Positions 1 to 64,000 of a stretch of DNA of 64,000 nt are shown here, piece after piece; position 1 is the first letter of the stretch; each line of letters opens with the position of its first letter. The notes under the pieces were generated by a model that was given only the letters and a program-made list of their open reading frames with translations, was not told where the DNA came from and searched no databases. Origin of the DNA: Pseudomonas lurida (GTDB lineage: Bacteria > Pseudomonadota > Gammaproteobacteria > Pseudomonadales > Pseudomonadaceae); contig NZ_PDJB01000001.1 of assembly GCF_002563895.1 (NCBI RefSeq), positions 1,905,501 through 1,969,500 of the forward strand, written 5' to 3'. The translations under genes were made by a program, and so were the position numbers.

Positions 1-204
1 CAGTCTGCGAAGGTCAATTTGAACGCTGCCGACGCCGAAACCCTGCGTCGCGATTTGTTCGGCATTGGTGCTGCCAAAGCCAGGGCGATCATTGCCTACC
101 GCGAAAGCAATGGCCCGTTCACGGCGGTGGATGAGTTGTTGGAAGTGAAGGGGATTGGCAAGGCTTTGCTAGAGAAGAACCGCGACAGGCTTGTAATCAA
201 CTAA
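1..204 (+). CDS. ComEA-like helix-hairpin-helix protein (5' end missing)
   Basis: The open frame enters from the left edge and ends at 204, so only the last 67 residues are present. They read VNLNAADAETL, then GIGAAKARAIIAYR and KGIGKALLEKN, the tandem helix-hairpin-helix (GIG) pattern of the ComEA family, which binds double-stranded DNA without sequence specificity. Related short Pseudomonas proteins are exported to the periplasm, but the signal peptide would lie outside the window. An in-frame TTG at 19 is unlikely to be the true start because the conserved VNLN motif begins before it. A strong hairpin terminator follows at 219-240. Confidence 0.85.
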   Translation, partial: QSAKVNLNAADAETLRRDLFGIGAAKARAIIAYRESNGPFTAVDELLEVKGIGKALLEKNRDRLVIN

Positions 205-218
205 GCCGATAAGGGGAG

Positions 219-240
219 GCCGGTCACTGACCGGCTTTTT
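219..240 (+). terminator. Rho-independent terminator of the comEA-like gene
   Basis: GCCGGTCA-C-TGACCGGC forms a perfect 8-bp stem and is followed by TTTTT. It overlaps the stop codon of the convergent tetR gene by a few bases. Confidence 0.8.
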
Positions 241-802
241 CAGTTTCTGAAACCTGGGTTTTCACACTGGCCCGCACCACGTCCATGATTCGTCGCGCCA
301 GTGCCTTGTCTTTAACGCCTCGCGCCAGCACCAAAGCACCTACCAGCGTTGACATCATCACCAGGCCTTGTGCATCGGTCTTTCTATCGCCCAGGGCGGT
401 TTCAATCTGCTGGATCCGAGCGTCGAGCACCGCATCTGTCGTCGCACTTTGCTGGCCTCTCAGCCCTAGCTCCGAAGACATGGTCGGCAATGGGCAGCCT
501 TCAGCCGGCGAGTTCAGGTGCCACTCCGACAGGTAGCTATCAATAAACCCTTCCAGTGGCCGTTCCTGGCTGAAGAGCATTTCGCAATGAGCATCCAACT
601 CGGCAGCTGCGGCCTGCAGCGCCTTTTCCACCAGCTCGCCCTTGGATTTGAAATGCGCGTAGAACCCGCCGTGCGTCAGGTCCAGTGCCCTCATCAGCGG
701 CTGCAAGCCGGTGGCGCCGATTCCGTCGCGGCGAAAGCGTACGGAGGCTTCCTTGATGATGCGTTGGTGGGTCTGGGCTTTATGGTCGGATGAATAACGC
801 AT
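224..802 (-). CDS. TetR/AcrR family transcriptional regulator
   Basis: A 192-residue repressor. The N-terminal TetR DNA-binding domain covers about residues 10-58, with helix-turn-helix GIGATGLQPLMRALDLTHGG and the typical FYAHFKSKGELVEKAL end. The rest is the ligand-binding, dimerising part, in the group that includes AcrR/NemR-like sensors of toxic organic compounds. I chose the ATG at 802 (MRYSSDHK), which starts just ahead of the domain; the frame stays open to 859, but the extension MCVKRFEWVN is not family-like. No obvious target operon is adjacent, since the divergent gene at 934 is a different regulator. The ligand is unknown. Confidence 0.85.
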   Translation of the reverse strand: MRYSSDHKAQTHQRIIKEASVRFRRDGIGATGLQPLMRALDLTHGGFYAHFKSKGELVEKALQAAAAELDAHCEMLFSQERPLEGFIDSYLSEWHLNSPAEGCPLPTMSSELGLRGQQSATTDAVLDARIQQIETALGDRKTDAQGLVMMSTLVGALVLARGVKDKALARRIMDVVRASVKTQVSETEKAGQ

Positions 803-933
803 AGGGCGGCCTCGGTGACAGGCGTCAAGGTTAACCCACTCGAAGCGTTTCACACACATGGCCTAGGCGGTGGAATTGGCATGAAAAGTGATTACCTGTC
901 TGTAGAGGATTGTTCAACAATCGTGAGGTAACC

Positions 934-1578
934 ATGACGCTCAGCTTGTCTTTAGCCGACCAGATTGCGCTGGAGCTTCGTGCCGACATTATCGGCGGGC
1001 GGCTGTTGCCGGGCATGCCGTTGGTCGAAGTGGAGCTGGTAAAAGCCTACAACGCTTCGCGCAACACGATCCGCGAAGCGCTGCACCGGCTGGGCCAGGA
1101 AGGGCTGACCCGTTATGTGCGCAACAAGGGCGTTATGGTCCGTCGGCTGGCACGAGAGGAAGTGCGTGATTTGTTTGTGGTCCGTCGCACCCTGGAGTTG
1201 CAGGCCATCGCCCAAAGCGGTCCTCTGGCTGAGGATCAATCCGCGCGTATGCAAAACGCCATTGACGCCACCACCCTGGCCCGTGAGCGCGAAGACTGGC
1301 GTGCGGTCGCGACTCACAGCCTGGTGTTTCACCAACAAATCGTCAGCTTGATGCGCAGTCCCTTGTTCGATGAGTTTTTTGCCCAGGTGATCGCCCAGCT
1401 ACGCCTGGTGTTTTGCGCTGCGCCCGACGAGCAACGCTTCCAGTCGCCCTGGTTGGAGCGTGATCGCGAGATTTACACGTTATTGGTCCAGCAGGATAAA
1501 CCGGCTGCAGGGGAGGCGATGAGCCTGTACCTGGATGATTCGGAACGCCTGTCGTTAGCCTTGTTCAACCATCCCTGA
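934..1578 (+). CDS. GntR family (FadR/FCD subfamily) transcriptional regulator
   Basis: A 214-residue regulator. The winged helix-turn-helix lies at about residues 8-75 (LRADIIGGRLLPGMPL, NASRNTIREALHRLGQEGL), followed by an all-helical FCD effector domain (DLFVVRRTLELQAIAQS onward). ATG 934 is preceded by GTGAGGT; a TTG at 910 is a weaker choice. The gene lies 15 bp ahead of the DUF1989 gene, so the pair is probably one transcript and the regulator probably controls it. FCD regulators sense small organic acids or amino-acid-derived metabolites; which one cannot be read from sequence. Confidence 0.88.
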   Translation: MTLSLSLADQIALELRADIIGGRLLPGMPLVEVELVKAYNASRNTIREALHRLGQEGLTRYVRNKGVMVRRLAREEVRDLFVVRRTLELQAIAQSGPLAEDQSARMQNAIDATTLAREREDWRAVATHSLVFHQQIVSLMRSPLFDEFFAQVIAQLRLVFCAAPDEQRFQSPWLERDREIYTLLVQQDKPAAGEAMSLYLDDSERLSLALFNHP

Positions 1579-1593
1579 TTGAGGATCTGCACC

Positions 1594-2442
1594 ATGTACA
1601 AAGACTATCCGGCCGCTTACCAGGTCAGCAAAGGTTCGGCGTTGCAGGTGGATACGGCGTTCTACGAGCGTATCCGTGATCGGGCTGACCAGCGCACGCT
1701 CGTTGAAAGCTTCGAGGTACCGATTCGCACGGGCAGGGCGTGGAAGGTGCCGGCCGGGCATGTGTTCCGGGTCACCACGCCGGTGGGGCCACAGGTGGGT
1801 GACTTCAATGTGTGGAACGCCAATGACCCTCGCGAGCGTTTGTGGGCGGCGCGTACGCGCCAGTTGCAAGGCGCGCATGTCAGCACCCATGACCGCTTAT
1901 GGTCGAACCTGCCCTTTCTGCGGCCGTTGGTGACGATCACCGACGACAGCCTGGCCGGTTACGGTATCGATGAGCACGGCGGTCGCTTGCACGATTTACT
2001 CGGTACCCGTTGCGATCCCTATGTGAACCGCATGCTCACCGGTGAAGACTTCCATCACCATTGCCACTCGAACCTGACGCGCGCGGTGTTACCCCACGGC
2101 CTGACGGAATTCGACGTGCATGACGTGCTGAATATTTTCCAGTGCACGGGCCTCAATCACGACGATATGTACTTCATGAAAGCCTGCCCGGCACAAAAGG
2201 GCGACTACTTGGAGTTTTTTGCCGAAATTGATGTGTTGTGCGCGCTGTCGACGTGCCCGGGCGGGGATCTGTCGTTGCCGATGTGGGGGCCGGATGCACA
2301 GGATCCGCTGACGGTGTGCCGCCCGCTGGGGGTTGAGATCTATAAGCTGGAGGATGAGCTGCTGAAGGGCTGGAGCCAGCCTGAGCGTGCTGCCTACAAG
2401 GGGCAGCACGGTTTGCATATTGCCAAGGCGGCTTGGGAGTAA
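1594..2442 (+). CDS. DUF1989 family protein (urea carboxylase-associated type)
   Basis: A 282-residue soluble protein of the DUF1989 family. The family landmarks are visible: AGHVFRVTTPVGPQVGDFNVWN near the N-terminus, a central SNLTRAVLPHG segment, then FQCTGLNHDDMYFMKACPA and the CALSTCPGGDLSLP motif with conserved Cys residues. Related proteins encoded beside urea/guanidine carboxylases act as carboxyguanidine deiminase subunits. This one is longer, stands alone, and sits beside a GntR regulator rather than a carboxylase, so a different substrate is likely. ATG 1594 has GAGGATC upstream. The neighbouring ethanolamine permease hints at amine or nitrogen metabolism, but that link is inference. 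Confidence 0.8.
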   Translation: MYKDYPAAYQVSKGSALQVDTAFYERIRDRADQRTLVESFEVPIRTGRAWKVPAGHVFRVTTPVGPQVGDFNVWNANDPRERLWAARTRQLQGAHVSTHDRLWSNLPFLRPLVTITDDSLAGYGIDEHGGRLHDLLGTRCDPYVNRMLTGEDFHHHCHSNLTRAVLPHGLTEFDVHDVLNIFQCTGLNHDDMYFMKACPAQKGDYLEFFAEIDVLCALSTCPGGDLSLPMWGPDAQDPLTVCRPLGVEIYKLEDELLKGWSQPERAAYKGQHGLHIAKAAWE

Positions 2443-2451
2443 CCCCAAGGT

Positions 2452-2619
2452 TCAGCGATCCTGCGCGTCCTTGGCATCCGCCTGGGCGTTGCGCTCGGCC
2501 ACGCGCTTGCGTTGTTCGTCGGTGAGTTCCACTTTGTTGGCGCTGTCACGCAGCATCATCAGTCCACCGACGATCGACCCGATGGCGACTACTAATATCA
2601 ACCATGCATACCACGGCAT
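2452..2619 (-). CDS. DUF2897-like small membrane protein
   Basis: A 55-residue protein starting MPWYAWLILVVAIGSIVGG. One N-terminal membrane segment (about residues 4-23) is followed by a charged helix rich in Lys, Arg, Glu and Asp (VELTDEQRKRVAERNAQ). This matches the DUF2897 pattern of tiny gammaproteobacterial membrane proteins of unknown role. The ATG at 2619 has AGGAGAG upstream on the minus strand. It is convergent with the DUF1989 gene, whose stop lies 10 bp away. Confidence 0.75.
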   Translation of the reverse strand: MPWYAWLILVVAIGSIVGGLMMLRDSANKVELTDEQRKRVAERNAQADAKDAQDR

Positions 2620-2730
2620 AAGGCTCTCCTTGAGGCAGATTGCCGTGGGAGAGTTTTCCCACGGTAATAACTGCTTTGAGTAACGGGCTTTCTTACTAGT
2701 TCAGTGTAGGCCCGTTCTGCCTCCAGTAGG

Positions 2731-4095
2731 TCAGAGCCCGGTCAACATCGCATCCGCCGGGGCATCGGCGCGGTCTTGCGCGGTCATCTGGAAGTAGGCG
2801 AACCCCACCACCATGAAGCCCAGGAAGATCAGCCCGATCAGCGCGTTGAACCAGGCCATGGCCACCAGGCACACCACCGCCAGCACCAGCGCAATGCCCG
2901 GGACGATCGGGTAACCCGGTGCGCGGAAGGTGCGTTCCAGCAGCGGTTCGGTCTTACGCAGTTTGAACAGGCTGAGCATGCTCATGATGTACATCACGAT
3001 GGCGCCGAATACGGCCATGGTGATCATCGCGGCGGTCAACGTCATGCCGCCCAGGTTGATCAGGCCGTCGCTGTAGATCGCTGCGATACCGACCACGCCG
3101 CCGGCAATGATTGCTCGGTGAGGTGTCTGAAAACGCGACAGCTTGGCGAGGAAAGACGGCAGGTAGCCGGCGCGTGCCAGGGCGAAGAACTGGCGCGAGT
3201 AGCCGAGGATGATGCCGTGGAAGCTTGCCACCAGGCCGAACAGGCCGATCCACACCAGCATGTGCAACCAGCCGGAGCTGTCGCCTACGACGGTTTTCAT
3301 GGCTTGGGGCAATGGGTCGTTGATGTTCGACAGGGTGCGCCAGTCGCCCACGCCGCCGGCAAAGAACATCACGCCCATGGCCAGGACCACCAGTGTCAGG
3401 ATGCCGCTGATGTAGGCTTTTGGAATGGTGCGCTTCGGATCCTTGGCTTCTTCGGCAGCCATGGCCGCGCCTTCGATGGCGAGGAAGAACCAGATGGCGA
3501 AAGGGATCGCGGCAAACATGCCGGCAATCGCTGGCGCGCCAAATGTATCGGAACCGGCCCAGCCGTTCAGGGCGAAGTTGCTGAAGCTGAAGGCGGGCGC
3601 CACCACGCCCATGAACACCAGCAATTCAGCGACGGCAAGCACACACACCACCAGTTCGAAGGTGGCGGCGAGTTTCACGCCGAGGATATTCAGGCCCATG
3701 AACACGATGTAGGCGCCGACGGCGGCGTGCTTCGGGTCCAGTGCCGGGAACTGCACATTCAGGTAGGCGCCGATGGCCAAGGCGATGGCGGGCGGCGCGA
3801 AGACGAATTCGATCAATGTCGCGAGCCCGGCGATCAAGCCGCCTTTTTCACCAAAGGCGCGACGGCTGTAGGCAAACGGCCCGCCGGCGTGAGGAATTGC
3901 AGTCGTCAGCTCGGTGAAGCTGAAGATGAAGCAGGTGTACATCGCGGCGACCATCAATGAGGTCACCAGGAAGCCGAGGGTTCCGGCGACACCCCAGCCA
4001 TAGCTCCAGCCAAAGTACTCCCCGGATATCACCAGCCCGACCGCAATGCCCCATAAGTGCAGGGTGCCCAAGGTGGGTTTGAGTTGTGTGTTCAT
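2731..4095 (-). CDS. eat: Ethanolamine permease (APC superfamily)
   Basis: A 454-residue inner-membrane transporter with about 12 hydrophobic segments. It starts MNTQLKPTLGTLHLWGIAVGLVISGEYFGWSYGW, the typical opening of proteobacterial ethanolamine permeases; TTAIPHAGGPFAYSRRAFG and EEAKDPKRTIPKAYI are further APC family signatures. It imports ethanolamine, which ethanolamine ammonia-lyase (eutBC, not in this window) would split to acetaldehyde and ammonia. The ATG at 4095 follows CAGGGAGAGCAACACA; an upstream in-frame start at 4131 is rejected because it overlaps the promoter. A sigma-54-type promoter at 4137-4152 suggests nitrogen- or substrate-responsive expression. Confidence 0.85.
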   Translation of the reverse strand: MNTQLKPTLGTLHLWGIAVGLVISGEYFGWSYGWGVAGTLGFLVTSLMVAAMYTCFIFSFTELTTAIPHAGGPFAYSRRAFGEKGGLIAGLATLIEFVFAPPAIALAIGAYLNVQFPALDPKHAAVGAYIVFMGLNILGVKLAATFELVVCVLAVAELLVFMGVVAPAFSFSNFALNGWAGSDTFGAPAIAGMFAAIPFAIWFFLAIEGAAMAAEEAKDPKRTIPKAYISGILTLVVLAMGVMFFAGGVGDWRTLSNINDPLPQAMKTVVGDSSGWLHMLVWIGLFGLVASFHGIILGYSRQFFALARAGYLPSFLAKLSRFQTPHRAIIAGGVVGIAAIYSDGLINLGGMTLTAAMITMAVFGAIVMYIMSMLSLFKLRKTEPLLERTFRAPGYPIVPGIALVLAVVCLVAMAWFNALIGLIFLGFMVVGFAYFQMTAQDRADAPADAMLTGL

Positions 4096-4136
4096 TGTGT
4101 TGCTCTCCCTGAACCGTTTGGAATGATTCAAGGTGT

Positions 4137-4152
4137 TGCAGCGGCCATGCCA
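4137..4152 (-). promoter_or_regulatory. Sigma-54 (RpoN) promoter of the ethanolamine permease
   Basis: On the minus strand the sequence is TGGCATGGCCGCTGCA. Against the RpoN consensus TGGCACG-N4-TTGCW it matches in every defined position except two, with the correct GG/GC spacing. It lies about 40 bp before the ATG at 4095. Ethanolamine catabolism in P. aeruginosa is known to depend on RpoN with the activator EatR, which fits. Three upstream TGTCG copies (4166, 4185, 4224) could be activator contacts. Confidence 0.65.
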
Positions 4153-4264
4153 GCCTGGGAATCATTGTCGTAAAGCCGCGCAACTGTCGCCAGGGGAACG
4201 GTTTGGCGTTTGAATTTTGCCGGTGTCGCACCAGATAAGTGCGGTAGTGCTTGAGCTGCCGCCA

Positions 4265-4345
4265 TCGCGGGCAAGCCCGCTCCCACGGGGGGGCGCGCAC
4301 TTTGTGATCAAGCGCAGTCGAGTGTGGGAGCGGGCTTGCCCGCGA
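4265..4345. repeat. REP palindrome pair (inverted)
   Basis: Two inverted copies of a Pseudomonas REP: TCGCGGGCAAGCCCGCTCCC at 4265 and its complement ending TTGCCCGCGA at 4345, separated by 37 bp. It lies between the divergent permease and kdp promoters. Confidence 0.9.
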
Positions 4346-4396
4346 AGAGGCCCGCGCAGGCGCCGAAAATCCCCTGTAAACCCCGCATAAACCCAC

Positions 4397-4417
4397 TCTT
4401 TACGCCGTCTTTACGCC
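4397..4417 (+). promoter_or_regulatory. Tandem TCTTTACGCC repeat, candidate KdpE operator
   Basis: TCTTTACGCC occurs at 4397-4406 and again at 4408-4417, one helical turn apart, about 90 bp before kdpF. A related TTTACACC follows at 4443. The E. coli KdpE site contains TTTACACCCCGCCC, so these repeats are the best candidate operator for potassium-limited induction. That is inference from resemblance and position. Confidence 0.5.
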
Positions 4418-4506
4418 CTGCCCACAGCCTCGCTCTCGTTCCTTTACACCACTCCTGCCGACAATTGCCCCACACGCGGCACTCGCCGCTAAACGGAGAG
4501 ACTTCC

Positions 4507-4596
4507 ATGAGCGTTCTGGACGGGGTGTCACTGCTATTGGCCGTGGCGCTGTTCATTTATCTGCTGGTTGCGCTGTTACGCGCGGATCGGAACTAG
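4507..4596 (+). CDS. kdpF: KdpF, small subunit of the potassium pump
   Basis: A 29-residue single-span peptide, MSVLDGVSLLLAVALFIYLLV then ALLRADRN. KdpF stabilises the KdpFABC potassium-transporting ATPase in the inner membrane. The ATG at 4507 follows CGGAGAGACTTCC, a good ribosome-binding site. It is the first gene of the operon, 9 bp before kdpA. Length and the single hydrophobic helix match the family (E. coli KdpF is also 29 residues). Confidence 0.92.
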   Translation: MSVLDGVSLLLAVALFIYLLVALLRADRN

Positions 4597-4605
4597 GAGC
4601 GGGCT

Positions 4606-6300
4606 ATGCACAGTTATGACTATTGGCTGATCATTGCCTTCTTTGCCGTGGTGCTGGTGCCGGCACCGTTCCTGGGGCGGTTCTACTACAAGGTGATGGA
4701 AGGGCAGCGCACTTGGCTCACGCCGGTACTCGGCCCTGTCGAACGCGCCTGTTATCGCCTGTCGGGCGTTGACGAGCATCAGGAACAAAGCTGGCAGAAG
4801 TACATGCTGGCGTTGCTTGCGTTCAACCTCGCGGGCTTTTTGCTGTTGTTCGCGATCCTGTTGTTCCAGGACTACCTCCCACTGAACCCGCAGAAATTGC
4901 CGGGCCAGGAATGGACCCTGGCCTTCAACACCGCGGTCAGTTTCATGACCAACACCAACTGGCAGGCCTACAGCGGTGAGGCGTCCCTGAGCTACCTCAG
5001 CCAGATGGCCGGCCTGACCGTGCAGAACTTCGTCAGCGCGGCGACCGGTCTGGCCGTTCTGGTTGCGCTTTGCCGCGGGATCGGTCGCAAGTCCACCCAG
5101 ACACTGGGTAACTTCTGGGTCGATATGACCCGCGCCACCCTCTACGGCCTGCTGCCGTTGTGCCTGGTGCTGGCGTTGTTCCTGGTGTGGCAGGGCGTGC
5201 CGCAAACCTTCGCCCACTACGTGGATGCCGTGACGATGCAGGGCGTGGATCAAGTGATCCCCCTGGGTCCGGCGGCCAGCCAGATTGCGATCAAGCAGTT
5301 GGGCACCAACGGCGGCGGCTTCTTCGGTGTCAACTCGGCGCACCCGTTTGAAGACCCGACTGCCTGGGCCAACCTGTTCGAGTTGGCGTCGATCATCCTG
5401 ATCCCGGTGGCGCTGGTCTTCACCTTCGGCCATTACGTGAAGGACCTGCGTCAGAGCCGCGCGATTCTTGGCTGCATGCTGGCGTTGTTCATCATCGGCG
5501 GCGCGACCTCGCTGTGGGCCGAATACCAGCCTAACCCAACCCTCAACAACCCGGCCGTGGAGCAAACCGCACCACTGGAAGGTAAAGAGGCACGCTTCGG
5601 CACCACCGGCACGGTGCTGTGGTCGGTGACGACGACGGCGGCGTCCAACGGGTCGGTCAACGGCATGCAGGACAGCCTCAACCCTCTCAGCGGCATGGTC
5701 GCGCTGGTCAACATGATGGTCGGCGAAGTGATCTTCGGCGGCGTCGGCGCCGGCATGTACGGCATGTTGCTCAACGTGCTGATCGCGGTGTTCCTCGCCG
5801 GCCTGATGATCGGCCGCACCCCGGAATACCTGGGCAAGAAGCTGCAGGCCAAGGAAGTGCAATTGCTGGTGGTGACCCTCTTGGTGATGCCGGTGGGCGT
5901 GCTGGTGCTCGGCGCCATTGCCGCTAGCCTGCCTGGCCCGGCCGGCGCCATCAGTAACCCTGGCCCGCACGGTTTCAGCCAGTTGCTCTATGCCTACACC
6001 TCGGCCAGCGCCAACAACGGCTCGGCGTTCGGTGGCTTCGGCGCCAACACGCCGTTCCACAACCTGATGCTGGGCCTTGGCATGTTGATCGGCCGCTTCG
6101 GCTACATCCTCCCGGTACTGGCCCTGGCCGGCAGCCTGGCGATGAAGAAGACCGCACCGATTGGCCAGAACAGCTTCCCGACCCATGGCCCGCTGTTCGT
6201 GACCCTGTTGACCGTGACCATTTTGCTGGTGGGCGGCCTGACCTTCCTGCCGACGCTGGCACTGGGCCCTATTGCTGAACACTTGAGCATGGGCTTCTGA
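4606..6300 (+). CDS. kdpA: Potassium-transporting ATPase subunit KdpA
   Basis: The 564-residue channel-like subunit that selects and carries K+ through the membrane. About ten membrane helices are visible, together with the repeated selectivity-filter loops, for example [13 protein letters not shown] (about residue 109), [19 protein letters not shown] (about residue 230), SNGSVNGM and [20 protein letters not shown]. Length matches the family. ATG 4606 follows AGGAGCGGGCT. It lies 5 bp from kdpB in the kdpFABC operon. Confidence 0.98.
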
Positions 6301-6305
6301 GGGAT

Positions 6306-8369
6306 ATGAAAATGAATATGCCTGCAAAAAACGCAGCTCCGGCCAAAACCCAGCAGCCTGCCAAAACCGCCATCTCCGCCCTGTGGCGTCCGGCGCTGGT
6401 CCAGGCTTTCGTCAAGCTGGACCCTCGCCAACTGCAACGCTCGCCGGTGATGCTGGTGGTCGAGTTGACCGCCATCCTCACCACCGTGCTGTGCTTCGTG
6501 CCCGACACCACTGTGCCGACCTATGTCGCCGTGCAGATCGCGGTGTGGCTGTGGTTCACCGTGCTCTTCGCCAACTTCGCCGAAGCCTTGGCCGAAGGGC
6601 GTGGCAAGGCGCGTGCCGACAGCCTCAAGGCCGGTAGCGAAGGCCTGAGCGCACGCCGCAAGGAGGCGGATGGCAGCTTCAAGGTCGTGCCGGCCACCAG
6701 CCTGCGCAAAGGCGATGTGGTGCGCGTTGCCGCCGGGGAAATGATCCCCGGTGACGGCGAAGTCATTGAAGGCATCGCGGCGGTTAACGAAGCCGCGATC
6801 ACCGGTGAATCCGCACCCGTCATCCGCGAGTCCGGCGGCGACCGTTCGGCCGTCACCGGTAACACTCGCCTGGTGTCGGACTGGCTGCTGATCCGCATCA
6901 CCGCCAACCCCGGTGAGTCGACACTCGACCGCATGATCGCCCTGGTGGAAGGCGCCAAGCGCCAGAAAACCCCCAACGAAGTCGCGCTGGATATCCTGCT
7001 GATCGGCCTGACCCTGATCTTCCTGCTGGTGGTGGTGACCCTGCAACCGTTCGCCCACTTCGCCAGTGGCAGCTTGCCGCTGGTGTTCCTGGTCGCACTG
7101 TTGGTGACCCTGATTCCTACCACCATCGGCGGCTTGTTGTCGGCTATCGGTATCGCCGGCATGGACCGCCTGGTGCGCCTCAATGTGATCGCCAAGTCCG
7201 GCCGTGCCGTGGAAGCGGCGGGGGACGTGCATGTGTTGCTGCTGGACAAGACCGGCACCATCACCTTCGGTAACCGTCGGTGCGCGGCAGTGGTCGCAGC
7301 GCCTGGCGTCAGCGGCAAGGAAGTCGCCGAAGGGGCGTTGTTTGCCTCGCTGGCGGATGACACGGCGGAAGGTAAATCCATCGTCGAATACCTGCGCGCC
7401 TTGCACCCTCAAGCCGAGCCGACCGCAGACGAGTTGACGGCCGTGCCATTCAGCGCTGAAACGCGTCTGTCCGGTGTCGACTACCAGGGCCGCGTATTTC
7501 GCAAAGGCGCAGTGGATTCGTTGCTGGCCTTCGTCGGTCAACAACGTCGCGATCTTGCAGCGCCTCTGTCGCGGGAAATCGACAAGATCGCCCAAAGCGG
7601 TGGCACCCCGTTGCTGGTGTGTGCCGATGGCAAGTTGCTTGGTGCGATCCACCTGAAGGACGTGGTCAAGCCGGGCATCCGCGAGCGTTTTGCCGAGCTG
7701 CGTAAGCTGGGCATCCGCACCGTGATGGTCACCGGCGACAACCCGCTGACCGCTGCCGCGATTGCTGCCGAAGCGGGCGTGGACGACGTACTGGCCGAAG
7801 CCACCCCGGAGAAGAAACTCGCCCGCATTCGTCATGAGCAGAACGACGGACGTCTGGTGGCGATGTGCGGCGACGGTGCCAACGACGCCCCGGCGCTGGC
7901 CCAGGCGGACGTCGGCATGGCCATGAATGACGGCACCCAGGCCGCTCGCGAAGCCGCCAACATGGTCGACCTCGACAGCGACCCGACCAAGTTGCTGGAC
8001 GTGGTGCAGATCGGCAAGGAGTTGCTGGTGACCCGTGGCGCGCTGACCACCTTCTCCATCGCCAACGACGTGGCCAAGTACTTCGCGATCCTGCCGGCAC
8101 TGTTCGCCTCGATCTACCCGCAACTGGGCGTGCTCAACGTGATGCACTTGCAGAGCCCGCAGAGCGCGATCCTCTCGGCCATCGTGTTCAACGCGCTGAT
8201 CATCGTGGTGCTGATTCCCCTGGCGCTGCGCGGTGTGCGCGTGCAGGCGGCGAGTGCGGCGGCATTGCTGCGACGCAACCTGCTGATCTACGGGCTGGGC
8301 GGGATCCTGGTGCCGTTCGTGGGCATCAAGGCGATCGACATGCTGTTGACGGCGTTGCACCTGGTGTAA
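6306..8369 (+). CDS. kdpB: Potassium-transporting P-type ATPase subunit KdpB
   Basis: The 687-residue catalytic subunit, a P1A-type ATPase. The actuator motif is [13 protein letters not shown]...ITGESAPV (about residues 145-178). The phosphorylation motif DKTGTI has Asp at residue 314. Nucleotide-binding and hinge motifs [10 protein letters not shown] and [18 protein letters not shown] are present. The phosphorylation site lies in the large cytosolic loop between membrane helices. The N-terminal 30 residues are Ala/Pro/Lys-rich and variable in this family. It works with KdpA, KdpC and KdpF for high-affinity K+ uptake. Confidence 0.98.
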
Positions 8370-8383
8370 AGACCTCCACCTTG

Positions 8384-8413
8384 TGTGGCGGGGGGGCGCG
8401 CTCCCTCGCCACA
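8384..8413. repeat. Short REP-like palindrome between kdpB and kdpC
   Basis: TGTGGCG at 8384-8390 pairs with CGCCACA at 8407-8413 around a G-rich, C-rich centre. It resembles the second common Pseudomonas REP type (TGTGGCGAGGGGGC). It fills the 74-bp gap inside the kdp operon and could tune RNA stability between the two subunits. Confidence 0.65.
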
Positions 8414-8443
8414 GGGGTTTCTTGACTGATTGAGGATGTGAAG

Positions 8444-8989
8444 ATGACTAACATGATCCGCCCGGCCCTGAGCCTGCTGGTCCTCATGACCCTGATCACC
8501 GGCGTCGCTTACCCGCTGGTGGTGACCGGCGTCGCCCAAGTGGCTTTCCCGGACCAGGCCAATGGCAGCCTGGTGCGTGACGACAGCGGCAAAGTGCGCG
8601 GCTCCAGCCTGATCGCCCAGGACTTTACCGGCGACAGCTGGTTCCACCCGCGCCCATCGGCCGGCGCGTTTGCCACGGTTTCCAGCAGCGCCAGTAACCT
8701 GGGCCCAAGCAACCCGGCACTGGCGACGCGTATCTTCGATGACGCCAACAAGCAACTGGTGCCTAGCCAAGGGCCGGTGCCTTTGGCGTCGCTGACTACC
8801 TCTGGCAGCGGTCTTGATCCACACTTGCCTCCAGAGGCAATTGCCTATCAACTGGCGCGAGTGGCCACGGCGCGGAATGTGCCGGTGGCAACCTTGCAAC
8901 GGTTGCTGGATGAACACATCGAGAGCCCGTTGGTGGGCCCGCCTGTCGTGAATGTGCTGGCCTTGAACATGGCCTTGGAAAAATTGTAA
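8444..8989 (+). CDS. kdpC: Potassium-transporting ATPase subunit KdpC
   Basis: A 181-residue subunit with one N-terminal membrane helix ([20 protein letters not shown]) and a periplasmic domain carrying KdpC signatures: [29 protein letters not shown], and [14 protein letters not shown] followed by [12 protein letters not shown]. KdpC helps assemble the complex and raises nucleotide affinity of KdpB. TGAGGATGTG precedes the start; GTG 8438 and ATG 8453 are alternatives in frame. The gene is 74 bp from kdpB because of a REP-like insertion. Confidence 0.96.
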
Positions 8990-9003
8990 GCAGTGAAAGC
9001 GCT

Positions 9004-9066
9004 TCGCGGGCAAGCCCGCTCCCACAGGGGAATGCATCCCAGATGTGGGAGCGGGCTTGCCCGCGA
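9004..9066. repeat. REP palindrome pair
   Basis: TCGCGGGCAAGCCCGCTCCC (from 9004) and its inverted copy ending at 9066, with a 17-bp spacer, lie between kdpC and kdpD. The pair separates the pump genes from the sensor genes. Confidence 0.9.
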
Positions 9067-9113
9067 TGACGGCCTGAAGTACACCCGATAAACACCTGAA
9101 GGAACCCCCGCGC

Positions 9114-11765
9114 ATGAGCGACTCCGGCCGCGCCGACGCCCTGTTAGCCGATCTGCCCCGGGACGGCCGTGGCCGGCTCAAAGTTTTCCTCGGCGCCGCG
9201 CCCGGCGTGGGCAAGACCTACGCCATGCTCCAGGCTGCGCATACCCAGTTGCGCCAGGGCGTACGGCTGATCGCCGGCGTGGTCGAAACCCACGGCCGCG
9301 CCGAGACCGAAGCCTTGCTCAGCGGCCTGCCGCAACAGCCCCTGCTGCGCAGCGAATACCGCGGCGTGATGCTCGAAGAGATGGACCTTGACGGCCTGCT
9401 CTCCGCCAAGCCCAAGCTGGTGTTGGTGGACGAACTGGCCCATAGCAACGCCCCCGGCAGCCGCCATGAAAAGCGCTGGCAAGACATCCAGGAACTGCTC
9501 GCCGCTGGCATCAACGTGTTTACCACGGTCAACGTCCAGCACCTGGAGAGCCTCAACGACCAGGTGCGCGGCATCACCGGGGTGCAAGTGCGTGAAACGC
9601 TGCCGGACTGGGTGCTGCAGGAGGCCGACGAACTGCTGCTGATCGACCTGCCCTCCCGCGAGTTGCTGGAGCGCCTGCGCGACGGCAAGGTCTACGTGCC
9701 GGAGCAGGCGCGCGCGGCCATCGATGCGTTTTTTACCCAGACCAACCTCATGGCCCTGCGCGAGTTGGCGATGCAAACCGCCGCCGCCCATGTCGATGAC
9801 GATTTGGCCCAGGGGTATCGCCAACTGGGCCAGGCTGCCCCCGCCGTGCGTGGGCGCTTGCTGGTGGGGGTGGACGGTGATGCGCAGGCCGAGCGCCTGG
9901 TGCGCCATGCCAGCCGGGTAGCCCAGCGCCGGCATTTGCCCTGGAGCCTGGTGCATGTCGATAACGGCCGAGCGCGGGATGAACAGTCGCGGCTACGCCT
10001 GCAGAATGCCCAGCAACTGGCGGAGCGCCTGGGCGGTGAGGTCGTATTGCTGCGGGCGGGGGAGGTGGCGAAGACGCTGATCCAGCATGCCGCCGAACGC
10101 CGTGCCAGCCTGTTGCTGGTGGGGCAGTCGCGAATGCGCTGGCGGCGTCGCTTATTTGGAGGCGGCCTGGCCGCACGCTTGCTGCGAAACGCGCGGGGTC
10201 TGGAAATCAACGTCCTCGACAGCGACGACATCCCCGCACCGCCACGCTTGCCGGATGTGCGCGGGCTGGTGTGGTTCGACTATGCACTTGCGGTCCTGGC
10301 AACGGTGGTTGCGGCGGCAGTGGCGTGGGCGGTGTCCAGCGTCTTGCCGCTGCCGAACATCTCGCTGGTATTCCTGGCTGCGGTATTGCTGGTGGCGGTG
10401 CGCAGCAGCCTGGGGCCGTCGCTGGTGTGTGCGGCGTTGTCGTTCATGACCTACGACTTCCTGTTCATTCCGCCGAATTTTTCCTTTGCCATCCAGCGCG
10501 AAGAAGACGTGCTGACCCTGTTGTTCTTCCTGTTGATGGCGGCGCTGACCGGCAACCTGGCCGCGCGTCAACGCCGCCAGTTGCAGGCATTGCGCGATAC
10601 TCAGGAAGAAACCAGTGAACTGCTCGACCTGTCCCGCAAACTCACCGCCGCCACCGACCGCCAGGCGGTGATCAGCGCTGCGGCGCATCACCTGCAAGGC
10701 TGGAGCGACCTGGACTTGTGCCTGGTCAATCGCGATGGCCAGGGCGGTTGGGCGATCGAGACGGGCGGCCCGCTGACCCTCACCGAAGCCGAGCGCGCCG
10801 CCGCCGATTGGGCCTGGCAGCATGACCAGCCGGCGGGTATGGGCACCGGCACGTTGCCGTTCGGGCGCTGGTGGTGGTGGCCGTTGTCGGGCGAAGAGGG
10901 GCCCTTGGGGTTGCTGGGGGTGAGTCCCAAACCCGGCCTGGAGCTGAGTGGCCAACGCCGCCGTTTGCTCACCGCCTTGAGCCAGCCGCTGGCCCAGGCA
11001 TTGGCGAGGGCGCAACTGGCTCAAGAGCTGGAGTCCGCTCGGCTGCACGGCGAAACCGAGCAACTGCGCAGTGCGTTGCTGGCTTCAGTGTCCCACGATT
11101 TGCGCACGCCGCTGACCTCCATGCGCGGCAGCATCGACAGCCTGCTGGCGCTCGGTGAGGCGATCCCGCTGGAGGATCGCCGTGAGTTGCTCGAAGGCAC
11201 CCGCGATGAGGCCGAGCGTCTCGACCGCTATATCCAGAATCTGCTGGACATGACGCGCCTCGGTCACGGCGCCTTGAAACTGGCACGGGACTGGGTGTCG
11301 CCGGGCGACATCGTCGGCAGCGCCCTGGGCCGCCTGCGTGCGGTGCTGGCGCCGTTGCAGGTGAATACCGATGTGCCGCCGGAGCTGCCGTTGTTGTACG
11401 TGCACGCCGCGTTGATCGAACAAGCGCTGGTCAATGTGCTGGAAAACGCCGCGCGGTTTTCGCCGCCACAAGGCCGCCTGCAACTGAGTGCCGGAGTCTT
11501 GGATGACCAGCTGTTTTTCGCCGTGGCAGATGAGGGCCCCGGCATTCCCGAAGACGAGCGCGCAAAGATCTTCGACATGTTCTACACCGCCGCCCGTGGC
11601 GATCGGGGCGGGCAGGGCACGGGCCTCGGGTTGGCTATCTGCCAGGGCATGGTGGGCGCCCATGGTGGGCATATCAGCGTGGCCGACGGTATCGACGGGC
11701 GTGGCACTTGCATCACCTTGTTCCTCCCTTTACCCACACAGCCTGGCCTGGAGCGCGAGGCATGA
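9114..11765 (+). CDS. kdpD: Sensor histidine kinase KdpD
   Basis: An 883-residue membrane sensor. It has an N-terminal KdpD domain with Walker A GAAPGVGKTYAML (about residues 28-40), a universal-stress-like domain (about 245-375), four membrane helices (about 390-490), a GAF-like region, a HisKA box SHDLRTPLTSMRG with phospho-accepting His at residue 661, and a HATPase domain (NVLENAARFSPP, DEGPGIPEDE, GTGLGLAI). It phosphorylates KdpE in response to low K+ or turgor. ATG 9114 follows AAGGAACCCCCGCGC. REP elements separate it from kdpC, so it may be transcribed partly on its own. Confidence 0.97.
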   Translation: MSDSGRADALLADLPRDGRGRLKVFLGAAPGVGKTYAMLQAAHTQLRQGVRLIAGVVETHGRAETEALLSGLPQQPLLRSEYRGVMLEEMDLDGLLSAKPKLVLVDELAHSNAPGSRHEKRWQDIQELLAAGINVFTTVNVQHLESLNDQVRGITGVQVRETLPDWVLQEADELLLIDLPSRELLERLRDGKVYVPEQARAAIDAFFTQTNLMALRELAMQTAAAHVDDDLAQGYRQLGQAAPAVRGRLLVGVDGDAQAERLVRHASRVAQRRHLPWSLVHVDNGRARDEQSRLRLQNAQQLAERLGGEVVLLRAGEVAKTLIQHAAERRASLLLVGQSRMRWRRRLFGGGLAARLLRNARGLEINVLDSDDIPAPPRLPDVRGLVWFDYALAVLATVVAAAVAWAVSSVLPLPNISLVFLAAVLLVAVRSSLGPSLVCAALSFMTYDFLFIPPNFSFAIQREEDVLTLLFFLLMAALTGNLAARQRRQLQALRDTQEETSELLDLSRKLTAATDRQAVISAAAHHLQGWSDLDLCLVNRDGQGGWAIETGGPLTLTEAERAAADWAWQHDQPAGMGTGTLPFGRWWWWPLSGEEGPLGLLGVSPKPGLELSGQRRRLLTALSQPLAQALARAQLAQELESARLHGETEQLRSALLASVSHDLRTPLTSMRGSIDSLLALGEAIPLEDRRELLEGTRDEAERLDRYIQNLLDMTRLGHGALKLARDWVSPGDIVGSALGRLRAVLAPLQVNTDVPPELPLLYVHAALIEQALVNVLENAARFSPPQGRLQLSAGVLDDQLFFAVADEGPGIPEDERAKIFDMFYTAARGDRGGQGTGLGLAICQGMVGAHGGHISVADGIDGRGTCITLFLPLPTQPGLEREA

Positions 11766-11802
11766 GCTACCCTGTTTTCTTCACGGATTTTGATTGGATA
11801 CC

Positions 11803-12492
11803 ATGAGCCAGACCGCGACGATTTTGGTCATTGACGACGAACCGCAGATCCGCAAATTCCTGCGCATCAGCCTGGCCTCCCAGGGCTATAAAGTGATAGA
11901 GGCCGGCACCGGCAACGAAGGCCTGGCCCAGGCCGCGCTGAGCAAGCCGGACTTGCTGGTGCTCGACCTTGGCCTGCCGGACATGGACGGTCAGCAGGTG
12001 CTGCGCGAGTTCCGCGAATGGTCGACGGTGCCGGTGCTGGTGCTGTCGGTGCGGGCCAGCGAGGTACAGAAAGTCGAAGCCCTCGACAATGGCGCCAATG
12101 ACTATGTGACCAAGCCCTTTGGTATCCAGGAGTTTCTCGCCCGGGTGCGCGCGTTGCTGCGCCAGGCGCCGGCGGGTGAGTCCCAGGAAGCGGCCCTGCG
12201 CTTTGGCCCCTTGACCGTGGACCTGGCCTATCGCCGGGTGCTGCTGGACGGTGCTGAAGTGGCGCTGACCCGCAAGGAGTACGCGGTGTTGGCGCAACTG
12301 GCGCGGCATCCGGGGCGGGTGATCACTCAGCAACAACTGCTCAAGGATATCTGGGGCCCGACCCATACCGAGGACAGCCATTACCTGCGTATTGTGGTGG
12401 GGCACCTGCGTCAGAAGCTGGCGGATGACCCGACCCAGCCACGGTTTATCGTGACTGAGGCAGGGGTGGGGTATCGGTTGTTAGGCGGGTAG
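11803..12492 (+). CDS. kdpE: Response regulator KdpE
   Basis: A 229-residue OmpR-family regulator. The receiver domain carries acidic residues in IDDEPQIRK, phospho-acceptor Asp at about residue 55 (LLVLDLGLPDMDG) and Lys in VTKPFG. A winged-helix output domain (about 130-229) shows LTRKEYAVLAQLARHPGRVI and the SHYLRIVVGHLRQKL recognition segment. It activates kdpFABC. ATG 11803 is chosen over TTG 11794, as it directly opens the MSQTATILVIDDE family start. The gene follows kdpD by 37 bp. Confidence 0.97.
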   Translation: MSQTATILVIDDEPQIRKFLRISLASQGYKVIEAGTGNEGLAQAALSKPDLLVLDLGLPDMDGQQVLREFREWSTVPVLVLSVRASEVQKVEALDNGANDYVTKPFGIQEFLARVRALLRQAPAGESQEAALRFGPLTVDLAYRRVLLDGAEVALTRKEYAVLAQLARHPGRVITQQQLLKDIWGPTHTEDSHYLRIVVGHLRQKLADDPTQPRFIVTEAGVGYRLLGG

Positions 12493-12518
12493 ATCGTTGG
12501 TGCTTGCTCTGGCGTCAT

Positions 12519-12579
12519 CGAAGGCAAGCCAGCTCCCACAGGGGAATGCATTCCAAATGTGGGAGCTGGCTTGCCTGCG
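12519..12579. repeat. REP palindrome pair
   Basis: GGCAAGCCAGCTCCCACA (ending 12540) and the inverted copy from 12558 form a long stem variant of the local REP. It sits just after kdpE between convergent genes and may serve as the 3' end structure. Confidence 0.88.
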
Positions 12580-12606
12580 AAGAGGCCATCCGCAACACCC
12601 TATGTC

Positions 12607-13644
12607 TCAGCGCTGCTCACTCTCGTAGCGATCCAACGTATCACTGGCAATCTCCCGCCCCAGGGCGATCAACTCCGGCGCCTTGTAGAACTCGAAAAAC
12701 CGGCACACCCGCTTCGGCACGTTGATCAGCACATCCGGTGGGTAGCCGGCAATCTTGTACTGCGCCAGCGATGTCTGCATCACCTCGAAGCTCTGGTTGA
12801 TCAGGTCAAGCAATGATGCCGGGCCAACGTTATCGATGATGAACGACCCGGTCGCCGACTTCGGCGCTCCGGGTTTTTCCGGTGCGGCGGCGGGTTGTTG
12901 CGATTCGGGCTCGGCGGACTCCAGCCACGGGTTGATCTCCGCCGCCTGCGCCTCCAAGGCCTCCTGCTCCAGCTTCATCAATTGTTCGGCCTGCTTGCGA
13001 CGAAACGGCAGGTGCGATCCAAGGGATTTCGCCAGGTTGTTGAAGCGACTCTTGAACGCTGGCGGGCGCTGGATCACCGGCAGTTGATAGTGCTTCTGGT
13101 TGGTGGCGTTGAGGTTGACCGCAATGATCAGGTCACAATGGCTCGACACCACCGGCACGATGGGCAGCGGGTTGAGCAGGCCGCCGTCCACCAGCATGCG
13201 ATTGCCTTGCATCACCGGGGTGAACAGGCTGGGAATCGCCGCCGACGCACGCATGGCCTGGTGCAGGCAGCCTTCCTGGAACCAGATTTCCTGCTGGTTG
13301 GTCAGGTCGGTGGCGACGGCCGTGTAGGGAATGCGCAGTTCTTCGATATTGATCTCGCCGACGATCTTGCGGATCTGCCCGAACACCTTTTCGCCACGAA
13401 TGGCCCCCAAGCGAAAACTCACGTCGACCAGTCGCAGCACGTCGAGGTAGTCGAGGCTTTCAATCCAGTTACGGTATTCATCCAGTTTGCCGGCGGCATA
13501 GATCCCGCCGACCACGGCCCCCATGGAGCATCCCGCGATACAGGCGATATCGTAGCCGCGCCGTTCGATTTCCTCGATCACCCCGATATGGGCGTAACCC
13601 CGGGCCCCGCCGGAGCCCAGCACCAAGGCAACACGCTTTTTCAT
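12607..13644 (-). CDS. Patatin-like phospholipase (RssA/YchK type)
   Basis: A 345-residue protein with a patatin domain. The oxyanion-hole motif GSGGARGYAHIG is at about residues 10-21, the nucleophile Ser lies in GCSMG (about 40-44), and the catalytic Asp is in VDGGLLNPLP (about 165). Patatin proteins are Ser-Asp dyad lipid acyl hydrolases. The C-terminal third is charged and Pro/Ala-rich, then resumes a helical tail; this is longer than E. coli RssA. ATG 13644 follows GGGGAGGACATGGACC; the frame is open to 13800 without family-like sequence. No secretion signal is visible. Confidence 0.88.
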   Translation of the reverse strand: MKKRVALVLGSGGARGYAHIGVIEEIERRGYDIACIAGCSMGAVVGGIYAAGKLDEYRNWIESLDYLDVLRLVDVSFRLGAIRGEKVFGQIRKIVGEINIEELRIPYTAVATDLTNQQEIWFQEGCLHQAMRASAAIPSLFTPVMQGNRMLVDGGLLNPLPIVPVVSSHCDLIIAVNLNATNQKHYQLPVIQRPPAFKSRFNNLAKSLGSHLPFRRKQAEQLMKLEQEALEAQAAEINPWLESAEPESQQPAAAPEKPGAPKSATGSFIIDNVGPASLLDLINQSFEVMQTSLAQYKIAGYPPDVLINVPKRVCRFFEFYKAPELIALGREIASDTLDRYESEQR

Positions 13645-13861
13645 GGTCCATGTCCTCCCCAAGGCAGGTACCCACAATGCACCTATTGAGGGGCTGGCTT
13701 CAATCTTCGTGGGCGGCTGAAATTTTTTTCCAGGATAGCCGTGCTGCTCGGGTATGCTCTGGTGATTAGGTACTATCGATTTCAGGCTAAGGACAGGCAC
13801 TTTTCCATGTAGGCAACGTCTACAGCGTACGACTGTTTTTCTTTATTTTGAGGTGTCATCG

Positions 13862-14140
13862 ATGAAAGCCTGGATGTGTGTGCCTGTGATCATGTTGGCC
13901 CTGGCCGGTTGTGCCGGGAAAACCGCATACCGCGACAGCTGCGGCACCCAATTGGACGCCGCCTGGAAAGAACTGGACCTGGCCAAGGCCGAAGGTTTTG
14001 CCGGCACCGTGAGCTACTCCAAGGCCTTGTCACTGTTGACGGGCGCCAAGACCCAGCAACAATTCGAAGCGTTTGAAGGCTGCTCCAACAAGGCCGAGAA
14101 AGCGCGGTTCTACATTCGTGAATCTCGCGCCGGGCGTTGA
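13862..14140 (+). CDS. Small predicted lipoprotein of unknown function
   Basis: A 92-residue protein with a signal peptide ending in lipobox LALAGC, lipidated Cys at residue 17. The mature part contains four further features in order: CGTQLDAAWKELDLAKAEGF, a Ser/Lys segment, TGAKTQQQFEAFEGC and a basic end. The short helical mature protein recalls small Pseudomonas envelope lipoproteins; no function is known to me. ATG 13862 follows TTGAGGTGTCATCG. It has its own upstream region of about 200 bp. Confidence 0.8.
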   Translation: MKAWMCVPVIMLALAGCAGKTAYRDSCGTQLDAAWKELDLAKAEGFAGTVSYSKALSLLTGAKTQQQFEAFEGCSNKAEKARFYIRESRAGR

Positions 14141-14184
14141 CCTGTAGCGGCGACTAGGACTCTTCATCAGAAAGTGAGGGCAGG

Positions 14185-14946
14185 ATGTCAGCGTTGGTCA
14201 ATCAGTTAGTCGCTCAGGTCATTGGCCTGGAAGTAGGGTTACTGAGCTGCCAGGCTCGCCTCGCCGCCGTCACCGACGATGAAGCCCTGCATGACCTGCG
14301 CACCACCGTGCGCCGGCTGCGCAGCCTGTTGCGCCCCTTGCGTGGGTTGCCTGGGGTCGAGCAGCTTGAAATGGCCGCCAGTACCGTCGGCCAATTGACC
14401 ACGCCGCTACGCGACCGTGAGGTGCTGGCGGCGTACTTGCACCAGCACGGCCATCACGAGGCCGCTGACCGTCGACTGCGCCTGCAGCCCGACGCCTATC
14501 GTCACGTGGCGCAAAGCCCGGAACTCGCGCATTTGCTGTTGATCCTCGACGCCTTCCCGCGTTTTATCCGCGCTTCTGAGCACCAGAAACTGCTCAAGGG
14601 CCTGCGCCCACGCATCGAAAAACGTCTGGCCAAGCAATGGCAGAAACTCGATGAAGCCTTGAAAGACCCCGACCATGATCGCCATCGCTTGCGGTTGTTG
14701 ATCAAGCGCGTGCGCTACGCGGCCGAGGCCTATCCCGAATTGGACACGTTGCCTGCCAAGGCCATGTCGCACCTGAAAAAAGCCCAGGCCGCGCTGGGGG
14801 ATTGGCACGACTGCTGGCAATGGCTGGTCCAGGCCGAACACCAGGCAGACCTGCAACCGTGTGTCGCGGTGTGGCACCGCACCATGGCCAAGGCGGAAGG
14901 TCAGGCGGATCGCGTGCTGGATAAACTCAGCGCCGCATGTTTCTGA
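14185..14946 (+). CDS. CHAD domain protein
   Basis: A 253-residue, almost all-helical protein. CHAD domains carry conserved His and basic residues: here LHDLRTTVRRLRSLLRPLRG (about residues 34-53), HRLRLLIKRVRYAAEAY (about 172-188) and a GDWHDC motif (about 213). CHAD proteins bind polyphosphate through these basic faces. No CYTH triphosphatase domain is fused here. ATG 14185 follows GTGAGGGCAGG. It is 44 bp after the lipoprotein gene and may be cotranscribed with it. Confidence 0.85.
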   Translation: MSALVNQLVAQVIGLEVGLLSCQARLAAVTDDEALHDLRTTVRRLRSLLRPLRGLPGVEQLEMAASTVGQLTTPLRDREVLAAYLHQHGHHEAADRRLRLQPDAYRHVAQSPELAHLLLILDAFPRFIRASEHQKLLKGLRPRIEKRLAKQWQKLDEALKDPDHDRHRLRLLIKRVRYAAEAYPELDTLPAKAMSHLKKAQAALGDWHDCWQWLVQAEHQADLQPCVAVWHRTMAKAEGQADRVLDKLSAACF

Positions 14947-15037
14947 ACCGGTCCGGCTTTTGGCCGGAATAGGCGCTGTACCTGACCGGCTCGATGGTTA
15001 AGATCCCCCCATCTGTTTCTTTCGATGTGAGACTGCC

Positions 15038-15835
15038 ATGCGCTTTAGTGATTTGCTCGACGCCGCCCGCAGCAACCCGTTGGATGTCACCATTCCCGCC
15101 GACTGGGCCCAGGGCCGCGCGACCTTCGGTGGCCTGGTGGCTGCATTGCAATACGAAGCCCTGCGTGCACAGGTTCCGGCCGATCGGTCTCTACGATCAT
15201 TGGCAATCACCTTCGTTGGCCCGGTAGCGCCGGACGTTCCTGCCAGTTATCAAGTCGAAGTACTGCGCGAAGGCAAGGCGGTCAGCCAATTGCTTGGTCG
15301 TGTGGTGCAGAACGGTGAAGTGGCGACACTGGTACAAGCCAGTTTCGGCGCGGCCCGCGAATCGGAAATCGCGGTGGAGAGCGAAGCGCCGCCGGTGTTC
15401 AAGCATTGGGAGGAGTGCCAGGAGCTGCCCTATATCAAGGGCGTCACCCCTGAGTTCATGCGTCACCTGGCGATGCGCTGGAGTGTGGGTGGTTTGCCGT
15501 TCACCGGTCATAAATCCCGCGAGATGGGCGGCTGGGTCCGGTTGCGCGGCGATGTGAAAGAAGAGCCACTGACCGAGGCGCATATCCTCGCCCTGGTCGA
15601 TGCCTGGCCCCCGGCATTACTGCCCCACCTCAAAAAACCGGCACCGGGCAGCACTCTGACCTGGACCATCGAGTTCATCCAGCCTCTGCAAGACCTCACG
15701 ACCCTGGACTGGTGCCAGTACCACGTCACGATCGAACACGCCCGTGATGGCTACGGCCACGCCGCCGCCGCCCTCTGGAGCCCGACCGGCGAACTGATCG
15801 CCATCAGCCGCCAGACCGTGGTGGTTTTCGCCTGA
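15038..15835 (+). CDS. Acyl-CoA thioesterase-like protein (double hotdog)
   Basis: A 265-residue protein with two hotdog halves. The first half holds GRATFGGLVAALQYEAL and RSLRSLAITFVGPVAP, the second WTIEFIQPL and DGYGHAAAALWSPTGELIA, ending ISRQTVVVF. This is the TesB-like thioesterase arrangement, expected to hydrolyse acyl-CoA to free acid and CoA in the cytosol. ATG 15038 is the family-like start (MRFSDLLDAA). The preferred acyl chain is not predictable. The gene ends 2 bp before the convergent Mpo1-like gene. Confidence 0.85.
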   Translation: MRFSDLLDAARSNPLDVTIPADWAQGRATFGGLVAALQYEALRAQVPADRSLRSLAITFVGPVAPDVPASYQVEVLREGKAVSQLLGRVVQNGEVATLVQASFGAARESEIAVESEAPPVFKHWEECQELPYIKGVTPEFMRHLAMRWSVGGLPFTGHKSREMGGWVRLRGDVKEEPLTEAHILALVDAWPPALLPHLKKPAPGSTLTWTIEFIQPLQDLTTLDWCQYHVTIEHARDGYGHAAAALWSPTGELIAISRQTVVVFA

Positions 15836-15837
15836 AC

Positions 15838-16200
15838 TCAGTGCCTGTGGCGCTGCCGCCAGGCACGCCACCAGCCACCGCTCAACACAAAGCGCGGAAA
15901 GGTCACGAACTGTTCGACCACCAGGCGTTGTACCGCGTCTTTACGATCACTGAACGGCTCACTGGCCTGGGCTTCCAGGCGATGGCCATGACGTTGCAAC
16001 GCCAGGCCGGCCAGGACACCGATGACACCCACGGCAAAACTCGCCAGGCTCAGGCTGAACACCCCGGATACAATCAACAGAAACCCGATGATGAACAGCG
16101 GCACGGCAATCAGGTGCAACGCCAGGTTGGTCGGGTGCTGATGGTTCTGCGGGTAGTTACGCCATTGCCAGGCGGGGAGATTGGGATGACGTTTGCCCAT
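15838..16200 (-). CDS. Mpo1-like (DUF962-related) small membrane protein
   Basis: A 120-residue protein with two adjacent hydrophobic helices (LALHLIAVPLFIIGFLLIV and SLASFAVGVIGVLAGLAL). The motif NHQHPTNLALHLIAVPL with conserved His/Asn resembles the start of the DUF962/Mpo1 family, iron-dependent 2-hydroxy fatty acid dioxygenases in yeast. The bacterial members are shorter and of unproven activity, so the family assignment is moderate. The remainder is basic. The ATG at 16200 opens MGKRHPNLPAWQWRNY. Confidence 0.55.
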   Translation of the reverse strand: MGKRHPNLPAWQWRNYPQNHQHPTNLALHLIAVPLFIIGFLLIVSGVFSLSLASFAVGVIGVLAGLALQRHGHRLEAQASEPFSDRKDAVQRLVVEQFVTFPRFVLSGGWWRAWRQRHRH

Positions 16201-16351
16201 GATGATGAATCCTCTGTCCGTTGAAACAACATGGAAAGAGTTTAGGTGGGGTTGGGTGGGGGGGCGAATTGGGGCTGGCTATGGGGGTCATAGAGCCCGT
16301 ACCCAGTTCGATCAATGATTTTGCTATCACTGTCTAACAGAATTGGCATAC

Positions 16352-16756
16352 CTAGCCACAAGCTGAATCTTGGTCGTTGATGTATACGGCTGGACCGCAG
16401 AGAGAAATATATTTGGCTTTTAATTCGATTACCGAAGACTTGGACGTTGCTTGCAACTCAAAATAGTTTTCGTGCTTAGTTATCACCATTTTTAACGTTT
16501 CTTTAGTCGGGATATTTTTGATTTTGACGTCGCTCAAGCCTCCGCAATCCAAGCCGATTCTGCATGTGTTAAACCCCTCTTTGATCCACTTTTCCGGAGG
16601 GGCGTCAGGTGTTTCAGAAATGTCAAAACCTAAACCTATATTGGGGCGGTCGTTGTCAATGGTCACGGAAAAAAGCGTTATTTCGCCTATCTCTACTGGG
16701 TAAGTGAATACCTTGTTGAAAAAAATAGTGTTTTCTAATTCGTTCCAATATTTCAT
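16352..16756 (-). CDS. Predicted immunity protein to the Rhs toxin (Imm50-like)
   Basis: A 134-residue soluble, acidic, beta-rich protein. Its placement defines it: the ATG at 16754-16756 overlaps the TGA of the Rhs toxin gene as ATGA, the usual layout of polymorphic toxin immunity genes. The pattern W...L (start), PPEKWIKEGFNTCRIGLDCGGLSDVKIKNI and LKMVITKH resembles the Imm50 immunity family, but I cannot confirm the family without a profile search. The gene is visibly A+T-rich, unlike neighbouring core genes, consistent with horizontal exchange of toxin tip plus immunity gene. Confidence 0.7.
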   Translation of the reverse strand: MKYWNELENTIFFNKVFTYPVEIGEITLFSVTIDNDRPNIGLGFDISETPDAPPEKWIKEGFNTCRIGLDCGGLSDVKIKNIPTKETLKMVITKHENYFELQATSKSSVIELKAKYISLCGPAVYINDQDSACG

Positions 16757-19700
16757 TTTTTATCCTTGAAATAATAATGGTCTTTCGCGCCATCTAATTT
16801 TCCATTTCTCGGCCTGAATTTCGGTCGAAGATTGAAATGCGCTGCTTGATCACCCTTTCCGTCAGGTGTTGAAAATTTGTGACCAGCCCCATGATCCTGA
16901 ATGAGAACCTTGGAGCCGTCCATCCGCGTGAATTCATACTCTCGAGTCATCACTGGCTTTCCTTGCGCATCTAGAATTTCGTTTCTCTGCTGATCTCTCA
17001 TCGATACAAGTGAGTATTGCCTCATTGTTCCTAATCTAGGATCAACTACGGCATCGGGGTGTTGTACACGCGGTATTCCCGCATCGGCCTTCGCCTGTTT
17101 GAAAGCTCCATTCCTTGATACTTCCGGCGCGGAAGGTTCCGTAGGTTTGCCACATTCTGGCCTTTTCGTACCTTTGGGTGGGCAGTGGGCATTCAACCCG
17201 AGTGGATCAATCCATCCTGTCGGATTAGGCACGTACAGGTACGCATTGATCCCACCCGCCAACTTCACCGGGTCCGGCGTCAGGTAGCGACCAACATCCG
17301 GATTGTAGTAGCGATGGCGGTTGTAGTGCAGCCCGCTTTCTTGATCGAAATATTGGCCCTGGAAGCGCAGGGGGTTGTCGACTTTTCCTATGTCGAGACG
17401 GCTGATTTCGCCGTAAGCACGGTAATGCGCAGACCAGACGATCTCGCCATCCGGAGCGGTGAGTTCCTGTGGGGTGCCGAGGTGGTCGAGTTGGTAGTGG
17501 TAGGCCTTGGTTTCCTTTGGGCCGAAGCCTTCCAGCAGGACCAGCGGGCGGAAGGTGTTGGGTTCGTAGAGGTAGCTGCGGTGGCGGTTCGCGTGGTGTT
17601 CGGCGATGAGTGTGTCGCCTTGCCAGAAGAACTCGGTCGTAATGCCATCGACGGTTTTGCTGATTCGCCGCCCAAACGGGTCGTAGCGGTAGCTGGCGGT
17701 TTGGCCGTTGGGCGTCTTAATGCCAATCAGGCGATGCTGGCAGTCGTAGCGGTATTCGGTGACGAGGGTGTGGCCTTTGCCGCGTCGCTCACGGATCAGG
17801 TTGCCGTAGGCGTCGTAGTCGTAATGGTGGTCACCCTGGATCATCAGGCGATTGCCGGCGACGATATCGGGGCCGGGGCGGTTTTGCATGAGCAGGTTGC
17901 CGGCCGGGTCATGGCCGAAGCGTTCTTGCTCGTCTTGGGTGTGGTCGGCGCGGGTGAGGCGGCTGAGTGGGTCGTAGTGGTAGCGGTGTTCGCCTTTGCG
18001 GGTGTCGAGCAGGCGGGTGAGGTTGCTGGATTTGTCGTAGTCGTAATGACGGCGGTATAGCGGGCCTTCGGTGTCGTTGATGCTCTGGCTGAACAGGCGT
18101 CCCTGGTGGTCGTGTTGGTAGTGGCTGAGCAGTTGACCTTGTTGGCGTTGCTGTTCGCGACCGGCAGTAAAGAGGTGCGAGGTGAGTACTGCGCCGTTCA
18201 GTTCGACGGTGGCGAGGTGACCGCCTTTGTCGTGGTTGAAGGTGAGGCGGTTGTTGTCCGGCAGGCGCAGGTCATGAAGGTGGCCGCAAGCGTCGTAGCC
18301 GTAGCGCAGGGTGCCCCAGCCTTGGTGTTCGGCGGTGAGGCGATTTTGGACGTCGTATTCATAGACCAAAGCCCAGTGGCCGTCGTCGACGCTTAGGAGA
18401 TTGCCTTGGCGGTCGTAGGCGTAATCAACCTTGTTACCGTCGGGCAGGGTTTTTCTTACGAGTCGACTGGCATGGTCGCGCTCATAGCGAGTAACCAGCC
18501 GACTGCCGTCATCACCGTGTTCAGTCTTTTCCTGCAGGTTGCCGTTGAGGTCGTAGACGTAAGCCGTACGCTGGCCGTCAAACCCGGTTTCCTGCTGGAT
18601 CAGGCCATTAGGGTGGTAAGCGAGTTTGTAGGTCTCGCCGACTTCATTCTCGATCTCGGTCAGCAGCAGCCGAACGTTGTCGTAGCGGTACTTGACCTGG
18701 CTTCCATCGGCGTTGATGCGGCGGCTGATCAGGTGCAGGCCGTCGGCGTATTCGTAGCGGGTGACGTTCCCCAGTTCATCGCGTTCGGAAGTGATTTTTC
18801 CGTAAGCGTTGTAGCTGTATTCCCTGCACGCGCCGCCCGGTAGCACCACGCGGATCAACCGACCCACGCTGTCCCATTGATACTGGGTCAGCGCACCATG
18901 CTCATCCTCACGCGCAACTTGTCGTCCGAGATCGTCATAGCGATAACGCTTGATTCCACCATTGGGCAACTGCTCCTCAAGCAACTGCCCACGTTCATTC
19001 CACACCAGTCGCTGACAGCTATGGTCTGGATACCAAACCCCAACCAGCTGCCCGTATTTGTTGTAGCTGTAGTCAGTAGCGTTGCCGTCAGGATCGGTCC
19101 TACGCGTGACATCGCCCTGGTCATTCCGCTCGTATTTCCAGACTGCTTCACCACGCCGCACAACCCGTACGAACCCGTTGTCATGCTCGTAGGTCGTCGG
19201 CTCGTCATCTCCCGGAAACAACGCCACCAGGTGCCCGGCTTCGTCGTATTGATACGCCGTGATCGCACCGAGAGGATCCTGCTCAACCGTCAGCCGGCCT
19301 TTGTCATCGTAGGACTTGAAGTGCTCAGCCCCCTCCGGATCCACCCGCTGCACCAGCCGCGCCCGCTGGTCATGCACGTAGACTTCCTGGCTGCCGTCGG
19401 CGTTAAACACCGTGACCTGCCCGTTGTCATCCCAGGCATACCGCGTGTCCATCTGCGAGAAACTCGCCCAATGCCGGACACACCGCGCGGCCTTGCCAGC
19501 CCGTTCCCACTCCCAATAGAAACTCGCCCCACCGGCCAATCCACGCTCAAGAATCACGTGCTGAGCGTCGTACCGATAAACCTCGCTTTCACCGACCGCA
19601 TTGGTTGCCGAAATCAGTCGCCCAGCGTCGTCATAGGCGTAGGAAACGACGGTATGCTCCGTCACCCATTCAAAAGGCTCAAGGTCTTTGGCCCGATGAA

Positions 19701-21471
19701 TCTGGTAGTCCACCGCCACAATCCGGCCCGAGGCATAGCGCAAAAACAGCGAACGCCCCACGCCGTTATCCAGCCGCTCAATGCGCCCCAGAACATCCCG
19801 GCAAACGCGCAACCGGTTGTCATACGCATCGCTGATCGCCGTCAGCACACCGTCGCGAAAGTGGTAAAAACGTGACGACTGAGCCAGCACCAGTTCATCA
19901 GGCACAGTCCCCAAGTAGACCGCTGCTTCGGCCAGGCTATTGGTGATTGCAGGCCGAGAAACGGTGGGCAAGGGCAGGGTGGTCGAGCGGTTTTCATGGT
20001 CGGTCCACACCACCGAGTCGCCGGAAACACTCAGCCGATGCGCCAGCGAGTGACTCCAGCCAAACCCCAACCCGCAATCCACTTCCACTGCACTGGTGCG
20101 GTACAAGCGTGTCCACTCAAACGGCAGAATCCCGTCCAGGGCCCCATCGGTGAGGGTCAGCAGTTCCTCGCCCGTGACCATCGACACCGGGCAACCGTTT
20201 GTGGCGGTTTTGTCCGACGACGCAGCGGCATCCCCATTGGGGTTTCGAGCAGCTGCCGGCACGTCATCCACAGGCTCCTGGCGCACCAACACCGTCCGTT
20301 GCGTGGCCTTGTCCCGAACCAACGGCACCGGGTTGGAAACCACCTGATCCCCAACCTTCAAAGGCACATCTGGAATCACCCGGATCGGTATCGCCGCGCT
20401 GCCCAGCAACAACGGCTTGGCCGCTTCGACATGCGCTTCCAAGCGGGGCCCGACGAGCTGATCGGCCAGCATCTCCAGCCATCCACGCACGCGGCCGGAT
20501 TTGATATGCCCCATCACTTGCACACCCAGACGAACGCGAACTCCCATGCCCCGCGTCGCCCAGATCAGAAACAGATTGATCAGCACCTCGCCGGTAATCT
20601 CGCCCAGCAATTCGTACATCTGCGGCGGTGGCAGCATGCGTATCCAGGCGACCATGGCCGACAGATAGATAAACAACAGCGGCTCATCGCTCAACACGAG
20701 CAGGCCATGGGCAATGGCGTCCTTGCCCAGTGTCAGCAGTTCGTCGAGTTCTGCCTGGGAGACGTACTGCAACAACTTCTGGCTATTGGTCTTGATATCC
20801 GCCAAGAGCTCGTACAGCTGGGCGAAGTTGTCCCAAAGGTTGTAGAGCGCCTTGGAAACGCCGGTTGAGAACGCCACGCCTTGCATCGCGCTGCGCTCGA
20901 AGGGTGTGGCGTTGGCGAAGTCATTCCATTGCGGCGTGAAGGTCTTCTTCCATTCATCACGCAGGCGGACTTCCAGATCAGCGATTACCGACTGATAAGA
21001 CGCATACAGCGTTTTGATGTGATCCTTGGATACGTTGGGGTAGAAGGTGATCTGGTAGCGCTGATCACGGGTGCAGTCGTTGACTACAAGAATGCCGGTG
21101 GGGCCAATGATTCGATGGAGTGGCTCATTTATCGGACTGTCATCCGCAGCAATGGCTTGCAGCACCACCGGCGTATTGCCGATAGGCACGAACCGGGTGC
21201 TCTCGAACATATGCACCAGGGTCAACGAGCCCTGGGCCTTGCAGGTGGCAACCGTGCGGTTGGGTTTTTTGGACGAAGCGGGAGCAACGAGGGAAACGTC
21301 CTCTCCGACCTTGAACACCTGCTCCACTTCCAGTGCCGAAACGCTCCAGAAGCGTTCGGCCCACTCGTCAAAGGTGTTCAGGCAATTTCGGAAGTCACGG
21401 AAAACGCTGTTGACGTCCGGCCTCTGGCCATCCAAGGGCGACAGGACTAACTTGGCGATAACCGGAATCAT
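16753..21471 (-). CDS. Rhs-repeat polymorphic toxin with C-terminal HNH nuclease tip
   Basis: A 1572-residue protein. Residues 1-400 are a distinct N-terminal region with a hydrophobic pair (about 255-310). Then comes a DUF6531-like Rhs entry (GCPVSMVTGEELL, GILPFEWTRLYRT), many YD repeats (YRYD, YSYN, YAYD types), and the core end GLHYNRHRYYNPDVGRYLTPD closing with PTGWIDPLGLN, the Asp-protease self-cleavage motif (DPLGL at 17194-17208). The tip after it, about 146 residues, contains IQDHGAGHKF, AAHFNLRPKF and KDHYYF, the HNH/Endonuclease VII HHH-type nuclease toxin pattern. No PAAR, VgrG or Eag gene is present nearby. ATG 21471 follows AAGGGGTGCGTCTC; GTG 21480 is an alternative. Confidence 0.92.
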   Translation of the reverse strand: MIPVIAKLVLSPLDGQRPDVNSVFRDFRNCLNTFDEWAERFWSVSALEVEQVFKVGEDVSLVAPASSKKPNRTVATCKAQGSLTLVHMFESTRFVPIGNTPVVLQAIAADDSPINEPLHRIIGPTGILVVNDCTRDQRYQITFYPNVSKDHIKTLYASYQSVIADLEVRLRDEWKKTFTPQWNDFANATPFERSAMQGVAFSTGVSKALYNLWDNFAQLYELLADIKTNSQKLLQYVSQAELDELLTLGKDAIAHGLLVLSDEPLLFIYLSAMVAWIRMLPPPQMYELLGEITGEVLINLFLIWATRGMGVRVRLGVQVMGHIKSGRVRGWLEMLADQLVGPRLEAHVEAAKPLLLGSAAIPIRVIPDVPLKVGDQVVSNPVPLVRDKATQRTVLVRQEPVDDVPAAARNPNGDAAASSDKTATNGCPVSMVTGEELLTLTDGALDGILPFEWTRLYRTSAVEVDCGLGFGWSHSLAHRLSVSGDSVVWTDHENRSTTLPLPTVSRPAITNSLAEAAVYLGTVPDELVLAQSSRFYHFRDGVLTAISDAYDNRLRVCRDVLGRIERLDNGVGRSLFLRYASGRIVAVDYQIHRAKDLEPFEWVTEHTVVSYAYDDAGRLISATNAVGESEVYRYDAQHVILERGLAGGASFYWEWERAGKAARCVRHWASFSQMDTRYAWDDNGQVTVFNADGSQEVYVHDQRARLVQRVDPEGAEHFKSYDDKGRLTVEQDPLGAITAYQYDEAGHLVALFPGDDEPTTYEHDNGFVRVVRRGEAVWKYERNDQGDVTRRTDPDGNATDYSYNKYGQLVGVWYPDHSCQRLVWNERGQLLEEQLPNGGIKRYRYDDLGRQVAREDEHGALTQYQWDSVGRLIRVVLPGGACREYSYNAYGKITSERDELGNVTRYEYADGLHLISRRINADGSQVKYRYDNVRLLLTEIENEVGETYKLAYHPNGLIQQETGFDGQRTAYVYDLNGNLQEKTEHGDDGSRLVTRYERDHASRLVRKTLPDGNKVDYAYDRQGNLLSVDDGHWALVYEYDVQNRLTAEHQGWGTLRYGYDACGHLHDLRLPDNNRLTFNHDKGGHLATVELNGAVLTSHLFTAGREQQRQQGQLLSHYQHDHQGRLFSQSINDTEGPLYRRHYDYDKSSNLTRLLDTRKGEHRYHYDPLSRLTRADHTQDEQERFGHDPAGNLLMQNRPGPDIVAGNRLMIQGDHHYDYDAYGNLIRERRGKGHTLVTEYRYDCQHRLIGIKTPNGQTASYRYDPFGRRISKTVDGITTEFFWQGDTLIAEHHANRHRSYLYEPNTFRPLVLLEGFGPKETKAYHYQLDHLGTPQELTAPDGEIVWSAHYRAYGEISRLDIGKVDNPLRFQGQYFDQESGLHYNRHRYYNPDVGRYLTPDPVKLAGGINAYLYVPNPTGWIDPLGLNAHCPPKGTKRPECGKPTEPSAPEVSRNGAFKQAKADAGIPRVQHPDAVVDPRLGTMRQYSLVSMRDQQRNEILDAQGKPVMTREYEFTRMDGSKVLIQDHGAGHKFSTPDGKGDQAAHFNLRPKFRPRNGKLDGAKDHYYFKDKK

Positions 21472-21543
21472 GAGACGCACCCCTTGAGTGGGGCACGGAT
21501 AGAGAAGTACATCGGCGGTCCCTCGCGCTGATTGGTCAGGCGA

Positions 21544-21620
21544 GAGACTTTGGAGAGGTTGGTAGGGAAAAGAAGTCGGCGCTATTCGCCGGCAAGGCTA
21601 GGACGTTTCGCCAAAGTCTC
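21544..21620. repeat. Nested inverted repeat in the rhs leader
   Basis: GAGACTTTGG at 21544-21553 pairs with CCAAAGTCTC at 21611-21620. Inside it, CGGCG-CTATT-CGCCG (21577-21591) forms a second hairpin. The structure lies 73 bp upstream of the rhs start codon on its transcript strand. Its role is unknown: an RNA leader fold or a DNA-binding site are both possible. Confidence 0.55.
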
Positions 21621-21669
21621 GGGCAAAACGAGGCTCCGTCGTAGGCAGGGGATTACAGGTTGGACAGTC

Positions 21670-23151
21670 CTACAGCTTCAACTGCCCAATCGCCTTGCTC
21701 AATTCCCCGGCCAGGGTGGCCAGTTCATTGCTGGTTGTCGCCGAGCCCACGGTCTGCTGCACGGTGTTCTCGGTTACATCACGAATGCTCACCACCGCGC
21801 GATTCATCTCTTCGGCGACGTGGCTTTGCTGTTCAGCGGCGACGGCGATCTGGGTGTTGCTTTCGCGCATCTGCGCCACGGCGCCGGTGATTTCGGCGAG
21901 GGCGGCCCCGGCCTCTTGGGCTTGTTGCACACAGTCGTCAGCCTTGAATGAGCTTTCCTGCATGAAGTCCACCGCATCACGGGTGCCCGCTTGCAGCGCG
22001 GAGACCATGCGGGTGATTTCGTCGGTGGAGCTTTGTACGCGCTTGGCCAGGTTGCGCACTTCGTCGGCAACCACGGCGAAACCACGGCCCATTTCCCCGG
22101 CGCGGGCGGCTTCGATGGCGGCGTTGAGGGCGAGCAGGTTGGTCTGTTCCGCGATGCTGTGGATCACGCTGACCACGCCGTTGATTTTCTGGCTGTCCTC
22201 GGCGAGTTTCTGGATCATTTCGGCGGTCTGTTGTACGCCCGTGGACAGGCCGGCAATCGAGCGCTGTACCCGCGTCACCACTTCCTGGCCGCTGCCGGCG
22301 AGGGTGTCGGCGGTCTGGGACAGGTCCCGTGTGGCGCTGGCGTGCTGGGCGATGTGGTAGACGGTGGCGGTCATCTCGTTGATGGCGGTGGCGGCCTGGT
22401 CGGTTTCGCTCTGCTGGCCGAGCATGCCGTGCTGCACGTCGTTCATGCTGCTGGCCAGACGCGCAGCACCATCATCGAGTTGCTTGGCGGTGCGCGCCAC
22501 GGTGTTGACCACGCGCTGGTAACCCGCCTGCATGGCATTGAAGGCGCTGGCCATCTGGCCCACCTCATCCTTGCACGCCAACGGCACGCGGGCCGACAGG
22601 TCGCCGGTTTTTTCCACGTGCAGCATCACGTCCTTGAGGGTGTTGAGCTGGCTGAGCAGGAAGCGGATCAGCAATTGCGAAGCGCCAAGCATCGCCAGCA
22701 TCAAGATCAAGACCGCCACCGCATAGTTGGCGAAGCGTTCGCCGAACACCTGGCTCAGGCTGGGCGCATAGGCGAGCACAGCGACAGAGTGCCCGTCGGT
22801 GCGAGCGATGACTTCAGCGCCCATCAATGGGTTCTCGCCGAACAACGGCATGTGATTGAGTTCGACCCAGCCAAGGGCGCTGCCCAGGGCTGACAGGTCC
22901 TGACCAGCCAGTTGTGGGGCTTGGCCGCGCTTGAACGTCAGCCAGTGTTCGCCCTTGGGCAGCGCTTCGCCAGCGGGCCAGGCGCCGAGCAAGTGCGCCT
23001 GTGCCTGCGCCGAGGCCCGCGAGGCGTCGCTGCGGGCCTGTTGTTCAAGCTGCACGGCGTAGAGCACCAACAGCAGGGTGGTGATGAAGGCGACCGCGTT
23101 GACGGCCCAGAATTTGTACTTCAGCGAGATGTTGCTAAGCCAGGCACCCAT
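21670..23151 (-). CDS. Methyl-accepting chemotaxis protein
   Basis: A 493-residue receptor. It has a membrane helix at about 13-33, a small periplasmic sensor region of about 120 residues, a second helix at about 155-178, a HAMP domain (about 180-235), and a signalling domain whose hairpin tip reads [20 protein letters not shown] then [19 protein letters not shown]. It signals through CheW/CheA to the flagellar motor. The periplasmic part shows no dCache pattern, so the ligand is unknown. ATG 23151 ([15 protein letters not shown]) is chosen because it puts the start just before the first helix; the frame extends to 23238. Confidence 0.93.
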
Positions 23152-23247
23152 GGAAGGTTTTCTCTGATAGCGGAAACAGCATTGGCAAGGTGCCATTATT
23201 GTGCCGCTATCCCGGAAACCGGTTTTGACATGGGTCAATGCGCCGCA

Positions 23248-24054
23248 TCAATCCACGTCGGGCAGCCCAAAAAAGCGGCGGGCGCAGTCAGTGCTGTGCT
23301 GGGCCAGGTCTTCCATGCTTTCGTTGCGATGCAGGGCGACTTCGCGCAGCACTTGCGGCAGATACGCGGGTTCGTTGCGGCCATTTTTTGGCTTGGGCCG
23401 CAGGGTCCGTGGCAGCAGGTAGGGAGCGTCGCTTTCCAGCATCAGACGGCCAAGGGGAATCTCCCTGACCAGGGGGTGCAGGTGCGTCCCACGGCGTTCG
23501 TCGCAGATCCAGCCGGTGATACCGATGTGCAAGTCTAGGTCGAGGTAGCTGAATAACGCCGCTTGTTCGCCGGTGAAGCAATGCACCACCGCGGCGCTGA
23601 GGTGATCGCGGTAGTCCCTGAGGATGTCCAGCAAGCGTTGGTTGGCGTCACGTTCGTGGAGGAACACCGGCAGTTTCAGCTCGACGGCCAATGCCAGGTG
23701 CTCTTCCAGGACTTTTTCCTGCTGTGGGCGCGGTGAAAAATCCCGGTTGAAATCCAGCCCGCATTCACCCACTGCGCGTACGCGGCTGTCGTTGAGCAAC
23801 GCGCGCAAACGCTGTGCGCTGTCGCTGTTCCAGTCGCTGGCGGAATGGGGGTGGATGCCGGCGGTGCTGAACAGGCGCTGGCCGGTTTCATCCAGTTTTA
23901 CGCACAGTTCCAGGGCCTGTTCGCTGCCCTCGACACTCGTGCCGGTGAGTACCAATTGCTGCACGCCAGCGGCATAGGCACGCTCGAGCACAGCCTGGTG
24001 CTTCTCGTCGAAACTGGGGTTGGTCAGGTTGACGCCGATATCAATGAGTTGCAT
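23248..24054 (-). CDS. tatD: TatD family metal-dependent deoxyribonuclease
   Basis: A 268-residue TIM-barrel hydrolase. It begins [17 protein letters not shown], the same DIGVNLT opening as E. coli TatD itself, instead of the HxH of the YcfH/YjjV branch. [44 protein letters not shown] and [12 protein letters not shown] carry the remaining metal and catalytic residues. TatD acts as a 3'-5' DNA exonuclease linked to DNA repair and protein quality control. The gene is 96 bp upstream of the chemoreceptor on the same strand; a functional link is not implied. Confidence 0.92.
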
Positions 24055-24291
24055 GGTGCTATCTCCGCCTGCGGCCGGAAAGCATATCAGAGCTGTAGAT
24101 TTATAAGAAAAACGAAGAACTACAAAGAGTTATAGCTGTCTTTGAACGTCGCAAGTGACATTGTGGTTGGCCGTACGCCTTGCCCGGTGCCACCGTTGCA
24201 CGCCTTGCCAGCGCATAAAGCGCTCTGTTTCTGATCCCCACCGCCTCGTTTTTCGCGAGGGCGTTGGCCAGTATTCTTTTCCGGAGAGCGG

Positions 24292-25713
24292 ATGATCCGA
24301 CCCTCGGCGTTGCTTATGTTGTGCCTGGCGTTGCTGCTGCCCATGGCGGCGGTTGCACGTCTGGACGGGCCGCTGGAAGTGACCAAGCCCGGCAAGGTCC
24401 GCGACTTGGCGCAGATTCGTTCCAGCCGCACTCTGCGTGTCTTGGTCAACCAGAGCCGTAACAGTTCCGGTGAAGTGCAAGGCCAGGCCATTGGTGTCGA
24501 ATACCATCGCTTGCGCGCCTTCGAGCAATACCTCAATGGCCACGCCCGAGATGGCCGGGATATCAACCTCAAGATCATTCCCAAGGCCAAGGACCAGTTG
24601 CTCGGCGCGCTGGCCCGTGGCGAAGGTGACCTGGTGGCGCCCGGTGAGCTGCTCGATGTCAAGGCGGCGCACAAGATCAGCACCAGCGACCCGATTGCCA
24701 GCGATGTTCCCTTGTGGCTCGTGGGGGTGAAGGGCGAACGACGGTTTACCAAGTTGGAGCAACTGTCCGGTCGCACCTTGGCGCTGACCACCGGCAGTGC
24801 GGCGGCGGATGCGATTAGCCAGGTCAACCAGAAGCTCGCCCTGCACAAGCAGCCACCCATCAAGGTGGAATGGGTCGATCCAACCCTGGCCGTGGAGGAC
24901 GTGCTGGAAATGGTCCAGGCTGGCATTTTCCACCTGACCATCGTCGAGAAACCGATTGCCGAACGCTGGTCGAAGATCCTGCCCAAGTTACGTTTCGACA
25001 AGCAGGTAGCGATCAGCGCGCCGGGCGACGAGTACTGGTTTGTGCGCCAGGATGCGTCGATGTTGCGGGCCAGTATTGATCGGTTCCTCAAGACCTATCG
25101 AACGCCGTCTGACCAGGATGTGGCGTTCCAGCGTATCTACCGTCGCCTCTATCAAGTGCGTAACCCTCTGGCCCGCGTTGACCGCCAGCGCCTGGAGAAA
25201 CTGCGCCCGGTCTTGCAAAAGCACGCCCGCGAGCAGGGCATGGACTGGCTCAACCTTGCGGCACTCGCCTTCAAGGAGTCGGCGCTTGACCCTGGCGCAC
25301 GCAACAGCGGCGGCCCCACTGGCTTGATGCAGATCACGCCCTCGGCCGCGCAGCGAGTGGGGGTCAACAATATCGAGAATCTTGACAGTAATGTGCAGGC
25401 CGGTGCGCGTTACCTGGCGATGATCCGCCGCAAGTTCTTTGCCAGCCCCAAGCTCAATGAACGCGAGCGCATGGCCTTTGTGCTGGCCGCCTACAACATG
25501 GGGCCGGAGCGCGTGCAGGGTATGCGCACCGAAGCCAAGCGCCGAGGGCTGAACCCCAATCAGTGGTTTTTCCAGGTTGAACGCATTGCCATGGAGCAAG
25601 TAGGGATGGGCGGCGTCAGCTATGTTAATAGCGTGAATAAGTACTACTTGGCGTTCGATCGGGAGCGTGAGTCCCTGGAGCCGCCAGCGCCGAAAATCGC
25701 CTCACGGAAGTAA
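24292..25713 (+). CDS. Periplasmic lytic transglycosylase with solute-binding domain (MltF-like)
   Basis: A 473-residue exported enzyme. A signal peptide (about 1-22, ending AAVA) is followed by a family-3 solute-binding-like domain (about 45-265) and an SLT transglycosylase domain (about 295-450). The catalytic Glu lies in LAALAFKESALDPGA, followed by GGPTGLMQITPSAA and FVLAAYNMGPERV. It cleaves peptidoglycan with formation of 1,6-anhydroMurNAc. MltF of E. coli has the same two-domain order and is regulated by its first domain. No lipobox Cys is seen, so this is probably soluble in the periplasm. ATG 24292 follows CCGGAGAGCGG. Confidence 0.88.
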   Translation: MIRPSALLMLCLALLLPMAAVARLDGPLEVTKPGKVRDLAQIRSSRTLRVLVNQSRNSSGEVQGQAIGVEYHRLRAFEQYLNGHARDGRDINLKIIPKAKDQLLGALARGEGDLVAPGELLDVKAAHKISTSDPIASDVPLWLVGVKGERRFTKLEQLSGRTLALTTGSAAADAISQVNQKLALHKQPPIKVEWVDPTLAVEDVLEMVQAGIFHLTIVEKPIAERWSKILPKLRFDKQVAISAPGDEYWFVRQDASMLRASIDRFLKTYRTPSDQDVAFQRIYRRLYQVRNPLARVDRQRLEKLRPVLQKHAREQGMDWLNLAALAFKESALDPGARNSGGPTGLMQITPSAAQRVGVNNIENLDSNVQAGARYLAMIRRKFFASPKLNERERMAFVLAAYNMGPERVQGMRTEAKRRGLNPNQWFFQVERIAMEQVGMGGVSYVNSVNKYYLAFDRERESLEPPAPKIASRK

Positions 25714-25816
25714 TCGATTTTATCGATATTGATCAGGCATTTTTTCGGCTTTTATCATTGCTTAAACTGATTAATATAGCGGCCAACAAACCCCTACTTT
25801 GAAAAGGATTATCACC

Positions 25817-26251
25817 ATGAGCCCACTGATCAAAAGCATCCTGTCCACCCGCGCCGGTTACGGCCTGACCCTCCTGCGCATCGTTGTCGGCATCATCTTC
25901 GCCGCCCACGGTTCGCAAAAACTCTTCGGCTGGTTTGGCGGCTACGGCCTGGCGGGCACTGCCCAGTGGATGGAAAGCATTGGCCTGGCACCGGGTACCC
26001 TGATGGCGCTGCTGTCGGGTGGCACCGAGTTCTTCGCTGGCCTGGCGCTGATCATCGGCCTGCTGGCTCGCCCTGCAGCATTGGGCCTGACCATCCTGTC
26101 GCTGGTGGCGATCTTCTCGGTGCATATCCATAACGGCCTGTTCATGGCCAACAACGGTTATGAGTTCGCGCTGGCCTTGCTCGGCGGCTCCCTGGCGGTG
26201 TTGCTGGAAGGCGCTGGCAAACTGTCAGCGGACCGCGCCATCGCCCACTGA
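25817..26251 (+). CDS. DoxX family membrane protein
   Basis: A 144-residue protein with four hydrophobic helices. RAGYGLTLLRIVVGIIFAAHGSQKLFGWFGGYG is the classic DoxX opening, and GGTEFFAGLALIIGLLARPAALGL and HIHNGLFMANNGYEFALALL complete the family. DoxX-like proteins sit in the inner membrane and have been tied to thiol and oxidative stress control, but for this subgroup no function is proven. ATG 25817 follows AAAAGGATTATCACC; an upstream in-frame ATG at 25799 would place this Shine-Dalgarno inside the gene. The 3' end is closed by a terminator at 26274. Confidence 0.88.
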   Translation: MSPLIKSILSTRAGYGLTLLRIVVGIIFAAHGSQKLFGWFGGYGLAGTAQWMESIGLAPGTLMALLSGGTEFFAGLALIIGLLARPAALGLTILSLVAIFSVHIHNGLFMANNGYEFALALLGGSLAVLLEGAGKLSADRAIAH

Positions 26252-26273
26252 TTCGTCTGCCAGACCTCGAACA

Positions 26274-26296
26274 GGCCCGCCACGCGCGGGCCTTTT
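26274..26296 (+). terminator. Rho-independent terminator of doxX
   Basis: GGCCCGC-CACGC-GCGGGCC (7-bp stem) followed by TTTT, 23 bp after the doxX stop codon. Confidence 0.8.
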
Positions 26297-26501
26297 CGTT
26301 GCTCGGGATTCTTGACACCGCCCCACCGGCTTCTCTAGGATGCCGCTCATGCGCCGATTTAAACAGCTAATTGCGGGGCGCCATGGGTGATCGTTCTCGG
26401 TCCCGACAGAAGCATGCTCCATGCTTCGAAATTCCGCTAAAGCGCTGGTTCGGTGTTGCCTCTCACCTGCCCGCAGACTTTTGAGGCAGAGACACGACAC
26501 G

Positions 26502-26810
26502 ATGAATGCACCAAGCCCCCTGATACGCCTGGCCCCGATCACCGCGGACCTCACTCAACGCAATCCGAAAATTCTCCTGGGTGGCAAGCACCAGCCGACG
26601 CTGTTGCGTTACCTGGATGGCTGGCCGCGCCGGACTGGCCGACCCTCGGCATTCCTCATCCAGTTTGTTGAAGATGGCGATTCCCTTGCGCGTTTTGCCA
26701 GCGACAGCTTTGATCTCGCCGTTATCCAGGCCCCCAGCGCCAGCGATGCCGATGAGGTCATCCGCCATTTGACCCGCATTGCCCGACAAGGGTTGATCGC
26801 CCGTCGCTGA
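26502..26810 (+). CDS. Hypothetical protein, 102 residues
   Basis: Not recognised. It begins MNAPSPLIRLAPITADLTQR and contains ILLGGKHQPTLLRYLDGWPR, a basic/aromatic stretch, then a beta-alpha pattern FLIQFVEDGDSLARFASDSF and DLAVIQAPSASDADEVIRHL. No signal peptide or membrane helix. The ATG at 26421 is an alternative start that would add 27 basic residues; 26502 is preferred because a soluble, evenly composed protein begins there, though its ribosome-binding site is weak. It converges on the ABC operon, whose last gene ends 5 bp away. Confidence 0.6.
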   Translation: MNAPSPLIRLAPITADLTQRNPKILLGGKHQPTLLRYLDGWPRRTGRPSAFLIQFVEDGDSLARFASDSFDLAVIQAPSASDADEVIRHLTRIARQGLIARR

Positions 26811-26814
26811 ACGT

Positions 26815-28545
26815 TCAGTGAATCAGGCTGTTAGCGTGCAGGCGACGACGGTGCTGGCCGAGAAAGATCAGCCAGGCGACCAAGCATAATGCCAGCGGTA
26901 TCGCCAAGGTCACCCACAGCTTTATGGCCAGTACCAGACGACGCAACGGGGCATGGGCTTCCCGTTGCAAGGCATGCAGCTCCATGGGAAGGCGCAGGCG
27001 TTCCTTGTTGAGTGCTTGTAGCTGGGTGGTGGTGTCCACGGCCTGTGTGCCAAGGCCGGTTGTCCAGGGGCTCAGCCGTTGCCATTCCAACTCCGTCCGG
27101 TGCAGGCGCCGCTCCAGTTCACTGGCCTTCAAGCGATAGGCCTGGTTTGCGACGTTGCGCATGCCCTCCAGCACCGTCGGTGTTCGTTGCGGCGCCCCGC
27201 GCGAGCGAATAGCGGCAAGTGTGTCGGGGGCGGACAGGTTATCCAGCGTGTTCAGGACAAACAGCGCGTTGCTGTCCGGTGCCGGGCTGCTGACCTTGTC
27301 TGTCAGCATGTCAGTGTCCGCAATCACCACGACATGGATCTGCGCCGCCGTCTGCAGGCCAGGCGGCTGGCCCTTGATGCCATCGGGGAACACCGAATAG
27401 CTCGGCCCTTCGATACGCGCCGCGACGACATGGCGTCGCGCCTGGTTCGACGCCTCCTCCATCAATGCATCGAACGTGTTTGCACCGGTAAAGCTGTTCG
27501 GTTCCAGCAGCACGGCTTGCTCGGAACTTTGCAGAAGGGGAATGAAGGTCGTGCGACTTTTGTTCAGCCCTGAGAGTGCACCGCTACTCGATACGGTTAC
27601 CCCGTTGAGGTTCCATGTGCTGATGTCGTTTGTGTTCATCGCCTGGCGGGGCAGGTTCAACCTGACTTGGTGGAGGGCCCCCGGCGCGTCCCAGGGCGTG
27701 TAGCGGTAGTCGACCAACCGCTTGTCCGCAGGCATCTGCAGACCCCAGGCCGCAAGCAAATCGTCCAGCCGTGGGTTGGCAGGCGGCGCGTTCGAGGCTT
27801 GCTCGGTCAAGGGGTCGATAAACATCATCACCCTGCCGCCCCTCAATACAAATTGCTCAATCCCGTACAGGGTTCGCTCAGGCAACGCCTGTGGGTGCAC
27901 AACCATGAGTGTTCGAATATGCCCGGGCACCTGCGCAGCCGTCGGCTCAAGATTGACCACATCGAATTCTCGCCGCAGTTCCTGCAGCAGCCGGCCTGCG
28001 GATTCCTCGATGGCCAGCCCCGACAACAAGGCAATAGTCGGGCGCTTGGGGTGCTGCAACTTATAGAGCAGATGGCTGATTTCATACTCGACCAAGGGCT
28101 CCCGGTCGAGACTGAAGGATCCGATCCGCCGTACACCATGGCCGGCGCGGGTGCCGATAAGGCCGAGAAACCCAGCGTTGTCGTCGAGTCCGGAGAGTCG
28201 TGCTTTGTAGGCATCTTCCGAGAATGGGGAAGGTTCAATAATGTGCAGGTTGATCATGCCCTTGGCGTGTTGTTCGTATTCCTTGAGCCGATCTTCAATA
28301 CGCTTGCTGTAGCGTTTCACGGCGTAGTGTCTTTTGGGGGCGTTGTTCGAATTGAAATAATACAAGTCCACCGGCTCTTCCAGCGTGGCAATAAATTGCT
28401 CTACGGGCGGCGACAGGGTGTGCGTTTTCGATTGAGAAACATCCCACCGAACATCAGGAAGTTTACCTACCCAAACCAGGTTGAACGCCAGGAACAGCAG
28501 CAGAATGACAGTAAGTGTCATACCGGTACGCAGAGTGGACCGCAT
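26815..28545 (-). CDS. GldG-like auxiliary protein of an ABC transporter
   Basis: A 576-residue membrane protein. One N-terminal helix (about 8-28) is followed by a large periplasmic region of the ABC-type uncharacterised-transport family (GldG-like): DVSQSKTHTLSPPVEQFIATLEEPVDLYYF, then LLYKLQHPKRPTIALLSGLA, and RGGRVMMFIDPLTEQ. A second helix lies near the C-terminus (about 545-565). In Flavobacterium, GldA, GldF and GldG form a complex needed for gliding; here no gliding is implied. It is the last gene of a three-gene minus-strand operon, 15 bp after the permease. Confidence 0.8.
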   Translation of the reverse strand: MRSTLRTGMTLTVILLLFLAFNLVWVGKLPDVRWDVSQSKTHTLSPPVEQFIATLEEPVDLYYFNSNNAPKRHYAVKRYSKRIEDRLKEYEQHAKGMINLHIIEPSPFSEDAYKARLSGLDDNAGFLGLIGTRAGHGVRRIGSFSLDREPLVEYEISHLLYKLQHPKRPTIALLSGLAIEESAGRLLQELRREFDVVNLEPTAAQVPGHIRTLMVVHPQALPERTLYGIEQFVLRGGRVMMFIDPLTEQASNAPPANPRLDDLLAAWGLQMPADKRLVDYRYTPWDAPGALHQVRLNLPRQAMNTNDISTWNLNGVTVSSSGALSGLNKSRTTFIPLLQSSEQAVLLEPNSFTGANTFDALMEEASNQARRHVVAARIEGPSYSVFPDGIKGQPPGLQTAAQIHVVVIADTDMLTDKVSSPAPDSNALFVLNTLDNLSAPDTLAAIRSRGAPQRTPTVLEGMRNVANQAYRLKASELERRLHRTELEWQRLSPWTTGLGTQAVDTTTQLQALNKERLRLPMELHALQREAHAPLRRLVLAIKLWVTLAIPLALCLVAWLIFLGQHRRRLHANSLIH

Positions 28546-28560
28546 TAAGGTGTTACCTTC

Positions 28561-29286
28561 TCAGCTGTGTTTGTAGTTGAAGGTGACTGTCGTCGCAGCG
28601 AGAAAGCCGAAGATCATGCTGACAAAGTAAAGCGTATCGCGAAGTGTAAGTTTTCCTTCGTCAATACTGCTGAATCGCACCATAGGATTAAGGGAGGCCA
28701 GGCTGTCGATCAACCATAAAGGGGATTGGTGTTCAAGCGCATCCAATAGAGCAGAAAGCCCACTGGCGGCCAGTAATAAAGACAGGGTCAGTACGAAAAT
28801 GAGTGTGCGTTGCCGTACAAGGGCACATATAAAACAACCGGCCGACAGGTAGCTGCCCGCCAGTAACCAGCTCGCCACGAATTGTGAGGCGATAACACGG
28901 TTGTCTGCTTCACCCAGGTAGTTGGCAATGACAACGAGAGGAAACAGCAGCAACAGGGCTGTGCCTGCTACGAGCCAGGCGGCGAGGAATTTTCCGATGA
29001 CCCATTCGAACGTCGTAATCGGCAGGGTTTTCATCAGTGCGAAGAAAACCGCGTTGGCTTCATCTGCCCACAGGTGGGTCGCCAAGGCGGGAACCAGCAG
29101 TAGATACAGCCAGGGGTGGAAGTGGAAGAACACCTGCAAGTCGGTCCCGTTTTGCTCCGGCCACGGGCTGACGTACAACCCGGATGTCACTGACAGCGCC
29201 AGGAAGATGGCAATGCTCAGGTAAGTACCGGGGGTGTGGGCATAGCTGACGAGCTGACGTTTTAGAATGATGGGCAATAGTTTCAA
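28561..29286 (-). CDS. ABC transporter permease (GldF-like)
   Basis: A 241-residue inner-membrane protein with about six hydrophobic helices (for example YLSIAIFLALSVTSGLYV, YLLLVPALATHLWADEANA, WLVAGTALLLLFPLVVIANYL, TLIFVLTLSLLLAASGLSALL). The pattern, including the helix-capping WADE after helix 2, matches ABC-2 permeases of the GldF/NosY type. Its ATG at 29286 overlaps the stop of the ATP-binding gene in ATGA, implying translational coupling. The substrate is unknown. Confidence 0.82.
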   Translation of the reverse strand: MKLLPIILKRQLVSYAHTPGTYLSIAIFLALSVTSGLYVSPWPEQNGTDLQVFFHFHPWLYLLLVPALATHLWADEANAVFFALMKTLPITTFEWVIGKFLAAWLVAGTALLLLFPLVVIANYLGEADNRVIASQFVASWLLAGSYLSAGCFICALVRQRTLIFVLTLSLLLAASGLSALLDALEHQSPLWLIDSLASLNPMVRFSSIDEGKLTLRDTLYFVSMIFGFLAATTVTFNYKHS

Positions 29287-30209
29287 GCGGACGCCTCTTG
29301 GCTCAGGTGGTGGACCACATCATTCAGGCGACCTGGCTCAAGGTTCAGGGCGTTGATTTTCCAGCGGCGGTTGGCAATCAGTGTGTTGATAGGGGCATAG
29401 ATGCTATGCCCTGGCATGGCGAGAACCGTCACTGTGCCGGGTGCGTGCCGATGCTCTTCGATGCCTGCCACGCCGGGTAGTACGGCCAGTGCCAGTAGAT
29501 CCAACGGGCTCTCTGCGGCAAGGGTGACCGCCTGGAAGTGACGGGAACTGCGCTGCAGATCGGGCAGGGCGGTATCGGCCACCAGGCGACCGTCCGCAAT
29601 CACCAAGGCACGGGTACACACTTCGGACAATTCATCACAGTGACGAGAGGCAATGACCACGGTCATTTCGTGTGTCAGGGATTGGATAAGCGCCCTGAAT
29701 GCATGTTTCTGATCCGGTGCGAGCCCTTCGGTTGGCTCATCCAGCAGTAACAGGGTCGGGCCATGCAGGATGGCTTGGGCGATTGCGACTTTGCGCTTCC
29801 AGGCCATGGAGAGGGCGTCGAGGGGGGCATTGAGTACCGCAAACAGCTCCAGCCGTACGACAGCCTGCTCCACCCTGGCGCGCTTTTCGGCGCCATGGAA
29901 CCCGCGAATGGCGGCGATGAAGTTCAGGAACGCTTTGACGGTCATCGTCGGGTGGCCGAGGTCGCTGGAATATTGATAGCCGACGAACTGCCTCGCGTGA
30001 AGTGCATGGGTTTGAGTATTGAACCCCTGGATATTGATATAACCGCTGGAGGGCTGCGTCGAACCGGCTATTAAATTGAGCAATGCTGTTTTGGTGGTGG
30101 GATCTTTTCCAAATAGCCCCAGGCATTCTTGTGGATGAGCGCTGAATGAAAAGTCGCTGATGATAGTTGTGTGACCCGTGTATTTTGTCAGATTGCTTAT
30201 TTCGATCAT
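29283..30209 (-). CDS. ABC transporter ATP-binding protein with degenerate motifs (GldA-like)
   Basis: A 308-residue ABC-type nucleotide-binding domain of the drug/Gld exporter branch. Walker B (TLLLLDEPTEGLAPDQ) and the H-loop (VIASRHCDEL) are intact. Walker A reads GKDPTTKT (30087-30110): the glycine before Lys is Thr, and the usual GxG is PTT. The signature is LSMAW (29799-29813) in place of LSGGQ. ATP turnover may therefore be weak or absent. The C-terminal 80 residues are the accessory domain of this branch. First gene of the operon, overlapping the permease by 4 bp. Confidence 0.82.
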   Translation of the reverse strand: MIEISNLTKYTGHTTIISDFSFSAHPQECLGLFGKDPTTKTALLNLIAGSTQPSSGYINIQGFNTQTHALHARQFVGYQYSSDLGHPTMTVKAFLNFIAAIRGFHGAEKRARVEQAVVRLELFAVLNAPLDALSMAWKRKVAIAQAILHGPTLLLLDEPTEGLAPDQKHAFRALIQSLTHEMTVVIASRHCDELSEVCTRALVIADGRLVADTALPDLQRSSRHFQAVTLAAESPLDLLALAVLPGVAGIEEHRHAPGTVTVLAMPGHSIYAPINTLIANRRWKINALNLEPGRLNDVVHHLSQEASA

Positions 30210-30427
30210 TTTTTTACCGAATAAGTTTGGCGTGACGAGAGGGCGTTAAAAAAGGGTACGGGTATTGGGCTTTTTTGGGAACGCCGAACAGCCTTAATAA
30301 GAGAAGTCCTACGTGCGAGGCGGGTAAGTCGCTGAAACAATGTGGGGTGTTTTGGAGTGTCCAATTTTCGAGTGTTTACTTCTTGTTTGGATAAACTTGT
30401 TACCCTGCATATTGAGGCCTGAATGCG

Positions 30428-31414
30428 ATGATGCTGCTACGTACCCTTGTTCTTGAACGCAACGGGCAGGATGCTCCGGTTAACGGCGCACTGCTCTGTG
30501 GGTTTGCTGTAGGTCAGACGGGCTCCAACTTTCTCGTTTATAGCCTGGATGAAGAGGTAGAGCCGGAAAGTTCCAGGGTTTATATCGCTGCGTTGCGTAA
30601 GAAGCTGGACCGGTACTTCCTCGGCGCAATTGAGTCCAAGGAAGACCTGCAGGTGGCATTGCAGGTGTTCAAGCAAATATTGACGTTGGCTTCTGCGGGA
30701 GCGAAGGCGGGTGCCGTCACCGAAACCCAAGTGCCCTATCACTTTGTCGACTTGAAAGGTTGCAAGCTGCCGCCTGCCAGGCCCGAGGACCATCACTCGG
30801 TGATCATCAAGAAGGCGTTGGTGATGAAAGTGATCACGCTGGGCATGTCGGCGCCAACGCTACCGGCCATTGAAAGCGCCTCTGTGATCGTGCCGTCCAT
30901 TCGATTTTCGTCGCAAATGATCTCACCTCCCAGGGGGCCGAATCCCTCCAGGCCAGAACATACGCCAGTGCAAGAACATCCCGTCGAGGAGATCCGGCAG
31001 TCACCTGTCGAAGCGCCTGTGGTCATGGGGCAGGCCGCACCTGACGTCCAACCTGGGCCCGAGGTGCAGGCGCCCCTGACACTCCCATCGTCGGGTGACC
31101 ACAGCACTTTGTTCGAGGTGGACAGCACATTGACCAATCTCGCCCGGGTGGCTCAAGAGCTGACCCAGCAAAAACGCGTGGTAATCGAACGGGAATCGGC
31201 CCTTGAGCAATGGCAAGCACGGTTGCAGCAGGAGCAGGGTCAACTGGATGAGAAGGTTCGAGACCTGGAGCAACGCACCACTCTCGTGCAGGATCAGTCG
31301 CTTGCCGTCAGCCAGAGGACCGAAGCGCTGACGGTGATGATGTCGCAGGTGGCGGGTGTGCGGCAGAGCCTGCGGGGCCTGCTGCTTGAACTGGATCAGG
31401 TGTTGGACAGCTAG
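30428..31414 (+). CDS. Hypothetical protein with C-terminal coiled coil
   Basis: Not recognised, 328 residues. Residues 1-145 look globular (LVLERNGQDAPVNGALLCGF, FLVYSLDEEVEPESSRVYIA, LQVALQVFKQILTLASAGA). Residues 155-225 are rich in Pro and Glu (a disordered linker). Residues 240-328 are a Gln/Glu/Arg-rich coiled coil (VAQELTQQKRVVIERESALE, ERTEALTVMMSQVAGVRQSL). No signal peptide. ATG 30428 (or 30431) follows TTGAGGCCTGAATGCG. It is divergent from the Gld-like ABC operon over a 218-bp A+T-richer gap. The middle third is looser and may evolve quickly. Confidence 0.65.
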   Translation: MMLLRTLVLERNGQDAPVNGALLCGFAVGQTGSNFLVYSLDEEVEPESSRVYIAALRKKLDRYFLGAIESKEDLQVALQVFKQILTLASAGAKAGAVTETQVPYHFVDLKGCKLPPARPEDHHSVIIKKALVMKVITLGMSAPTLPAIESASVIVPSIRFSSQMISPPRGPNPSRPEHTPVQEHPVEEIRQSPVEAPVVMGQAAPDVQPGPEVQAPLTLPSSGDHSTLFEVDSTLTNLARVAQELTQQKRVVIERESALEQWQARLQQEQGQLDEKVRDLEQRTTLVQDQSLAVSQRTEALTVMMSQVAGVRQSLRGLLLELDQVLDS

Positions 31415-31527
31415 ACTGTTGTGGCTACTTTCCCGGGTTCATTTATCATCAACGCCAGCCAACCGAAGCCTGGGTCTGAACCCCGAGCGGATCGGCACTT
31501 ATGGACATTGCCTGGGGATGTAAGCGT

Positions 31528-32001
31528 TTGAGTACCAAGCTGATTACCAAAGAGGGTCATGAGGCGCTGAAGAAGGAGCTGGATTACCTGTGGCGTGAAA
31601 AGCGCCCGGATACCACGCGCAAAGTGACCTGGGCCGCCTCGCTGGGAGACCGGAGCGAGAATGCGGACTACCAGTACAACAAGAAACTGCTGCGTGAGAT
31701 CGATCGCCGTGTGCGTTACCTGCGCAAGCGCCTCGAAGACATGCGCGTGGTGGAGTACATGCCCGAGCAGGAGGGCAAGGTTTTTTTCGGTGCCTGGGTG
31801 GAAATCGAAAACGAGCAGGGTGAGACCAAGCGTTTTCGCATCGTCGGCTATGACGAGATTTACGATCGCATGGATTACATCTCCATCGACTCACCCATGG
31901 CCCGTGCGCTGTTGCGCAAGGAAGTGGACGATGAGGCCATCGTGCAAACCCCAAGTGGTGAAGTGTGCTGGTGGATCACCAAGATCGAGTACGTGAAGTG
32001 A
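31528..32001 (+). CDS. greB: Transcription elongation factor GreB
   Basis: A 157-residue Gre factor. The coiled coil carries the acidic tip in GDRSENADYQYNKKLLREID, with C-terminal domain VFFGAWVEIENEQGETKRFRIVGYDEIY. GreB enters the secondary channel of RNA polymerase and stimulates cleavage of backtracked RNA. The family start is (M)STKLIT, reached here by a TTG codon at 31528 with GGGGATGTAAGCG in front; the in-frame ATG at 31501 would add nine non-family residues. Pseudomonas greB starting with TTG is unusual but best fits the alignment I recall. Confidence 0.92.
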   Translation: MSTKLITKEGHEALKKELDYLWREKRPDTTRKVTWAASLGDRSENADYQYNKKLLREIDRRVRYLRKRLEDMRVVEYMPEQEGKVFFGAWVEIENEQGETKRFRIVGYDEIYDRMDYISIDSPMARALLRKEVDDEAIVQTPSGEVCWWITKIEYVK

Positions 32002-32005
32002 GCCG

Positions 32006-32041
32006 CGTTGGCCCGCACGCTGTGAGGCAGGCGGGCCAACG
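32006..32041. terminator. Inverted repeat between convergent greB and permease genes
   Basis: CGTTGGCCCGC (32006-32016) and GCGGGCCAACG (32031-32041) form a perfect 11-bp stem with a 14-nt loop. It lacks a good T-run, so factor-independent termination is uncertain. Confidence 0.5.
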
Positions 32042-32046
32042 GCGTT

Positions 32047-34557
32047 TCAACCTTCGCGCAGTACGGTCAGCGGGCTGGCATTCAATGCGCGACGAGTGCC
32101 AAACACGCCGGCACCACCGATCAGCACGGCACCGATCACCGGCAGCAACAGCAGCCACGGGTGAGGCTGCCACGCCAGGTCAAACGCGTAGCGGTACAGC
32201 ACGAACGTCACCAGCTCCGTGCCCAGGGCCGCCAGCAGCCCGCTGACGGCACCCAGCAAGCCAAACTCGATACGCCTGGCCTTGACCAACAGCTTGCGTT
32301 CGGCGCCCAGTGCGCGCAGCAGGGCGCCTTGGCGGATACGTTCATCCAGGGTGGCTTGCAGGCCGGAGAACAACACCGCCATTCCCGCCGCCAGTACAAA
32401 CAGCAGCACGTACTCCACCGCCAGGGTCACTTGGGCGAGGATGCTGCGCAGTTGCTCCAACAACGCTTCGACTTGCAGGATGGTCACCGCCGGGAACGCC
32501 CGGGACAGGTCAACGATCTGTTGGTCATGCCCTGGCGCAAGATAGAAGCTGGTCAGGTAGGTGGTCGGCAGGTCCTTCAAGGTGCCCGGCTGGAAAATCA
32601 TGAAGAAGTTGGGTTGGAAGTTATCCCAGTTGATGGTCCGCAGGCTGGTCACCCGCGCCTCACGATTTTCCCCGCCCACCGTGAACACCAGGTGGTCATT
32701 GAGCTTCAGCTTGAGGCTTTGCGCCACCTTGGCTTCTACGGAGACACCAGGGATTTCATCGGTGGGTTGCTGTGACCACCACGAGCCCTCTGTGAGGACG
32801 TTGCCTGGCGGCAGGTCGGCGGCCCAGGTCAGGCTCAGGTCGCGTTGTACCGCACGATCGCCACTGGAGTCTTTGCTGACGATTTCCTGCACGGGTTCGC
32901 CATTGATACTGATCAGGCGACCCGGCACCACGGGGTACAGTGGCGCGGATTGCGCCTGCACTTCCAGCAGGCGGGTGCCAAAGGCTTCCTTGTCGGCGGG
33001 CAGGATATTCAGGGCAAAATAGTTGGGCGCGTCCTTGGGCAACTGGTTTTGCCAGGTGTCGAGCAACTCGCCGCGCAACAGGGCGATCAAGCCCATGGAC
33101 AGCAGGATCAAGCCAAACGCCAGGGATTGACCGGCCGCCGCCAGCGGGTGGCGCAGCAACTGGCCCAGGCCCAGGCGCCATGGCAGGGAGGCACGTGCCA
33201 GCAGGCGACGCAGGCTTTGCAGCAAAAGCAGCAGCAGGCCGCCAAGCACCAGTGCAGCCACCACGCCGCCGCCGAGCAGCGCGAAGGTCAGCACCAGGTC
33301 GAGGCTCAGGCGCCACATGATCAGCCCCAATGCAAACAACGCCGCGCCGTAGACCATCCAGGTACTGGAAGGAATCGGCAGCAGGTCTCGGCGCAACACC
33401 CGTAGCGGTGGCACCCGACCCAGTGCGGCCAGGGGCGGCAGGGCAAAGCCGGCGAGTGCGACGAGGCCGGTGCCGATCCCGGCAATCGCCGGTAGCAGCC
33501 CGCCGGGTGGAACGTCTGCCGGCAGCAGGTCGTGGAGGAAGTAGAACAGACCGAACTGCGCCAGCCAGCCGAGCAGGGCGCCGGTCAGGCTGGCCAGCAG
33601 CCCCAGGACGCTCAGTTGCAGGCTGAACAGCAACATGGCTTCACGCCGTGACAACCCCAGGCAGCGCAGCAATGCACTGGCGTCGAAACGTCGGGTGGCG
33701 AAGCGATTGGCCGACAGCGCCACGGCGACACCCGCCAACAGCACTGCCACCAGGCTGGCCATGTTCAGGTAGCGCTCGGCCTTGCCCAGGGCTCCACCGA
33801 TCTGCTGGTTGCCATCGCGCGAGTCCTGCAGGCGCTGGTTGGCGGCGAGCCCCGGCTTGACCAGGTCACGATAGGTTTGCAGCACCGTGCTGCCCTGTGG
33901 CCCGCGCCATAATTCGCGGTAACTGACGCGGCTGCCGGGTTGCACCACGCCGGTGGCATCCAGGTCCGCCAGGTTGATCATCACCCTGGGTGTGAGGCTG
34001 TAGAAGTTACCGGCGCGGTCCGGCTCATAGGTAAGGACGCGGGCGAGGCGCAGCGTCTTCATGCCCACATCGATGCTGTCGCCGACCTTGAGGTCCAGTG
34101 CGGTCAGCAGTCGTGCTTCCACCCAGGCTTCACCAGGTTTGGGGCCACCGCCCGGCGTTTCATCGCCGAAGGGCGCCGCGGCGCTCTTGAGTTCACCGCG
34201 CAGCGGGTACTGTTCGTTGACTGCCTTGATGCTGGAAAGCTGGATATCGTTATCGGTGGCAATGACGCTGGAGAACTCAACGACGCGGGCGTGATCCAGG
34301 CCCAGCTCGGTGCCGGACTGGATCTGCTCGGGACGGGCCGGCGAGCTGCCTTCGAGCACCAGGTCGGCGCCCAGGAATTCGGTGGCGCGCAACAGCATCG
34401 CGCCATTGAGGCGCGCGCCGAAGTAACCGATGGCGGTGCTGGCAGCGACGGCCACCAACAGGGCGAAGAACAACACGCGCAATTCGCCGGCGCGGGCATC
34501 GCGCAGTAATTGGCGCATGGCAAGGCTGAACAGGCGCAACAGCGGCAAACGTGCCAT
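32047..34557 (-). CDS. ybbP: ABC transporter permease, FtsX family (YbbP-like)
   Basis: An 836-residue permease. It has an N-terminal helix ([20 protein letters not shown]), a large periplasmic domain, a first FtsX block with helices around residues 265-440, a second periplasmic part, and a last FtsX block at about 710-820 ([20 protein letters not shown]). This is the YbbP/YhbP architecture, which pairs with a YbbA ATPase. It overlaps ybbA by one base (TGATG). The pair is divergent to the TesA gene; in E. coli the same genes surround tesA, suggesting a role with lysophospholipids or envelope lipids. Confidence 0.92.
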
Positions 34558-35240
34558 CAAGGCTCCAGGGGCGCGACCATCAGGCCGGCTTCAAGGCGGA
34601 TCAGGCGCCGGCAACGATGGGCCAGGCGCTCGTCGTGGGTGACCAGTACCAGGGTCGTGCCGCTCTCTTTGTTGAGTTCGAACAGCAGGTCGCTGATGCG
34701 CTCGCCCGTGTGGCTGTCGAGGTTGCCGGTGGGTTCATCGGCAAACAGCACATCCGGCTCTGCGGCAAAGGCGCGGGCAATGGCCACCCGTTGCTGCTCG
34801 CCACCGGAGAGTTGGCGCGGCGAATGGGTCAGGCGTTGGCCCAGGCCTACGCGCTCCAGCAGGTGCCGGGCGCGCTCGCGGGCGTCCTTGCGGCCATCCA
34901 GCTCCAGCGGCAGCATGACGTTTTCCAGCGCGTTGAGGCTGTCGAGCAGTTGGAACGACTGGAAGACAAAACCTACATGCTCGGCACGGATGCGCGCGCG
35001 CTGGTCTTCGTCGAGGGTGCTGAGGGCTTGCCCGGCGAGGGTGACTTCGCCGCTGCTGGGCAGGTCGAGGCCGGCCAGCAGGCCCAGAAGGGTGGATTTG
35101 CCGGAACCGGAAGCACCGACGATAGCAAGGCTATCGCCCTTGTTCAGTTCCAGGCTCAGTTCGTGCAGGATAGTCAGTTCACCTTCCGCGCTGGGAACCA
35201 CTTTGCTAAGGTTCCGCGCGGTGAGAATGCTTGCGCCCAT
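34557..35240 (-). CDS. ybbA: ABC transporter ATP-binding protein YbbA
   Basis: A 227-residue LolD/MacB-type ATPase. Walker A is GASGSGKS (about residues 43-50), the Q-loop is [10 protein letters not shown], the signature is [16 protein letters not shown], and Walker B is [12 protein letters not shown]. It powers the FtsX-type permease YbbP. The ATG at 35240 ([15 protein letters not shown]) is chosen because it matches family starts; a longer open frame upstream overlaps tesA antisense and is rejected. Stop and permease start overlap in TGATG. Confidence 0.95.
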
Positions 35241-35250
35241 GGAGAATCCG

Positions 35251-35856
35251 ATGCGAATGTGGTTTTTGAGTGCTGGCCTGGCCTTGATGTGCATGGCCCA
35301 GAACGCAGCGGCGGGTACAGTCCTGATCGTTGGCGATAGTATCAGTGCCGGTTTCGGCCTGGATACCAGCAAAGGGTGGGTTGCCCTGTTGCAGCAACGG
35401 CTCAAGCAGGAAGGTTTCGACGATAAAGTGGTCAATGCTTCCATCAGCGGCGATACCAGCGCGGGAGGCCTGGCGCGGCTGCCGGCGGCGCTTGCAGAGC
35501 ATAAGCCGGACGTGGTGGTGATCGAGTTGGGTGGCAACGACGGCCTGCGCGGTCAGCCGCCTGCGCAATTGCAACAAAATCTTGCGTCGATGATTGACCA
35601 GTCCAAGGCCGGTGGTGCCAAGGTGTTGCTGTTGGGGATGCAGTTGCCGCCCAATTATGGCCCGCGATACACCACCGCGTTTGCCGAAGTCTATGGCGCG
35701 TTGGCCAAGGAAAAAAATGTCCCGCTGGTGCCGTTTTTCCTCGAAGGCGTGGGCGGTCATCCCGAGCTGATGCAGGCCGATCAGTTGCACCCGGCGGTCG
35801 GTGCCCAGGGCAAGTTGCTGGAAAATGTCTGGCCGACGCTAAAACCGCTGTTATGA
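35251..35856 (+). CDS. tesA: Arylesterase/lysophospholipase TesA (GDSL family)
   Basis: A 201-residue SGNH hydrolase with a signal peptide ending at AQNAAA. Block I is [13 protein letters not shown] with nucleophile Ser, block III is GGNDGLRG, and block V is DQLHP with catalytic Asp and His. It hydrolyses acyl esters and lysophospholipids in the periplasm. ATG 35251 sits directly after GGAGAATCCG, which lies just past the start codon of the divergent ybbA gene, so both genes start within 11 bp. E. coli has the same tesA-ybbA-ybbP arrangement. Confidence 0.95.
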
Positions 35857-35914
35857 CGCTTTTCTACCGGCAGGCTTTCGGCTAAGGTGGCGCCCCCCCG
35901 ATTTGGAGCCCTTG

Positions 35915-36208
35915 ATGTCGCGTCCTGCCTGGTCCCTGTTTAACTACCAACTGATCGAGCCGGACGAGCAGCTGGATCTGTTCGCCTGCCAGGAAGTGCG
36001 GGTGCATCTGGTGACGCGTCAATTGGAACTGGGCGGCTCCATCGATCGCACGCTGTGTGGCACGCTATTGCCTGCGCAACCGCGTTGGTCGCGGGTCGAT
36101 CGTTCGATCTTCCAGGACCAGCGCCTGTGCCCGTTATGCCGTGCCATCCTGGAGTCCCAGAAGCGGGGTACACCGCCGATCTGGCCGGAGCTGCGTTTCG
36201 AGTTGTAG
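35915..36208 (+). CDS. Hypothetical protein with CPLC motif
   Basis: A 97-residue protein, MSRPAWSLFNYQLIEPDEQL onward, not recognised beyond being a common Pseudomonas small gene at this locus. It has Cys residues at CQEV, LCGTLL and QRLCPLC, the last a CxxC that may bind metal with earlier Cys. No signal peptide. ATG 35915 follows TTTGGAGCCCTTG. It sits between tesA and the L,D-transpeptidase; the order is conserved in P. aeruginosa as I recall it, but function is unknown. Confidence 0.7.
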   Translation: MSRPAWSLFNYQLIEPDEQLDLFACQEVRVHLVTRQLELGGSIDRTLCGTLLPAQPRWSRVDRSIFQDQRLCPLCRAILESQKRGTPPIWPELRFEL

Positions 36209-36281
36209 GGGGCAGCTAGAACCGCGCTTCACGTATACAATCGATTTTTACCTACCCGTCGTTCTGCGAAGGATTTTCCGG

Positions 36282-37250
36282 ATGTTGTCGCGCCTTTCCG
36301 TCGTCACCTGCTGCCTGTCCCTCGCTGCACTTTGTGCGGCCGGTTCTGCGTCAGCCTTGCAGTTGCCCTTGCCCCCACCGGGTGAAGACATCGTCGGTCA
36401 GGTCCAGGTGATCAAGGCCAAGTACGAAGACACCTTTGCCGACCTGGGCACCACCTATGACCTGGGTTATTCGGAGATGGTCGCGGCCAACCCCGGCGTC
36501 GATGCCTGGTTGCCGGGCGCGGGTACCGAGATCGTGCTGCCGACGCGCTTCATCCTGCCGCCCGGGCCTCGGGAAGGCATCGTGATCAACCTGGCCGAAT
36601 ACCGTCTCTATTACTTCCCCAAGGGCCAGAACGTGGTCTACACCTTCCCATTGGGGATCGGTCGGGAAGGCTGGGGTTCGCCCATCGCCCACACCAGCAT
36701 CATTGCCAAGACGCCCAACCCGACCTGGACCCCGCCAGCCTCGATCAAGGCTGAGCATGCGGCCAACGGCGACCCGCTGCCCAACGTGGTGCCGGCCGGG
36801 CCGGACAACCCACTGGGCCCGTTCAAGTTCACCCTGGGCACGCCGGGTTACCTGATCCACGGTTCGAACATGAAATTCGGTATCGGCACGCGTACAAGTC
36901 ACGGCTGCTTCCGCATGTTCAACAACAACGTGCTGGAAATGGCCGGCATGGTGCCGGTGGGGACGTCGGTGCGCATCATCAACGATGCCTACAAGTTCGG
37001 CAGCAGTGGCGGCAAGGTGTACCTCGAAGCCCATACGCCGTTGAATGATGACGGTACGCCGTCGGTGGTCGACAAGCACACTGCGGTGATCAACGCCTTG
37101 CTCAAGCGTGAAGACCTGGCCAATAACCTGCGGGTCAACTGGGACCAGGTGCGTGACGTGGTTGCGGCGGAAGATGGTTTGCCGACGGAGATCGGCGTAC
37201 CTGGCGCCGCCTCGGTCGCGGCCAGCGCGCCGATCGACCTGCAGCAATAA
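36282..37250 (+). CDS. L,D-transpeptidase (YkuD/ErfK family)
   Basis: A 322-residue exported enzyme. A signal peptide (MLSRLSVVTCCLSLAALCAA, about 1-25) is followed by a LysM-like region (about 45-90) that binds peptidoglycan and a YkuD domain (about 95-230). The catalytic motif is HGSNMKFGIGTRTSHGCFRM with Cys nucleophile. Such enzymes form 3-3 cross-links or attach lipoproteins such as Lpp to peptidoglycan. The OprI gene next to it is a plausible substrate, since mature OprI ends in Lys. ATG 36282 follows GAAGGATTTTCCGG. Confidence 0.93.
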   Translation: MLSRLSVVTCCLSLAALCAAGSASALQLPLPPPGEDIVGQVQVIKAKYEDTFADLGTTYDLGYSEMVAANPGVDAWLPGAGTEIVLPTRFILPPGPREGIVINLAEYRLYYFPKGQNVVYTFPLGIGREGWGSPIAHTSIIAKTPNPTWTPPASIKAEHAANGDPLPNVVPAGPDNPLGPFKFTLGTPGYLIHGSNMKFGIGTRTSHGCFRMFNNNVLEMAGMVPVGTSVRIINDAYKFGSSGGKVYLEAHTPLNDDGTPSVVDKHTAVINALLKREDLANNLRVNWDQVRDVVAAEDGLPTEIGVPGAASVAASAPIDLQQ

Positions 37251-37266
37251 GTCGCTCGATCATAAG

Positions 37267-37299
37267 CCCGCCACGGCCTTGCGCCGGGGCGGGTTTTTT
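37267..37299 (+). terminator. Terminator of the L,D-transpeptidase gene
   Basis: CCCGCC (37267-37272) pairs with GGCGGG (37288-37293) and is followed by TTTTTT, about 17 bp after the stop codon. Confidence 0.75.
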
Positions 37300-37333
37300 A
37301 TTGCCTGCGATCGCGGCACAAACCCCAGGCAAT

Positions 37334-37363
37334 AAAAAAGCCGATCCAAAAATGGATCGGCTT
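37334..37363 (-). terminator. Terminator of oprI
   Basis: On the minus strand AAGCCGATCC pairs with GGATCGGCTT around ATTTTT, and a T-run (TTTTTT) follows. It is typical for a very abundant transcript. Confidence 0.88.
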
Positions 37364-37384
37364 GATAACAATCCCGAGGGATTA

Positions 37385-37636
37385 TTACTTGCGGCTAGCT
37401 TTTTCAAGCATACGCAGGGCGCGCTCGTTAGCTTCGTCAGCAGTCTGTTGTGCTTTTTGAGCAGCAGCCAGAGCTTCATCAGCTTTACGGTAGGCTTCGT
37501 CTGCACGAGCCTGGGAGCGAGCTGCTGCGTCTTCAGTTGCAGTCAGACGTGCTTCGGTTTCTTTGGAGACGCTGCTGCAACCGGTAGCCAGAACTGCGGC
37601 CAGAGCCAGTGCAGAGAATTTCAGAACGTTGTTCAT
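37385..37636 (-). CDS. oprI: Major outer membrane lipoprotein OprI
   Basis: An 83-residue lipoprotein. The signal peptide ends in LATGC with Cys20 as the lipidated residue, leaving a 64-residue mature helix of heptads ([40 protein letters not shown]) with C-terminal Lys83. This is the Pseudomonas Lpp/OprI, among the most abundant cell proteins, anchoring the outer membrane. The start is ATG 37636, preceded by AAGGGGAACACG; a MKGNT extension is rejected. Codon use is strongly biased. Adjacent to an L,D-transpeptidase that may attach it to peptidoglycan. Confidence 0.97.
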
Positions 37637-38248
37637 CGTGTTCCCCTTCAAGGACTTTCTATTAGATGGCTAGTATCTCAGAGTGAGCTAATAGCCGGCG
37701 TACATACTACCCATTACTTGTAGTAAGTAAACTGACGTAGCGCAAGAAGCAAAAAAAATTCTCGCGCCGAATCTATTTTGGCTAACCTTTTGAAGGTTTG
37801 TATAAAAACCGTCCAAATTTTTTCAATCAGGCGACAATTGGATCCAGGCTGAAAGGGCCGGCCCACATGTGTTAAGCCCTGTAGACAGATGAAAATTTAT
37901 ATATCCACGCTGACACTTCCGTGCCGCATGGCTTTGCGGGGCCCAGCATCTTTTGCGCATGTAGAGGTGACTTTAAGAGCGTCTGTTCGTCTTAAGGTTC
38001 AACTGCCGGCAATGTTCAGGCTTTCGATCATCGGTTGATCGGAGCCCTTTCTATATCCACCAGCGGCAGGGGATGACGAGTGCGCCTTGAGCAATTGCAG
38101 GATTGGCGCCTACTATTCCCTACGTGCTGGTTGTGAGCGCTCAGGGTTTTCTCGTTGTCGAAACCGGCACGGGGTGGCGTAGATGTTCCTTCGCCGGAAA
38201 AACATCGGTAAGGTAGGGGTCAGAAACCAAGACCCGCGAGGAGTAGTG
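37637..38248. other. 612-bp gap between oprI and the GNAT gene
   Basis: It holds the oprI promoter region (TTACTTACTAC and TAGTATGTA on the minus strand near 37700-37720) and a 6-bp hairpin AACCTT-TTG-AAGGTT at 37784-37798. I see no credible coding frame. A short run, ATGTTCCTTCGCC at 38183, merely extends the GNAT frame. The length leaves room for an untranslated RNA, but no terminator-backed candidate stands out. Confidence 0.6.
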
Positions 38249-38530
38249 ATGAGCGAGGCGTTGTCCATCCACCATGACCAGGCTGGTCATCAGTTCGAGA
38301 CCAATGTGGACGGTCATCGTGCCTATCTGACCTATATGGACCTCGGCAAACAGACCCTGGATATCTATCGGACCTTCGTGCCCAACGCACTGCGAGGCCG
38401 TGGTATTGCGGCGGCATTGACCGAGGAAGCCTTGAAGTTCGCCGAAGAGGCAGGCTACACGGTGATCCCGTCCTGCTCCTACGTCGAACGCTACATGGAG
38501 CGCCACCAGCGCCATGCCGCAAAGCTGTAG
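38249..38530 (+). CDS. GNAT-type N-acetyltransferase (small, NATD1-like)
   Basis: A 93-residue acetyltransferase of the short Acetyltransf_CG type. The acetyl-CoA loop is VPNALRGRGIAAALTEEALK and the end is PSCSYVERYMERHQRH. Substrate unknown; this subgroup is often a stand-alone small GNAT. ATG 38249 is preceded by CGAGGAGTAGTG, and 22 residues upstream in the frame are not family-like. A bidirectional terminator follows at 38551. Confidence 0.82.
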   Translation: MSEALSIHHDQAGHQFETNVDGHRAYLTYMDLGKQTLDIYRTFVPNALRGRGIAAALTEEALKFAEEAGYTVIPSCSYVERYMERHQRHAAKL

Positions 38531-38550
38531 GGTCTAAACCAGCAGCATGA

Positions 38551-38578
38551 AAAACGCCGGGCTTAGCCCGGCGTTTTT
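38551..38578. terminator. Bidirectional terminator, GNAT / DAHP synthase
   Basis: AAAACGCCGGGC-TTA-GCCCGGCGTTTTT is a perfect 10-bp stem with A-run and T-run, placed between two convergent genes. It can stop transcription from both sides. Confidence 0.9.
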
Positions 38579-38595
38579 GTGTGCGCAGTTTAAAG

Positions 38596-39672
38596 TCAGG
38601 TGCGCTTGCGCTTGGGCAATACGTCCTTGAGCTTGGCGTGCATGCTGCGCAGGGTGTTTTCGGTAGCGGACCAATCGATGCAGGCATCGGTGATCGACAC
38701 GCCGTACTGCAAGTCGGCCAGGTCTTTTGGAATGGCCTGGCAACCCCAGTTCAGGTGGCTCTCGACCATCAGGCCGATGATCGACTGGTTGCCTTCCAGG
38801 ATCTGGTTGGCGACGTTTTCCATAACCAGCGGCTGCAGGGCCGGGTCCTTGTTGGAGTTGGCGTGGCTGCAGTCGACCATGATGTTCGGCTTGATCTTGG
38901 CCTTGTTCAGCGCCTGCTCGCACAGGGCAACGCTGACCGAATCATAGTTGGGCTTGCCGTTGCCGCCACGCAGCACCACGTGACCGTAGGCGTTGCCCTT
39001 GGTGGTGACGATGGACACGCCACCTTCCTGGTTGATACCCAGGAAACGGTGTGGGCTGGATACCGACTGCAGCGCATTGATCGCTACGGTCAGGCCGCCA
39101 TCGGTGCCGTTCTTGAAGCCCACGGCCGAGGACAGGCCGGACGCCATTTCACGGTGAGTCTGGGATTCGGTGGTACGTGCGCCGATGGCCGACCAGCTGA
39201 TCAGGTCCTGCAGGTACTGCGGGGAGATCGGGTCGAGGGCTTCGGTGGCGGTGGGCAGGCCCATCTCGGCCAGGTCGAGCAACAATTGACGACCGATGTG
39301 CAGGCCGTCCTGGATCTTGAACGAGTCGTCCAGGTACGGGTCGTTGATCAAGCCTTTCCAGCCGACGGTGGTACGCGGCTTCTCGAAATAGACGCGCATC
39401 ACCAGGTACAAGGTGTCGGACACTTCCGCGGCCAGCACCTTGAGGCGCTCGGCGTACTCGTGGGCAGCCTTGAGGTCGTGGATCGAGCAAGGCCCGATGA
39501 CGACGAACAGGCGGTGGTCGGTACCGTCGAGAATGTCACGGATGACTTCGCGGCCCTTGGTGACGGTCTGCAGGGCAGCGTCGCTCAAAGGGATTTCGCG
39601 CTTGAGCTGATCGGGCGTGATCAGGGTCTCGTTGGATTCGACGTTTAGGTCATTGATCGGTAAATCAGCCAT
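38596..39672 (-). CDS. Class I DAHP synthase (3-deoxy-7-phosphoheptulonate synthase)
   Basis: A 358-residue enzyme that joins phosphoenolpyruvate and erythrose 4-phosphate in the first step of the shikimate pathway. Class I (AroG/AroF type) motifs are present: IGPCSIHD (about residue 65), GNAYGHVVLRGG, IMVDCSHANSNKDP and GLMVESHLNWG. Which aromatic amino acid inhibits it cannot be read from sequence. ATG 39672 (MADLPINDLNVESNET) is chosen over an upstream ATG at 39795, since the extra 41 residues look non-family. A class II isoenzyme lies at 53483-54829. Confidence 0.95.
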   Translation of the reverse strand: MADLPINDLNVESNETLITPDQLKREIPLSDAALQTVTKGREVIRDILDGTDHRLFVVIGPCSIHDLKAAHEYAERLKVLAAEVSDTLYLVMRVYFEKPRTTVGWKGLINDPYLDDSFKIQDGLHIGRQLLLDLAEMGLPTATEALDPISPQYLQDLISWSAIGARTTESQTHREMASGLSSAVGFKNGTDGGLTVAINALQSVSSPHRFLGINQEGGVSIVTTKGNAYGHVVLRGGNGKPNYDSVSVALCEQALNKAKIKPNIMVDCSHANSNKDPALQPLVMENVANQILEGNQSIIGLMVESHLNWGCQAIPKDLADLQYGVSITDACIDWSATENTLRSMHAKLKDVLPKRKRT

Positions 39673-39803
39673 CGTGTTACTCGTCAGGGTCACGGGTGCC
39701 GGCCGCCAGCCATCCCCGTGCGGCGGAGCACAGCATGATTTGAATGCAGGGGGGAGGAACCTTAGCGCGTAACACTGGCCCGCGACAATGGGCAAAGCCC
39801 GCT

Positions 39804-40238
39804 TTAATCCAGCGCTGGCGCCACAAATGCCTCATGGGAGAACTCAATGGCATGGCGCGATACCCACTCGCGGGCCAGGGCTTCGAGTTGCTGGGGTGTC
39901 GGTTCGGCGTCTTCGTGCTGGCGGCAGTAACGCTCTATCCGGCATGCTTGCTCACCCATTCGCGCACCGAACAGTGCATGCTCGTCGGTAAACGAGATGC
40001 CGATCCGGTAGCCGTTTTCCACTTTGCGGCACCACGCCACGTAGCCTGGATAACGCGCGCTGGCGCCCAGGGAGGGGATGTGCAGATCCACGGCCGTGCC
40101 CTCGCGCCAGGCACGCGGCCAATTGCAGGCGACACCGCCCAGGCCGGTAGTGTGCAGGCGTTGGCGGGGGATAGCGGGAGAGGGGCGTTGGATTAACTCG
40201 ACAGCGACATCATCAGGGTGAGGTAAAAAACGACCCAT
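39804..40238 (-). CDS. PilZ-domain-like protein
   Basis: A 144-residue protein resembling PilZ domains: a basic N-terminal strand (MGRFLPHPDDVAVELIQRPS), then TTGLGGVACNWPRAWREGTA and VDLHIPSLG, ARYPGYVAWCRK, YRIGISF. The c-di-GMP-binding RxxxR and D/NxSxxG motifs are poorly preserved, so it may not bind the nucleotide. ATG 40238 follows GGAGTCCGTGTAC on the minus strand. The start codon overlaps that of the divergent thioredoxin-like gene within CATG (40236-40239). Confidence 0.7.
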   Translation of the reverse strand: MGRFLPHPDDVAVELIQRPSPAIPRQRLHTTGLGGVACNWPRAWREGTAVDLHIPSLGASARYPGYVAWCRKVENGYRIGISFTDEHALFGARMGEQACRIERYCRQHEDAEPTPQQLEALAREWVSRHAIEFSHEAFVAPALD

Positions 40239-40623
40239 GTACACGGACTCCGAGCACCGTCCAATTGACGGCGGTGGCAGCAGTATAGTGAAGGAACTGG
40301 AATTAACCGACCTGGATATTGACCAGCAATTGCTGGGATTGCCAGGTATTTCGCTCGTCGTGTTCACAAGCCCCGGGTGTTCCAGTTGCCGTTGGGCGCG
40401 CCAGCAATTGCCAGGCTGGTCGTTACCGGTAGACCGGGTGTGCTGGGTGGACGCCGGGGATAACGGCGGTGCGGTCGAGCGTTACCAGATCTTTCATTTG
40501 CCGGCATTGTTCGTGGTGTGCGAGGGTCAATTCCTCGGGCAACTACAGACACGCCTTACGCGCCCTGACGTTGCTGACGCGATTAAACAAGCGCTTACCC
40601 GCACCCCAGAGGATCTGCCATGA
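40237..40623 (+). CDS. Thioredoxin-fold protein with CSSC active site
   Basis: A 128-residue soluble thioredoxin-like protein. The redox motif is FTSPGCSSCRWARQQLPGW (CxxC at about residues 48-51), followed by the cis-Pro strand IFHLPALFVVCEGQFLGQLQ. It lacks an export signal, so it would act in the cytosol. The ATG at 40237 overlaps the divergent PilZ gene start; GTG 40288 (VKELELTDLD) is a possible shorter start because the first 17 residues look weakly conserved. Its stop overlaps the next gene as ATGA. Confidence 0.75.
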   Translation: MYTDSEHRPIDGGGSSIVKELELTDLDIDQQLLGLPGISLVVFTSPGCSSCRWARQQLPGWSLPVDRVCWVDAGDNGGAVERYQIFHLPALFVVCEGQFLGQLQTRLTRPDVADAIKQALTRTPEDLP

Positions 40624-41573
40624 CCGCACGTTCACCCCGCATTGGCATCATCGGCACCGGCGCCATCGGCGGTTTCTACGGTTTGATGCTGGCGCGCGCC
40701 GGTTTCGACGTGCACTTCCTGTTGCGCAGTGAATACGCGGCCGTCAGCGAGCGCGGCCTGCACCTCAACAGTACCGTGCATGGTCCCTTGCACCTGCACC
40801 CCGTGCAGGCCTATGCCCGCGCTGCCGATATGCCGCCCTGCGACTGGCTGCTGGTGGGCACCAAGTCGACCGGCAACGTCGAGCTGGCCCCGACCATTGC
40901 CCAGGTGGCGGCGCCGGAGGCCAAGGTGGTGTTGCTGCAAAACGGCCTCGATGTTGAAGACAGCCTGCGTGAACACTTGCCGCCGTCGCTGCACTTGCTG
41001 GGTGGCCTGTGCTACATCGGCGTGCACCGTTCTGCGCCCGGCGTTATCGAGCACCAGGCGTTGGGCCGGGTCAACCTGGGCTATCACAGCGGCACGGCAG
41101 CCAATGACGAAACCCTGCAAAAGGCGATTGTCGAAGCCGGCGCCGGGTTGTTTCACGAGGCCGGTATCGAGTCCCAGACCATGGCCAATGTGCATCAGGC
41201 TCGTTGGCACAAACTGGTGTGGAACGTGCCCTACAACGGCCTCTCCGTGTTATTGGGCACCGGCACCACGGCCATGATGGCGGACGAGTCCAGCCGCGAG
41301 CTGATCCAGGCGCTGATGGCTGAAGTGGTGCAGGGCGCCCACGCCTGCGGTCATGAAATTCCTCACAGCTACGCCGAGCAAATGTTCACCATGACCGAAA
41401 CCATGGACGACTATCTGCCGAGCATGTACCACGATCACGTGCATAAGCGCCCGCTGGAACTGGCGGCGATTTATGCCCGGCCACTCGCCGCCGCAAAAGC
41501 CGCGGGTTGCGAACTGCCGCGGATGCAGGCGCTCTACCAGGCCTTGAGTTTTATTGATCGGCGTAACCGCTGA
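40620..41573 (+). CDS. 2-dehydropantoate 2-reductase-like (PanE/ApbA family)
   Basis: A 317-residue NADPH-dependent reductase-like protein. A Rossmann motif IIGTGAIGGFYGLMLARAGF is at about residues 10-29. WLLVGTKSTGN holds the conserved Lys of the family, and KLVWNVPYNGLSVLLGT the catalytic region. True PanE makes pantoate for coenzyme A; Pseudomonas often has several paralogues, so this may be a paralogue. It overlaps the thioredoxin-like gene by ATGA and precedes a 5'-nucleotidase gene by 14 bp. Confidence 0.8.
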   Translation: MTARSPRIGIIGTGAIGGFYGLMLARAGFDVHFLLRSEYAAVSERGLHLNSTVHGPLHLHPVQAYARAADMPPCDWLLVGTKSTGNVELAPTIAQVAAPEAKVVLLQNGLDVEDSLREHLPPSLHLLGGLCYIGVHRSAPGVIEHQALGRVNLGYHSGTAANDETLQKAIVEAGAGLFHEAGIESQTMANVHQARWHKLVWNVPYNGLSVLLGTGTTAMMADESSRELIQALMAEVVQGAHACGHEIPHSYAEQMFTMTETMDDYLPSMYHDHVHKRPLELAAIYARPLAAAKAAGCELPRMQALYQALSFIDRRNR

Positions 41574-41587
41574 GTAGGAGGGACACC

Positions 41588-42493
41588 ATGGCAAAGGGCT
41601 TGGGCGACAAACTGGTGCTGGCGATTTCCTCGCGGGCACTCTTTGACTTGAGTGAAAGCCACAAGGTCTACCTGGCCGAAGGGGTCGAGACCTATCGCCA
41701 GTACCAGATCGAGCACGAGGAGGAGATCCTCGCGCCCGGCGACGCCTTTCCGCTGGTCGAGAAGCTGCTCAGCCTCAATGCCAGCCTCGGCCGTGCCCGG
41801 GTCGAAGTGGTGCTGGTGTCGCGCAACAGCGCGGACACCGGCCTGCGCGTGTTCAACTCGATCCAGCATTACGGCCTGGATATTTCCCGCGCCGCTTTTG
41901 TAGGAGGGCGTAGTCCTTATCCTTATTTGGCGGCGTTTGGTTGTCATCTGTTTTTATCGACCCATGCTGAGGATGTGCGCAGTGCCCTCGATGCCGGCTT
42001 TGCGGCGGCGACGATTCTGTCCGGCGGCCCGAACCGTGCCTCCAGCGAAGAACTGCGCATTGCCTTCGACGGCGACGCGGTGCTGTTTTCCGATGAGTCG
42101 GAGCGGGTGTACCAGGCCGGTGGCCTGGAAGCGTTCCAGGCCAATGAGCGCGAGTCGGCGCGTCAGCCTTTGCACGGCGGTCCTTTCAAAGGGTTTCTCG
42201 CGGCACTCAATTTGTTGCAGCGCGAGTTCGCCGATGAGGCCTGCCCGATCCGCACCGCCCTGGTCACTGCTCGATCGGCGCCGTCGCACGAGCGGGTGAT
42301 TCGCACGTTGCGTGAGTGGGATATCCGCCTGGACGAATCATTGTTCCTGGGTGGCCTGGAAAAATCCGCGTTCCTGGAGGCTTTCGCCGCCGATGTATTT
42401 TTCGATGACCAGGCCGGTCATTGCGAGAAAGCCATGGAGTTTGTCACCACCGGGCATGTGCCCCATGGCATCAGTAATGAGGTGAAGGTCTAA
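41588..42493 (+). CDS. 5'-nucleotidase family protein
   Basis: A 301-residue member of the cytosolic 5'-nucleotidase family (Pfam 5-nucleotidase). It shows VLAISSRALFDLSES, a conserved motif VVLVSRNSADTGLRVFNSIQ, the strand GDAVLFSDESERVY with an Asp pair, and late ALVTARSAPSHERVIRTLRE then ADVFFDDQAGHCE, a HAD-like ending. Members hydrolyse nucleoside monophosphates such as AMP. ATG 41588 follows GTAGGAGGGACACC. The PanE-like gene is 14 bp upstream and probably cotranscribed. Confidence 0.8.
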   Translation: MAKGLGDKLVLAISSRALFDLSESHKVYLAEGVETYRQYQIEHEEEILAPGDAFPLVEKLLSLNASLGRARVEVVLVSRNSADTGLRVFNSIQHYGLDISRAAFVGGRSPYPYLAAFGCHLFLSTHAEDVRSALDAGFAAATILSGGPNRASSEELRIAFDGDAVLFSDESERVYQAGGLEAFQANERESARQPLHGGPFKGFLAALNLLQREFADEACPIRTALVTARSAPSHERVIRTLREWDIRLDESLFLGGLEKSAFLEAFAADVFFDDQAGHCEKAMEFVTTGHVPHGISNEVKV

Positions 42494-42563
42494 GTCAAAA
42501 CAAGTCGCCTGGGCGCTGCTAAGCTCATTTCATCTCCGCCATCCTGGCAGTCCAGGAGGTTCT

Positions 42564-43064
42564 ATGATTCGTTCGATGCTGTACGCCACGGACCTCGGTC
42601 TGTACGCGCCTTATGTGATGCAGCATGCGCTGGCGCTGGCCCGGACGTTCAAGGCAGATTTGTATGTGATTCACGTGGTCGAGCCCATCGGGCTGTTCGC
42701 CGAATCCGTGTTACAGAGCTACCTTGATGAGCAGGCCCTGAGTGAATGGCAGAGCCAGGGGTTGACGACGGTGATGGCGACGATCGAGCAGCGGGTGCTG
42801 GACAGTTTTCGCGAAGAGTTGGGGGACGGGGAGCAAGACCTGAAATTGATTCGCTCGGTACGGGTGATCCAGGGGGACCCGTGCGAGGTGATTCTCGACC
42901 AGCTATGCAAACTTTCCGTAGACCTGTTGATCGTCGGCAGTCACAGCCATGCAACCGCGGCGGCTACCCCGCTGGGGCGCACGGCAGCACGGGTGCTGCA
43001 GTTGTCCACGGTGCCGGTTTACCTGGTGCCTGCGTTGCAACGTCGCCGCAGTGATGACGTGTGA
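42564..43064 (+). CDS. Universal stress protein, single domain
   Basis: A 166-residue UspA-fold protein. The start MIRSMLYATDLGLYAPYVMQ and the nucleotide-binding-like motif LLIVGSHSHATAAATPLGRTA followed by VLQLSTVPVYLVP are the family pattern (G2XG9XG-like loop partly kept). It probably binds ATP or acts as a stress-induced dimer. ATG 42564 follows AGGAGGTTCT, a near-perfect ribosome-binding site. It precedes cysB by about 100 bp. Confidence 0.88.
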   Translation: MIRSMLYATDLGLYAPYVMQHALALARTFKADLYVIHVVEPIGLFAESVLQSYLDEQALSEWQSQGLTTVMATIEQRVLDSFREELGDGEQDLKLIRSVRVIQGDPCEVILDQLCKLSVDLLIVGSHSHATAAATPLGRTAARVLQLSTVPVYLVPALQRRRSDDV

Positions 43065-43158
43065 TAGGTAAGAACGATAAAAAGTTCTAGATTTATCCAT
43101 CGAACCTTTAATATAGTTATATACCGTCGCTGATACCCGTGGCGTCTATCTGCTTTGA

Positions 43159-44142
<984 letters not shown>

Positions 44143-44190
44143 CACCGTGGGCGCCGGCTTCCTGTAGTAAGGGAGCGCGGCCCTGGCGTT

Positions 44191-44679
44191 TTATCTGGCC
44201 TCGGTAACCGTAAAATGTTGCCGGGCGCCTGCCACCAGAATCTCCACCTCATCACCTTCGAACTTGCCCAGCAGGCTTTTGCCCAGCGGCGAGCGCGGGG
44301 TAATGACGGTCACCGGTTGCCCGACCACGTCCACCTTCAAGCCCGCCGCATCCGGCGCCAGGAACAGCCACTGCTGGCGGCCGTGCTCATCTTCCAGGCC
44401 CAGTAGCGCGCCGATCTCTATGCCCCGCTGATCATCGTAGGCCCGCAGTGCCATGGTCTGGCACAGCGCCAGTGCCTGCTTGATTTCCTCGACTCGCTTG
44501 GCTTGCCCTGCCGCCAGGTAGGACGCCTCCAGGCCCAGGGTGTCGTACTTGTTTTCGGCGATGTTTTCTACGTGGGTCGCGGTTTCGTAGGCGGTCTGCG
44601 CGGCCCGTTGGGCGATGTCGAGGTCGACGCTGAGCTTTTCCAGGACCCGGTGGTGGACGGCGTGTTTATTCATGGTCAT
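44191..44679 (-). CDS. GreA/GreB-like transcription factor
   Basis: A 162-residue Gre-like protein. It has an N-terminal coiled coil (EKLSVDLDIAQRAAQTAYET, ENIAENKYDTLGLEASYLAA) and a C-terminal domain of the GreA/GreB FKBP-like fold (LLGLEDEHGRQQWLFLAPDA, GLKVDVVGQPVTVITPRSPLG). The acidic tip sequence differs from GreA/GreB, so cleavage-factor activity is uncertain; it could instead block the RNA polymerase secondary channel. Two starts (44679, 44673) are in frame. The former overlaps the preceding gene's stop as TGATG. Confidence 0.7.
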   Translation of the reverse strand: MTMNKHAVHHRVLEKLSVDLDIAQRAAQTAYETATHVENIAENKYDTLGLEASYLAAGQAKRVEEIKQALALCQTMALRAYDDQRGIEIGALLGLEDEHGRQQWLFLAPDAAGLKVDVVGQPVTVITPRSPLGKSLLGKFEGDEVEILVAGARQHFTVTEAR

Positions 44680-45047
44680 CAATCGCAGAATTGCAGGACA
44701 TTGGCCCGGGTCTTTTCGTTGGGAGCGTTCTGGTCCTGTTGCAGCCAGAACTGGCATTTGGGGTTGGACAGGTTGCGCGCATTGTTGCGGGCCTGGTCCA
44801 GGGTTTGTTGCTGCTCCTGCTTGTGCAGGTTCTGTTGATATTGCTCGAACATGCGATTAGGCGGTTCGGGCGCCACAACCGTGGGCTTGCCCAGTTGCTG
44901 CACCGCTTGGGCCACCGGCGCCAGGCTCTGTGGGAACAGGTAGCGTGAAGCCAGCCAGGCAGTCAGCACGATGGCGATAAACCCCAGCCACACGCCAAAC
45001 GCGATAGCGGCACTGAGTTTGAACAGCGACAACGGACGGTCAGACAT
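44679..45047 (-). CDS. Membrane-anchored hypothetical protein
   Basis: A 122-residue protein starting MSDRPLSLFKLSAAIAFGVW. A single membrane helix (about residues 10-33) is followed by a periplasmic or cytosolic helical tail rich in Gln, Asn and Glu (FEQYQQNLHKQEQQQTLDQA, CQFWLQQDQNAPNEKTRA). The function is not recognised. Its stop codon overlaps the start of the GreA-like gene, suggesting one transcript, although a joint role is not evident. Confidence 0.7.
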   Translation of the reverse strand: MSDRPLSLFKLSAAIAFGVWLGFIAIVLTAWLASRYLFPQSLAPVAQAVQQLGKPTVVAPEPPNRMFEQYQQNLHKQEQQQTLDQARNNARNLSNPKCQFWLQQDQNAPNEKTRANVLQFCD

Positions 45048-45179
45048 GATGGCCTCCTGGCAGGCATTTACGGCGTGGCGGCGATTGTCGCACAGCCACC
45101 GTGCAGAATAATCGCGATCAAGCCTTCTGCATCCGTGCATTTATGCGGACAATCGAGCCTTTGAGCATTGGAGCCCGGA

Positions 45180-46313
45180 ATGAAAGCCCGCTGGGATATT
45201 TTTTGCAGCGTCGTCGACAACTACGGCGACATCGGCGTGACCTGGCGCCTGGCCCGGCAATTGGTGGTGGAGCATGCCTGTAACGTGCGCTTGTGGGTTG
45301 ACGACCTGCGTGCCTTCGAACGCATGTGCCCCGAGGTCGATGTGCAGCTAGGCCTGCAATGGCAGGAGGGTGTCGAAGTGCGCCATTGGCCGGCCGATTG
45401 GGTAGAGGCGCCCGCCGCGGACGTGGTGATCGCCGCGTTCGCCTGTCAGTTACCGCCCGACTACATGGAAGCCATGGCGGCCCGTGAACGCACGCCGTTG
45501 TGGATGAACCTGGATTACCTCAGTGCCGAAGATTGGGTGGTCGGTTGTCACACGCTGCCGTCGGTGAAGTTCAAGGGCGTGCAGAAGTACTTCTTCTTTC
45601 CCGGCTTCCGGCCCGGCACCGGTGGCCTGCTGCGCGAGGCGGGATTGCTGGAGCAGCGTCGGGCCTTTCAGCAGGATGCCAGTGCCCAGCAAGATTTCCT
45701 GCAAGCTTTGGGTGTCTTTCCTACTGCTGGTGCGCGGCTGATCTCACTGTTTGCCTACGAAAATGCCGGGCTGGCCCGTTGGCTGGAGGTGTTATCGACA
45801 GACGGGCGTGCCACTCATCTGTTGGTTCCAGAGGGGCGCATTCTTGGCGATGTGCAGCGCTGGCTGGGCGTCGATCAGCTGGCAGCGGGGGATATCCAGC
45901 AGCGTGGGTCACTGACCGTGCAGGTCATTGCGTTCGTACGCCAGGAACAATATGACCGCCTGTTGTGGTGCTGCGACTTCAACGCCGTGCGCGGTGAAGA
46001 CTCGTTCGTGCGCGCCCAGTGGGCCGGCCGCCCGCTGCTGTGGCACATTTACCGACAAGACGAAGATATTCACCTCGACAAGCTCGACGCCTTCCTCGAG
46101 CTGTACACCGCTGGCTTATCTTTGGCGGCACAGGCTGCTCTGATCGGACTCTGGCAGGCCTGGAACACGGAGGCCGATATGGCTCAACCGTGGAAAATGC
46201 TGTTGGAACACTGGCCAGAGGTGAGCCAGCACGCCGAAACATGGTGTCTGGAACAGGGCTTGCAGGCCGATCTTGCGACGGCGCTGGTGAAGTTTTATGA
46301 AAGTTGGATATGA
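45180..46313 (+). CDS. earP: EF-P arginine rhamnosyltransferase EarP
   Basis: A 377-residue inverting GT-B glycosyltransferase that adds rhamnose from dTDP-rhamnose to Arg32 of elongation factor P. The N-terminal motif WDIFCSVVDNYGDIGVTWRL carries Asp13 and Asp17, the residues shown to be catalytic in P. putida EarP, and RGEDSFVRAQWAGRPLLWHI is the sugar-nucleotide pocket. ATG 45180 follows TTGGAGCCCGGA. efp lies 49 bp downstream on the same strand, so both are probably expressed together. Needed to translate polyproline stretches. Confidence 0.95.
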   Translation: MKARWDIFCSVVDNYGDIGVTWRLARQLVVEHACNVRLWVDDLRAFERMCPEVDVQLGLQWQEGVEVRHWPADWVEAPAADVVIAAFACQLPPDYMEAMAARERTPLWMNLDYLSAEDWVVGCHTLPSVKFKGVQKYFFFPGFRPGTGGLLREAGLLEQRRAFQQDASAQQDFLQALGVFPTAGARLISLFAYENAGLARWLEVLSTDGRATHLLVPEGRILGDVQRWLGVDQLAAGDIQQRGSLTVQVIAFVRQEQYDRLLWCCDFNAVRGEDSFVRAQWAGRPLLWHIYRQDEDIHLDKLDAFLELYTAGLSLAAQAALIGLWQAWNTEADMAQPWKMLLEHWPEVSQHAETWCLEQGLQADLATALVKFYESWI

Positions 46314-46362
46314 TACGCCACCTTGAATTTTGTAAATCCCATCCAAATTTCGGATATATGCA

Positions 46363-46935
46363 ATGAAAACTGGTAAAGAACTGAAACCCGGTACAGTGAT
46401 CCGTCTCGAAAACGACCCTTGGCTGGTTCAGAAAGCTGAGTTCACCAAGTCTGGTCGTAACAGCGCAATCATGAAGACCAAGCTGAAGAACCTGCTGACC
46501 GGTTACAAGACCGAGATCGTCTACAGCGCCGATGACAAACTGGACGACGTGATCCTCGACCGCAAAGAAGCGACCCTGTCCTTCATCAGCGGCGACACCT
46601 ACACGTTCATGGACACCACCGACTACACCATGTACGAGCTGAACGCTGAAGATATCGAAGCCGTTCTGCCGTTCATCGAAGAAGGCATGGAAGACGTCTG
46701 CGAAGCTATTTTCTTCGAAGAGCGCCTGGTTTCCGTAGAGCTGCCGACCACCATCGTGCGTAAAGTGGCCTACACCGAAGGTTCCGCTCGCGGCGACACT
46801 TCGGGCAAGGTGATGAAGCCTGCCAAACTGAGCAACGGTACCGAGCTGCAAGTTGCCGATTTCATCGAAATCGACGACCTGATCGAGATCGACACCCGCG
46901 AAGGTGGTTCGTACAAAGGTCGCGCCAAGAAGTAA
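46363..46935 (+). CDS. efp: Elongation factor P
   Basis: A 190-residue three-domain translation factor. The first domain has the KSGRNSA loop with Arg32, the residue rhamnosylated by EarP. EF-P binds stalled ribosomes and promotes Pro-Pro bond formation. ATG 46363 opens [10 protein letters not shown]. Its gene has high codon bias. A bidirectional terminator follows at 46957. The Arg in place of the E. coli Lys34 links it to the EarP pathway rather than beta-lysylation. Confidence 0.97.
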
Positions 46936-46956
46936 TTCTGGCCCTGCCGAGACGAA

Positions 46957-46988
46957 AAAAAGCCCGACCATGTGTCGGGCTTTTTTGT
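46957..46988. terminator. Bidirectional terminator between efp and the esterase gene
   Basis: AGCCCGAC pairs with GTCGGGCT (46961-46968 with 46974-46981) and is flanked by an A-run before and a T-run after, so it works for both convergent genes. Confidence 0.85.
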
Positions 46989-47000
46989 GGGCGCTACCTT

Positions 47001-48017
47001 TTACTTCAGGTGTTGCTTGAGTTCATCCGAGGCCTGGAGCAGGGCTGAACGTACGGCCGGCACCTGGCTGACCACGTTGAGCAAACCGTAGTCGTGGATC
47101 ATGCCGTTATAGCGCACGGCGGTCACCGGCACACCGGCTGCATCCAGCTTGCGGGCATAGGCCTCGCCTTCATCACGCAATACGTCGGCGCCGGCAGTCT
47201 GGATCAGCGCGGGCGGCAAGCCTTTGAGCTGGTCAGTGGTTGCCCGCAGCGGCGAGGCGTAGATCTCGGCGCGCTGGTTGGCGTCGGTGGTGTAGTTGTC
47301 CCAGAACCACTTCATCATGTTCTGGGTGAGGAAGTGTCCTTCGGCGTACTGGTTGTAGGACCCTGTGTCGAAGTTGGCGTCGGTCACCGGCCACAACAGC
47401 AGCTGGAACTTGATCGCCGGTGTGCCCTTATCCTTGGCCATCAGGCTGACCACTGCCGCCATGTTGCCGCCGACGCTGTTGCCCGCGACCGCCAGGCGCT
47501 TGCCATCGACGTTGATCTCTTTACCGTGCTCGGCCACCCATTTTGTAGCACCGTAGGCTTGGTTGATGGCCACCGGGTAATGCGCTTCTGGCGAAGGTGT
47601 GTAGTTGACGAACACCGCCACCGCACCCGAGCCAACGACCAGGTCCCGAACCAGACGTTCATGGGTCGGGTAATCCCCGAGCACCCAGCCGCCACCGTGG
47701 AAGAACATGAACACGGGCAATGTGCCCTTGACCCCGGCCGGACGCACGATGGTCAGGTCCAGCGGCTTGCCATCGACCTGGATGGTCTTCTGGCTCACAT
47801 CGGCCTTCGGCAAGGTCAGCTTCACACCGGCCTGGGCGCCGCTCAGTACAGCACGTGCGTCCTTGGGCGTCAGTTGCTCCATCGGTTTGCCGGTGCCTGC
47901 GTTCAACACATCCAGGAAGGCCTGGGTGTTGTGCTCGACCTCACCGCTTGCAGCAAATGCATGGGTGATGGACAGGGCGAGCAGGGTGCCGGTCAGCGCT
48001 TTACCAATTGTGTTCAT
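47001..48017 (-). CDS. Exported alpha/beta-hydrolase (HSL family esterase)
   Basis: A 338-residue secreted or periplasmic esterase. A signal peptide ends near ITHAFAA. The oxyanion-hole motif is FMFFHGGGWVLGDYPTHE, the nucleophile Ser lies in AVAGNSVGGNMAAV (GxSxG), with Asp in AGADVLRDEGEAY and His in MIHDYGLL. It hydrolyses short-chain carboxyl esters; the substrate is not known. It lies 28 bp downstream of ohr on the same strand and may be part of the same transcript and peroxide response. Confidence 0.88.
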   Translation of the reverse strand: MNTIGKALTGTLLALSITHAFAASGEVEHNTQAFLDVLNAGTGKPMEQLTPKDARAVLSGAQAGVKLTLPKADVSQKTIQVDGKPLDLTIVRPAGVKGTLPVFMFFHGGGWVLGDYPTHERLVRDLVVGSGAVAVFVNYTPSPEAHYPVAINQAYGATKWVAEHGKEINVDGKRLAVAGNSVGGNMAAVVSLMAKDKGTPAIKFQLLLWPVTDANFDTGSYNQYAEGHFLTQNMMKWFWDNYTTDANQRAEIYASPLRATTDQLKGLPPALIQTAGADVLRDEGEAYARKLDAAGVPVTAVRYNGMIHDYGLLNVVSQVPAVRSALLQASDELKQHLK

Positions 48018-48045
48018 TTCTTTCTCCGGGGGCGGCCGAGGTCAT

Positions 48046-48465
48046 TTAGACGGTCACGTGCAGGCGTACATCGACATTGCCACGAGTGGCGTTGGAGTAC
48101 GGGCAGACTTGGTGAGCGGCGTCGACCAGGCTTTGCGCGTCGTCCTGGGCCAGGCCCGGCAGGCTGATGTGCAGGTCGATATCCAGGCCGAAACCACCGG
48201 GGATCTGGCCAATACCGACGTGGGCGGTGATCGAGGCGTCGTCCGGGATTTTGCGTTTGGTCTGGCTGGCGACGAATTTCAGGGCGCCGATAAAGCACGC
48301 CGAGTAGCCGGCAGCGAACAGTTGTTCAGGGTTGGTGGCCTGGCCACCGGCACCGCCCAGTTCCTTGGGGGTAGCGAGTTTGACGTCAAGGATGTTATCG
48401 CTGGAAACAGCACGACCATCACGGCCGCCGGTGGAAGTGGCTACTGCGGTATAGAGCGTTTGCAT
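48046..48465 (-). CDS. ohr: Organic hydroperoxide resistance protein Ohr
   Basis: A 139-residue thiol peroxidase of the OsmC/Ohr family. The two reactive Cys lie in AGYSACFIGALKFVA and AAHQVCPYSNATRGN. It reduces organic hydroperoxides using dihydrolipoamide systems. It is downstream of ohrR on the minus strand, and the operator region at 48499-48554 controls it. Length and both Cys match the Ohr subgroup rather than OsmC. An exported esterase follows. Confidence 0.95.
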   Translation of the reverse strand: MQTLYTAVATSTGGRDGRAVSSDNILDVKLATPKELGGAGGQATNPEQLFAAGYSACFIGALKFVASQTKRKIPDDASITAHVGIGQIPGGFGLDIDLHISLPGLAQDDAQSLVDAAHQVCPYSNATRGNVDVRLHVTV

Positions 48466-48498
48466 GGTGTCGTCCTCTAAGGTTGTTAGTGCTAAATA

Positions 48499-48554
48499 TT
48501 TGCGCGCTAAGTAGTTGGTGAGGTGAATGTATAGCGCTAATGTTTAGCGCGCAA
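48499..48554. promoter_or_regulatory. OhrR operator cluster upstream of ohr
   Basis: TTTGCGCGCTAA at 48499-48510 and TTAGCGCGCAA at 48544-48554 are exact inverted copies over 11 bp. Between them is TATAGCGCTAA at 48530-48540. They lie 34-89 bp before the ohr start. Inverted pairs of this type are expected for a MarR-family dimer such as OhrR, the adjacent gene. Confidence 0.7.
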
Positions 48555-48612
48555 GATAAATTTTCAAATTTTTTTGACGAGCCCTTTTTTTGATCCGCCG
48601 AACAGCCAAATT

Positions 48613-48632
48613 TGGGAGCGGGCCTGCTCCCA
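48613..48632. repeat. Compact REP-like hairpin
   Basis: TGGGAGC-GGGCCT-GCTCCCA, 7-bp arms, after the ohrR stop codon and before the ohr operators. It may end the ohrR transcript. Confidence 0.6.
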
Positions 48633-48664
48633 CATTTTAGCTATTCAGTGTTGGCTCGAGCGTG

Positions 48665-49117
48665 TCAGACGCTGGCTTGCAGGTTGGCACGCAACGCGAC
48701 CAGGTCGCTTTGCAGCTTGCGCAGTTGGTCCAATTCCAGGCCGCTGGCGCCGAGAATGCACTGCGGGATGCCCATGGCTTTGTCCTGCAAGGCGCGCCCG
48801 GCATCGGTCAGCTCCACGACCACGACCCGTTCATCTTCGCGGCTACGGGTCCGGCTGAGCAGGCCTTCGGCTTCCAAGCGCTTGAGCAAGGGGGTGAGGG
48901 AGCCAGGATCGGTCAACAGGCGGCTGCTGATTTCGCCGACGGTCAAGCCATCCTCTTCCCACAGCACCATCATGGCTAGGTATTGCGGGTAGGTCAGGCC
49001 GAGGGCCTGCAGCAGCGGCTTGTAGACCTTGGTCATCAGCAGCGAGGTGGAGTGCAGGGCGAAGCACAGCTGGTTGTCCAGCATCAGCGATTCGCAGGGA
49101 TCAGGATTCTTGCTCAT
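48665..49117 (-). CDS. ohrR: MarR-family organic peroxide sensor OhrR
   Basis: A 150-residue repressor. Peroxide-sensing Cys18 lies in MLDNQLCFALHSTSLL, the signature of OhrR; a second Cys near 120 (MGIPQCIL) suggests the two-Cys class. The winged helix reads LTVGEISSRLLTDPGSLTPL and REDERVVVVELTDAGR. Oxidation of Cys18 releases ohr. ATG 49117 (MSKNPDPCES) starts the family; 80 further in-frame residues upstream are not family-like. It lies 200 bp upstream of ohr on the same strand. Confidence 0.93.
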   Translation of the reverse strand: MSKNPDPCESLMLDNQLCFALHSTSLLMTKVYKPLLQALGLTYPQYLAMMVLWEEDGLTVGEISSRLLTDPGSLTPLLKRLEAEGLLSRTRSREDERVVVVELTDAGRALQDKAMGIPQCILGASGLELDQLRKLQSDLVALRANLQASV

Positions 49118-49197
49118 GGCGGTACCTCGAAAAAGCGTGTCTGGGCTGGAATCTAGCGGGCAAATCTTTAATGCGCCAGATAAATCTGTCCGAGCGG

Positions 49198-50148
49198 TCA
49201 GGCCAAGCCACTTTGCAAGGCCAGGTCCCAGGGCGGCACGGGGCTGAAACGGGTTTTCAGGTACTCCAGCAACAGCCGACTGCGCGCGTTGGGCTGTTGC
49301 TCCAGGCGCAGCGCATAGATCCCGGTGGTCTCTGGGCTGGGCAGGCCGTTTTCGCAAAACAGCGGCAACAGTTCGCCACGCACCAGGTACTCACTGGCAA
49401 GCCACGTGGGCAGATGGGCGATACCCAGCCCGGCCAGCGCACCGGACAACAAGGCTTCGGCGTTATTGGCGCTCATACGGATGCGTTGCGGGCGATAGGT
49501 CGCGCGGCGTCCATCCAGCTCGAAGCGCCACGCGAACATCGGCGCCAGGCCATCCCAGTCCAGCCCGTCGTGTTCGCTGAGCTCGCGCGGGTGGGTCGGC
49601 GTGCCACGGCTTTTCAGGTACGCCGGGCTGGCGCAGGCGATGCGTACGATGCTCGCCAAGGGCGTGGCGATCAGCCGGGTGTCGACGATATGCCCGGCGC
49701 GCAGCACCAGATCCACCTTGCCCAGGTGCGCCCCCTGCATGTCCACGAAGCTGTCGATCAAATGCAGGTGCACATCCAGGCCTGGGTACACGTTGAGAAA
49801 GTCTGCAATCACGGGCGCCAGATGCCGCCGCCCGAACGCTGCGGGCGCGTCTACCCGAATCAGGCCTTCCGGTGCATGGCTCAGGGACACCGCCTCGGCC
49901 CGCGCCAGCTGCAACTCGCTGACAATCCGTCGGGCCCGCTCGGCAAACGCCAAGCCTGCCGGGGTCGGCACCACCGCGTGGGTACTGCGCTGAAACAGGC
50001 GGCTGCCTACCGAGCTTTCCAGGCTGTCGATGCGTCGAGCCACCGCCGAGGGCGTCAGCGGATGACGGCGCGCAGCGGCGGAAAAACTGCCGGTTTCCAA
50101 TACATCGAGAAACAGGCCCAGTTGATCGGTCAGGGTATTGGGGTTCAT
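49198..50148 (-). CDS. LysR-type transcriptional regulator
   Basis: A 316-residue LysR regulator. The HTH is SFSAAARRHPLTPSAVARRI, with an effector-binding domain from about 95. The ATG at 50148 (MNPNTLTDQLGLFLDVLETG) is chosen; its ribosome-binding site is weak, and an upstream start at 50205 would add 19 residues. It is divergent to the TauE-like exporter gene (50258) over about 110 bp and probably controls it. The ligand is not predicted. Confidence 0.85.
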   Translation of the reverse strand: MNPNTLTDQLGLFLDVLETGSFSAAARRHPLTPSAVARRIDSLESSVGSRLFQRSTHAVVPTPAGLAFAERARRIVSELQLARAEAVSLSHAPEGLIRVDAPAAFGRRHLAPVIADFLNVYPGLDVHLHLIDSFVDMQGAHLGKVDLVLRAGHIVDTRLIATPLASIVRIACASPAYLKSRGTPTHPRELSEHDGLDWDGLAPMFAWRFELDGRRATYRPQRIRMSANNAEALLSGALAGLGIAHLPTWLASEYLVRGELLPLFCENGLPSPETTGIYALRLEQQPNARSRLLLEYLKTRFSPVPPWDLALQSGLA

Positions 50149-50257
50149 CGAAAAGGCGCTTATGCGAGATTGGCACAGCCATTGTGCGTTGCTGTGCGTT
50201 TCCACGCCATAGCCGACTGCGTAGCATGCAAGGCCTGGGATTGTGGAGTGACGTGCG

Positions 50258-51007
50258 GTGTTGGATTTAGCGATTTACCTGGTATTGGGCGCGGCCTTGG
50301 GCACGGTGGGCGGCCTGTTTGGCATTGGTGGCGGGCTGATTGCGATCCCGGTGCTGGGCGTATTGTTCGGCCTGGACCAGCAGTTGGCCCAAGGTACGGC
50401 GCTGGTCATGGTGGTGCCTAACGTAATGCTTGCGCTGTGGCGTTATCACCAACGCAACCGCATCGAACTGCGCCATGCGCTGCCATTGGGCATCATGGGG
50501 TTCACGTTTGCCTGGCTCGGTTCCATCTGGGCGGTGGGCCTGGACGCGGGGGCGATGCGCATCGGTTTTATTGCGTTCCTGCTGACGCTTTCGGCCTACA
50601 ACCTGCTGCGCATGTTCACCCGCAACGCGCCGCCGACGGCGCAAATGCGCTATTCCTGGCCATGGCTTGGGCTGCTCGGTGCGGCGTCCGGCTCCATGGG
50701 GGGACTGTTTGGGGTGGGCGGGGCAGTGGTTGCCACGCCCGTGCTGACCAGCCTGTTCGGCACCACCCAGGTGGTTGCCCAAGGCTTGTCCCTGGCCTTG
50801 GCATTGCCCAGCACAGGCGTGACATTGGTAACCTACGCCTGGCACCAGGAGGTGGACTGGATGATTGGCGTGCCGTTGGCCGTCGGCGGTTTGCTCAGTA
50901 TCAGTTGGGGCGTGAAGGTGGCCCACGCACTGCCGGAGCGCGTACTGCGCGGCTTGTTCTGCGGCTTCCTGGTGGTGTGCGCGGTGATGCTGACCTTTAA
51001 AGTCTGA
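50258..51007 (+). CDS. TauE/SafE family anion exporter
   Basis: A 249-residue membrane protein with about eight hydrophobic helices and two related halves: GTVGGLFGIGGGLIAIPVLG and SMGGLFGVGGAVVATPVLT. This is the TauE/SafE (sulfite exporter-like) repeat. The family moves small organic or sulfur anions. GTG 50258 follows TGTGGAGTGACGTGCG. The gene converges on, and overlaps by 11 bp, the downstream LysR gene. Divergent to another LysR gene. Confidence 0.88.
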   Translation: MLDLAIYLVLGAALGTVGGLFGIGGGLIAIPVLGVLFGLDQQLAQGTALVMVVPNVMLALWRYHQRNRIELRHALPLGIMGFTFAWLGSIWAVGLDAGAMRIGFIAFLLTLSAYNLLRMFTRNAPPTAQMRYSWPWLGLLGAASGSMGGLFGVGGAVVATPVLTSLFGTTQVVAQGLSLALALPSTGVTLVTYAWHQEVDWMIGVPLAVGGLLSISWGVKVAHALPERVLRGLFCGFLVVCAVMLTFKV

Positions 51008-51878
51008 AGCCTTCGAGGATGTAGTCCGCCAGGCATTCGGTGATCGGCGAGGTCATCGCCGGGTTGCGCAGCAAGCGAAGATTCATCGACGGCAGCGGTG
51101 GAAAACCTTCTTCGCTGCCGAGGACGCGCAGGTCATCGGTCACCAGGCTTTCCATGCTCACCATCACCGCCAGGCCAGAACTCACCACCGCCTGAATCGC
51201 CGCTACATTGGAGCTGTGGTAGGCGAGCCGGTAGTCCCGACCCGCCGCATCCAGCGCCGCGCGGGTCCATTGGGTGCAGAAGCTGTCGACGCCCGAAATC
51301 GCCAGTGGCAGTGCATCGTGCTCGTCCACGCAGAAGCACGGGGCCGCCACCCACACCATCCGCTCGGTGCGCAGCAACTCGCCGATCTCATTGCCGGGCT
51401 CACGGCTGATGACCGTCAGCGCCAGGTCGCGGCGCTGCATCAACACCGTCGACGCCTCGCAGTGCATCTCGATCTGGATCAGCGGATACGCCTTGGAAAA
51501 CCGCTTGAGAATCCCCGGCAGGAAACGCATCACGTAGTCGTCCGGCGTGCCGATGCGCACCAACCCCACCATGTGCGGCTCGCGCAGGGTGTTGAACACC
51601 TCACTGTGCAGTTTCAGGATGCGCCGCGCGTACCCCAGCAACACCTGGCCCTCGGGCGTCAGCCGCACCTGCCGGCCATCACGTTCGAACAGCTTGCGCT
51701 GCAACACGTCCTCCTCCAGGCGCTTCATCTGCATGCTCACCGCCGACTGGGTGCGGTTGACCAGCTCGCCAGCGCGGGTAAAACCGCCCTGGTCGGCGAT
51801 GGCGACGAAGGTGCGCAGCACTTCAGTGTCGATGCTTGGGTAGCCGGACAATTGATCAATCTCCGAGATGTATTGCAT
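50997..51878 (-). CDS. LysR-type transcriptional regulator
   Basis: A 293-residue LysR regulator with HTH GGFTRAGELVNRTQSAVSMQ (about residues 30-50) and an effector domain opening with VRIGTPDDYVMRFLPGILKR. Three in-frame starts (51917, 51887, 51878) exist; MQYISEIDQLSGYPSID at 51878 is preferred for length. It is convergent with the TauE gene by an 11-bp overlap and divergent to a DUF1127 gene. Target unknown. Confidence 0.85.
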   Translation of the reverse strand: MQYISEIDQLSGYPSIDTEVLRTFVAIADQGGFTRAGELVNRTQSAVSMQMKRLEEDVLQRKLFERDGRQVRLTPEGQVLLGYARRILKLHSEVFNTLREPHMVGLVRIGTPDDYVMRFLPGILKRFSKAYPLIQIEMHCEASTVLMQRRDLALTVISREPGNEIGELLRTERMVWVAAPCFCVDEHDALPLAISGVDSFCTQWTRAALDAAGRDYRLAYHSSNVAAIQAVVSSGLAVMVSMESLVTDDLRVLGSEEGFPPLPSMNLRLLRNPAMTSPITECLADYILEGFRL

Positions 51879-51948
51879 AAGAAACATTCGTTGGATTGAT
51901 CTTAAGCCCGGGCACACACTGCCGTCATCCCCACTGGAGGGCGAGAAG

Positions 51949-52155
51949 ATGAAAGGTCAAAAAGGTTTTGTGGTGATGGCGAAACGTCCGTTTTCCGGGC
52001 TGTTTCACAAGGTTGCCCGTTGGCAGGCGCTGCACGAGGAGCGCCAGATGCTGGCGTCCTTGAGTGATGATGCGCTCAGGGACATCGGCCTCAATCGCGG
52101 CGATGTCGAGCAGGAGCGTCACCTGCATTTCTGGCAGGACCCGCTGCGAAAATGA
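51949..52155 (+). CDS. DUF1127 small basic protein
   Basis: A 68-residue protein ending in the DUF1127 (YjiS-like) signature LASLSDDALRDIGLNRGDVE. Small DUF1127 proteins are Arg/Leu-rich, some bind RNA or control phosphate and stress responses, and the roles of most are unknown. ATG 51949 follows TGGAGGGCGAGAAG. It is divergent to a LysR regulator, a pairing seen in many Pseudomonas; the regulator could control it. Confidence 0.82.
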   Translation: MKGQKGFVVMAKRPFSGLFHKVARWQALHEERQMLASLSDDALRDIGLNRGDVEQERHLHFWQDPLRK

Positions 52156-52200
52156 GCGCGGATGCAGTAGGGTAGTCGGCGAGCCTACCCGGAGAAACCC

Positions 52201-53430
52201 ATGCCCGCCGACCTGTCTTTTTCACTCAAGCAAGCTCGACGCATGGCACTGGCGGCCCAGGGTTTCTCCGGGCGCCAGGCGCCTGCGCTGGTCAAGGCCG
52301 CACACCTGAACCGCATGATCGAGCGCCTGGGCGTGTTGCAGATCGACTCGGTCAATGCCGTGGTGCGCTCCCATTACCTGCCGCTGTTTTCCCGCCTGGG
52401 CAACTACTCCCCGTTGATTCTTGAACAGGCCGCCTGGAGCCAGGGGCGGCGGCGTTCGCTGTTCGAGTACTGGGGGCATGAAGCGTCGCTGCTGCCGATG
52501 GCGCTGTACCCGTTGATGCGCTGGCGCATGGAGCGGGCCAAGCAGGGCCAGGGTATTTATTCGCAGATGGCGCGCTTTGGTCGTGAGCAACAGGCCACGA
52601 TTCAGCGTGTTCTGCAGACCGTTGAGCAACAGGGCGCGCTGGGTGCCGGTAGCTTGTCGACCCGTGAGGAGCGCGCCGGCCCATGGTGGGACTGGAGCGA
52701 CGAGAAACATGCGCTGGAATGGCTGTTTGCCGCAGGCCTGGTCACGGTGGCCGGTCGGCGAGGGTTTGAGCGGCTCTATGATTTGCCGGAGCGGGTCATT
52801 CCCCGCGACATCCTCCAAGCCACGGTCACTGAGGCCGAAGCCCAGCGCGGCTTGCTGCTGCACAGTGCGACTGCATTGGGCGTGGGCAGCGAAAAGGACC
52901 TGCGCGACTATTTCCGCCTTGACCCTGCCGACAGCCGTCATCGCCTGGCCGAACTGGTGGAGGACGGGCAGTTGCAGGTGTGCCAGGTGCAGGGCTGGAA
53001 GCCGCTTGCCTACTGCCTGCCCGCGCCGAAAGTGCCACGCAAAGTGCCGGCCAGCGCATTGCTGTCGCCGTTCGATTCGCTGGTGTGGGAGCGCAGCCGC
53101 ACAGAGCGCCTGTTCGATTTCCGTTACCGCCTGGAGATCTATACCCCGCAAGACAAACGGGTGTACGGCTACTACGTGTTGCCGTTTCTGCACAACGAAC
53201 GGATCGCCGCGCGCGTCGACCTGCGCGCCGAACGCGCCAACGGGCGCTTGGCGGTGCATGCGGTGCACGAGGAAACGCCAGGGTTGGATGAGGAGGGGAT
53301 GCTCGCGCTGGCGCAGAACCTGCGGCAAATGGCCGACTGGCTGGGGCTGGACCACGTGCAACTCAATTGCCAGCGGCCGAGTGCCGACCGGTTGCGAGTG
53401 GCAATGATCAATAGCGAGCGTGTGACGTAG
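52201..53430 (+). CDS. YcaQ-type winged-helix DNA glycosylase
   Basis: A 409-residue HTH_42 superfamily protein. It has LVKAAHLNRMIERLGVLQID with the catalytic Q-x-D (QID, about residue 47-49), then SHYLPLFSRLGNY, FEYWGHEASLLPMALYPLMRWRME and LLSPFDSLVWERSRTERLFDF. YcaQ (AlkX) of E. coli removes bulky or cross-linked purine adducts. The QxD motif places this with YcaQ rather than the AlkZ QxQ group. ATG 52201 follows CCGGAGAAACCC. Cytosolic. Confidence 0.85.
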   Translation: MPADLSFSLKQARRMALAAQGFSGRQAPALVKAAHLNRMIERLGVLQIDSVNAVVRSHYLPLFSRLGNYSPLILEQAAWSQGRRRSLFEYWGHEASLLPMALYPLMRWRMERAKQGQGIYSQMARFGREQQATIQRVLQTVEQQGALGAGSLSTREERAGPWWDWSDEKHALEWLFAAGLVTVAGRRGFERLYDLPERVIPRDILQATVTEAEAQRGLLLHSATALGVGSEKDLRDYFRLDPADSRHRLAELVEDGQLQVCQVQGWKPLAYCLPAPKVPRKVPASALLSPFDSLVWERSRTERLFDFRYRLEIYTPQDKRVYGYYVLPFLHNERIAARVDLRAERANGRLAVHAVHEETPGLDEEGMLALAQNLRQMADWLGLDHVQLNCQRPSADRLRVAMINSERVT

Positions 53431-53437
53431 GGGCCCA

Positions 53438-53455
53438 TCGCGGGCTTGCCCGCGA
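53438..53455. repeat. Single REP-core hairpin
   Basis: TCGCGGGCTTGCCCGCGA, the core stem of the local REP, lies between the convergent ycaQ-like and DAHP synthase genes, 8 bp past the ycaQ-like stop codon. Confidence 0.75.
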
Positions 53456-53482
53456 CGGCTTCAGCGACGTCGACTCAACGCC

Positions 53483-54829
53483 TCAGCGCTTGACCTGTTT
53501 CAACGTCTCGGCAATCAGGAACGCCAATTCCAGCGACTGGTCGGCATTCATGCGTGGGTCGCAGTGGGTGTGGTAACGGTCCGACAAGCCATCCTCGGTG
53601 ATCGGCCGCGCGCCGCCGATGCATTCGGTGACGTTCTGGCCGGTCATCTCGATATGAATCCCGCCGGCATAGCTGCCTTCGGCCTGATGCACCTGGAAGA
53701 ACTCCTTCACTTCGCCCAGGATCTGCGCAAAGTCGCGGGTCTTGTAGCCGCTGCTGGCCTTGATGGTATTGCCGTGCATCGGGTCCGAGCTCCAGAGCAC
53801 CTGCTTGCCCTCGCGTTGCACTGCACGAATCAGGTTGGGCAGGTGGTCGCCGACCTTGCCTGCGCCCATGCGCGCGATCAGGTTGAGGCGGCCGGGGTCG
53901 TTGTCCGGGTTGAGGATGTCGATCAGCCGGATCAGGTCATCCGGGTTCATGCTCGGGCCGACCTTGACCCCGATCGGGTTGTTCACTCCGCGCAGGAACT
54001 CGACGTGGGCGCCGTCCAACTGACGGGTGCGATCGCCGATCCACAGCATGTGGGCCGAGCAGTCGTAGTAATCGTTGGTCAGGCTGTCGCGGCGCACGAA
54101 GGCTTGTTCGTAGTTGAGCAGCAGCGCTTCGTGGGCGGTGAAGAAACTGGTTTCGCGCAGTTGTGGCGAACTGTCCATGCCGCAGGCGCGCATGAAGGCC
54201 AGGGTTTCGTCGATGCGGTCGGCCAACTGGCTGTATTTCTCGGCCAGGGCGGAGTTGGCGATGAAGTCCAGGTTCCATTTATGCACTTGGTGCAGGTCGG
54301 CAAAACCGCCTTGGGCAAAGGCACGCAGCAGGTTCAGGGTGGCGGTGGACTGGTGATAGGACTGCAGCAGGCGGTCCGGGTCCGGCACGCGGCTTTTTTC
54401 GTCGAAGCCGATGCCGTTGACGATGTCGCCGCGGTAGGCGGGCAGGGTGATGCCGCCGATGGTTTCATCATTCGCCGAGCGAGGCTTGGCGAACTGGCCA
54501 GCCATGCGCCCGACTTTCACCACCGGGCAGCCAGCGGCGAAGGTCATCACGATGGCCATCTGCAGCAGCACCTTGAAGGTGTCGCGGATCTTCGCGGCGG
54601 AGAACTCGGCAAAGCTCTCGGCGCAATCGCCACCTTGCAGCAGGAACGCACGCCCCTGGGTCACCTCGGCAAACTGGCGGCGCAACTCGCGGGCTTCACC
54701 GGCAAACACCAGTGGCGGGTAGCTGGCCAGGTTCTGCTCCACTTGCAACAAGTGTGCAGCGTCCGGGTACTGGGGTTGTTGCTGGATCGGCAGGGCGCGC
54801 CAGCTGTCGGGGCTCCAGGGTTGGCTCAT
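53483..54829 (-). CDS. Class II DAHP synthase
   Basis: A 448-residue type II 3-deoxy-7-phosphoheptulonate synthase, unrelated in primary sequence to class I. Motifs: [49 protein letters not shown], and [20 protein letters not shown]. It starts the shikimate pathway beside the class I enzyme at 38596. The P. aeruginosa relative of this gene is one of its main DAHP synthases. ATG 54829 ([10 protein letters not shown]) or 54832 are both possible. The isoenzyme pair suggests different feedback control. Confidence 0.95.
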
Positions 54830-54953
54830 CATGAACTCGATTGGCTGATTGACGGTCGGGCGCCAATGTTATCAGCAATTAGTGCGTGACCTGTTGCCGC
54901 CGGTTGGCCGACAATCGCGCCTTTGCCGTGCAGCAAACCCGTTAGGAGTAGTG

Positions 54954-55709
54954 ATGACCGAGGAGCGTGTCGAGCGCCTGCTGGCCGAAGTCCATGATGA
55001 CTTCGGCATGATCCGTGTGCTCGAAGTGGCCGATTACCGTTTTCTCGAGTTTGGCGACGCCATCGAGCAAAGCTGCGTGTTCACCGCCGACCCGAGCTGG
55101 CTGGAGTACGACTACACCCGCGCGATGCTGATTGGCGCGTTATGCCATGAGCAGCCGGACAGCGCGCTGTTCCTCGGCCTGGGTGCGGGCACGCTGACCC
55201 AGGCGTGCCTGAAGTTCCTGCCGCTGGAGGACGTCGAGGCCATCGAACTGCGCCCCGACGTGCCGCGCCTGGCCATCGAATACCTGGGGCTGGACGATGA
55301 CCCTCGGCTGTACATCCGCATTGGCGATGCCCTGCAATTGCTCGACAGCGCCGAGTCGGCCGACTTGATTTTCGTCGACCTCTATACCGACGTTGGCCCC
55401 GGCGTCGGGCACCTGGCCTGGTCCTTCCTGGAAAACTGCCAGAAAAAACTCAACCCTGGCGGCTGGCTGGTGATCAACCAGTGGGCCACCGACGACGGCA
55501 AACCCCTGGGGGCAGCGTTATTGCGTGGCTTGTACCACCGCCATTACTGGGAGCTGCCGGTGAAGGAGGGCAATGTGATTCTGCTGGTGCCGTCGGAGCT
55601 GGACCAGGAGCTGGAGATGGATGCGCTCTCGGCCCGTGCCGAAGCGTTGGCGCCGAGGCTGGGGTACTCGTTGCAGCCGTTGATCAAGGCGATTCGGCCG
55701 GCGACTTAG
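54954..55709 (+). CDS. Spermidine synthase-like methyltransferase-fold protein
   Basis: A 251-residue protein of the spermidine-synthase fold. The Rossmann region is LFLGLGAGTLTQACLKFLP, VEAIELRPDVPRLAIEYLGL and DLIFVDLYTDVGPG. True spermidine synthases have a GGGDG loop; here it is LGAGT, so aminopropyl transfer is unproven. The N-terminus is a short strand region. ATG 54954 follows TAGGAGTAGTG; it lies divergently next to the class II DAHP synthase gene. Confidence 0.78.
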   Translation: MTEERVERLLAEVHDDFGMIRVLEVADYRFLEFGDAIEQSCVFTADPSWLEYDYTRAMLIGALCHEQPDSALFLGLGAGTLTQACLKFLPLEDVEAIELRPDVPRLAIEYLGLDDDPRLYIRIGDALQLLDSAESADLIFVDLYTDVGPGVGHLAWSFLENCQKKLNPGGWLVINQWATDDGKPLGAALLRGLYHRHYWELPVKEGNVILLVPSELDQELEMDALSARAEALAPRLGYSLQPLIKAIRPAT

Positions 55710-55730
55710 TCGCCTGTGACGACGCCATCG

Positions 55731-55804
55731 TGGGCAAGCCCGCTCCCACAGGGGAATGCATTTCAACGGGGAATGCGGCCAACATGCGGAAGCGGGCTTG
55801 CCCA
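55731..55804. repeat. REP palindrome pair (diverged right copy)
   Basis: TGGGCAAGCCCGCTCCCACA at 55731-55750 and an inverted copy TGCGGAAGCGGGCTTGCCCA at 55785-55804, between two convergent genes. Confidence 0.88.
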
Positions 55805-55826
55805 CCAAGAGGCCGGTATTGCCAGT

Positions 55827-56618
55827 TCAAATACCCTTGAACACCCCGGGCCGCTTCTCGATCATCGCCCGCACGCCTTCCTTGGCATCCTCGCTGTTGA
55901 GCAATTTATCCACCATCGGCGGTAATGCGGCGGCCGCGACGGTCTCGCCTTCCATGCGCGCCAGGCGTGCCGACATCAACGTGGCCTGCACACCCAGTGG
56001 CGCCTGGCGGGCGATGCGGTTGGCGAGTTCGACCGCGCGGGGCAGCAGGTCTTCACTGGCCATCACTTCCTGCACCAGGCCCAGGCGCAGGGCGTCATGG
56101 GCGTCGAACTCATCGCCGGTGAGCAGCCAGCGCATCGCGTTGCCCCAGCCGGCGATCTGATGAAAGCGTAACGTCGCGCCGCCGAATGGGAAGATCCCAC
56201 GCTGCACTTCCATCTGCGCAAAGCGCGTGTTGCTTGCGCAAAGATTGATATCGGCCGCCAGCATCAGTTCGATACCGATGGTCAGGCAGTAGCCCTGGGC
56301 CGCGACGATCACCGGTTTGCTCACATGCGGGCCGGCAAACACGCCCCAGGGATCGCAGCCCCCCAGCGGTGGTTGCCAGCCACCGGCCATCACACCACTG
56401 ACATTGGCCAGGTCCAGCCCGGCCGTGAAGTGATCCCCATGGGCAAATACCACTGCCACCCGTGCGTCGTCGTTTCGATCAAATTCGCCATACGCCAGGC
56501 TCAGTTCATTGAGCAGGTCCAGGTCGAAAGCATTGCGCTTGGCCACCCGGTCCAGGCCCAGCATCAGGACATGGCCCTGGAGTTCACGGCTGACGCGGCT
56601 GCTGCTGGCTTGATTCAT
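55827..56618 (-). CDS. Crotonase (enoyl-CoA hydratase/isomerase) family protein
   Basis: A 263-residue crotonase. The oxyanion-hole segment HGDHFTAGLDLANVSG and the two Glu positions in CLTIGIELMLAAD and FAQMEVQRGIFPFGG are all present, so hydratase or isomerase chemistry on acyl-CoA is likely. GGWQPPLGG and WGVFAGPHVSKPV are typical of its sub-branch. The CoA substrate is unknown. ATG 56618 (MNQASSSRVSR) follows GAGGGTACACCCG-like spacing on the minus strand. Divergent from the deaD promoter. Confidence 0.87.
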   Translation of the reverse strand: MNQASSSRVSRELQGHVLMLGLDRVAKRNAFDLDLLNELSLAYGEFDRNDDARVAVVFAHGDHFTAGLDLANVSGVMAGGWQPPLGGCDPWGVFAGPHVSKPVIVAAQGYCLTIGIELMLAADINLCASNTRFAQMEVQRGIFPFGGATLRFHQIAGWGNAMRWLLTGDEFDAHDALRLGLVQEVMASEDLLPRAVELANRIARQAPLGVQATLMSARLARMEGETVAAAALPPMVDKLLNSEDAKEGVRAMIEKRPGVFKGI

Positions 56619-56815
56619 CGGGTGTACCCTCGGGAGCGGGGAAGGCTTTCAGACCAAAGGGGCTGAAAGGTCAGGTGAACCGTTTAAGCGTTATGACCAG
56701 GCGGGCCGGGCCTTTGAAAAATAGACCCTGCCGGAGTTATCTGCAAAGGCGGTGACGCAGCGCGCTTTCTCGGTGCATTCCGATAAAAAAAGCTCCCTTT
56801 TTCAGCTATTTCCGG

Positions 56816-57041
56816 TATAGTGCGCGCCGGCCTTTAACCGGGCCGCGTTTAGGTAGCGCAATTCCCCGAAGTCAGCTTCGGCTGCACGTCCGCACAGCGG
56901 ACTCTCCCTTGACGAATCTTTTTCATTCATTCGTTTTCGCAAATCCCCGCCGACAAAGCAGCCAGGGCGACTCTTGAGTCTCAACACGGCATGCGCAGCT
57001 TTGGAGCATGGGTCTTTGCGGATGCACTTAGAGGCAGACCC
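56816..57041 (+). promoter_or_regulatory. deaD promoter and long structured leader
   Basis: A TATAGT -10 box at 56816-56821 (weak -35) points to an untranslated leader of roughly 210 nt before the deaD ATG. The leader contains two perfect hairpins: CCGAAG-TCAG-CTTCGG at 56866-56881 and GTCCGC-ACA-GCGGAC at 56888-56902. Long leaders occur in cold-induced deaD genes, so this may regulate the helicase post-transcriptionally. Confidence 0.55.
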
Positions 57042-58715
57042 ATGACCCAGGAAACCGGCGGCTTCGCCGCTTTTAATCTTAACCCGAATATTCTTGCAGC
57101 CGTCGCAGCGACTGGCTACGAAGAACCTTCGGCGATTCAGCAGCAATCGATCCCGATCATCATGGCCGGCCAGGACATGATTGGCCAGGCGCAAACCGGT
57201 ACCGGTAAAACCGCCGCGTTCGCCCTGCCTATCCTGCACTGCATCGATCCTGCCAAGCGCGAACCGCAAGCCCTGATCCTGGCGCCAACTCGTGAGTTGG
57301 CGCTGCAAGTAGCAACCGCTTTTGAAACCTACGCCAAGCAAATGCCAGGCGTTACCGTTGTAGCCGTTTACGGCGGCGCGCCGATGGGCCCGCAACTCAA
57401 GGCTATCCGTAACGGCGCACAGATCGTTGTCGCCACCCCGGGCCGTCTGTGCGACCACCTGCGTCGTGACGAGAAAGTACTGTCGACCGTGAACCACCTG
57501 GTTCTCGACGAAGCTGACGAAATGTTGAAGCTGGGCTTCATGGATGACCTGGAAGTCATCTTCAAGGCGCTGCCACCGACCCGTCAGACCGTGCTGTTCT
57601 CGGCCACCCTGCCACAGTCGATCCGTGCCATTGCCGAACGCCACCTGCGCGATCCGCAACACGTGAAGATCCAGACCAAGACCCAGACCGTTACCGCGAT
57701 CGAACAGGCTCACCTGTTGGTTCACGCTGACCAGAAGACCTCGGCTGTATTGAGCCTGCTGGAAGTCGAAGACTTCGACGCCCTGATCATGTTCGTGCGC
57801 ACCAAGCAAGCGACCCTGGACCTGGCCAGTGCCCTGGAAGCCAAAGGCTACAAAGCTGCTGCGCTGAACGGCGACATCGCCCAGAACCAGCGTGAGCGCG
57901 TCATCGACTCCCTCAAGGATGGCCGCCTGGACATCGTTGTGGCGACCGACGTTGCCGCCCGTGGCCTCGACGTTCCACGTATCACCCACGTGTTCAACGT
58001 TGACATGCCTTACGATCCAGAGTCCTACGTTCACCGTATCGGCCGTACCGGCCGTGCGGGTCGCGAAGGTCGTGCATTGCTGCTGGTGACTCCACGTGAG
58101 CGCCGCATGCTGCAAGTGATCGAGCGTGTAACCGGTCAGAAAGTCGCTGAAGTACGCCTGCCGGATGCCCAGGCAGTCCTGGATGCGCGCATCAAGAAAC
58201 TGACCAACAGCCTGGCGCCTCTGGTGGCTGACGCTGAATCGACCCACGGCGACCTGCTGGACCGCCTGACCGCCGATATCGGTTGCACCCCGCGTGCCCT
58301 GGCTGCAGCCCTGCTGCGCAAAGCCACCAATGGTCAGGCCCTGACCCTGGCAGCCATCGAGAAAGAACGTCCACTGGTCCCGAACAGCGCGCCACGCGGT
58401 GATCGTCCAGAGCGTTCCGGTGACCGCCCAGAGCGTGGTGATCGCGAGCGTCGCGCTCCGGTTCCACTGGCTGAAGGCCGCGCTCGTTGCCGCACCGCGC
58501 TGGGCGCGCGTGACGGTATCGCTGCCAAGAACCTGCTGGGCGCTATCCTCAACGAGGGTGGCCTGGCACGTGAAGCCATCGGTCGCATCCAGGTCCGTGA
58601 CAGCTTCTCCCTGGTGGAGCTGCCGGAAGACGGTCTGGAAAAACTGCTGGCCAAGCTCAAGGACACTCGCGTTGCCGGTAAGCAGCTGAAGCTGCGTCGC
58701 TACCGCGAAGATTGA
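57042..58715 (+). CDS. deaD: DEAD-box ATP-dependent RNA helicase DeaD
   Basis: A 557-residue cold-shock helicase. Motifs in order: Q motif AIQQQSIP, Walker A AQTGTGKT, APTRELALQ, DEAD, SAT, FVRTK, ATDVAARGLDVP and HRIGRTGRAGREG. An Arg/Asp/Glu-rich repeat (RGDRPERSGDRPERGDRERR) precedes a DbpA-like RNA-binding tail (IGRIQVRDSFSLVEL). It unwinds ribosomal and mRNA structures at low temperature. ATG 57042 follows AGAGGCAGACCC. A strong terminator follows. Confidence 0.95.
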   Translation: MTQETGGFAAFNLNPNILAAVAATGYEEPSAIQQQSIPIIMAGQDMIGQAQTGTGKTAAFALPILHCIDPAKREPQALILAPTRELALQVATAFETYAKQMPGVTVVAVYGGAPMGPQLKAIRNGAQIVVATPGRLCDHLRRDEKVLSTVNHLVLDEADEMLKLGFMDDLEVIFKALPPTRQTVLFSATLPQSIRAIAERHLRDPQHVKIQTKTQTVTAIEQAHLLVHADQKTSAVLSLLEVEDFDALIMFVRTKQATLDLASALEAKGYKAAALNGDIAQNQRERVIDSLKDGRLDIVVATDVAARGLDVPRITHVFNVDMPYDPESYVHRIGRTGRAGREGRALLLVTPRERRMLQVIERVTGQKVAEVRLPDAQAVLDARIKKLTNSLAPLVADAESTHGDLLDRLTADIGCTPRALAAALLRKATNGQALTLAAIEKERPLVPNSAPRGDRPERSGDRPERGDRERRAPVPLAEGRARCRTALGARDGIAAKNLLGAILNEGGLAREAIGRIQVRDSFSLVELPEDGLEKLLAKLKDTRVAGKQLKLRRYRED

Positions 58716-58743
58716 TCCGCCCCCGGGCTGATTGATCGAACAT

Positions 58744-58777
58744 AAAAAATCCCCGACTGGTTCGGGGATTTTTTTTG
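58744..58777 (+). terminator. Rho-independent terminator of deaD
   Basis: AATCCCCGA-CTGG-TTCGGGGATT with A-run before and TTTTTTTT after, about 30 bp past the stop codon. Confidence 0.88.
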
Positions 58778-59004
58778 CCTGGCGTTGGGTATGCACGCAA
58801 AAGCTACTCGCTTGGTGGGGAGTGCTTCATAGAGCGGAGGGTGTTTAGGTATTTTCTGAACTATCGGTTTTCGTTGTCAGCTAATGATCACATCAGGTTT
58901 AAGAAAAGTCCGAGCGTATGACTGACCTGTCTGGCAGCCTGCTTGTAAGTGAGTCACTAATGTCGAGTGATGATTGAACTCACTGGAAAGAGGCTGTAGC
59001 TGTT

Positions 59005-60024
59005 ATGCGCGTTGATAACTCACACCGTCCCCTATCAAGAATACCTGAGCCCGTTATTCATCCTCTTGTGCAACCTTCCTTTAATATGGCTGGTGAGCCA
59101 CGTAATGATCAGTACCAAGAAGATAAAAATAGCCTTCGGTCATCAGGGGGCTTTAGCGTATTGAATGATGCTCCGAGGCGGCTATTAAGAGAAGTTTCCT
59201 CGAAAGCTATTTCGCCCACGATCACAATCCATCACTCGAAGCTTGATAAGGTGAGCGATCCAAAACTCGAAATCAAGAAGGAAGCCACAGCACCCAATGG
59301 GTTGTATGGTGTAAGTTACTCACTGTCCGCACCGCACCCTGGGTTGAGCAATATCACGTTTCCAATGAGTATTGACGAAGGCCTCCAAAGAAAGACAGGC
59401 AAGGATGCGGGTATTTATTATGCGATGCAATTTGGCGTTAATGACAACAATGGCAAGCCCCTCGGTCGCGGCTATATAGGGATGCAGCCACGTGGAGATG
59501 GCAAGGCGCTGGTTACATTTTCCGGATCCGGTTCGCATTTCAAAGCGCCACAAGGTCGCGGCGAGTTTGATGGGGGGAACGGCGCGAGTAATAGCACATT
59601 GGTCGATTTTAAGTTTGGGCATAAATATAATTTGACGGTGGTGCGGGATCCTGAAAATCCCCGGAAGTTGAGCGCTTATATTCAGGATGTCACGGATCCC
59701 GATAATCCGGGTCCCAAACAGCACGTCCAAGATCTTTATGTCGACAGAGACGTTGCACTGGCGGGCAGAGAAGTTGGGTTTGTTGAGCAGTATGGCGAGA
59801 AAATAAACCGAAGTTCGCAGATTGCGCCAACGGGCGGCAGTTTTTCAGCGCCCTTTACTACAGACGATAAGGGGAATATTAAAGTTGGCGTGATCAACAG
59901 TACTGGTTTTTACGGCAGGTACAAGAACTCGATGGTGGGCACCCAACAGGTGACCAAAGACTCCGGTGTAGGAAAGGAAATCCACTTTTCCTTTAAAGGA
60001 GTGGGGTCTGAGAAGAAGGCCTAG
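59005..60024 (+). CDS. Unrecognised beta-rich protein, A+T-rich gene
   Basis: A 339-residue protein I cannot place firmly. Residues 1-90 look disordered and basic (MRVDNSHRPLSRIPEPVIHP, then NSLRSSGGFSVLNDAPRRLL). From about 95 on it is a Gly/Asn/Phe-rich, beta-strand-dense domain (YYAMQFGVNDNNGKPLGRGY, ALVTFSGSGSHFKAPQGRGE, YGRYKNSMVGTQ). A distant link to DUF3472-type domains is possible. No classic signal peptide, but the disordered start could be a secretion tail. Lower G+C than its neighbours suggests horizontal gain. ATG 59005 is about 11 bp after GGAAAGAGG. Confidence 0.6.
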   Translation: MRVDNSHRPLSRIPEPVIHPLVQPSFNMAGEPRNDQYQEDKNSLRSSGGFSVLNDAPRRLLREVSSKAISPTITIHHSKLDKVSDPKLEIKKEATAPNGLYGVSYSLSAPHPGLSNITFPMSIDEGLQRKTGKDAGIYYAMQFGVNDNNGKPLGRGYIGMQPRGDGKALVTFSGSGSHFKAPQGRGEFDGGNGASNSTLVDFKFGHKYNLTVVRDPENPRKLSAYIQDVTDPDNPGPKQHVQDLYVDRDVALAGREVGFVEQYGEKINRSSQIAPTGGSFSAPFTTDDKGNIKVGVINSTGFYGRYKNSMVGTQQVTKDSGVGKEIHFSFKGVGSEKKA

Positions 60025-60103
60025 CCCGTGCCCTTGATAGTTGCAGGGCTATCGCCTTAGTGTCTATCACCTACAGACTGTCCCATTCCAGCGACGGACT
60101 CTG

Positions 60104-60871
60104 TCAACCGAAGCGGTAGATGTCCATGCCCAGCGCGCCCAGGGTGAAGCCCTGGTGCGCCACGCTGAAATCGCCACCGGCACCGCGCGCGAAATACAGC
60201 GGCAGTAGGTGCTCATCACTGGGATGGCTACGCACGGCATTCGGCGCTTGGCGGCGATAGTCGTGCAAGGCGTTTGCATCGTTGGCCGCCAGTTTGTCGA
60301 CGACCCAGTTGCGGAACTCTAGCGCCCATGGGGTGATGGTCTCGGGGCCGGCGCGCCAGTCAAGCTCACCCAGGTTATGGGTAATACTGCCGGAGCCGAT
60401 CAACAGCACACCTTGCTCGCGCAAACCGGCCAGGGCATGCCCGACGCGGGTCTGCAGGGCAGGGCCCATGCGGCTGGGCAGGGACACCTGCACCACCGGA
60501 ATGTCCGCTGCCGGGTACATCAGTGACAGCGGCACCCACGTGCCATGGTCGAAAGGGCGTTGTGCATCGACGCGTGCATCCAGTCCATCGGCATGCAGCC
60601 GCTCGACGATCTCGCCGGCCAGTTGCGGGTCGCCTGGCGCCGGGTACTGCACGGCAAACAATTCGCGGGGGAAGCCGCCGAAGTCGTGCCAGGTCTCGGG
60701 CGCGGGACTGCCGCTGACCAGCAGCTCTTGGCTTTCCCAATGCGCCGACACCACCACGATTGCCTTGGGTCGTGGCAGCTCGGCCGCCAGGCGCAGCAAT
60801 GCCGGGCCGCTGGCACCGGGTTGCAGGGCGAGCATGGGCGAACCGTGGGAGATAAACAGGCTGGGGAGCAT
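60104..60871 (-). CDS. DODA-type extradiol dioxygenase (YgiD-like)
   Basis: A 255-residue protein of the LigB/YgiD family. Conserved His residues lie in LPSLFISHGSPML, VVSAHWESQ, FDHGTWVPLSLMYPAADIPV and GSGSITHNLGELDW. E. coli YgiD oxidises 4,5-DOPA with a bound Zn or Fe; the substrate here is unknown. ATG 60871 follows CAGGACCCCACTT; the frame extends to 60895. It is divergent to tpm. Confidence 0.87.
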   Translation of the reverse strand: MLPSLFISHGSPMLALQPGASGPALLRLAAELPRPKAIVVVSAHWESQELLVSGSPAPETWHDFGGFPRELFAVQYPAPGDPQLAGEIVERLHADGLDARVDAQRPFDHGTWVPLSLMYPAADIPVVQVSLPSRMGPALQTRVGHALAGLREQGVLLIGSGSITHNLGELDWRAGPETITPWALEFRNWVVDKLAANDANALHDYRRQAPNAVRSHPSDEHLLPLYFARGAGGDFSVAHQGFTLGALGMDIYRFG

Positions 60872-60974
60872 AAGTGGGGTCCTGAGCGTTAACATGGGCC
60901 CATCTTCAATCAGATCATTGATCTAAATCTAATATAAGTTTTAGTGCCTTTTGATCGAATTTCCGGGGGGATCC

Positions 60975-61631
60975 ATGGAGCCTAAGTTTTGGCAGGAGCG
61001 CTGGGCGCGCAATCAGATCGGCTTCCATTTGCCTGAGGTCAACCCGTACCTGCAACGACACTGGCCGCAGCTCGCGCTCGCCGAGGACACCCAAGTGCTG
61101 GTGCCATTGTGTGGCAAGAGCCTGGACCTGATCTGGCTGGCCAGCCGTGGGCTGCGGGTGTTGGGCGTGGAGCTATCGGAGCAGGCCGTCGAGGCGTTCT
61201 TCAGTGAGCAGAACCTGGCGCCACGCATCACACGGCGGGGCGCCTTCACGGTTTATCAGGCTGATCGGGTCGAGGTGTGGTGTGGCGATTTCTTCGCCCT
61301 GGACGCCGACGTCCTGGCCGGTTGCACTGCACTGTATGACCGCGCCGCACTGATTGCCTTGCCGCCGCTGATGCGTGCGAGATACGCCGAACACCTGAAC
61401 AGCCTGCTGCTTCCAGGCTGCCAGGGGTTGTTGATCACCCTCGATTACGACCAGACGCAGAAAGCCGGACCACCGTTTGCGGTGACGGATGACGAGGTGA
61501 AGGTGCTGTTCGGTTCGGAATGGACCTTGGAGGCGCTGGAGGCGCAAGACATTCTGGGTGAGAGCTGGAAGTTCGTGCAGGACGGCGTCACGCGGCTCGA
61601 CGAGCGTGTCTATCAGCTAACGATGCGTTGA
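60975..61631 (+). CDS. tpm: Thiopurine S-methyltransferase Tpm
   Basis: A 218-residue AdoMet-dependent methyltransferase. Its start [20 protein letters not shown] is the bacterial TPMT signature, with [16 protein letters not shown] at the AdoMet site and [13 protein letters not shown] downstream. In Pseudomonas, tpm methylates selenite and tellurite and helps resist them. ATG 60975 follows CCGGGGGGATCC. Divergent to ygiD-like and convergent to htpX, with a terminator between. Confidence 0.93.
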
Positions 61632-61646
61632 CAATATAAGCGCCCA

Positions 61647-61676
61647 CAAAAAAAGGGGCGATCAAATCGCCCCTTC
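61647..61676. terminator. Terminator between tpm and htpX
   Basis: AAGGGGCGAT (61654-61663) pairs with ATCGCCCCTT (61667-61676). The A-run before it gives a good T-run for htpX on the minus strand; the plus side ends TTCTTG, weaker for tpm. Confidence 0.75.
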
Positions 61677-61694
61677 TTGCGTAACGGCTGGTTA

Positions 61695-62582
61695 TCAGCC
61701 CCGACGGCGCAGTGCGTCGATGCGCTCTTCCAGCGGCGGGTGGCTCATGAACAGGCGAGCCATGCCCTGCTTGATGCCACCGTTGATGCCGAAGGCGGTC
61801 AGGCTGTCCGGCATGTGCACCGGCAGGCCCTGTTCGGAGCGCAGGTGTTGCAGCGCTGCAATCATCGCCCCGGTGCCCGCCAGGCGCGCACCGGCTTCGT
61901 CTGCACGGAATTCGCGCTTGCGCGAGAACCACATGGTGATCGCGCTGGCCAGGAAGCCCAGCACCACTTCAGCGAAGATGGTTGCCACGAAGTAGGCAAT
62001 GCCGCGGCCTTCTTCGTTCTTGAAGATCACCTTGTCGACAAAGTTGCCGATGATCCGAGCGAAGAACATCACGAAGGTGTTCACCACGCCCTGGACCAGC
62101 GCCAGGGTGACCATGTCACCGTTGGCCACGTGGCCGATCTCGTGAGCCAGTACGGCCTTCACTTCATCGTAAGAGAAGCGTTCCAGCATGCCCTGGCTGA
62201 CCGCAACGAGTGCGTCGTTCTTGTTCCAGCCGGTGGCAAAGGCATTGGCTTCATAGGCCGGGAAAATCCCGACCTCGGGCATCTTGATGCCCGCCTCGCG
62301 GGACAACTGCTCGACAGTCTGCAGCAACCATTGCTCATGCCGGGTACGTGGCTGGGTGATGACCTGGGTGCTGGTGCTCATCTTCGCCATCCACTTGGAG
62401 ATGAACAGCGAGAACAGCGAGCCGGCAAAACCAAAGACCGCACAGAAAACCAGCAGCTGATTGAGGTTCAGGTCAACCCCGTTGGCCGCCATGAACCCGT
62501 TGAAGCCGAAAAGGCTCAAGGTGATGCTGGCAATCAGCACGACCGCAAGGTTAGTGGCCAAGAACAGCAGGATGCGCATCAT
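61695..62582 (-). CDS. htpX: Membrane protease HtpX
   Basis: A 295-residue inner-membrane Zn metalloprotease. HEIGH zinc motif in [15 protein letters not shown]; helices near 1-55 and 145-200 ([35 protein letters not shown]); [18 protein letters not shown] is the third ligand region. It degrades damaged membrane proteins with FtsH. Start [20 protein letters not shown] matching promoter lies at 62628-62656. Convergent to tpm. Confidence 0.95.
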
Positions 62583-62886
62583 GGTTGTAGAGTTCTCCTC
62601 ATGCTTAATATGTCGCTTACTGCGGGGTATATAAGGTGCGCCATGGGGTGATTCAACCGAGCGACTATTTCAAACTGTGTCCTACAGCCTGAATGTAGAG
62701 CCTTGAAGGGTTTTTCCGTGGTTGAAAAGGCGTCTTGATTGATTCGCCGTTGCCATGGAACCCTTTAATCATAAGGGGGCGGTGGCGTTTTTGCTGCCAG
62801 CGAAGCGTTGATACGCAGGAGGGGCAGAGAAGTGTTGCCAGATACTCGCTGTACGACCGATTGTCGGTCGTACAGCGCCGTTTGCG
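62583..62886. other. 304-bp gap between htpX and the aminotransferase gene
   Basis: Besides the htpX promoter it holds a perfect 13-bp inverted repeat (arms 62848-62860 and 62864-62876, loop of 3) next to the aminotransferase stop. No T-run follows on either strand. I see no coding frame here. Confidence 0.6.
62628..62656 (-). promoter_or_regulatory. Sigma-70-type promoter of htpX
   Basis: On the minus strand: TTGAAT (62651-62656), 17-bp spacer, TATATA (62628-62633), an almost canonical pair, 46 bp before the htpX start. Confidence 0.7.
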
Positions 62887-64000
62887 TTACTGGCGATAGG
62901 ACTTGAGGAAGTTACCGATGCGACCAATGGCCATGTCCAGGTCATCCACACGCGGCAGCGTCACTACGCGGAAGTGATCCGGCCACGGCCAGTTGAACGC
63001 GGTGCCTTGCACCACCAGCAGTTTTTCCGACAGCAACAGGTCGAGCACGAATTTCTCGTCATTGAGGATCGGGCACACTTTCGGGTCGATCCGCGGGAAG
63101 GCATACAGCGCGCCCATGGGTTTCACGCAGCTCACGCCCGGGATTGCGTTGAGCAGTTCCCAGGTGCGGTTGCGCTGCTCCAGCAGGCGGCCCTGGGGCA
63201 AGACCAGGTCATTGATGCTCTGGTAGCCGCCGAGGGCGGTCTGGATGGCGTGCTGGCTCGGCACGTTGGCGCACAGGCGCATGTTGGCCAGCATGTCGAT
63301 GCCTTCGATGTAGCTTTGCGCGTTGTGCTTGGGGCCGGAGATGGCGATCCAGCCGGAGCGGAACCCTGCCACGCGGTAGGACTTGGACAGGCCGTTGAAG
63401 GTCAGGCACAGCAGGTCCGGCGCCAGGGAGGCGGTGCATACGTGCACGGCGTCGTCGTAGAGGATCTTGTCGTAGATCTCGTCGGAGAACACCACCAGGT
63501 TGTGTTGGCGCGCCAGTTCGAGCATGCCCAGCAAGACTTCCCTGGAGTACACGGCACCGGTCGGGTTGTTCGGGTTGATGATCACCAGGGCCTTGGTGTT
63601 CGGGGTGATCTTGGCCTTGATGTCGGCCAGGTCCGGGAACCAGTCGGCGCCTTCGTCACACAGGTAGTGCACCGGGTGGCCACCGGCCAAGGTCACGGCG
63701 GCGGTCCACAGCGGGTAGTCCGGCGCCGGCACCAGCACTTCGTCGCCATTGTTGAGCAGGGCCTGCATGGACATCACGATCAGCTCGGACACACCATTGC
63801 CCAGGTAGATGTCTTCGATACCGACACCTTCGACCTGCTTCTGCTGGTAGTACTGCATCACCGCCTTGCGCGCGCTGAACAGGCCCTTGGAGTCGCTGTA
63901 GCCCTGGGCGGTGGGCAGGTTGCGGATCACGTCCTGGAGGATCTCGTCCGGCGCTTCGAAACCAAACGGCGCCGGGTTGCCAATGTTCAGCTTGAGGATG
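62887..64000 (-). CDS. alaA: AlaA-like aminotransferase (partial, start beyond right edge)
   Basis: At least 371 residues of a class I aminotransferase. LNIGNPAPFGFEAPDEI, the active-site loop in IINPNNPTGAVYS, and the PLP-Lys motif GLSKSYRVAGFRSGW are as in AlaA, which makes alanine from pyruvate and glutamate; related aspartate-type enzymes share the pattern. The first codons lie outside the window. A 13-bp hairpin follows its stop on the minus strand. Confidence 0.85.
   Translation of the reverse strand, partial: ILKLNIGNPAPFGFEAPDEILQDVIRNLPTAQGYSDSKGLFSARKAVMQYYQQKQVEGVGIEDIYLGNGVSELIVMSMQALLNNGDEVLVPAPDYPLWTAAVTLAGGHPVHYLCDEGADWFPDLADIKAKITPNTKALVIINPNNPTGAVYSREVLLGMLELARQHNLVVFSDEIYDKILYDDAVHVCTASLAPDLLCLTFNGLSKSYRVAGFRSGWIAISGPKHNAQSYIEGIDMLANMRLCANVPSQHAIQTALGGYQSINDLVLPQGRLLEQRNRTWELLNAIPGVSCVKPMGALYAFPRIDPKVCPILNDEKFVLDLLLSEKLLVVQGTAFNWPWPDHFRVVTLPRVDDLDMAIGRIGNFLKSYRQ

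What the first reader, a model, noticed from the sequence alone, without database searches (positions are those of the whole stretch)
16352..21471. Rhs toxin with HNH nuclease tip and overlapping immunity gene, no delivery genes in sight
The Rhs core ends with a DPLGL cleavage motif, followed by a 146-residue tip with an HNH/Endonuclease VII HHH-type pattern and an ATGA-overlapping A+T-rich partner gene. The first 400 residues contain neither a PAAR nor an obvious type VI or ABC-toxin targeting domain, and no vgrG, hcp or eag gene is within 5 kb. How this toxin leaves the cell is therefore open, and the N-terminal region with its hydrophobic pair could be an unusual export or chaperone-binding module.
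Basis: partly seen in the sequence, partly recalled or inferred. Interest (0 to 1): 0.75.

Follow-up and report, generated by a model that had tools for sequence, protein, structure and literature searches.

The report
Orphan Rhs DNase toxin, distant loader
A Pseudomonas carries a caged, probably DNA-cutting toxin and its antidote far from the injection machine's genes; relatives suggest that such toxins are fired by the type VI secretion system, so its loader is probably a matching pair of genes that sits elsewhere in the same chromosome with no toxin of its own.

Summary
A 1572-residue Rhs protein (16753-21471, minus strand) ends in a 146-residue nuclease tip (Pfam Tox-HNH-EHHH, not HHH) and overlaps an Imm50 immunity gene. 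It has no PAAR match, and no vgrG, adaptor, eag or tssC was found in the window. The export question has a likely answer. Deeper branches of the N-terminal family sit directly behind vgrG and a DUF4123 adaptor gene: 16 of 60 relatives' loci examined, and a Photobacterium T6SS cluster. A characterised Rhs toxin with the same tip family, Aeromonas TseI, needs such a VgrG and adaptor (PMC7170923). The window's genome has four Rhs genes of this family, all detached, and one vgrG-adaptor pair without cargo, 1.4 Mb away. Among 199 Pseudomonas genomes this adaptor type (E below 1e-20) occurs in 90 of 91 with the N-terminal domain and 0 of 108 without (not corrected for kinship). A tree suggests that operon linkage came first, with two detachments. 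So this is a known kind of T6SS cargo in an unusual layout: probably one bare loader serving several scattered Rhs toxins in trans. Binding is not shown.

The parts
16753..21471 (-). rhs gene, 1572 aa (ATG start; GTG at 21480 possible)
20191..21471 (-). N-terminal domain, residues 1-427; family found behind vgrG-DUF4123 in distant relatives
21019..21330 (-). predicted beta-sandwich in the N-terminal domain, about residues 48-151 (FN3-like arrangement, weak matches)
20548..20703 (-). moderately hydrophobic helical region, residues 257-308, with D262, P281 and P282 invariant in the 78 rows of A2
20167..20190 (-). PVSMVTGE, residues 428-435: predicted N-terminal self-cleavage motif (x/PVxxxxGE of the literature)
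   Evidence: motif from PMC11461821
17194..20190 (-). Rhs/YD-repeat cage, residues 428-1426 (DUF6531, RHS repeats, Rhs core)
17194..17208 (-). DPLGL, residues 1422-1426: predicted C-terminal self-cleavage site
   Evidence: mechanism from PMC11461821 and PMC7170923
16756..17193 (-). toxin tip, residues 1427-1572; PF15657 Tox-HNH-EHHH; H1527, H1531, H1545 and H1565 invariant in 9 tips aligned
16352..16756 (-). immunity gene, 134 aa, PF15594 Imm50, ATGA overlap with rhs

Best explanation
This is an antibacterial type VI secretion cargo effector with its immunity protein. Steps: (1) the Rhs repeats fold into a closed cage around the toxic tip, and the protein cuts itself at C427/P428 and after DPLGL (inferred from motifs; shown by others for other Rhs effectors). 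(2) The N-terminal domain, held to the cage, docks on a VgrG spike with the help of a DUF4123 adaptor (inferred from operon linkage in relatives and from TseI). (3) In this genome the adaptor and spike are not next door: the best candidates are the cargo-less vgrG-DUF4123 pair at genome position about 0.539-0.542 Mb, 1.4 Mb from the window, which would act in trans on this and three further detached Rhs toxins (inferred; about 0.65 on its own). (4) A T6SS fires the spike; the tip cuts DNA in the neighbour (inferred from PF15657; DNase activity shown by others for TseI). (5) Imm50 protects the producer and its kin (inferred from family and gene overlap). T6SS cargo as such: about 0.9.
For: Tip and partner families. 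In 60 relatives' loci, 8 of 8 with a tip match of 150 bits or more also have an Imm50 match downstream; in 80 named loci, 4 of 5 with a tip match over 100 bits do, the fifth (L179) lying on a 7.6-kb contig. Cage matches solved T6SS Rhs cages (7q97, 8h8a, 8qja, 8uy4; E 1.9e-80 or better). In 16 of 60 relatives' loci a DUF4123 match ends within 75 bases of the N-terminal match and a vgrG match ends about 700-740 bases before it (two of these vgrG are cut by a contig end); all 16 have N-termini of 28.7-38.5% local identity. Photobacterium toruni: tss genes, PAAR, hcp, vgrG, DUF4123, rhs in a row. Own genome: DUF4123 at two places only, one near a Lipase_3 protein, one without cargo; the one Eag gene and the one PAAR match go with another Rhs. 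The cargo-less pair lies between putP and rlmJ-msrA; this site was found in 21 of 21 loci examined, and in 4 of 21 an Rhs of the wider family sits between tap and rlmJ. N-terminal domain and this adaptor type co-occur: 90 of 91 against 0 of 108 (phi 0.99); control adaptor phi 0.57; TssC phi 0.24. Tree: 60 detached and 19 operonic rows need 2 changes. Experimental precedent TseI.
Against: No binding, secretion or killing was tested. Co-occurrence is not corrected for kinship, and where rhs and adaptor share an operon linkage alone causes it. Nine genomes with weak adaptor matches (E 5e-7 to 8e-4), all without the N-terminal domain, were set aside by the 1e-20 limit; counted in, the contrast is 90 of 91 against 9 of 108. 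G032 has a weak N-terminal match (1.6e-8) without the adaptor. G087 and G151 have domain and adaptor but no TssC match. At the site orthologous to the cargo-less pair, the Rhs seen in 4 of 21 loci belongs to the L013 branch, not to the window's branch; the window branch's nearest operonic relatives (L059, L060) lie at other vgrG-tap loci, and that join has support 91, not starred. In TseI the adaptor binds the Rhs core, not the N-terminus, so the N-terminal correlation may reflect VgrG binding instead. The N-terminal models are of low confidence (mean pLDDT 64).
Confidence: 0.72

Rival explanations
1. T6SS cargo, but loaded without a special adaptor: the N-terminal domain binds one of the other VgrGs directly, as proposed for Tse15 of Acinetobacter, which has no known chaperone.
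For: Tse15 has an N-terminal clade domain that appears to bind VgrG15, and no chaperone gene has been identified at its locus (PMC11461821). The window's Rhs has no adaptor beside it.
Against: Near-complete co-occurrence with one adaptor type (with the limits given above) and adaptor linkage in deeper branches. The PDB profile search gave no Tse15 match for the N-terminus, the cleavage motif differs, and the model is partly beta.
Confidence: 0.2
2. A stranded, undelivered Rhs: an expired cargo gene kept as a reservoir of tips and immunity, no longer secreted.
For: No loader gene beside it; small extra genes that look like displaced toxin-immunity cassettes lie downstream of its paralogues.
Against: Open frames of full length in this gene and its three paralogues. 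Fifteen N-terminal positions are invariant in 78 aligned rows, most of them detached. A tip has been exchanged on a nearly identical chassis.
Confidence: 0.08
3. Export by a route other than T6SS, such as a Tc-type toxin complex or an unknown system using the hydrophobic helices.
For: The cage is also distantly like Tc proteins. The hydrophobic pair is conserved in part (31 of 42 rows reach 1.6 in the second segment, 15 of 42 in the first). G087 and G151 carry the domain without a TssC match.
Against: Only a sub-threshold TcdB match. Linkage of relatives to vgrG-DUF4123. 89 of 91 genomes with the domain have TssC, against 90 of 108 without it.
Confidence: 0.03

Closest known systems
TseI/TsiI with VgrG1 and TecI (Aeromonas dhakensis; PMC7170923, abstract and passages read)
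   Same: Rhs cage, N-terminus described as of unknown function before that study, same tip family (pfam15657), immunity start overlapping the toxin stop; a DUF4123 adaptor gene linked to relatives of our N-terminal family
   Different: TseI lies in an hcp-vgrG-tecI-tseI-tsiI operon; here rhs-imm is alone and the loader candidate is 1.4 Mb away. Whether our N-terminus is homologous to VIRN was not testable here
Tse15 with VgrG15 (Acinetobacter baumannii; PMC11461821, abstract, Results parts 1-2 of 4 and Discussion part 1 of 2 read)
   Same: N-terminal delivery domain before a self-cleaving Rhs cage; no PAAR domain mentioned for it in the parts read
   Different: Its clade domain is a bundle of 12 helices with another cleavage motif; ours is predicted beta-sandwich plus helices with PVxxxxGE; no adaptor is known for Tse15
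PAAR/Eag-type Rhs (here the own-genome Rhs at 6.156 Mb)
   Same: Rhs cage with C-terminal tip
   Different: PAAR motif and an Eag (DcrB) gene beside it; no N-terminal similarity to the window protein
Orphan vgrG5a-tap5a of Pseudomonas ogarae F113 (PMC10671463, section 3.1 and passages read)
   Same: Orphan vgrG plus DUF4123 pair without a classical toxin gene behind it
   Different: Located at speA, and its authors propose a MATE protein (Tfe8) as cargo, with mutant data on killing; its genes were not compared with ours here

Membership tests
TseI-type DUF4123-dependent Rhs effector | Rhs cage with C-terminal DPxGL site | tested here: met
TseI-type DUF4123-dependent Rhs effector | N-terminal cleavage motif PVxxxxGE | tested here: met
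   PVSMVTGE at residues 428-435; motif only, cleavage not shown
TseI-type DUF4123-dependent Rhs effector | Tox-HNH-EHHH tip with overlapping immunity gene | tested here: met
TseI-type DUF4123-dependent Rhs effector | vgrG and DUF4123 gene directly upstream | tested here: not met
   none in the window; met in 16 of 60 relatives' loci and in Photobacterium toruni. So 'works like TseI' is claimed, operon membership is not
TseI-type DUF4123-dependent Rhs effector | N-terminus homologous to VIRN and binding VgrG | not testable with these tools
   TseI sequence not at hand; no binding assay
Tse15-type clade domain Rhs | cleavage motif (S/N)Ix4G(T/A)Ex3HxD | tested here: not met
   sequence reads PVSMVTGEELLTLTDG
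Tse15-type clade domain Rhs | 12-helix clade fold | tested here: inconclusive
   no Tse15 hit by profile nor among the Foldseek rows shown; models of pLDDT 64, partly beta
PAAR/Eag-type Rhs effector | PAAR domain in the N-terminus | tested here: not met
   no PAAR match; the only PAAR_motif match in the genome is at 6.157 Mb
PAAR/Eag-type Rhs effector | adjacent Eag (DcrB) gene | tested here: not met
   the only DcrB match in the genome is at 6.156 Mb
Imm50 immunity proteins | match over the Pfam cut-off next to a polymorphic toxin | tested here: met
   65.3 bits, cut-off 27.1; Imm50 match downstream in 8 of 8 loci with a tip match of 150 bits or more
Imm50 immunity proteins | neutralises the adjacent toxin | not testable with these tools
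   needs co-expression

The most novel reading that the evidence does not exclude
One conserved cargo-less vgrG-DUF4123 pair (the putP-rlmJ site) is the common loader for a whole fleet of detached, tip-swapping Rhs toxins scattered over the chromosome (four in this genome; five listed places in genome G165 with one adaptor match), so adaptor specificity is for a shared chassis rather than for one neighbouring effector. By extension, other 'empty' orphan vgrG-tap pairs in the P. fluorescens group may have distant Rhs cargo.
Probability: 0.6. Interest if true: 0.62.

Novelty: new variant of a known kind. Interest (0 to 1): 0.45.

Why it matters
T6SS effectors are often sought beside vgrG, hcp, eag or adaptor genes (as in PMC7970981, passages read). 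If one bare loader serves many distant Rhs toxins, such searches miss much of this arsenal and may assign the wrong cargo to orphan vgrG-tap pairs. It also predicts that any intact chassis, whatever its tip, can be used without bringing its own loader, which would help to explain how tips spread. Both are testable with single gene removals in a soil Pseudomonas.

Tried and rejected

Wider spread: a search of 369 genomes of the class with the alignment found only the own genome, yet Photobacterium, Vibrio and Shewanella proteins turned up in the protein search, so the class search was not sensitive or its sample too thin.

Promoters and terminators: counts like shuffles. Kinship-corrected co-occurrence and mirror-tree tests were not run. 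One search missed the adaptor in 3 of 21 loci because of its ORF filter; one search repeated it with tblastn and found it in 21 of 21. Selection: of the places listed I fetched 60, first the distant ones, then mostly long contigs; of the adaptor places I fetched 20, partly chosen by chromosomal position like the own one, so 21 of 21 for the site is not an unbiased rate. 78 rows went into the second alignment and the tree; L065, L066, L121 and several close relatives were left out; the Photobacterium row was added to the tree only. The genome lists and E-values were retyped into scripts.

Papers: searches listed no paper whose title, abstract start or passages seen report a detached Rhs fleet served by a cargo-less vgrG-tap pair. 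Of eight papers I saw abstracts, passages or named sections, of none the whole text.

Full report
What is there. The end of the toxin and the start of the partner share ATGA. Pfam finds DUF6531, RHS repeats and the RHS core, then PF15657 Tox-HNH-EHHH at the tip; the partner is Imm50. NCBIfam finds the Rhs-associated core, ending before the tip. The cage matches solved T6SS Rhs cages, 7q97 best (E 1.7e-123), with 8uy4 (Tse15) and 8cp6 (Tse5) also listed. DPLGL ends 146 residues before the stop, and PVSMVTGE at 428-435 fits the x/PVxxxxGE cleavage motif of the literature (PMC11461821 Discussion part 1). Nine tips aligned keep H1527, H1531, H1545 and H1565. Of 60 relatives' loci, 8 have a tip match of 150 bits or more and all 8 have an Imm50 match downstream; of 80 named loci, 4 of 5 with a tip match over 100 bits do. 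GC falls from 0.55-0.64 over most of the gene to 0.43-0.48 over tip and immunity gene. A Pseudomonas lurida protein is 95-99% identical up to residue 1426 and 19% after it, with another tip family (PF15540): a tip exchange on the same chassis.

The genome. The window is 1905501-1969500 of a single 6.31-Mb contig. Its N-terminal domain recurs in three more Rhs genes, at 3.560 Mb (71% identity), 3.503 Mb (63%) and 2.618 Mb (30%, partial); none has a vgrG or adaptor relative in its 19-kb stretch. T6SS inventory by profile: strong vgrG-family matches at 0.539, 2.248 and 6.154 Mb, with two weaker ones (43 and 25 bits) that may be of other origin; Hcp at 6.147 and 3.442 Mb; DUF4123 at 0.541 and 2.250 Mb; Eag/DcrB at 6.156 Mb; PAAR at 6.157 Mb, in an Rhs protein next to that Eag gene. 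TssC is at 6.145 Mb and, 38% identical, at about 3.44 Mb within what looks like a second cluster (the other genes there were named by eye). The 2.25-Mb adaptor is followed, one gene on, by a Lipase_3 protein. The 0.54-Mb pair is followed by rlmJ and msrA (named by eye), with no Rhs match and no toxin that I could see. So there is one adaptor without evident cargo and four Rhs toxins without an adjacent loader.

Relatives. In 199 Pseudomonas genomes the N-terminal domain is in 91. I fetched 60 of the listed places. In 16 of 60 a DUF4123 match ends within 75 bases of the N-terminal match and a vgrG match ends 697-739 bases before it (two of these vgrG run off a contig end); in 44 of 60 neither was found, with 8.9 kb or more upstream in 43 of them and 2.8 kb in L066. 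All 16 have N-termini 28.7-38.5% identical to the window's; the detached ones are either 45-82% identical (40 loci) or belong to a 28-31% branch with the own 2.618-Mb paralogue (4 loci). Eighty named loci, all 59% or closer, have no vgrG, adaptor or Eag match in what was fetched; 72 of 80 have 6 kb upstream, the other 8 less, L188 almost none. A Photobacterium toruni plasmid has tssBCEFG, then PAAR, hcp, vgrG, DUF4123 and rhs in a row (N-terminus 26% identical over residues 45-281, E 9e-17); Vibrio and Shewanella relatives exist. On a tree of 79 rows (quick method, rooted on the long Photobacterium branch), 60 detached and 19 operonic rows need two changes. The window's clade (56 rows, support 100) joins two operonic rows (support 91), and the other detached clade (4 rows) joins three operonic ones (support 99). 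I infer that linkage is the older state.

The candidate loader. The 0.54-Mb adaptor type (E below 1e-20) is in 90 of 91 genomes with the N-terminal domain and 0 of 108 without. Nine further genomes have weak matches (5e-7 to 8e-4), none with the N-terminal domain; counted in, it is 90 of 91 against 9 of 108. The exception, G032, has a weak N-terminal match (1.6e-8). The other adaptor of the genome, as control at the same limit, is in 55 of 91 and 8 of 108; TssC in 89 of 91 and 90 of 108. The Fisher value (5e-57) takes no account of kinship and should not be read as a probability. All of putP, vgrG, tap, rlmJ and msrA were matched in 21 of 21 loci that I chose partly by position; 17 of 21 have no Rhs match there, 4 of 21 carry an Rhs of the 2.618-Mb branch, one of these split into two frames. 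In one locus (L111) the vgrG match is partial, in another (L113) vgrG and tap lie 2.4 kb apart. Genome G049 has one strong adaptor match, beside such an Rhs, and also a detached Rhs of the window's branch; G165 has five listed places of the N-terminal domain and one adaptor match. These ratios are what a shared loader would give.

Mechanism. TseI of Aeromonas dhakensis is the experimental precedent: an Rhs protein with a pfam15657 DNase tip, an overlapping immunity gene, self-cleavage at both ends, an N-terminus that binds VgrG1, a core that binds the DUF4123 protein TecI, and secretion that needs both (PMC7170923, abstract and passages). I infer the same route here, with spike and adaptor supplied from a distance. 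Shown here: families, motifs, gene positions, linkage in relatives, co-occurrence, tree. Inferred: cleavage, docking, trans loading, firing, DNase action, protection.

The N-terminal domain itself. Two models agree on short helices, an eight-stranded sandwich (50-143, block pLDDT about 71-91 in the second model) and a helical part (149-355, block pLDDT 46-85), with a poorly predicted linker. The helices at 263-278 and 294-308 are moderately hydrophobic; D262, P281 and P282 nearby are invariant in 78 rows. Whether they cross a membrane is open.

Verdict. The toxin is an ordinary member of a known kind in all but its genomic layout. The layout, a cargo-less loader and a detached fleet, is the part worth testing.

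Noticed in passing
L011 15003-15840, L012 15152-16172, L013 3791-6089: Downstream of the three paralogous Rhs-immunity pairs lie extra small genes and tip-like fragments, some beginning in Rhs core sequence: probably displaced toxin-immunity cassettes. None was seen behind the window's pair.
   Followed up: no
P0001 (Pseudomonas lurida protein): 95-99% identical to the window Rhs up to residue 1426, then a different tip (PF15540): a recent tip exchange.
   Followed up: partly
[quoted passage not shown]
   Followed up: no
L121 about 4063-7976: At the putP-rlmJ site of G046 the Rhs behind vgrG-tap is split into two frames.
   Followed up: no
L015 7019-8995 and L016 6987-9005, C-terminal ends: Both VgrGs that precede DUF4123 genes in the own genome end in a cysteine-rich tail (CxxCxxCRxGxC).
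   Followed up: no
PMC10671463, P. ogarae F113 vgrG5a-tap5a: The proposed cargo is a MATE protein whose orthologues the paper finds in all analysed strains, also those without vgrG5a-tap5a; a distant Rhs cargo would be worth checking. Not tested here.
   Followed up: no
window 4606-12492 +: Looks like a kdpABCDE potassium-transport operon (named by eye; translations seen from 6306 on; no family search).
   Followed up: no
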